Below, piece after piece: positions 1 through 32,147 of a DNA stretch of 32,147 bases. Origin of the DNA: Chloroflexi bacterium RBG_16_56_11 (lineage in GTDB: Bacteria > Chloroflexota > Dehalococcoidia > Dehalococcoidales > RBG-16-60-22); assembly GCA_001796865.1 (NCBI GenBank), contig MGNQ01000036.1, forward strand, positions 1 to 32,147. Direction: 5' to 3'. Numbering within the stretch: the first letter of the stretch is position 1; each line of letters opens with the position of its first letter. Position numbers and translations under genes: made by a program. The notes under the pieces were generated by a model. The model saw only the letters and a list, made by a program, of their open reading frames with translations. It was not told where the DNA came from and searched no databases.

Positions 1-60
1 TTGCAAACGCACCTTTCCTTTCCCATCAACATTACTTTCCACCTGAATTACCGGTAACCC

Positions 61-576
61 GTGCGTTACTCGGACACGCTGCTAGATGCCAGAGAAAAAT
101 GGCAGTCAAATAATATTACGAACTATGAATTTAAGCTTGATTTGTTTTTTGGCGGCAGGGAAACGTGGGAAGGTTTTGGTGGTTATTCCTCCGGTGCAGA
201 AATTAAAAAATCGATAATAATAAAAATACATAACGGTAATACTATCGAGGTTACAGACAATATTACCGGTAACTTAATGAGATTAGACGAAAATCAGTTC
301 AGTGATTCTATGCCAGATTTGTTCGTAATTATCGAGGATATTCTCAATAGACGAAATAATCTTGATCTTGATATGAAAGCAAGCACTATCGAGAGCACTG
401 CCGATGTTTATTATCATCCCAATAATGCTATTCCCCGCTTGGTTCACGCTGATTTCAATTGCGAATATGGATATCCTGAATTAATATCTATTTACAGGCA
501 TTTCGGAAATTACGAATTCTACATGAGAGTTTATGAAGTACTGTATGAAATATCAGAATTTAAAATCATTGAATAG
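61..576 (+). CDS. Small hypothetical protein, possibly DUF6174-like
   Basis: 171 aa ORF with GTG start. N-terminal 'AREKWQSNNITNYEFKL' and C-terminal 'VHADFNCEYGYPELISIY' fit the general DUF6174 layout. The 3' end overlaps the radA 3' end convergently by 11 bp. Confidence 0.55.
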   Translation: MRYSDTLLDAREKWQSNNITNYEFKLDLFFGGRETWEGFGGYSSGAEIKKSIIIKIHNGNTIEVTDNITGNLMRLDENQFSDSMPDLFVIIEDILNRRNNLDLDMKASTIESTADVYYHPNNAIPRLVHADFNCEYGYPELISIYRHFGNYEFYMRVYEVLYEISEFKIIE

Positions 577-1975
577 TGTCAGGCTGACTTGTATTCTTTC
601 CTCCACCCACTAATCCTTTTCCAACCGCCTCCCTCAGGCTGCCCGCCAATATTATTTCGATATCCTTCGGCGGCGTCACCCTGGCCCCGACTCTGGGTAT
701 AATACAGCGTTTGAACCCCAGCCTCGCCGCCTCGGTAAATCTGCGCTCCATTTGCGTGGCCGCCCGCAGCTCCCCGCTCAGCCCCACCTCCCCTACCACC
801 GCCGTCTGCGGCGCCACCGCGATATCGCGGAAGCTGGAGGCGATGGCCAGCGCCATGCCCAAGTCGGCGGCCGGCTCGCCTACCCTGAGCCCGCCGGTCA
901 CGTTTACCATGATGTCCTGGGCGCCCAGCTTTAATCCGACCCTCTTGCTCAAGACGGCCGCCACCAGCAGCAGCCGGTTGAAATCGACTCCGTTAGCGGT
1001 GCGCCGCGGCTGCCCGAAGCTGGTGGGCGTCGTCAGCGCCTGTATCTCTACGAGCAGAGGGCGGCTCCCCTCGATGGTCGGCACCACTGCCGACCCGATA
1101 GCCTCCGCCCCGCGCTGCGATAAAAAGGCCTTCGACGGATTTTCTACCTCCACCAGGCCCTGCTCCCTCATTTCGAAGACGCCCACCTCGTTAGTGGAGC
1201 CGTAGCGGTTCTTGACGCAGCGGAGCAGGCGGTAGGCGCTGAAAGCCTCTCCCTCCAGGTAGAGGACGACATCGACGATGTGTTCGAGGACGCGCGGCCC
1301 GGCGATGGCCCCCTCCTTGGTGACGTGCCCGGAGATGAAGACCGGCACGCCGTGCTGCTTGGCCCATTGCATCAGCCTCATCGTGCATTCCCGCACCTGG
1401 CCGATACTCCCCGGTGTCGACTCCATGGCCGGGACATAAACGGTCTGGATGGAGTCGATGACGACCAGCGAGGGTGAAACCGACTCGACCTGTTCCAGCA
1501 CGGCGTCGAGGTCGGTCTCCGCCATGATGAAAAGCCCCTCCCCATCCAGCCCGAGCCTGTCGGCCCGCAACTTTATCTGGTGCGCCGTTTCCTCGCCGGT
1601 GACGTAGACGACTTTGCGCCGGTGATTGGCCATCGACGCCGCCGCCTGGAGCAGGAGCGTCGACTTACCGATGCCGGGGTCGCCGCTGATAAGCACCAGC
1701 GAGCCGGCCACCAGTCCCCCGCCGAGCACGCGGTTGAACTCGCCCAGCGGCAGCCGGAAACGGTCGGCCGCCTCGATGACCACCTGGGAAAGCTCGCGGG
1801 GCGGGGAAACCGGGGCAGAAGGATGTGAAGGAGTTACCACGGCCGCCGCGGTCATCTCCACGAAGCTGTTCCACTGCTGGCAGTCCGGGCAGCGCCCCAG
1901 CCACTTCAGGCTCTCCTTACCGCACTCCTGGCAGATGAAGACCAGCTTGTTTGCAGACTTGCCCGCTTTGCTCAC
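566..1975 (-). CDS. radA: DNA repair protein RadA/Sms
   Basis: N-terminal C4 zinc finger (CQECGKESLKWLGRCPDC), Walker A GDPGIGKST, KNRYG motif and C-terminal Lon-like domain (GGLRVGEPAADLGMALAI). Confidence 0.96.
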   Translation of the reverse strand: MSKAGKSANKLVFICQECGKESLKWLGRCPDCQQWNSFVEMTAAAVVTPSHPSAPVSPPRELSQVVIEAADRFRLPLGEFNRVLGGGLVAGSLVLISGDPGIGKSTLLLQAAASMANHRRKVVYVTGEETAHQIKLRADRLGLDGEGLFIMAETDLDAVLEQVESVSPSLVVIDSIQTVYVPAMESTPGSIGQVRECTMRLMQWAKQHGVPVFISGHVTKEGAIAGPRVLEHIVDVVLYLEGEAFSAYRLLRCVKNRYGSTNEVGVFEMREQGLVEVENPSKAFLSQRGAEAIGSAVVPTIEGSRPLLVEIQALTTPTSFGQPRRTANGVDFNRLLLVAAVLSKRVGLKLGAQDIMVNVTGGLRVGEPAADLGMALAIASSFRDIAVAPQTAVVGEVGLSGELRAATQMERRFTEAARLGFKRCIIPRVGARVTPPKDIEIILAGSLREAVGKGLVGGGKNTSQPDTIQ

Positions 1976-2034
1976 AGCATGACTTTACAGGATTTATGAA
2001 AAGAAGGCAAGGGTAAGCTCACCCCCTTTCGATT

Positions 2035-2068
2035 CCCCCTCTACGCAGGGGGAGAGGGGGTCAGGGGT
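2035..2068. repeat. GC-rich intergenic palindromic element (CCCCCT-CTACGC-AGGGGG)
   Basis: Perfect 6 bp arms at 2035-2040 and 2047-2052, followed by gagagggggtcagggg. Resembles dispersed 'CCCTCTCCC..GGGAGAGGG' intergenic repeats. Confidence 0.5.
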
Positions 2069-2090
2069 TGAGGTAGAAACCGAAAATAGA

Positions 2091-2136
2091 GATTGCCACG
2101 TCGTCCCGACTTCATCGGGACTCCTCGCAATGACAG
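2091..2136. repeat. Imperfect palindromic intergenic repeat (gattgccacgtcgtcccgacttcatcgggactcctcgcaatgacag)
   Basis: Outer arms ATTGC (2092-2096) / GCAAT (2127-2131) and inner perfect 7 bp stem GTCCCGA (2103-2109) / TCGGGAC (2115-2121). The wording matches a commonly dispersed bacterial intergenic repeat. Confidence 0.6.
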
Positions 2137-2179
2137 GGTATGCACACTATAACAATTGTTGAAATTGTCACAGAAAAAA

Positions 2180-2815
2180 TTACAGCTTAATCTCTCTCGG
2201 CTTCACCCGGCATTTCTCGGCTGTGATGATGGCCCTGATTTCCTCCACCGCCCGGTCTACTTCCCCTTCCCGGTTGATGACGATATAGTCGAAAATCCGC
2301 AGTTGTTGAAGCTCTTTACGGGCAGTTTTGAGTCGCACCTCCACGTCAGAAGCGGACTCCGTACGCCGCTGCCGCAGCCGCTGCTCCAACTCTTCCATTG
2401 AAGGCGTCGCCAGGAAGATGAGCACCGCCCCGGGTAAAATCCGCTTCACCGTCGCCGCTCCCTGCACGTCTATCTTGACGATGACATCTTTACCCGCCGC
2501 CAGCGCCTCGCGTACCGGCTCATTCGGCACACCGTACCAGTTCTCGTAGACGTTGGCCCATTCCAGCAGCTCCTTTCGCTCGATTAGCTCCTGGAACCGG
2601 GCCGGCGTCACGAAGCGATAGTGGACGCCGTCCTTCTCGTTAGACCGCCGGGCCCGCGTGGTGAGGGTCACGATGAACTCGATAGGATAGCCGGACTGCC
2701 GCAATCGTTCCAGCACGACGTCCTTGCCCGAGCCGGAAAGCCCGGAAAGGACAATGAGCAAGGGCTGGCGCGCCGGGCGAAGGTCAGGGAATTTTTCAGG
2801 GTTCTTCGGCGCCAT
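2180..2815 (-). CDS. gmk: Guanylate kinase
   Basis: P-loop [16 protein letters not shown], then [20 protein letters not shown] and [10 protein letters not shown]. Likely start is the internal Met (MAPKNPEKF...) rather than the ORF-track start. Confidence 0.93.
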
Positions 2816-3086
2816 CGCCTGTTTCCTTGCCGGGCTGACTGCCCCGTATGGTCTGCAGCCGCGAGGCGATGGTCTCCGGGGCGAGGGCCGCCAGGACAAT
2901 GTGGCCGCTATCCGTAAAGATAACCGCCTTGGTCCGTCTCCCGCTGGTCATATCGATAAGTTTCCCGTTGGTGCGACCCTCGTGTATCGTCCGCTTGGTG
3001 GGCGCGGAGTTCGGTGATGCTATGGCTATAGTCCGGTTCATTGCCAGTATGTTGCCAAAACCGATGTGCACCAACTCTATCCCCAT
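2796..3086 (-). CDS. RemA-like (DUF370) regulatory protein
   Basis: [77 protein letters not shown] is the typical DUF370 family sequence. It lies upstream of gmk, a classic order. Confidence 0.9.
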
Positions 3087-3413
3087 ATCATCACCTCGTA
3101 AATTGTTCATGAATTAACCTCGCCGCGATGGATTTTTTACCGTTCCAATGATTTAAAAAGCACCGGGTAAATAAGCCGGTCGGTGAATCAGGCGAAAAAG
3201 CCCTCCAATACCCTATCACTTGTTTTCGAGCTTGTCAAGGGTGCTCGAAAGTCGCCGCTCGCCGCTTTTTTAGTATCACATGCAAAATAATTACATTTGT
3301 TTTGTTAAATATTTACATTTAAGCCCTTTTCAGAACGCGGCCGATGTGCTAGAATATATTCTGGTCAGTAGGGAAGGACTTTAACAACTGAAGCGAAATC
3401 GCAAGAGAAAAAC

Positions 3414-3538
3414 GCCTCTTGGTGGTTAGAGCGGGGTGGTACCACCCGTTCCCATCCCGAACACGGAAGTGAAACGCCCCAGCGCAGACGATACTGAGGG
3501 GGCAACCCTTTGTGGAAAATATGCCGCTGCCAGGAGGC
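3414..3538 (+). rRNA. rrf: 5S ribosomal RNA
   Basis: Diagnostic core 'taccacccgttcccatcccgaacacggaagtgaaacgccccagcg'. Terminal 9 bp stem gcctcttgg (3414-3422) with ccaggaggc (3530-3538), including one wobble pair. Confidence 0.95.
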
Positions 3539-3637
3539 TTTTTCATAGTATAAAGCATTCCATGACCAAAATAGGGGGTAACCTGGTCCGCTCTCCCTGC
3601 TTGCTTTAACGTCTGCTTTATTATAAGATGAAATTAG

Positions 3638-3650
3638 GGTAGACTCTACC
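3638..3650. promoter_or_regulatory. Perfect palindrome GGTAGA-C-TCTACC, candidate operator upstream of clpC
   Basis: 13 bp perfect inverted repeat 28 bp before the clpC ATG, just downstream of a TATAAG -10-like element (3622-3627). Confidence 0.4.
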
Positions 3651-3677
3651 GTACAAGGTAATCCTGAGAAAGGCAAC

Positions 3678-6149
<2,472 letters not shown>

Positions 6150-6185
6150 TCCGGTGTGATTTACCGGGCCGACTCGTGTATAATG

Positions 6186-6222
6186 GGGCGGTGGGTTCAA
6201 AAAGCTGAGCCCCCGCCCTTTT
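6186..6222 (+). terminator. Rho-independent terminator after clpC
   Basis: GGGCGG (6186-6191) pairs with CCGCCC (6213-6218), with extended inner pairing GGG/CCC, followed by TTTT. Confidence 0.6.
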
Positions 6223-6247
6223 GATTTGAGGGAAAGGAGCCCCGACC

Positions 6248-6469
6248 TTGGCTCAGGAAAAAGTTGAAGTCCCCATTACCGGGAAGATTGTCAGCGTCGA
6301 TGTGAAGATCGGCCAGGCCGTTAAAGAGGGCGATGTCCTCTGCGTCCTCGAGTCCATGAAGATGGAAAACCCTATCGTGTCCCCGGTAGACGGCACCGTC
6401 ACCGATATCCGCGTTAAAGAGGAACAGGTGGTCAAACCCGGCGAAATTATCGCCGTTATCGAATACTGA
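6248..6469 (+). CDS. Biotin/lipoyl attachment domain protein (BCCP-like)
   Basis: 73 aa with biotinylation motif VLESMKMENPIVSPVDGTV. TTG start preceded by ggaaaggagc. Confidence 0.9.
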   Translation: MAQEKVEVPITGKIVSVDVKIGQAVKEGDVLCVLESMKMENPIVSPVDGTVTDIRVKEEQVVKPGEIIAVIEY

Positions 6470-6852
6470 TCCGCTCCGCCTGGTCTGTCGAAGGGTAATC
6501 TCCCTGTCCTTCAACCCCGATTATTTGCTTCTCCGAGTCCATGACTTTCGTTAATTGCCTTTTTTGCTTTTCCCCGCTATTTGCCACCTCCTTTCAATAT
6601 AAAAGCTAACCCTTAATCAAAATGAGAGTTTATACCATTGGCGGAAGACTCGAAATTGTATATAGTCGAATATAGTCACCGCCCGGTCTTGAAGCTCCCG
6701 TTCCCCGGCGGCCACCGGAATTAACCGGGGGTGACCGGTGAGAAATAAAAATCCTACCGATTTCTAACCTGATTCTGCCGGTTTTAACACGGGCGGATTG
6801 TTAAAATTACGGCTGGGTACCTGAGTACCCGCACCGGATATAGGGGTCGCTC

Positions 6853-7386
6853 TTGGCCGACAAAAAACAACAGGGTCTGGTCCAGGTTTTTACCGGCAAT
6901 GGTAAGGGCAAAACGACTGCCGCCCTGGGTGCGGTATTGCGGGCCGCCGGCCACGATTGGAAAATCTACATCGTCTTCTTCTTTAAAGGCAAACGCGACT
7001 CCGGTGAGTTCACCTCCCTGTCTAAATTCCCCAACGTTGTGCTCTCGCGGTTCGGCCTGAGGCCGTTTGCCGACCCGGCCGATATCACCCCCACTGAAAA
7101 AGAGCAGGCGCGCCGCGCCCTCGCTGCCGCCTCCGAAGCCGTCACGAGCGGTCGTTACGACCTGGTCGTCCTCGACGAAGTGAACGTCGCCCTCGACTAC
7201 AAACTGGTCAGCCTGGATGATGTCCTCCGGCTCGTCAGGGAAAAACCGTCCCACGTCGAGCTCATCCTCACCGGCCGCCATGCCGATAACAGGTTACTTG
7301 AAGCCGCTGACCTCGTTACCGAGATGGTCAAGGTCAAGCACCCGTTCGATAAAGGAATTAAAGCCAGAAAAGGCATCGAATACTGA
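6853..7386 (+). CDS. cobO: Cob(I)yrinic acid a,c-diamide adenosyltransferase
   Basis: GLVQVFTGNGKGKTTAALGAVLRAAGH P-loop, DLVVLDEVNVALDYKL and LILTGRHADNRLLEAADLVTEM are CobO/BtuR hallmarks. TTG start. Confidence 0.93.
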   Translation: MADKKQQGLVQVFTGNGKGKTTAALGAVLRAAGHDWKIYIVFFFKGKRDSGEFTSLSKFPNVVLSRFGLRPFADPADITPTEKEQARRALAAASEAVTSGRYDLVVLDEVNVALDYKLVSLDDVLRLVREKPSHVELILTGRHADNRLLEAADLVTEMVKVKHPFDKGIKARKGIEY

Positions 7387-7402
7387 ATCAAGGGAGGGTA
7401 TC

Positions 7403-8542
7403 ATGAAAACGACGCTTTCTGTTATCAAGGCCGATATCGGGGGCTACGTCGGCCATTCCGAGTCGCACCCGGACATCATCGCCGCGGCGGCCGAATGCCT
7501 GAAAAAGGCAAAGAAAGACGGGCTGCTCATCGATTGCCAGGCGACCAAGTGCGGCGATGATTTGCAGCTTATCATGACCCACGCCCTGGGCGCCGGCAAC
7601 TATGATATCCATAAGCTGGCCTGGGATACTTTCGTCACCGGCACCCGTCTCGCCAAGAAAATGAAGCTCTACGGAGCCGGGCAGGACCTCCTCGCTGACG
7701 CCTTCGCCGGCAATGTCCGCGGCATGGGTCCCGGACTTGCCGAGGTGGAGTTCGAGGAAAGGACCTCCGAGCCCATCCTCATCTTCATGGCGGACAAGAC
7801 CTCCGCCGGGGCCTGGAATATGCCTCTCTACAAGATGTTCGCCGACCCCTTCAATACCATCGGCCTGGTCATTGCCGCCAACATGCACAACGGCTACACC
7901 TTCGAGGTCCATGACGTCAAAGAGCACAAGAAAATCCGGTTCAACGCCCCGGAAGAGATCTATGATATGCTGGTGCTCATCGGGGCCCCGTCGCACTTCG
8001 CCGTCAAGGCCGTCTACCACCGTGACACCGGTGAGACCGCCGCGGTCTCCTCCACGGAAAGGCTCTCCCTTATCGCCGGTAAGTACGTCGGCAAGGACGA
8101 CCCCGTCTGCATCGTGCGCTCCCAGGGCATCTTCCCCGCCGTCGGTGAAGTCCTCGAACCCTTCGCCGCCCCCATCCTCGTAGAAGGCTGGATGCGCGGC
8201 TCTCACATGGGACCGCTCATGCCGGTGGCGCTGGGAGACAGCACCCCCTCCCGCTTCGATGGCCCCCCGCGGGTTGTCTGCCTCGGCTTCCAGCTTAATG
8301 ACGGTAAGCTCCTCGGCCCGCGCGACATGTTCGCCGATAAGTCCTTCGATATGGCCCGCGAGCAGGCCAATGAGATGGCCGACATGATGCGTCGGCATGG
8401 TCCTTTCGAGCCCCACCGCCTCCCGCTCGAAGAGATGGAATATACCACCATGCCCCAGGTCATGGCCAAGCTCGAAGGCAGGTTCCAGCCGCTTGACGCC
8501 AAGGGCAACGGGCGCTATCATAAGCTGGTAAAAAAGACCTAG
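7403..8542 (+). CDS. fbp: Bifunctional fructose-1,6-bisphosphate aldolase/phosphatase (class V FBPase)
   Basis: MKTTLSVIKADIGGYVGHSESHPDII, 'KCGDDLQLIMTH', 'MADKTSAGAWNMPLYKMFADPFNTIGLVIA' are characteristic. True start is 7403 (ATG after agggaggg), not the extended ORF start. Confidence 0.94.
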   Translation: MKTTLSVIKADIGGYVGHSESHPDIIAAAAECLKKAKKDGLLIDCQATKCGDDLQLIMTHALGAGNYDIHKLAWDTFVTGTRLAKKMKLYGAGQDLLADAFAGNVRGMGPGLAEVEFEERTSEPILIFMADKTSAGAWNMPLYKMFADPFNTIGLVIAANMHNGYTFEVHDVKEHKKIRFNAPEEIYDMLVLIGAPSHFAVKAVYHRDTGETAAVSSTERLSLIAGKYVGKDDPVCIVRSQGIFPAVGEVLEPFAAPILVEGWMRGSHMGPLMPVALGDSTPSRFDGPPRVVCLGFQLNDGKLLGPRDMFADKSFDMAREQANEMADMMRRHGPFEPHRLPLEEMEYTTMPQVMAKLEGRFQPLDAKGNGRYHKLVKKT

Positions 8543-8589
8543 AGACTGCCCGGTAAAAAGCCGGGTGGTCCGTTGAAAGCGGAGTCCCT

Positions 8590-9198
8590 TTGCGCCGTGA
8601 TAAGCTCCTGCTGGCGACCGGCAACCGCGGTAAGCAGCGCGAGTATAAAAGCCTGCTCCGTGGCATTTCCTTCGATATCGTCACGCCCTCCGAGCGGGGT
8701 ATCAACGTGGCCGTCGATGAATCGGGCGGCAGCTTCGAGGAGAACGCCCGGTTAAAGGCGGTCGCTTTTGCCGACGCTTCCGGCCTCCTGGCGCTGGCCG
8801 ACGACTCCGGTCTCGAGGTGGACGCTCTCGGCGGCGAGCCGGGCCCCCTCTCCGCCCGCTACGCTGGTGAAGGCGCCTCCGACAGCGATAGAATCAGCTA
8901 CCTCCTTTCCCGCCTCAAGGATGTCCCCGAAAAGCGGCGCATGGCCCGCTTCCGCTGCGTCATCGCCCTGGCCGAGCCTGCCGGCAAGGTCGAGATTTTC
9001 TCCGGCGAGTGCCGGGGGGTAATCACTACCTCGCCGCGCGGCGCCCACGGCTTCGGCTACGACCCCGTTTTCTTCCTGCCGGAGCTGGGTAAAACGATGG
9101 CCGAATTGACCGTGGAAGAAAAGAACCGGGCGAGCCACCGGGCGCGGGCCGCGGAAAAAGCCCGCGTCTTTCTTATGAACCTGCAACTTACTTCCTGA
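8590..9198 (+). CDS. rdgB: XTP/dITP diphosphatase (RdgB/HAM1 family)
   Basis: LLLATGNRGKQREYKSLL, ALADDSGLEVDALGGEPGPLSARYAGE, GAHGFGYDPVFFLPELGKTMAEL. TTG start. Confidence 0.95.
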   Translation: MRRDKLLLATGNRGKQREYKSLLRGISFDIVTPSERGINVAVDESGGSFEENARLKAVAFADASGLLALADDSGLEVDALGGEPGPLSARYAGEGASDSDRISYLLSRLKDVPEKRRMARFRCVIALAEPAGKVEIFSGECRGVITTSPRGAHGFGYDPVFFLPELGKTMAELTVEEKNRASHRARAAEKARVFLMNLQLTS

Positions 9199-10107
9199 CG
9201 TTCAACTGTCTTACCGGCCTGGCTTCGATATAGCCGCGGTATCCCTGGGGTTCGAGCTGGAACCGGGGCCCGTCCTCGTCCGCCCATTTGAAACCGTAAA
9301 GCTCCGGATTATAGGTCTTCATCACTTCCCACAGGTCGTGGATAGCTCGAATTTTGCATCGTCATAAGGCTGCCCCTGGAAGACCATCATTTTACACGGC
9401 TTGAGGTCGATGATTTTATAGCCTTCCGGCACAGCGCCTTTATAGTCAGCCGGCATTTCCACGCCCATGGCGTATTCTGAAGTCCCCGGTTTGCGCAGGC
9501 TCTTCGGCAGCCACATCCCGATAGGCTCATAAAGGGCATCTTTCACGCCCTTAAGCTCCTGGTAAACGTCGCAGCCCAGTTCCTCGCAATACTCAAAATA
9601 GTGGGTTGCCTTGACGCCCCGCTTGAGTATCAGTTTTCGGGCCGGACGGTCGATGACCTGGACGAAAACGGTATTCGGATTCGGTTTGGATGTCATGATA
9701 TTTTCTCCTCTTTGCAAGCTAAGGTAATAGTCACGGGCAGGCTCGGGTATAAAAAGTTTCAACACGGGTTTGTTTTTACTGAAGTCCCGCGGGCTTATAC
9801 CGAACTGCCGGGAAAACGCCCGCGTAAACCCCTCGTGAGAATCGAAGACAAAGTCCAGGGCGACATCGATGACCCTGGTTTCTTCATCCCGCAGCTTAAC
9901 GGCCGCGCGCGACAGCCGCAGCTCCCTGATATACTCGAAAGGAGTTTTTCCTGTAATGTCCTTGAAGACCCGGGCGGCGTGCCACGGGGAATAGCCGGCC
10001 TCTCGAGCCAGCATATGCAGGGTTATCGGTTCCGTCACGTGCCGTTCGATAAAGTCCTGCATCCGCTGTACGGCGTTGACTTTTCCCCAGCTTTCCGTGT
10101 TTATCAC
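9188..10107 (-). pseudogene. AraC-family regulator with GyrI-like effector domain, frameshifted near the 3' end
   Basis: AraC HTH (MQDFIERHVTEPITLHMLAREAGYSPWHAARVFKDITGKTPFEYIRELRLSRAA) plus GyrI-like domain. The ORF stops at 9322, but the adjacent frame continues AIHDLWEVMKTYNPELYGFKWADEDGPRFQLEPQGYRGYIEARPVRQLNVRK* to 9188. Confidence 0.75.
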
Positions 10108-10284
10108 CTCGCAGGTAGAGTATAAAACGAAAGGAATCTTAAATCTTGATTTGAATTGCTGAAAATTTCAAGTAAAAGAAACCTGCATTATCGTAGAGAA
10201 ATGAATTAAAACAATTAGCCACCGAACAATTTCAACACGGAAGACTCTACATGTATTGTTAAGGTTAATCGTCAGGTAACTGTT

Positions 10285-10620
10285 TTAATATATACACGCA
10301 TCAAGTATAGCGAGCACTTCATTAAGCAAAGTATCCTTGGCCTTCCCGATGCGTTTCGCCCTACGGGTACGGAAATCGATTGACTTTACCTGTTCGACCA
10401 TAATAAAACCGCTGACAGACGGTTCGTTTACTATAGCCACATGGAACGGAAACCTCCGGTCAACACTCGTTATGGGGCAGACAATAGCCAGCCCGGTGCT
10501 TTCGTTAAAGAGAGTGTTGCTGACGACCAGGGCAGGGCGTCGGCCTCTTTGCTCATGTCCGGATTGAGGATCGAATGATGCTGTAATGAAGTCGCCTTTT
10601 TGCGGAATAAAAGCCTTCAT
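10285..10620 (-). CDS. mazF: MazF/PemK-family endoribonuclease toxin
   Basis: 'KGDFITASFDPQSGHEQRGRRPALVVSNTLFNESTGLAIVCPITS' followed by 'FIMVEQVKSIDFRTRRAKRIGK' are typical MazF. Confidence 0.93.
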   Translation of the reverse strand: MKAFIPQKGDFITASFDPQSGHEQRGRRPALVVSNTLFNESTGLAIVCPITSVDRRFPFHVAIVNEPSVSGFIMVEQVKSIDFRTRRAKRIGKAKDTLLNEVLAILDACIY

Positions 10621-10869
10621 CTACCACGTTTCCCTGCCAACCTGCTTCCCCCAATCTACTTCACCTGCTTGATAATTCCGGGGAATTCTTGAGACCAGTT
10701 CCTTAAGGTCCCGCTTTTCCCGGGGGCGTTTTACCGGAGAAATGATGATGACGCCGTCTTTTCCTGTGACTTCCACATCATCGCCAATTGATATATTGGC
10801 TTCTTCAAGCAAGTGCTTGGCAAGACGTAGACCCTGACTGTTGCCCCACTTTTGTACTTTTGTGACCAT
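10621..10869 (-). CDS. mazE: MazE-family (AbrB fold) antitoxin
   Basis: MVTKVQKWGNSQGLRLAKHLLEEANISIGDDVEVTGKDGVIIISPVKRP. The stop codon directly abuts the mazF ATG. Start set to the internal Met after cctcctgt (SD on minus strand). Confidence 0.92.
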   Translation of the reverse strand: MVTKVQKWGNSQGLRLAKHLLEEANISIGDDVEVTGKDGVIIISPVKRPREKRDLKELVSRIPRNYQAGEVDWGKQVGRETW

Positions 10870-10885
10870 GTCCACCTCCTGTGTA

Positions 10886-10921
10886 TATACCAAGTATAGC
10901 CCGAGGGCGAAATATTGTCAA
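10886..10921 (-). promoter_or_regulatory. mazEF promoter with overlapping palindromic operator
   Basis: Minus strand TTGACA (10916-10921), 17 bp spacer, TATACT (10893-10898). Perfect inverted repeat TATAC-N3-GTATA at 10886-10898 overlaps the -10. Confidence 0.7.
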
Positions 10922-11005
10922 GGGGTTTCCAGGTTTAGAATTTTTGTTTTACAGGAAGCAGCGGGCGGCTGAAAAAGCGCGTAAAATACTGATGAATATA
11001 TCCGG

Positions 11006-11117
11006 CTACGGCCCCGGCTGCTTTCCATCGATGTCGGTAAAGCCGTACTCCCGGGCGAGGGCGACGGAGAAGGCGAGAGAGAGGCTCATAGAAATGGCAG
11101 CCGGACCGAGGCCATTA
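11006..11117 (-). pseudogene. C-terminal relic of a coding sequence, SDR-like tail
   Basis: Minus-strand frame reads ...SINGLGPAAISMSLSLAFSVALAREYGFTDIDGKQPGP*. No start codon upstream; protein-like tail resembling SDR C-termini. Confidence 0.4.
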
Positions 11118-11186
11118 ATAGATTACTTACTGCTATTACGAGCGCAGCGGAGTTGTGTCCGCATTCAGCCATCTGTTGGATTTAAC

Positions 11187-11900
11187 TCATTCCTTCTCTT
11201 TCAAATTTTTCCATCCACTGCGAATTCTCTCAAGTAGAAGGATTCTTGAAGGGTCTCCAAGAGCATCGTCCAGCCGAGTAAAGTTTGTGCTTGAGACATA
11301 GTCTTGACCAACTCTCCAATCGATTAAATTGAACTGGCGTAGCTGAGGAGGAATCTCGCAATCGTCAATTAGAATTGGAATTATCCTTTTTCGTGCTTGT
11401 AAGGCTGCTCCAAGTTCTCTATTTACTTCCGGGCGATTAACTGATTTACTAGATAGAAGAATAATAAAATGGCTGCATGCATCCATAGCCTGATTTATGG
11501 CTTCCTGCCAGTTCTCTCCGGCTATAATATCAGCTGTGTCCTTCCAGATTGAATAACCTCGTCGTTTAAGTTCATTTTCTAAAAATGTTGCAAAGTGACC
11601 ATCCAGCCTTGCATATGAAATGAAGATTGTAGATCGCTTTGCAACATGGAAAGCGTTCATGCAGCCGGGTGATCGAGGAGGTTCTGTATCTGAAATATAC
11701 GCTTTGCCGCAACATCGGAAGACCCAGAGTTCCTTATAATCCTCCCTTGGCCCAGTATTACCGATTGAGTCTGCACCCAATGGATGATAGGAGCAGTTGA
11801 ATTCACTCCAAGGAGATTGCCGAGATGGATCAAACTCTTGGCCGCAATGGATACATTTGTCTGTGACCTTATTACTCTTCTTGTGCATAACTCTATCCAT
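11187..11900 (-). CDS. TIR-domain protein with N-terminal CHORD-like Cys/His zinc-binding pattern
   Basis: TIR: STIFISYARLDGHFATFLENELKRRGYSIWKDT...HFIILLSSKSVNRPEVNRELGAALQARKRIIPILID. N-terminus: C-x2-C...C-x2-H...CC...C-x4-H. Confidence 0.85.
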   Translation of the reverse strand: MDRVMHKKSNKVTDKCIHCGQEFDPSRQSPWSEFNCSYHPLGADSIGNTGPREDYKELWVFRCCGKAYISDTEPPRSPGCMNAFHVAKRSTIFISYARLDGHFATFLENELKRRGYSIWKDTADIIAGENWQEAINQAMDACSHFIILLSSKSVNRPEVNRELGAALQARKRIIPILIDDCEIPPQLRQFNLIDWRVGQDYVSSTNFTRLDDALGDPSRILLLERIRSGWKNLKEKE

Positions 11901-12076
11901 TTGTTTTCGATATTTCCCTCATTTAGTGCATTGTAATGCCTAATGGTTTATTTTGTCCTTTTATTCATTATTTTAAAACATTTTAGACCCCGTGCTATTA
12001 TATGTCAATGAGACACTTTTCATGGCAATAGCTTCCGTCATCCCTTTCCTGTATAATATAGCTAGAGGATATCGTT

Positions 12077-13054
12077 ATGACCGGACTTTCCGATTCTTTT
12101 CAGCGCCCCATCAACTACCTGCGTATCTCGGTGACGGACCGCTGCAACCTGCGCTGCGTCTACTGCATGCCCGAAGAGGGCGTCAGCCTGATGGCCCACC
12201 GCGACATCCTCACCTACGAAGAAATCTATACCGTGGCGAAGGTCGCCGCCGGCCTCGGCATCACCAAAATCAGGCTCACCGGCGGCGAGCCCCTCGTCAG
12301 GCTGGGACTCCCCGACCTCGTCAAGATGCTGGCCGGTATCGAGACTATCGACGATATCTCCATGACGACCAACGGCGTCCTCCTGGCGCAGCATGCCGCC
12401 GCCCTGAAAAAGGCCGGCCTGAGGCGGGGGAACGTCAGCCTTGATACCCTTAAACCGGAGAGGTTCAACCGGATTACCCGCTGCGGTACGCTTGAGGACA
12501 CCCTGGCCGGCATCGAGGCCGCCCGGTCGGCGCGACTCGACCCCGTCAAGATGAACATGGTCGTCATGGCCGGAGTCAACGACGACGAGCTGCCGGATTT
12601 CGCCGCGAAGACCATCACCGCTGGCTGGCACGTCCGCTTCATCGAGCACATGCCCGTTAGCGGTTCCGGCGACATCAAGCTTGTTTCCGTCGGCGAGATG
12701 AAAAAGCGCATTGAGTCCCTGGGTAGTCTGGAACCCTCCCGGTTAGATGTCGGCAACGGACCGGCCAGGTACTTCCGCTTTCCCGGCGCCGCCGGGACTA
12801 TCGGTTTCATCACGCCGGTCACGGAGCACTTCTGCTACCAGTGTAACCGCCTCCGCCTCACCGCCGATGGCAAGCTCCGACCCTGCCTGCTCTGCGAGGA
12901 TGAAATCGATATCCGTGAGACCCTGCGGAGCGGCACTTCCCCGGATGAGCTGAAAAGCCTTATCGAGAAGGCCATCGCCTGCAAGCCGCAAGGCCATCGC
13001 CTCGCCGAAGGCTCGGGCCGCCAGGGACGGCCCTTCTCCCAGGTGGGCGGATAA
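12077..13054 (+). CDS. moaA: GTP 3',8-cyclase MoaA
   Basis: Radical SAM CNLRCVYC, LTGGEPL, and C-terminal second cluster region FCYQCNRLRLTADGKLRPCLL; ends RPFSQVGG. Confidence 0.96.
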   Translation: MTGLSDSFQRPINYLRISVTDRCNLRCVYCMPEEGVSLMAHRDILTYEEIYTVAKVAAGLGITKIRLTGGEPLVRLGLPDLVKMLAGIETIDDISMTTNGVLLAQHAAALKKAGLRRGNVSLDTLKPERFNRITRCGTLEDTLAGIEAARSARLDPVKMNMVVMAGVNDDELPDFAAKTITAGWHVRFIEHMPVSGSGDIKLVSVGEMKKRIESLGSLEPSRLDVGNGPARYFRFPGAAGTIGFITPVTEHFCYQCNRLRLTADGKLRPCLLCEDEIDIRETLRSGTSPDELKSLIEKAIACKPQGHRLAEGSGRQGRPFSQVGG

Positions 13055-13148
13055 AAAACCAGAAATAGTATCAGTATTTAACGTAACATAAAAACGAATC
13101 AAGGCTGTCCAGCTACGATTTGTTTCCATAATAAAATAGAGGTTAATC

Positions 13149-13631
13149 ATGGTTCGCAGGAAGCTCACGCACCTCGACGAGTCCGGCCGGCCCCGCATGG
13201 TCGACGTCTCTGCCAAGCCCGATATCGCCCGTGTCGCCATTGCCCGGGGCACCGTCCGGATGAAACCGGCCACCTTCCGGCTCATCAAGTCAGGGGGCAC
13301 GGCCAAGGGCGAAGTCCTGCCCGTCGCCCAGCTCGCCGGTATCATGGCTGCCAAACGCACACCCGACCTCATTCCCTTGTGCCACCCCATTCTCCTCGCC
13401 AGCGTCAGGGTCGATTTCGACCTCGATGAAGAGGCCAGCGCCGTAGGTATTAACGCTACCGTTCAAAGCACCGGCCCCACCGGCGTCGAGATGGAGGCGC
13501 TGACGGCGGTCTCCGTGGCGGCCCTCACGATTTACGATATGTGTAAGGCCGTCGACCGCGGCATGAAGATTGAGAACGTGCGTCTCGTACACAAAAGTGG
13601 CGGCAAAAGCGGCACCATAAATCTTGAATAA
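13149..13631 (+). CDS. moaC: Cyclic pyranopterin monophosphate synthase MoaC
   Basis: [65 protein letters not shown]. Confidence 0.97.
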
Positions 13632-13653
13632 TACCAGTTTATTGTTGTATACT
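13624..13653 (+). promoter_or_regulatory. Candidate promoter for dnaN
   Basis: TTGAAT (13624-13629), 18 bp, TATACT (13648-13653), 30 bp before the dnaN ATG. Confidence 0.4.
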
Positions 13654-13682
13654 AGTCCACCACTGATTTTTGGGGGTGCAGC

Positions 13683-14834
13683 ATGAAACTTTCGTGCCTT
13701 CAGGAAAACTTCAACCGCGGCCTCAATATCGTCGGACGGGCCGTTGCGACCAGGACAACCCTGCCGATTACCAATAATGTCATGCTGGCAACCGATGGCG
13801 GCAGGCTAAAGCTCGTGGCCACCAACCTCGAAATGGCGATAAGTTGCTGGATCGGGGCTAAAGTCGAGGAGGAAGGCGCTATTACCGTGCCCGCCCGGCT
13901 CTTGACCGAGTTCGTCAGCTCCCTCCCCGGCGATACCGTCAGTATCCAGCTTTCTCCGCAGACCAAGACGCTGGGACTCAAGTGCGCCCGCTTCGAGGCT
14001 CGCATCAGCGGCATGGATGCCAAAGAGTTCCCCCCTATTCCCAGTGTTGACGACGGTATCGGTACCGGCGTTGAAATCGCTGCCCTGCGTCAGGGAATCA
14101 ATCAGGTTGTTTTCGCGGCAGCTACAGAAGAGTCACGTCCGGTGCTCACGGGCGTCAGCACGCGTTTTGAAGGCAATACTCTGACACTGGCGGCAGCCGA
14201 TGGCTTTCGACTGGCCGTCTTCCAGCTGCCCGTCGCTGAACCCGTCGGCCAGAAGGTCGAGGTCATCATCCCCGCCAGGACCCTGGCCGAACTGAACCGG
14301 CTCATGGCTGACCAGGAGGACAAGGTCGCTATCACCCTCAATCCTACCAAGAGCCAGGTGCTCTTCCGGCTGAAGAACAAAGAAATAAATGTCGATATCG
14401 AGCTGGTATCACAGCTCGTCCAGGGCACTTTCCCCAACTACGCGCAGCTTATCCCCAAGAGCTATAATACGCGGGTAATCGTCGGCAAAGATGAATTCCT
14501 GCGTGCCACCAAGACCGCTTCCATATTTGCCAGGGACGGCAGTGGTATTGTCCGGTTGGTGGTAACCCCCGGCGGTGAAGTCACTCCCGGTAAAATCGCC
14601 GTTTCCGCCCGCTCGGAAGAAATCGGCGACGACGTGGGGGAAATTGACGCCACCGTGGAAGGCAGCGAAGCCAAGATAGCTTTTAACGGTAAGTATCTGA
14701 CGGATGTCCTGAGCGTACTGCATGAGGCCCAGGTGGCCTTAGAGACCACCAATCCATCGAGCCCCGGCCTCATCCGCCCGGTCGGTACGGACAACTACAC
14801 GCATGTCGTCATGCCGATGTTCGTGCAGTGGTGA
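13683..14834 (+). CDS. dnaN: DNA polymerase III beta subunit (sliding clamp)
   Basis: MKLSCLQENFNRGLNIVGRAVATRTTLPITNNVML, LAAADGFRLAVFQLPV, C-terminus HVVMPMFVQW. Confidence 0.96.
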   Translation: MKLSCLQENFNRGLNIVGRAVATRTTLPITNNVMLATDGGRLKLVATNLEMAISCWIGAKVEEEGAITVPARLLTEFVSSLPGDTVSIQLSPQTKTLGLKCARFEARISGMDAKEFPPIPSVDDGIGTGVEIAALRQGINQVVFAAATEESRPVLTGVSTRFEGNTLTLAAADGFRLAVFQLPVAEPVGQKVEVIIPARTLAELNRLMADQEDKVAITLNPTKSQVLFRLKNKEINVDIELVSQLVQGTFPNYAQLIPKSYNTRVIVGKDEFLRATKTASIFARDGSGIVRLVVTPGGEVTPGKIAVSARSEEIGDDVGEIDATVEGSEAKIAFNGKYLTDVLSVLHEAQVALETTNPSSPGLIRPVGTDNYTHVVMPMFVQW

Positions 14835-14944
14835 TTGAATTTTTATCGGCCAATTCCGACCGTATCAAGCTTTCCTGTTCCCTGATTATTTCAGTCGTTA
14901 AAGTGCCGGTCAATTGATGTTTACCTGGCAGGGCGACTACTTCG

Positions 14945-14980
14945 GTCTTGAAAAGATTTAGCACCCGATTTTTTCAAGAC
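14945..14980. repeat. Perfect 10 bp inverted repeat (GTCTTGAAAA-N16-TTTTCAAGAC)
   Basis: Arms at 14945-14954 and 14971-14980 in the long dnaN-downstream intergenic region. Confidence 0.6.
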
Positions 14981-15069
14981 TACAACTGGCCTGGCGGCAA
15001 GTGTCACCACTATCTAAACGTTGTCTTTGTTCGGAGTTGGGTGTTTTTCCGGGTGAACCGTGAATGATC

Positions 15070-15212
15070 CCATTTGCCAAATTGCTCCACGGCATCTTTA
15101 CGTATATCGCAGATCGCCGTCAATTTTACAAAATCGGGAAACTGACGATAGGCAGCCAGATGATACCAGGCAATACTCCCGTCCCGACTAATCCCACATT
15201 CAAAGCTTCATG
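15070..15212 (-). pseudogene. Degraded N-terminus of a Gfo/Idh/MocA-family oxidoreductase
   Basis: Two minus-strand frames join as (ATG..)ALNVGLVGTG / SIAWYHLAAYRQFPDFVKLTAICDIRKDAVEQFGK, the Rossmann start of Gfo/Idh/MocA. Needs frameshifts near the start codon and after GTG. Confidence 0.65.
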
Positions 15213-15505
15213 ATCAACAACCTCCCCAAAGGAAAACAACAGGGATTTGTCTCAGAGTGATATGCGAACGGATTTGATTATAGGTCATCAAGAAACCAAA
15301 CACAAGAAAGGCAGACTTCACCTGAGATCTCTAAACTAAAGATCCAGTGGATATGTTAATCCTCCATAGTGTGCTCAATAAAATCAACAGGCCTTACGGT
15401 ATTCAGGTCTGAAAGCAAGTTTGAATCGTGTATTCTGCCGAATAGCAGCCCCCCTGATTACCTGTTATACTATCTGGAAATATGTGTTTAATCAAGGAGA
15501 ACAAG

Positions 15506-15838
15506 ATGAGAATCAATAAGTATATGGAGGTGGTAGGGTCTGGGCCGAAGCCAAGGAAGGAAAAGGAATACAACGACTGGTATCATAAGCATATCACCGA
15601 CCTTTTCGCGTTCGGAGGGCTGAAGAGGGTAAGCCGCAGCAAGCTCTATAAACCGCTGGTTGAACCCGGGCCTCTGTACCTGACGATTTACGAATTCGAT
15701 GCTCCGGAGGACCTGGTTGCTTTTTACGAACATCACCTGATGGCGGATGCCAAGATACATTTCGAGCAAGAAGCCCCTAAGTCGGTAGAACTATACTGGG
15801 CGGGCTTCTACGAGCCAGTGGAAACACTGGAGAAATAG
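15506..15838 (+). CDS. Small dimeric alpha-beta-barrel protein (EthD-like)
   Basis: 110 aa, 'KEKEYNDWYHKHITDLFAFGGLKRVSRSKLY...PLYLTIYEF'. Homologous in layout to the minus-strand protein at 17186-17542. Confidence 0.65.
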   Translation: MRINKYMEVVGSGPKPRKEKEYNDWYHKHITDLFAFGGLKRVSRSKLYKPLVEPGPLYLTIYEFDAPEDLVAFYEHHLMADAKIHFEQEAPKSVELYWAGFYEPVETLEK

Positions 15839-15894
15839 TAGCGGTTCACATACGACTGCACTCTGCCCGGATGTGCCCAACTACAGTATCCTCT

Positions 15895-16473
15895 CTATTT
15901 AAGCGGCTTCATTTTTTCGGGCCGGGGGCCTGCGGCTTCTGGCCAATGCATTTTCGCTTCAATACCTTCATCTTCATAACCTGCGTCGACAAAAAGCATT
16001 CTCTTCAGGTCTTCTTTTGACACAAGGTCTTTACGGGATTTTTCAGTACGTATGGTTGATTGATTAATCTCAATCATTAGAAAAGGCCTGGTAACTTTTA
16101 AAATTCTCCACGGTGCATGTACAAAACCAGCGGGTATGCAAACTATCGTGGACCGGTTAAAAACATATTTTTCCAATTCCTCGCCCATACACATTTCTAT
16201 CTCAGCACCCAGATCAAACGGGTGGTCCGGGTCCGTCCCCAGGTGTATGAGGAGCTCAGGGTATTTATGGGTATGCGGACCATGCATTATTTCACCCCAT
16301 TTTTTGGTACCATAGGCGCCGTAAGGTTTATCGCCTACCCAGTAAATGTTATAGTCGTTGCATCCCTCAAATGTCTTGCCGTTAATAAAACCGATAGCGG
16401 CATAGGTCCTCTGGGCCTGTACTTCCGGGTCCACGCCCGATATAAATAAGTGCTCATATTTTCTTTTTGCCAT
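15895..16473 (-). CDS. Cupin-like protein, paralog 1
   Basis: HGPHTHKYPELLIHLGTDPDHPFDLGAEIEMCMGEELEKYV...IPAGFVHAPW: HxHx3-E plus PxGxxH, a cupin-type metal site. Confidence 0.75.
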   Translation of the reverse strand: MAKRKYEHLFISGVDPEVQAQRTYAAIGFINGKTFEGCNDYNIYWVGDKPYGAYGTKKWGEIMHGPHTHKYPELLIHLGTDPDHPFDLGAEIEMCMGEELEKYVFNRSTIVCIPAGFVHAPWRILKVTRPFLMIEINQSTIRTEKSRKDLVSKEDLKRMLFVDAGYEDEGIEAKMHWPEAAGPRPEKMKPLK

Positions 16474-16539
16474 TTTACTCGATCCTCCCGATTTATCTCG
16501 TATAATCTAAAGTTTGAAAACCGTTCGGAGCCTGTTTCT

Positions 16540-17088
16540 CTACCATTCTCCCTTGATGCCTTTAGGTGTGGTAATAATCCTTTCCGGACTGGAGTATCCC
16601 TGGTCGATATACATCATTTTTTCATTTTCTTCTTTGGATATGAGTTCGGGATGGGCGAGTTCTGTGTGATCGGTCTCCTGCATTACCGTCACGATCGCAA
16701 ATGGCCTGGTTACCTTCTTGATTACCCATGGACTGTGGATAAAACCGGCGGGAAGGTACACCAGACATGAAGTGGTGATAACGTGTTTTTCGAGCTCGGG
16801 GCCCAGATAGAACCATATCTCGCCGCCGAGGTCCATCGGGTCATCCGGGTTGGTGCCGATGTGAATGACCGCTTCGGGTGATTTATGCTCGTGCGGGCCG
16901 TGCCCCATATCTTGCCATGTCTTCAAACCGGTGACGTTCCTGGGGGACTGGAACACCCAGTGAACATGATATTGATGAGAGCCTTTGAATTTCTCATCGT
17001 TAACCCAGGCGACCTTGACGCCGCTGCTGGGCGGGTCTCCGGGTTGCGGACCGGAGATGACGTATTTATCGTATTTGTTTGTTCCCAT
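16540..17088 (-). CDS. Cupin-like protein, paralog 2
   Basis: HGPHEHKSPEAVIHIGTNPDDPMDLGGEIWFYLGPELEKHV...LPAGFIHSPWVIKKVTRPF; clearly homologous to 15895-16473. Confidence 0.75.
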   Translation of the reverse strand: MGTNKYDKYVISGPQPGDPPSSGVKVAWVNDEKFKGSHQYHVHWVFQSPRNVTGLKTWQDMGHGPHEHKSPEAVIHIGTNPDDPMDLGGEIWFYLGPELEKHVITTSCLVYLPAGFIHSPWVIKKVTRPFAIVTVMQETDHTELAHPELISKEENEKMMYIDQGYSSPERIITTPKGIKGEW

Positions 17089-17185
17089 TATCTACCTTCC
17101 TTAAAATAGATTCTTGTTCCGGTTTACCGTTTTTACTTTTTTGAGCACTTCGAATGTATATTGACGCATGCCCGGACTGTTTACA

Positions 17186-17542
17186 CTATTTCTTCGTTTT
17201 TTTGGCCTTTTTTCCTTTCATAATCTGTTTGTACATCCGGGGGACATTAGGGGGATCGAATACGGGAAGGTCGCTGAATCGGCCTTCTTTCATGGTCCAC
17301 AATCCCTGTTTCCTGACATTAGCATCGAATTCTTCGAGATTATCGGTCTCCAGTTCATACAAAGCCATATATTTCCGTTGAACGTCTTCCTTCTTTTCAC
17401 AGCCCACCCAGCGCGTGGCTCTTATCATACCAGGGACTCCCAGCATATCCGGGATGTGCATATTGCTGTACCAGTCGTTGAACTCTTTTTCCCGGGCGGG
17501 GTCTTTACAATCACTGAAAACCACACACAAATACCTGGTCAT
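17186..17542 (-). CDS. Small dimeric alpha-beta-barrel protein (EthD-like)
   Basis: 118 aa, 'AREKEFNDWYSNMHIPDMLGVPGMIRATRWVGCEKKEDVQRKYMALYELE'. Confidence 0.65.
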   Translation of the reverse strand: MTRYLCVVFSDCKDPAREKEFNDWYSNMHIPDMLGVPGMIRATRWVGCEKKEDVQRKYMALYELETDNLEEFDANVRKQGLWTMKEGRFSDLPVFDPPNVPRMYKQIMKGKKAKKTKK

Positions 17543-17577
17543 TTTGGTCCCTCCTGATTAGAAGAAAATCCGTTTTT

Positions 17578-17760
17578 CTATAATACTCCACGCCGTCCAG
17601 GATCGAGGGCATCTCTCAGACCGTCTCCTACCATATTGAATGCAAATACCACCAGCATAGTGGCCACTCCGGGCGCAACAGTAAGTAAAGGAATTGTCCT
17701 CAGAAAACGATAGCCATCATTGACCCTGGCACCCCAGGATGCCGCCGGCCCCGCATAGTA
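17578..17760 (-). pseudogene. Relic of an ABC transporter permease C-terminus (DppC/OppC type)
   Basis: Hand translation of the minus strand: YYAGPAASWGARVNDGYRFLRTIPLLTVAPGVATMLVVFAFNMVGDGLRDALDPGRRGVL*. Matches the conserved DppC tail (SWGxxxNxG...GDGLRDALDP). No upstream permease sequence. Confidence 0.85.
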
Positions 17761-17810
17761 AAAAAGGTGAGTAAATAGTTAGTGCCTTTCCTTCGAAACA
17801 AAATAATAGT

Positions 17811-17829
17811 AATTCCAAAAATTGGAATT
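17811..17829. promoter_or_regulatory. Perfect palindrome AATTCCAA-AAA-TTGGAATT, candidate IclR operator
   Basis: 8 bp arms separated by 3 bp, between the divergent cupin/EthD block and the iclR-type gene. Confidence 0.55.
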
Positions 17830-17976
17830 TAATTATGATTTTCCTGATAATATATTAATATCCAGTTCCTGTCAAGTCCTTTCCAAATACTTTACAACCG
17901 CCGATAATAGGTGCTAGACTTATCCCAAAAAATACAATCAATGGAATTCTATTTTATTTTGTAGGAAATATCCGCA

Positions 17977-18726
17977 GTGAAAATTATCAATAAAGCTTTC
18001 AGCATCCTGGAACTGTTTCTGGACCACGGAAGTGAACTGGCGTTGGATGATATTTCTCGCTTGTCGGGATTGAATAAGCCGACTGCAAGGAGAATAGCCC
18101 TGGCTCTGGTTGAATGCGGTTATCTCAGACAGCCAAAAAAACGCGGCAAATATTCTCTTGGCATGAAATTCCTGGATTTCAGCGGCTTTATTAAGATGAA
18201 CAATAACGTTTTACGCATAACCGCTCCTCACTTGATGGATCTGAAACAACAGGTAAATGAGTCGGTTACCATAGCTTTATGGGACGGAACGAAAACAGCC
18301 CTCTGCCAGTCATTTCTCGCCGACCATCCGCTAACGGTAGTTCCCGATGAAGGTACCAGACTGGTGTTACACGCTACCAGCGTCGGCAAGGCCATTCTCG
18401 CCGAATTGACGGACGGAGAATTGAATAGATATGTTGATAATCATCTGGCTCAGTATACTCCCAATACCATTACCGATATTAACGATTTGAAAAAACACCT
18501 GATGATAGTCAAACAGGAAGGCGTTGCCTTCGATGATGAAGAATATGACGCTGGCATTCGCGGTATCGCGGCGCCTTTAAAAAACGGAGAGGGAAACGTT
18601 GTCGGATCTGTCGGCATCTTAGGCCCTACCGTCCGCCTTACACGCGCAAGAGTCAGGGAATGTGTACCTGTTATAAAAAAAAGCGCCCTGGATATATCCA
18701 GAGAGCTGGGATATTCCGGCGAATAA
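17977..18726 (+). CDS. IclR-family transcriptional regulator
   Basis: N-terminal wHTH (AFSILELFLDHGSELALDDISRLSGLNKPTARRIALALVECGYL) and IclR effector domain (LHATSVGKAILAEL...GIRGIAAPLKNGEGNVVGSVGILGPTVRL). GTG start. Confidence 0.93.
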   Translation: MKIINKAFSILELFLDHGSELALDDISRLSGLNKPTARRIALALVECGYLRQPKKRGKYSLGMKFLDFSGFIKMNNNVLRITAPHLMDLKQQVNESVTIALWDGTKTALCQSFLADHPLTVVPDEGTRLVLHATSVGKAILAELTDGELNRYVDNHLAQYTPNTITDINDLKKHLMIVKQEGVAFDDEEYDAGIRGIAAPLKNGEGNVVGSVGILGPTVRLTRARVRECVPVIKKSALDISRELGYSGE

Positions 18727-18757
18727 TTTAAAAAAAAGAACTCAGAAAGGAAAGAGA

Positions 18758-19195
18758 ATGGCCCAACAGAAGAAGTACGGGAAATACATTGTCGATGCAC
18801 CCATAATGCAATCGGTCATGTTCCCCCAAATCACCGCACCGCAGATAAACGTCTTCGGCGGAGAACACCTCGGCGGCATTCAGTTCACGATGAATTGGTC
18901 GTATTTGACCGAGCCTTTCGTGATGGTGGACAGTTCTCATTCCCATGAATTCGACCAGGTTATCTGCTTCATCGGAGGAAATCCTTTAAATATCAGGGAG
19001 TTCGGCGGCGAGGTTGAATTCTACTTCGGCGAGGAGAAAGAAAAGCACATCATTACCAGTCCGTCATATATCTGTGTACCCCGGGGGCTGATACACGGTC
19101 CGTTAATCGTTAAAAGCATTAAAAAGCCAATTGTTTACATGGATTTCCCGCTGACGGCCCGGTATCTCAAAAAGAATGCCAGCGAGAAAAAATAG
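18758..19195 (+). CDS. Cupin-like protein, paralog 3 (shorter)
   Basis: SHSHEFDQVICFIGGNPLNIREFGGEVEFYFGEEKEKHIITSPSYICVPRGLIHGPLIVKSIKKP aligns with paralogs 1 and 2. Confidence 0.7.
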   Translation: MAQQKKYGKYIVDAPIMQSVMFPQITAPQINVFGGEHLGGIQFTMNWSYLTEPFVMVDSSHSHEFDQVICFIGGNPLNIREFGGEVEFYFGEEKEKHIITSPSYICVPRGLIHGPLIVKSIKKPIVYMDFPLTARYLKKNASEKK

Positions 19196-19230
19196 TCCCT
19201 GCCGAAACTTTACCAAAGAGGAGGCAATCC

Positions 19231-20025
19231 ATGGACCGAGTCAAAGATAAAGTGGCGATTGTGACCGGCGGCGCTAACGGTATCGGAGAAGCTACCGCCA
19301 GACTGCTGGCCCGCGAAGGCGCCAGGGTGGCCATCGTTGATATCGACGATGAGAATGGTAAAAGAGTAGCTGCGGAGATAAAGGCCGCAAAGGGAATGGC
19401 GGATTTCTGGCACCTGGACATTTCCAAAGAAGAAGAAGTAAAAAAAATTTTCACCGACATCTTGGGGAAATATGGCAAGCTTCATATACTGGTCAATAAC
19501 GCCGGAATTCCCGGCCACCGTAAGCCTGCTCACGAAACAACCTCCGAAGAGTTTGACAGGATAATGAATGTCAACCTCAAAGGGGCGTTCTTCTGCACCA
19601 AGTATGCCGCCCCTTACATGATAAAATCGGGCATCGGCAGCATCGTCAATATCGCTTCGATCTACGGTATTATCGGTTGCGACACCCCGGACTATGATAC
19701 TTCCAAGGGGGCCTTGCGGGCGATGACCAAATCGGATGCACTGATATACGCCAAGTCCAATATCAGGGTCAACTCCGTTCACCCGGGGAATATTATTACA
19801 CCTCTTTTCCGTAAGCTCGTGGAAAAAATTGGCGGTGGATTAGAAAACACCATCAAACTCCTTTCCACGATGTGTCCGATGGACCGAATGGGATACCCGG
19901 AAGAAGTAGCTCAAGGCATTCTGTTCCTGGCATCAGACGAATCAAGCTATGTGACTGCCGCCGAATTACTGATAGACGGAGGTATGTTCAACGCGCCGCC
20001 CCCAAAATATCCCGATACGGAATAG
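19231..20025 (+). CDS. SDR-family oxidoreductase 1
   Basis: TGGANGIGEA, NNAG, YDTSK (YxxxK); AIVDIDD acidic residue after beta2 suggests NAD(H). Confidence 0.92.
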   Translation: MDRVKDKVAIVTGGANGIGEATARLLAREGARVAIVDIDDENGKRVAAEIKAAKGMADFWHLDISKEEEVKKIFTDILGKYGKLHILVNNAGIPGHRKPAHETTSEEFDRIMNVNLKGAFFCTKYAAPYMIKSGIGSIVNIASIYGIIGCDTPDYDTSKGALRAMTKSDALIYAKSNIRVNSVHPGNIITPLFRKLVEKIGGGLENTIKLLSTMCPMDRMGYPEEVAQGILFLASDESSYVTAAELLIDGGMFNAPPPKYPDTE

Positions 20026-20067
20026 TCAAGAACTAAATTGAAAAATTATCGATGAGGAGTTACAACT

Positions 20068-20409
20068 ATGATAAAAACGATCGCGCTCGCCCACAGAAAA
20101 CCCGGTCTTACCCGTGAGGAATACAGCAAATACTGGCTGGAAACGCACGCCCCCCTGGCAGCCAGGCTCATTCCCTACGTGAAAAGATACGTACAGAACC
20201 ATTTTGTCGAGGTACCGGGAATGGAATACGAGGGCGACGGAATCGTGGAAATGTGGTATGACGACATCCAGTCCTGGCAGAAGTCCAGAGATGTTGTCAT
20301 GTCCAATAAAGAGCTGGCGATGGACGCGGCCAACTTCGTGAAGATGAAGGCGGGGAATTTCTGGGTAGTGGAAGAACACGTTATCCTCGATAAAATGAAC
20401 AAAAAATAA
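20068..20409 (+). CDS. EthD-domain protein
   Basis: IKTIALAHRKPGLTREEYSKYWLETHAPLAARLIPYVKRYVQNH is the typical EthD N-terminus. Confidence 0.8.
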   Translation: MIKTIALAHRKPGLTREEYSKYWLETHAPLAARLIPYVKRYVQNHFVEVPGMEYEGDGIVEMWYDDIQSWQKSRDVVMSNKELAMDAANFVKMKAGNFWVVEEHVILDKMNKK

Positions 20410-20423
20410 ACGAGGGATTGCCG

Positions 20424-21191
20424 ATGGATAGAGTCAAGGGAAAAGTGGCTATTGTTACCGGCGCCGCATCAGGCATCGGCGAATCGACCGCCAAGCTCCT
20501 GGCCCGGGAAGGTGCTCAAGTCGCCGTGGTGGATATAGACGATGATAACGGCCGGCGCGTGGTCAGGGAAATCGTCTCTGCCGGAGGTGAAGCCGTTTAC
20601 CACCACATGAACGTCGCCATAGAGAAAGAAGTGGAGCAAATCATTTCCGATATATACAAGAAATACGGAAAGCTCAATATCCTGGTGAACAACGCGGGAA
20701 TCGCCGGGGGTGGCGGCCCCAGCCACTTATTGTCTAACGAAGAATGGGACAGGGTAATGAATATAAACCTGAAAGGCCCCTTCTGGTGTGTAAAATACGC
20801 GGTGCCTTATTTCATGAAGTCCGGCAGCGGCAGTGTTATCAATGTTTCCTCGATCATGGGGATACTCGGGGGGCCAACGCCGGCTTACTGCAGTTCCAAG
20901 GGCGGCATACGGACGCTGACCAAAGCGGACGCGGTCACCTATGCCAAACAGAACATTCGGTTCAACTCCGTACACCCCGGTTACATCATAACCCCGCTAT
21001 TTAAGACTCTGGCAGCCAAATCACCCGGTGGCGTAGAGAAACAAATTGAGAAAGAGAGTCAGGGAATTCCTTTAGGTAGAATGGGGCTGCCGGAGGACAT
21101 CGCCAACGGTATCCTTTACCTGGCATCCGATGAATCCAGCTACGTCACCGGCATCGAGCTGATAATCGACGGGGGGAAAATTATCATCTGA
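20424..21191 (+). CDS. SDR-family oxidoreductase 2
   Basis: MDRVKGKVAIVTGAASGIGESTAKLLAREGAQVAVVDIDDDNGRRV, NNAG, YCSSK; close paralog of SDR 1. Confidence 0.92.
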   Translation: MDRVKGKVAIVTGAASGIGESTAKLLAREGAQVAVVDIDDDNGRRVVREIVSAGGEAVYHHMNVAIEKEVEQIISDIYKKYGKLNILVNNAGIAGGGGPSHLLSNEEWDRVMNINLKGPFWCVKYAVPYFMKSGSGSVINVSSIMGILGGPTPAYCSSKGGIRTLTKADAVTYAKQNIRFNSVHPGYIITPLFKTLAAKSPGGVEKQIEKESQGIPLGRMGLPEDIANGILYLASDESSYVTGIELIIDGGKIII

Positions 21192-21221
21192 GGCTGCTTG
21201 TTGCAGCGGCGGGAGGAAGAT

Positions 21222-22100
21222 ATGGACAGGCTACTCGAAGGAAGAGTTGCCGTGGTAACCGGGGCCGGAAGCGGTATCGGACGCGCCGAGGCCATCGGCC
21301 TGGCAGCCCAGGGTGCCAGGGTAGTGGTAAACGACATAGGCACATCCCATGATGGCCAAGGAGTTTCCCGTTCACCGGCTGACGCGGTCGTCAAAGAGAT
21401 AAACAACACCGGTGGCATGGCTGTCTCCAACTATGATAGTGTTGCGACGGAAAAGGGGGCGGAGAATATTATCAATACAGCCATCAAGACGTACGGGCGC
21501 ATTGATGTATTGGTAAACAACGCCGGTGTTGTATGCGAGCCCCGGCCGGTATTTGACATCCCCCTTGATAACTGGGAACTCTTGATAAAAACACACCTGT
21601 TCGGCACTTTTTATTGCACTCGATATGCCTGTTCTTTTATGCAAAAGCAGAGGTACGGCAGAATTATCAACACGTCTTCCCACGTGGGACTGGGATGGAA
21701 AGGTTTTACCGCTTACGGAGCCGCCAAGGAAGGAATAGCTGGCCTGACGCGGACGGTAGCCAGAGATATGGCCGAATTTGGCGTCACCTGCAATGCAATC
21801 AGACCTTTGGCGGCCTGGAGGGGCTCCAGGGAAATCACGCCTCGTATGGCAGTAAACCGACCGGAAGATGTGGCCAGTCTGGTGGTGTTTCTCGCCAGCG
21901 AAAAGGCTGACCACATTAACGGCTGCATTTTCGAGGTCTGGCACGGGCACGTGGGCATTTTTAACGAGCCGCCGACCGTTAAAGAAATTATCAGGAAAGA
22001 TGGTAGCTGGACCGCCGAAGAACTGGCTGACGCTATACCGCGTACCCTGACCAGGGGCCGGTCAAGGGAAGACTTACCTCCCGTTTTAACACCTGAATAA
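21222..22100 (+). CDS. SDR-family oxidoreductase 3 (hydroxyacyl-CoA dehydrogenase-like)
   Basis: VAVVTGAGSGIGRAEAIGLAAQGARVVVNDIGTSHDG, NNAG, YGAAK; about 50 aa C-terminal extension after the core. Confidence 0.9.
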   Translation: MDRLLEGRVAVVTGAGSGIGRAEAIGLAAQGARVVVNDIGTSHDGQGVSRSPADAVVKEINNTGGMAVSNYDSVATEKGAENIINTAIKTYGRIDVLVNNAGVVCEPRPVFDIPLDNWELLIKTHLFGTFYCTRYACSFMQKQRYGRIINTSSHVGLGWKGFTAYGAAKEGIAGLTRTVARDMAEFGVTCNAIRPLAAWRGSREITPRMAVNRPEDVASLVVFLASEKADHINGCIFEVWHGHVGIFNEPPTVKEIIRKDGSWTAEELADAIPRTLTRGRSREDLPPVLTPE

Positions 22101-22126
22101 AGCGGCCTAAATCAGTCTTTATCGAT

Positions 22127-22152
22127 GGGGGCTTCAAGCCTCCCTTTTCTTT
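22127..22152 (+). terminator. Candidate intrinsic terminator after SDR 3
   Basis: gggggcttcaagcctccc hairpin-like sequence followed by ttttctttt. Confidence 0.45.
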
Positions 22153-22416
22153 TATTAATGCCCCTTTTTCAACTTCGTCCAATGGTAGCTTCACTCAAAG
22201 CTAGGTTCCTTTTTAATGCAAAATTTATGGTTGTACGTGGCTGAAGCTACGTTCCCAATACGTTCATCGACATGAATGTGCTTTCTAACTTAGGTTTCAA
22301 CTGTTTCTGATATCGCTTGACTCCAATTCCCGCCTTCCTTAGGATAGTGATAAGAACCTCTTGTGTCTGTGATTCTTTTACATTGATTATTCTATTCGGT
22401 AAGAAAGGGATAACCT

Positions 22417-24447
22417 ATGAGACGATTGGCTGTTGATACCGGCGGAACGTTTACGGATGTCGTCTATATCGATGACGACACCATGCGGATAATCGTGGAT
22501 AAAGTGCCTACTACGCCTTCCGACCTTGGCAAGGGAGTCCTGGAGGCAATTAGAAAGATTAATATAGATGTATCCGGAGTGGCGCTGTTTATCCACGGTA
22601 CCACCGCCGGACTGAACACCATTGCGCAACGGACGGGCGTTAAAGTGGGCTTGATAACCACCCAGGGCTTTACCGATATCCTGGAAATGACCAAAAGCAG
22701 CCGAAAAGACGTTTACAACTACCTGTGGAAAAAACCGGAACCGCTGGTGCCCAGGTATCTCCGGCGGGGAGTGAGGGAACGCACCAGATATACCGGGGAA
22801 ATAACGGAAAGACTCGATGAAAAAGAAGTAAAGGAAGTTGTCGGAAAACTGAAAGAGGCCGGGGTTGAGTCTATCGCGGTATGCCTGCTGCACTCCTATA
22901 CCAACCCGGAAAACGAGCGAAAGATAGGAGAAATTATCAACGAGGTCTGGCCCGGGGTGAGTGTTTCTCTCAGCCACCAGGTAGCCAGGGAAGTTGGCGA
23001 GAATACAAGGGCTAATACCACGATAATTAGTGCCTACATGGGAAAAGCTTTCACAGGATATGTCAGCCGCTTGAGTGATAATTTGAAAGACATGGGATTC
23101 CGCGGGCAGCTGCTGGTGCTGGGCCCCAGCGGGGTACTGGGCATCGAAGCCGCCAGGGAAAAACCCCTGTGTAGTCTTTCGTCAGGACCGGTCGGCGGTG
23201 CGGCCGGCGCCGCTTACCTGGCCAGGCTCTGCGGCGTGAAAAATGTGGTTACCATGGATGTGGGCGGCACCAGCTTCGACGTATCTATCATTAAAGACGG
23301 CGTGAACATAGAAAGGCACGAGTCCGAACTGATGGGCTACCCGGTATTCAATGCGGGTATAGAGATACTGAGCATCGGGGCGGGCGGGGGCAGTATCGCC
23401 AGGGTTGATTCGGCCGGGTTGTTGACGGTGGGGCCGGAGAGCGCGGGCGCCAGTCCCGGCCCGATGGCTTACGGGCTGGGAGGAAAGGAGCCGACGGTTA
23501 CCGATGCCGCCCTGGTCAACGGTTTGATTGACCCTGACTATTTCCTTGGCGGTGAAGTCCGTTTGAATCTGGAACTGGCTACCAGGGGGGTTAGCGACAT
23601 CGCTGACAAGTTGGGCATAAGCCTGAATAAAGCCGCCGACGGTATACTGGCCGTCGCCAGGAACAACATGACCACCGCTACCATAGAAATACTAATCGGT
23701 CAGGGCTACGACCCCAGGGATTTCGCCATCATGGCCTTCGGCGGGGGCGGCGGGATATTTGCCGGAGCTATAGCCAGGGACATGTCCATCTCGCGCGTCA
23801 TTGTTCCGCCCGACCCCGGTGTTTTTTGCGCCCGGGGAATATTAACCATGAACCTTGTCCATACCTACGCTCAGGCTTATGCCCGGTCGATGGACAGGAT
23901 GGTTATTCGCGAGCTCGATGATGTTTACCAACTTATGGAGACAAGCGCCCTGGAAACACTAATCGCGGAAGGCATGTCTGAAGATAAAATAGAGTATAAC
24001 CGCTACCTGGATATGGGTTACCAGGGTCAGTACTATTACATCGAGACACCCGTGCCCGGCGGCGAATTACAGGAAGGGGCTAAAAAGGAAATTGGCGGCT
24101 CTTTCGAACGTCTCCATGAGACCAGGTATGGGCATCGCATCGAAGCCCCTTTGACAACTACCGGTGTCCGGTTAAAAGCCACGGGTAAGATCAAGGATAT
24201 GCCTGTCCCGGAAATTAAAAAAGGCAAAGAAATATCCCGCAACGCCCTGAAAAAGAAGCGAAAAGTATATTTTGACGGAAGTTTTCTCGATACCCAAATT
24301 TACGAAAGAAATAAGCTGATCTGCGGGAACACCATTGCCGGACCGGCGATTATCGAAGAGCCGTTTCACACCACGGTTGTCATGCCGGGGCAGATATTGA
24401 ATGTTGATCAGCTCGGTAACCTGACTATTCACACAGGAGGCGCGTAG
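22417..24447 (+). CDS. Hydantoinase/oxoprolinase family protein, HyuA subunit
   Basis: MRRLAVDTGGTFTDVVYID, IHGTTAGLNTIAQRTG, VVTMDVGGTSFDVS, SIGAGGGSIARVD, AFGGGGGIFAGAIA. Confidence 0.95.
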   Translation: MRRLAVDTGGTFTDVVYIDDDTMRIIVDKVPTTPSDLGKGVLEAIRKINIDVSGVALFIHGTTAGLNTIAQRTGVKVGLITTQGFTDILEMTKSSRKDVYNYLWKKPEPLVPRYLRRGVRERTRYTGEITERLDEKEVKEVVGKLKEAGVESIAVCLLHSYTNPENERKIGEIINEVWPGVSVSLSHQVAREVGENTRANTTIISAYMGKAFTGYVSRLSDNLKDMGFRGQLLVLGPSGVLGIEAAREKPLCSLSSGPVGGAAGAAYLARLCGVKNVVTMDVGGTSFDVSIIKDGVNIERHESELMGYPVFNAGIEILSIGAGGGSIARVDSAGLLTVGPESAGASPGPMAYGLGGKEPTVTDAALVNGLIDPDYFLGGEVRLNLELATRGVSDIADKLGISLNKAADGILAVARNNMTTATIEILIGQGYDPRDFAIMAFGGGGGIFAGAIARDMSISRVIVPPDPGVFCARGILTMNLVHTYAQAYARSMDRMVIRELDDVYQLMETSALETLIAEGMSEDKIEYNRYLDMGYQGQYYYIETPVPGGELQEGAKKEIGGSFERLHETRYGHRIEAPLTTTGVRLKATGKIKDMPVPEIKKGKEISRNALKKKRKVYFDGSFLDTQIYERNKLICGNTIAGPAIIEEPFHTTVVMPGQILNVDQLGNLTIHTGGA

Positions 24448-26205
24448 ATGACGAAGGTAGACCCGATTACGTTCGCGGTTGTCAGAAACAGATTAATTTC
24501 CATCGCCAACGGCATGATAGAGACGGCGGCTCATTGCGGCGTTTCATCTTTTCTCAGCACAATCATGGATTGTTCCTTCGCCATATTAGATAAAGACGCT
24601 GGCATCATTTCACAATCCGAGAAAGGTATCCTGCTATTTTTAAGCAGCTCGAGTCCCGCCACCAGGTCGTGTATCGATTACATCGGTAAAAAAAACATCG
24701 GACCCGGTGACGTAATAGTGTCCACGGTGCCGGAGTTTACCGGCAACCATACCTCGGATGCCGTATTATTCACCCCGATTTTCTTCAGGAATACGCTATT
24801 CGGGTACACGACCAGCAAGGCGCACTGGCAGGACGTCGGTGCTAAAAACACTTATCCCACGGACGCCACAAACATCTATGAAGAAGGCCTGCGCATACCG
24901 CCGGCTAAACTCTTTCAGGGAGGTAAGCTGCAGCCGGCAATCCTGGACATCATCAAATGGAACTCAAGGGCTCCCGAGCAGGTCTGGGGAGATATTCAAG
25001 CCCAGATTGCCGGCTGCCATTTCGGTGAAAAGCAGGTCAACGAGCTGCTCGAAAAATACGGCATCGAGACGATAGACGCTTGCGTCGAGGAAATGTACGA
25101 CCACAGCGAACGCCTCACCAGGCTGGCCATCGAAAAGATAGCCGACGGCACCTGGATAGCGGAAGACTTTATGGACAGCAACGGCATCGACCTGGATACA
25201 CCGATAATAATCAAGGTTGCGGTAACGGTTAAAGGAAGTAATATCACCATAGATTTCACCGGCTCGGACCCGGAGCAGAGAGGTCCCATGAACGGCCTGT
25301 GGGTCACGACGTTGTCCGCAGCCAGAATGGCGGTGAAGGCGTTAACTAACCCGGAACTGCCGGCTAACGAAGGTTCCAACAGGCCGGTTACCGTCATAGC
25401 GCCCAAAGGATGCGTCTATAACGCCGGTCCTGCTGCGCCCACGTTTTTATGTGGCAACGTTGCCTCGACGATACTGGAACTAATCAACAAAGCGCTGTAC
25501 GCGGTCCTTCCGGAAAGAATCCCGGCCAGTTCCGGCGGCGATGTCTGCGGGATGGGATTTTTCGGTGTTGATATTGGTACGGGGAAACAATGGGCAACTC
25601 TCTCCAGCGCTGCGATCGGCAACGGGGCCGACTTTCTTTCGGATGGCGACAATGGCACAGTACATCATTCTATCGCCGGTTCTGCCGGCGGTTCGGGAGG
25701 GTCGATAGAGCTAACGGAATCAACCTTCCCCCTGGTTATAGAGAGCTATCAGCTGGTACAGGACAGCGGCGGGGCCGGGAAAAATCGGGGCGGCCTGGGT
25801 TCCCGAATGCAAATCCGACTCCTTTCACCCGCGACGCTTTTTGCTTTTATTGAAAAGGGGAAGGCGCCACACTGGGGTGTCGACGGTGGCAAAGAGGGCC
25901 TGAGAAATTACTCAGTTGTTCAGCCAAAGGATGGCAACGAATTTGAGGTACTGAAGACTTCGGGAATGCAGCTGCATTCAGGGACTATTGTGTCAGCCAC
26001 TGCCGGAGGCGGGGGTGGGTACGGGAATCCGCTGGAAAGGGATCCGGAAAAAGTGCGGCGGGACGTTATCAACGGCTACATATCAGAGGAACGTGCGCGA
26101 CTGGACTACGGGGTAGTGGTCGACCCTCAATCATTCGAGATTGATAAGGCGGCGACTCGCAGGCTGAGAAGCAGTCTATTGAGAGATGGGAGTACAGCTA
26201 AATGA
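24448..26205 (+). CDS. Hydantoinase B/oxoprolinase family protein, HyuB subunit
   Basis: DPITFAVVRNRLISIANGMIETA, PEFTGNHTSDAVLFTPIF, DFTGSDPEQRGPMN, GGAGKNRGGLG, TAGGGGGYGNPLERDPEKV. Starts immediately after the HyuA stop. Confidence 0.95.
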   Translation: MTKVDPITFAVVRNRLISIANGMIETAAHCGVSSFLSTIMDCSFAILDKDAGIISQSEKGILLFLSSSSPATRSCIDYIGKKNIGPGDVIVSTVPEFTGNHTSDAVLFTPIFFRNTLFGYTTSKAHWQDVGAKNTYPTDATNIYEEGLRIPPAKLFQGGKLQPAILDIIKWNSRAPEQVWGDIQAQIAGCHFGEKQVNELLEKYGIETIDACVEEMYDHSERLTRLAIEKIADGTWIAEDFMDSNGIDLDTPIIIKVAVTVKGSNITIDFTGSDPEQRGPMNGLWVTTLSAARMAVKALTNPELPANEGSNRPVTVIAPKGCVYNAGPAAPTFLCGNVASTILELINKALYAVLPERIPASSGGDVCGMGFFGVDIGTGKQWATLSSAAIGNGADFLSDGDNGTVHHSIAGSAGGSGGSIELTESTFPLVIESYQLVQDSGGAGKNRGGLGSRMQIRLLSPATLFAFIEKGKAPHWGVDGGKEGLRNYSVVQPKDGNEFEVLKTSGMQLHSGTIVSATAGGGGGYGNPLERDPEKVRRDVINGYISEERARLDYGVVVDPQSFEIDKAATRRLRSSLLRDGSTAK

Positions 26206-27311
26206 ATAAGATTCCGCAGACCTGTAAGGCAGCCGTGCTGGAAGAGTACGGCAAACCCCTGCAAATCCGCGAGGTATTCATTCCCGAAGTTGAGGCGGGC
26301 GGGATTCTGGTCAAAGTAGAGATGGCCGGCATCTGCGGGACCGATGTCCACCAGCAGAAAGGAGACCTCACGATTAAAGCTCCCCTCCCTAATATCCAGG
26401 GACATGAGACTATTGGCAGAATCGTTAAATTGGGTACCGGACGTGTTCATGACGCCGGCGGGGAACATCTCGATATCGGGGACCGCATCATGTGGGCCCA
26501 TGCCGATTGTGGAGAGTGCTACTGGTGTGAGATTGCCCGCGACCCGGTACTCTGTGCCAGGAGGTCGGGCTATGGATTCGCGCCTCCCGCGGCTCTGAGA
26601 GGCGGATTTGCGGAATATGAATACATTACCCCGGCCACGAAAGTCGTCAAAGTCCCCCGAGAACTGACGGATGAGGAAGCCATCGGGGTGGGATGTGCTT
26701 TCAGGAGCGTGGTCGCTGGCTACGAGAGATTCGGGAAGATAGGTTTGCAGGAGGATGTGGTTATCCAGGGAGCCGGGCCTATTGGTCTCTATTCGCTGCT
26801 CGTTGCGAAAGAAAGTGGCGCCAGGACAACAATAGTGGTGGGTGCCCCACAGGTAAGGCTGGACCTGGCAAAACGCTGGGGTGCCGATCACGTGATAAAC
26901 ATCGAGGAGATCAAAACAACGACCGAGAGAAAAGAACGGATACTTGCTTTCACGCACGGCCGGGGCCCTGAAGTGGTTGTCGAGGGGTCCGGCGTGCCGT
27001 CCGCTTTCAACGAGGGCATTGATATGATACAAAAGGGTGGGCGCTATCTCGTTTTAGGACAAAGCTCCGCGGGATTGACCAGTTTCATGCCGAGTCTGCT
27101 CACCTCCAAATGTCTGACGATTGTGGGTAATGCATCCGCGGCTATTCCTCATTTTTATAAGGCATTACAATTTATTAAGAACAAGCGAACTAAATATCCC
27201 CTTGCGGACATCGTCAGCCATAAGTACCAGCTGGAGCAGATTAATGAAGCACTGGCCAACATGGAGGCCGGGAAGGAAATCAAACCCGTCATTGATAACC
27301 GGGGACGATAA
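26202..27311 (+). CDS. Zinc-dependent alcohol dehydrogenase (MDR superfamily)
   Basis: GICGTDVHQQKG, GHETIGRI, structural Zn motif CGECYWCEIARDPVLC, GAGPIGLYSLLVAK. ATGA overlap with HyuB. Confidence 0.94.
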   Translation: MNKIPQTCKAAVLEEYGKPLQIREVFIPEVEAGGILVKVEMAGICGTDVHQQKGDLTIKAPLPNIQGHETIGRIVKLGTGRVHDAGGEHLDIGDRIMWAHADCGECYWCEIARDPVLCARRSGYGFAPPAALRGGFAEYEYITPATKVVKVPRELTDEEAIGVGCAFRSVVAGYERFGKIGLQEDVVIQGAGPIGLYSLLVAKESGARTTIVVGAPQVRLDLAKRWGADHVINIEEIKTTTERKERILAFTHGRGPEVVVEGSGVPSAFNEGIDMIQKGGRYLVLGQSSAGLTSFMPSLLTSKCLTIVGNASAAIPHFYKALQFIKNKRTKYPLADIVSHKYQLEQINEALANMEAGKEIKPVIDNRGR

Positions 27312-27366
27312 CCTGCCTTAGAAAGAGAAATCACGGGTAGTCTATTTTAAAAGAGGAGACGGAAAT

Positions 27367-28176
27367 ATGACATACAAGCCGTTTACCAGACCGAACAAAG
27401 TCCTGGAAGCACTGGCGAAGGGTGAGACACCGCTGGGGATGCAGATGTACACTCATTCCGAGGACCTTATCGAGATTGTTGGTTATACCGGATTTGATTT
27501 TGTAATGATAGACATGGAGCACTCGCGGGTAAGCCCCGAAACCATGGTGCATTGCATTCGTGCCGCTGAGGTTTCAGGGACAACCCCGATGATTCGGGTT
27601 AGTGAAAATAGTCCCGGCATTATCCGTGCGGCTATTGAAGCCGGGGCACAGGGTATCTTCATACCTCATACCAGAAACGCCGAAGATGCCCGAAAAGCCC
27701 TGGAAGCGATACGCTACCCGCCGGAGGGGAAATGCGGCATCTGCCCGGCTATCCGGGCTTCGGGCTATTCGCAGGATTACTGGGAAGAGTACATGGAGAC
27801 TGCCAATAGTCAGGTCATGTTCATTCCTTTATTGGAAGACGTGGAAGCTATCGAGAACGCTGAGGAAATTTTCGCGTTACTTAAACCGGGAAGGGACGCC
27901 GTGGGTCTGGGATTAGGAGACATAACCAATTCGCTGTTAACCAGGCCCGGCGAGAAGGTGCAATGGCAGCACCCCTATATCAAGGAAGCCTCGACTAAAG
28001 TCATGGCGATATCTGAGAAAACCGGGATTCCAATCATCGGGATGGCCTGGCCTAAAGCCGATTTAGCCAGCGCTAGAGCTGTGTTGGCTGGCGGTACCAG
28101 GATTTTGCTCTTCTTCCCCGACACTCATTTCTGGTACGAAATTTGCCGGAATATCATCAAGGAATTGAAAGGATAA
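27367..28176 (+). CDS. HpcH/HpaI-family aldolase
   Basis: GYTGFDFVMIDMEHSRVSPETM, MIRVSENSPGIIRAAIEAGAQGIFIPHTRNAEDA, VMFIPLLEDVEAIENAEEI, DAVGLGLGDITNSL. Confidence 0.92.
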   Translation: MTYKPFTRPNKVLEALAKGETPLGMQMYTHSEDLIEIVGYTGFDFVMIDMEHSRVSPETMVHCIRAAEVSGTTPMIRVSENSPGIIRAAIEAGAQGIFIPHTRNAEDARKALEAIRYPPEGKCGICPAIRASGYSQDYWEEYMETANSQVMFIPLLEDVEAIENAEEIFALLKPGRDAVGLGLGDITNSLLTRPGEKVQWQHPYIKEASTKVMAISEKTGIPIIGMAWPKADLASARAVLAGGTRILLFFPDTHFWYEICRNIIKELKG

Positions 28177-28192
28177 CTTTTTCCGGATGTCC

Positions 28193-28657
28193 TTAGAAAC
28201 ATCCCAACTGGCAAACATGAATTTTCCAGTTTCGCGTATTGGCCACATCCGCGACGGACATTGGTGTCAAATTCAACTGCCGGGCCAGGCTATGTACGTT
28301 GGCGCAGGTAAGCTCGTCTTTTTCCTTTAAAGACGCCAGGGCGTTGACGATTCTTTTGTCGGCTTCCTCTCCGGCGGGTTTGTCGTGGATGGTCTTGTCC
28401 ACCTTGAAACATCCTATCTGGCAGTTCGCCACGCGCACACCCAGTCTATCGGTCATGTCTCCCACAGCTATTTTAGGGACTCCAGCCTCGCTGGCAATTT
28501 TGAACGCTATAGCGCAGGGCAAATAACCCTCCCGCAACGATGCTTTTATGGCATCTTCCAGTTGCGCAAGGGCTTCCCGGGATAAACTCGCCGGATTTTC
28601 TACCGTCTGGATTCTTCTCTTCTTCTTTGTTTTGTCAACCTCGTTGAAGCTGCGCAT
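28193..28657 (-). CDS. Hypothetical protein with two tandem ~39 aa modules ending CQxGCF
   Basis: 154 aa ORF. Gapless internal alignment of LPCAIAF...VANCQIGCF with LTCANVH...IHVCQLGCF. Confidence 0.7.
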   Translation of the reverse strand: MRSFNEVDKTKKKRRIQTVENPASLSREALAQLEDAIKASLREGYLPCAIAFKIASEAGVPKIAVGDMTDRLGVRVANCQIGCFKVDKTIHDKPAGEEADKRIVNALASLKEKDELTCANVHSLARQLNLTPMSVADVANTRNWKIHVCQLGCF

Positions 28658-28800
28658 CGCCCGCTCTCCTGGTTGTCTTATTCAGGTACGCCATTATTGA
28701 AAGGCAAGGCACGATATTGCCCTGATTAAAGTGTACACTTTCATTCGGGAAGATACAAACCACTTGCCGGAGTAAAAATATCTCTAAACGTTTATCCCGG

Positions 28801-28828
28801 TTGACAAAAGATTGATATATGCTAATAT
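28801..28828 (+). promoter_or_regulatory. Sigma70-type promoter for the arsR-type gene
   Basis: TTGACA (28801-28806), 16 bp, TAATAT (28823-28828), 36 bp upstream of the ATG. Confidence 0.6.
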
Positions 28829-28863
28829 TATAATGTACTAATTAATCATGGGGGCTCGGACTA

Positions 28864-29211
28864 ATGAGAGATGAAATTGATTTCGAGATTTTGAAGCTTC
28901 AAGCGGAGTTATGCAAGTCCCTTTCCGACCCCAAGCGTCTGCACATAATACAGGTATTGCGGACGGGTGAAAAGACCGTGGGAGAATTGACCGGGATACT
29001 GGGCTTGAAACAGTCTAATACCTCGCAGCACCTTGCAATATTACGAAAAATAGGAGTGGCCGCTTCGCGGAAGGAAGGCAACAACGTTTATTACCGTCTG
29101 GCCAATATCAAGATAGCCGAGGCATGCGACCTCGTTCACGAAGTGATAGGCCAGCAGCTACATGAGAGCCAGCGACTGTCCGGTTTAATCAAGCCAACTT
29201 CTAAAGCTTAA
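28864..29211 (+). CDS. ArsR-family transcriptional regulator
   Basis: LCKSLSDPKRLHIIQVLRTGEKTVGELTGILGLKQSNTSQHLAILRKIGVAASRKEGNNVYYRL wHTH. Confidence 0.92.
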   Translation: MRDEIDFEILKLQAELCKSLSDPKRLHIIQVLRTGEKTVGELTGILGLKQSNTSQHLAILRKIGVAASRKEGNNVYYRLANIKIAEACDLVHEVIGQQLHESQRLSGLIKPTSKA

Positions 29212-29227
29212 AAAGGAGAACAGTACC

Positions 29228-32147
29228 ATGGGTAAAACTAGCGACACCATGCAAGTCGAACTGCGGCATATTTTCGGAGACCGGGTGTCTTTCCGCAAGC
29301 TGGAACGCAAGCTCTACGGCCATGATATCGCCGCCGTTCCCCCCTTGATAAAACCGTTCCTCGGGAACGCGCTGCCGGACGCTGTGGTGCAACCCCGGTC
29401 GGAAGATGAGGTCGTCGAACTGGTTCATTGGGCTGTGAAAAACCGGGTCAAGCTCACGCCCCGGGGCAAAGGTTCATCCGGCTACGGCGGTGTGATACCC
29501 GTCCAGGGAGGGATTATCGTCGATTTCCACCGTATGCATGCAGTAAAAAAGATTGATACGGAGAAACAGACAGTTTCCGTGGAGGCCGGCGTCGTCTGGG
29601 AGAAACTGGACGCAGAGCTAATGAAGCACGGATTGACACTACGTCTGTACCCTTCCAGTTATCCTTCAGCCACGGTCGGGGGCTGGCTGGCCCAGGGGGG
29701 TGCCGGTATCGGCTCCTATGAAGCCGGGTGGTTCCGCGATAATGTCATCAGCGCCCGGGCGGTCATGCCCGACGGCGAAATCAGGGAGTTCAGCGGCGAT
29801 GACCTCGACCTGCTGTCTTCCGCCGAGGGCATTACCGGGCTTATCAGCGAAGTGACACTTCGCGTCCAGCCCCTGGAAGAAATCGATGTTGTAGCTCTCG
29901 GTTGTCCGGGCGCGCATGACCTCCAGCTTCTGATACAGGCCGTTATCGATAAAAAGCTCCCCATATGGTCGATGCTGTTTATCAATCCCCGCATGGCCGA
30001 GCTCAAGAACCAGACCCCGCTGCGGGAGCACCACGAACAACCTGTCGAGGAAAGGGTTCTTTTACCCTCGGCTTATATCATGACCCTGGCTTTTAGGAAG
30101 AAACATCGCGATGCTGTTGCCAGCGGCCTGGCCGAAGTCTTGAAGTCCTGCACGGCGGAGATGTTGAGCGACCGCATCGCCGAGCACGAGTGGCAAAACC
30201 GCTTCAAAATCATGCTGGTCAAGCGCCTCGGTCCCAGCCTGGTGCCGGCGGAAGTTGTCGTACCTCTCTCTGCTTTGGGCGATGTTCTCGTGGAGATACA
30301 GAACAAGGTCGGACAACCGGTGGTCAAAGAGGGCGTGGTCGTGAGAAAGGGCCGTAACGGTCAGCCCGAGGTAGTGATACTCGGCTTTATCCCCAGTGAC
30401 CAGCGCCGTTTCAGCTACAACTTCGTGTTCGGGCTGTCCCTGACGATCGTGAAGGTTGCCGAAAAACACGGAGGGCGCCCTTATGCTTCCGGCCTTTATT
30501 TCACCGGTAAAGCTGTCAATGTGATGGGGAAGGAAAATTTTAAGCGTATTAGCGAGTTTAAGAAAAAGATTGACAGCGGTGGCATACTGAATCCCGGCAA
30601 AGTCATTGCCGGTGGGGCGGCCGGTAAACTCATCAACCTCGCGCAGTTCATGGAACCCCTCATTCGTCCTTTTGGCAACCGGGTGATGACCCGTATCGGA
30701 GAGAGACCAACCCGCTCGGTACGCGGAATTCCGGCTGACGTCGCCTGGTATGCTTACGGCTGTTCTCAGTGCGGTTACTGCATTGATGAATGCGACCAGT
30801 TCTACGGTCGCGGCTGGGAGAGCCAGAGCCCGCGCGGCAAATGGTACTGGCTGCGGGAGTACATGGAAGGACGCGAGGAGTGGGACCAGTTCATGGTGGA
30901 CACCATGCTGGTCTGCACCACCTGCGAGCTCTGTAACCTGCGCTGCTCGGCGTCGTTACCCATCGAACCGTCCTGGATGAAGCTCCGCGGGGAGCTAATC
31001 GGTGAAGAAAAGAGGATGACCTTCCCGCCCTTCGAGATGATGGCCGCCTCGCTCACCAAGGAGGGCAACATCTGGGCGGGCTACCGGCAGCGCCGCACCG
31101 ATTGGTTTCCAAAGGAATTATGGGATAAACACGGCCCGGCTCACAAAGCTAAGGTAGCCTATTTTGCGGGATGCACGGCGAGCTATGTAGAGACGGATAT
31201 TGCTACGGCCGCGGTCCGCCTCCTCGATGCCGCCGGCGTTGACTTTACCTTTGCTGGCGAGGCCGAGAACTGCTGCGGCACCCCCATGATGGTGGCCGGC
31301 AAGTGGGACATCTTTTACGAGACGATGAAGAAAAACATCAGGGCTATCGAGGACGTGGGTGCTGACACGGTGGTGACTTCCTGCCCCGCCTGCGACATGA
31401 TGTGGCGTCAGGTCTACCCGCGCTGGGCAAAGAAGCTCGGCATCAACCTTAATATCACCACAAAGCACTACAGCGAGGTTATCGCCGACCAGATAAAGAG
31501 CGGAGGTTTCCGGTTCCCGGATACGGGTATAAAGACCCGGGTCACCTTCCACGATTCCTGCCATATCGGCCGGGCCTCCGGTGTTTACGACGCCCCGCGG
31601 CAGGTCATCAAGGCCATCCCCGGCGTGGAGCTCGTCGAAATGGAACATAACCGCGAGCGGGCGCACTGCTGCGGCAGCGTGCTGACGCTCATCAAGGAAC
31701 CGCCAGTAGCGGCGGACATCGGCAAAGAGCGCATCGATGAAGCAGTCTCTACCGGCGCCGAGAAGATACTGGCGATGTGTCCCTGCTGTCAGTTCCAGCT
31801 CCGGGTAACGGCCGAAAAGAAGGGAATTCCCGTCGAAACAGTCGACATGGCGCGATTTGCCGCCTCGACACTGGGGTATAATTTCCCCGACCCCAATCCG
31901 GAGGTGCAGCGGCAGTGGGCCGTCTTCGAGGCGATGATTGCCCTGATGACCCCGGAGGGCTTTGCCGCCCTGATGGGCACGATGTGGCCGGAGCTCATCG
32001 ACGCCATGCCGCTGGGCATGGGTAAAATGATGCGCGTTATGGGTAAAGTCCCCGGGGCGCTTAATCTCATGAAACCGATGTTCCCGGTGCTCTTCCCCAG
32101 GCTCCTGCCCATGATGATGCCTAAACTCATGCCAGTGATGCTGGCGC
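29228..32147 (+). CDS. FAD-binding oxidase (GlcD-like) fused to 2x[4Fe-4S] and CCG-domain module (GlpC/HdrD-like), truncated by window end
   Basis: Hand translation from ATG 29228 (not in ORF track because no stop in window): PRGKGSSGYGGVIPVQGGIIVDFHRM FAD-binding; CSQCGYCIDEC and CTTCELCNLRC ferredoxin motifs; NCCGTPMM...CPACDMM and HCCGSVL...CPCCQFQ CCG repeats. Confidence 0.9.
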   Translation, partial: MGKTSDTMQVELRHIFGDRVSFRKLERKLYGHDIAAVPPLIKPFLGNALPDAVVQPRSEDEVVELVHWAVKNRVKLTPRGKGSSGYGGVIPVQGGIIVDFHRMHAVKKIDTEKQTVSVEAGVVWEKLDAELMKHGLTLRLYPSSYPSATVGGWLAQGGAGIGSYEAGWFRDNVISARAVMPDGEIREFSGDDLDLLSSAEGITGLISEVTLRVQPLEEIDVVALGCPGAHDLQLLIQAVIDKKLPIWSMLFINPRMAELKNQTPLREHHEQPVEERVLLPSAYIMTLAFRKKHRDAVASGLAEVLKSCTAEMLSDRIAEHEWQNRFKIMLVKRLGPSLVPAEVVVPLSALGDVLVEIQNKVGQPVVKEGVVVRKGRNGQPEVVILGFIPSDQRRFSYNFVFGLSLTIVKVAEKHGGRPYASGLYFTGKAVNVMGKENFKRISEFKKKIDSGGILNPGKVIAGGAAGKLINLAQFMEPLIRPFGNRVMTRIGERPTRSVRGIPADVAWYAYGCSQCGYCIDECDQFYGRGWESQSPRGKWYWLREYMEGREEWDQFMVDTMLVCTTCELCNLRCSASLPIEPSWMKLRGELIGEEKRMTFPPFEMMAASLTKEGNIWAGYRQRRTDWFPKELWDKHGPAHKAKVAYFAGCTASYVETDIATAAVRLLDAAGVDFTFAGEAENCCGTPMMVAGKWDIFYETMKKNIRAIEDVGADTVVTSCPACDMMWRQVYPRWAKKLGINLNITTKHYSEVIADQIKSGGFRFPDTGIKTRVTFHDSCHIGRASGVYDAPRQVIKAIPGVELVEMEHNRERAHCCGSVLTLIKEPPVAADIGKERIDEAVSTGAEKILAMCPCCQFQLRVTAEKKGIPVETVDMARFAASTLGYNFPDPNPEVQRQWAVFEAMIALMTPEGFAALMGTMWPELIDAMPLGMGKMMRVMGKVPGALNLMKPMFPVLFPRLLPMMMPKLMPVMLA

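What the first reader, a model, noticed from the sequence alone, without database searches (positions are those of the whole stretch)
11187..11900. TIR protein with an N-terminal CHORD-like zinc-binding pattern
Seen: the N-terminus reads CIHCGQEF...CSYHP...W.FRCCGKAY...SPGCMNAFH, giving C-x2-C / C-x2-H / CC / C-x4-H, followed by a complete TIR domain with the expected Glu (NRELGAAL). Established knowledge: CHORD domains (e.g. plant RAR1) use a C-x4-C / C-x2-H / CC / C-x4-H ligand series with a preceding W and a PGC motif. RAR1 acts with HSP90/SGT1 in NLR (including TIR-NLR) immunity. Inference: a bacterial single-chain CHORD-like + TIR fusion could be a stress or phage sensor linked to an NADase effector. 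The first Cys pair spacing differs (x2 vs x4), so homology is not proven.
Basis: partly seen in the sequence, partly recalled or inferred. Interest (0 to 1): 0.72.

Follow-up and report, generated by a model that had tools for sequence, protein, structure and literature searches.

The report
Bacterial TIR protein with CHORD-like zinc domain
A bacterium related to Dehalococcoides carries, in a swappable gene slot, a stand-alone TIR protein (probably an NAD-destroying immune effector) whose front end has the same eight-ligand zinc pattern as the CHORD domain of plant and animal immune chaperones; this is unusual if real, but no second example could be found to prove the relationship.

Summary
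The ORF is real: 11187-11900 (-), 237 aa. Its C-terminal half is a confident TIR domain (Pfam TIR_2, 7.5e-27) with the catalytic Glu aligned (E162). Residues 16-85 hold the CHORD ligand series, using all six Cys: C16-x2-C19 / C36-x2-H39 / C63C64 / C80-x4-H85. Only the first spacing departs from CHORD (x2, not x4). Resemblance to CHORD exceeds ligand spacing alone: hhalign gives 90.6%, 0 of 400 shuffles with C/H fixed reach that, and it ranks first against 1,376 Cys/His-rich decoys. But Pfam CHORD does not fire, a two-sequence CHORD HMM gives only E=0.59, the unaligned AlphaFold model is uninformative, and no homologue of the N-terminus was found in phages, plasmids, about 700 Chloroflexota genomes or pattern scans of 84,980 species. 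The Hsp90-contact FH[DE] loop is missing and the genome (81% complete) shows no Hsp90, so an Hsp90/SGT1 role is unlikely. The gene lies with a MazEF pair in a 2.9-kb low-GC insert between rdgB/Ham1 and moaA, which are adjacent in eight relatives. Best reading: a single-gene TIR effector, working like SpbK, with a CHORD-like zinc sensor or oligomerisation domain. CHORD membership is plausible, unproven.

The parts
11187..11900 (-). gene of the two-domain protein, 237 aa (alternative start M5 at 11888)
   Evidence: TIR by Pfam
11646..11855 (-). CHORD-like zinc-ligand region, residues 16-85: C16 C19 C36 H39 C63 C64 C80 H85
11307..11627 (-). TIR domain, residues 92-198; E162 (11415-11417) aligns with the catalytic Glu of SARM1/TIR-1
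11980..12008 (-). sigma-70-like promoter TTGACA-17-TAAAAT upstream of the gene (consensus match only)
9199..12076 (.). accessory insert between Ham1/rdgB and moaA (low GC where it holds MazEF and TIR)
   Evidence: GC profile; adjacency of Ham1 and moaA in relatives
10285..10620 (-). MazF/PemK-like toxin in the same insert
   Evidence: PF02452 2.1e-27
10621..10893 (-). MazE-like antitoxin in the same insert, with its own promoter-like site at 10893-10921
   Evidence: PF04014 5.7e-10
9322..10107 (-). AraC-type regulator in the same insert
   Evidence: PF12833 2.7e-21

Best explanation
A single-gene, two-domain immune effector carried in an accessory-gene slot. The N-terminal module (residues about 16-85) folds around two Zn ions in CHORD topology, predicted as site A = C16, C19, C36, H85 and site B = H39, C63, C64, C80, and serves as the protein-binding and/or oligomerisation part. 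When it binds an unknown trigger (most likely a phage or stress-associated protein assembly) it clusters the C-terminal TIR domains; these form composite active sites using E162, consume NAD+ and stop growth (abortive infection). Shown: the ORF, the TIR domain, the aligned Glu, the ligand pattern, statistical similarity to CHORD, and the accessory location. Inferred: zinc binding, the CHORD fold, NADase activity, the trigger and the defence role.
For: TIR_2 E=7.5e-27. Closest solved TIRs are NAD hydrolases or NADase effectors: TIR-1/SARM1 and TIR-APAZ of SPARTA. CHORD-like N-terminus: 14 columns invariant across the window protein and two solved CHORDs; hhalign 90.6%, E=1.3e-6 for that pair; no C/H-fixed shuffle of 400 and no decoy of 1,376 reaches it; Smith-Waterman score reached by 0/3000 full shuffles and 2/3000 C/H-fixed shuffles for 2yrt. 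Accessory location: 2.9-kb insert at 41-49% GC around MazEF and TIR against about 60% flanking, absent between Ham1 and moaA in eight relatives and replaced by other cargo plus a MazE remnant in L215. No ThsA, pAgo or CD-NTase gene beside it. SpbK (PMC12847820) is a precedent: a stand-alone N-terminal sensor plus TIR protein activated by clustering.
Against: Pfam CHORD does not fire. A two-sequence CHORD HMM gives only E=0.59 in a 1.55-million-residue database, and phmmer of the N-terminus against the PDB finds nothing. AlphaFold without homologues gives pLDDT 46 for the N-terminus, with no usable fold match. There is no second example to show that the ligands are conserved. The CHORD comparison was chosen after the motif had been noticed. 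The WxxxE Trp is absent. No activity was measured.
Confidence: 0.5

Rival explanations
1. The N-terminus is a two-zinc module of two zinc ribbon/knuckle units that arose independently and only converged on the CHORD ligand order. The protein still works as a sensor-TIR effector.
For: C-x2-C-G-x2-[FY]...C-x-[YF]-H-P is a common single zinc ribbon in phage proteins. C-x2-C differs from the C-x4-C of classical CHORD. HMMER and Pfam do not detect CHORD. The strongest local similarity, CGQ-x-FDP...C-x-YHP, lies in this first half.
Against: The second half (CC...GC-x4-H) also follows CHORD, and the local alignment to 2xcm runs through to the last His. Phage zinc ribbons with the same first half score at most 25% in hhalign against 90.6%.
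Confidence: 0.33
2. The TIR half makes a signal nucleotide for a partner effector encoded elsewhere in the genome (Thoeris-like ThsB role), and the zinc module senses the trigger.
For: Weak matches to ThsB models (PF08937 1.4e-4; PADLOC ThsB 6.7e-5) and to ThcB4 (3.8e-9, far below its cut-off).
Against: No ThsA or other Thoeris effector gene next to it. The match is far better to general TIR_2 than to ThsB. Partner genes elsewhere in the genome were not searched for.
Confidence: 0.15
3. The gene is a degenerating or neutral passenger (orphan) of a turnover hotspot with no present function.
For: No homologue of the N-terminus anywhere searched; the hotspot in L215 holds a truncated MazE remnant.
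Against: Intact ORF, complete TIR domain, conserved catalytic Glu, all eight zinc ligands in order, and a promoter-like site upstream.
Confidence: 0.1
4. A bacterial counterpart of RAR1: a CHORD co-chaperone working with Hsp90 on NLR-like or TIR clients.
For: CHORD-like ligand pattern; a CS-domain (p23/Hsp20-like) protein exists in the genome.
Against: The loop carrying the Hsp90-contacting His188/Asp189 of RAR1 (PMC2935968) is not conserved; no Hsp90 in the own genome although the same search finds it in 5 of 14 control genomes; single, not tandem, domain.
Confidence: 0.03

Closest known systems
CHORD domain (PF04968; RAR1 CHORD-II 2xcm, CHP-1 2yrt)
   Same: Eight ligands in the same order; C-x2-H, CC and C-x4-H spacings; Gly-Gln and Phe after the second Cys; YHP; GC before the last spacing.
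   Different: First pair C-x2-C, not C-x4-C; 9-residue and 3-residue insertions; no FH[DE] Hsp90 loop; single copy; bacterial; not found by the Pfam model.
Rex3/REXO1-type CHORD (PMC12129344)
   Same: A single CHORD directly before a catalytic domain, as here. From memory (unverified) REXO1 also has C-x2-C.
   Different: Catalytic domain is a DEDDh exonuclease, not TIR; eukaryotic. The hhalign of the window protein to a recalled REXO1 sequence is weak (1.9%).
SpbK of Bacillus subtilis (PMC12847820)
   Same: Single gene, about 240-270 aa, N-terminal domain of about 90 residues plus C-terminal TIR; accessory location; clustering through the N-terminus activates the TIR NADase.
   Different: SpbK's N-terminus is a four-helix bundle with no zinc mentioned. 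The trigger of the window protein is unknown.
SPARTA TIR-APAZ and SARM1/TIR-1 TIR domains
   Same: Best sequence and fold matches of the TIR half; catalytic Glu aligned.
   Different: No APAZ, pAgo, SAM or ARM domains; the regulatory half is a zinc module.
Phage zinc ribbons with C-x2-CG-x2-[FY]...C-x-YHP (e.g. L054, L090)
   Same: First half of the motif.
   Different: One zinc site only; no CC...C-x4-H half; no TIR.

Membership tests
CHORD (PF04968) | eight zinc ligands, order C,C,C,H,CC,C,H | tested here: met
   ligand identities of RAR1 from PMC2935968
CHORD (PF04968) | spacings C-x4-C / C-x2-H / CC / C-x4-H | tested here: inconclusive
   three of four met; the first is C-x2-C
CHORD (PF04968) | match to the family profile above its cut-off | tested here: not met
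   no PF04968 match for the window protein nor in G000 at E<=0.1; own two-sequence HMM E=0.59
CHORD (PF04968) | CHORD fold with two interleaved zinc sites | tested here: inconclusive
   AlphaFold pLDDT 46, no significant fold match
CHORD (PF04968) | sequence similarity beyond the ligands | tested here: met
   0/400 C/H-fixed shuffles reach the hhalign value; 2/3000 reach the Smith-Waterman score
CHORD of RAR1/CHP-1 type (Hsp90 co-chaperone) | invariant His (and Asp/Glu) of the loop contacting Hsp90-bound nucleotide | tested here: not met
   loop LGADSIGNTGPREDYKELW holds no FH[DE]; function of the loop from PMC2935968
CHORD of RAR1/CHP-1 type (Hsp90 co-chaperone) | Hsp90 partner in the genome | tested here: not met
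   PF00183 absent from G000, which is 81% complete
TIR domain family (TIR_2) | profile match above cut-off over the full domain | tested here: met
   94.7 bits against cut-off 28, residues 92-198
TIR NADase | catalytic Glu aligned with SARM1 E642 | tested here: met
   E162 in NREL aligned with HKE of SARM1 and TIR-1
TIR NADase | NAD+ hydrolysis | not testable with these tools
   needs an assay
Thoeris ThsB | TIR of ThsB type next to thsA | tested here: not met
   neighbours are MazEF, AraC-type and housekeeping genes; ThsB models only weakly matched
SpbK-like stand-alone sensor-TIR | homologous helical N-terminal domain | tested here: not met
   the N-terminus is Cys/His-rich with no family match; resemblance is of architecture only

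The most novel reading that the evidence does not exclude
A true CHORD domain in a bacterium, fused to a TIR effector: the zinc module used by RAR1 in plant TIR-NLR immunity would have a bacterial immune counterpart, acquired from or ancestral to the eukaryotic one, and working without Hsp90.
Probability: 0.3. Interest if true: 0.75.

Novelty: new variant of a known kind. Interest (0 to 1): 0.5.

Why it matters
Bacterial TIR effectors are known with many sensor halves (SpbK helical bundle, APAZ, SAVED, STING), but a two-zinc CHORD-like half is not among the models searched here. CHORD is regarded as eukaryotic (PMC12129344; my recollection of Kaur and Subramanian 2018, not held). If the fold is confirmed, CHORD would have an Hsp90-independent, prokaryotic use beside a TIR domain, which bears directly on where the CHORD/TIR partnership of plant immunity came from. 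If only convergent, it is still an uncharacterised zinc sensor on a single-gene TIR effector that can be tested simply.

Tried and rejected
(1) Homologues of the N-terminus: 100 relatives, 400 phylum genomes, 245 class genomes with the full protein, 400 phylum genomes with the CHORD+window profile, plasmids, phages: only chance-level hits, in frames that mostly carry stops. (2) genome contigs, 84,980 species: exact 8-mers and a CC-G...GC-x4-H...F-x-S-[YH] DNA pattern (82 stretches; none is a real zinc-TIR protein). The pattern covers only the TGC-TGC codon pair and needs Gly after CC, so recall is partial. (3) viral contigs with steered alignments and patterns: only single phage zinc ribbons. 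(4) CHORD family across 400 Chloroflexota genomes: none over cut-off. (5) Btk-type zinc finger (from the PDB): no similarity to the N-terminus (0.33%). (6) CHORD (2yrt) tblastn in plasmids: best E=0.3, unrelated secretion protein. (7) AlphaFold without homologues: N-terminus uninformative.

Full report
What is there. The minus strand holds one intact ORF, 11187-11900, 237 aa. Pfam finds a TIR domain at residues 92-198 (TIR_2, E=7.5e-27, 94.7 bits against a cut-off of 28). No Pfam or PADLOC family covers the first 90 residues at E<=10, and NCBIfam gives only a sub-threshold RNA polymerase subunit P ribbon at residues 15-38. The six Cys and two of the four His of this stretch form C16-x2-C19 / C36-x2-H39 / C63-C64 / C80-x4-H85. 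A loose form of this ligand pattern appeared in 0 of 200,000 composition shuffles and in no other reading frame of 1.55 million residues of six-frame translation.

Is it CHORD? In RAR1 the two zinc sites are C159, C164, C178, H218 and H181, C196, C197, C213 (PMC2935968), that is C-x4-C / C-x2-H / CC / C-x4-H. The window protein has the same order and three of the four spacings. MAFFT with the two CHORD sequences of the PDB (2yrt, 2xcm) gives 14 invariant columns, including CGQ-x-F and HP. Profile comparison gives 90.6% probability over 56 columns. I calibrated this because single pair values mislead: of 1,376 Cys/His-rich windows taken from all fetched DNA the best reached 53.6% (a locus pre-selected by the CHORD model) and the next 24.7%; of 400 shuffles of the query with Cys and His fixed the best reached 69%. 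Smith-Waterman shuffles agree: 0/3000 full and 2/3000 C/H-fixed shuffles reach the score against 2yrt. So the resemblance goes beyond the ligands. The decoys are mostly non-coding frames and the comparison was chosen after the motif was seen, so these figures overstate the case.

What speaks against filing it as CHORD. The Pfam CHORD model does not fire. A two-sequence CHORD HMM gives E=0.59 for the window protein, third in a database that includes loci pre-selected for CHORD. phmmer of the N-terminus finds nothing in the PDB. The first pair is C-x2-C and the linker after YHP is nine residues longer. The structure prediction without homologues is not usable (pLDDT 46). Most of all, there are no homologues. 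Searches of relatives, class, phylum, plasmids, phages and viral contigs, and two scans of 84,980 species, returned no second protein with this N-terminus.

The Hsp90 connection. RAR1 His188, invariant in CHORDs, and Asp189 contact Hsp90-bound nucleotide (PMC2935968). The equivalent loop here lacks them. The genome, 81% complete, shows no Hsp90, although the same search rings in five control genomes. A CS-domain protein is present, but CS/Hsp20-like proteins are common. The RAR1-like chaperone idea is therefore unlikely.

The TIR half. The best solved sequence relatives are TIR-1/SARM1 and the TIR-APAZ of SPARTA, and even the poor full-length model matches those folds. E162 aligns with the catalytic Glu of SARM1. 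The Trp of WxxxE is replaced (E158), but the TIR of the BabAgo SPARTA complex also lacks a Trp there in the alignment. NADase activity is a reasonable inference, not shown.

Neighbourhood. FBPase, Ham1/rdgB, moaA, moaC and dnaN form a conserved order. In eight relatives Ham1 is followed directly by moaA, by at most about 230 bases (L214, L217, L218, L220-L224). In the window a 2.9-kb insert separates them, holding an AraC-type regulator, a MazE/MazF pair and the TIR gene, with GC 41-49% around MazEF and TIR against about 60% outside. L215 carries different cargo at the same place, with a remnant ending like MazE. The conserved flanks show that the gene lies in a bacterial chromosome and is not eukaryotic contamination. 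The TIR gene and mazE each have a good promoter-like site, so the TIR gene is probably a single-gene unit. No partner of Thoeris, CBASS or SPARTA lies beside it.

Mechanism. The closest working parallel is SpbK (PMC12847820): an N-terminal domain of about 90 residues binds a phage portal ring, clusters the TIR domains and switches on NAD+ cleavage. The window protein has the same layout with a zinc module in place of the helical bundle. I think it most likely that the zinc module recognises or assembles on a trigger and the TIR domains then deplete NAD+. Confidence for this whole picture is 0.5; that the zinc module is a true CHORD, about 0.3. What it works like (a stand-alone sensor-TIR effector) is better supported than what family its front half belongs to.

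Verdict. The finding is an orphan with a coherent and testable reading, filed as a new variant of bacterial TIR effectors, not as a proven CHORD protein.

Noticed in passing
window 9199-12076: Gene-turnover hotspot between Ham1/rdgB and moaA: empty in eight relatives, different cargo plus a MazE-like C-terminal remnant in L215 (about 2613-3414).
   Followed up: partly
window 10285-10893 (-): MazE/MazF-like toxin-antitoxin pair with a strong promoter-like site (TTGACA-17-TATACT, 10921-10893) directly before mazE.
   Followed up: no
L230 (G000:C22) and L231 (G000:C51): Two further TIR proteins in the same genome, both N-terminal TIR followed by long tails: one with repeats that look like pre-peptidase C-terminal domains, one with membrane segments and a solute-binding-protein-like tail.
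   Followed up: partly
L054, L061, L074, L083, L087, L090, L094, L098, L100, L101, L105: A recurring small phage protein ending in a single zinc ribbon (CSTCGHEYTPACDYRQGRCPYHPA-type) shares the first half of the motif.
   Followed up: no
window 10961-10981 and 9144-9164: A 21-base stretch resembling the 3' end of Ham1 (18 of 21 identical; score barely above shuffles, 27 against a maximum of 25) lies between mazE and the TIR gene; possibly a decayed duplicate at the insertion edge.
   Followed up: partly
window 11585-11598 / 11634-11647: A 14-base inverted repeat (93%) within the gene at the start of the TIR domain.
   Followed up: no
window 3418-3535 (+): 5S rRNA gene (Rfam RF00001, 90 bits) just upstream of a ClpC-like ATPase gene (3678-6149), with no other rRNA or tRNA gene found in the window.
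   Followed up: no
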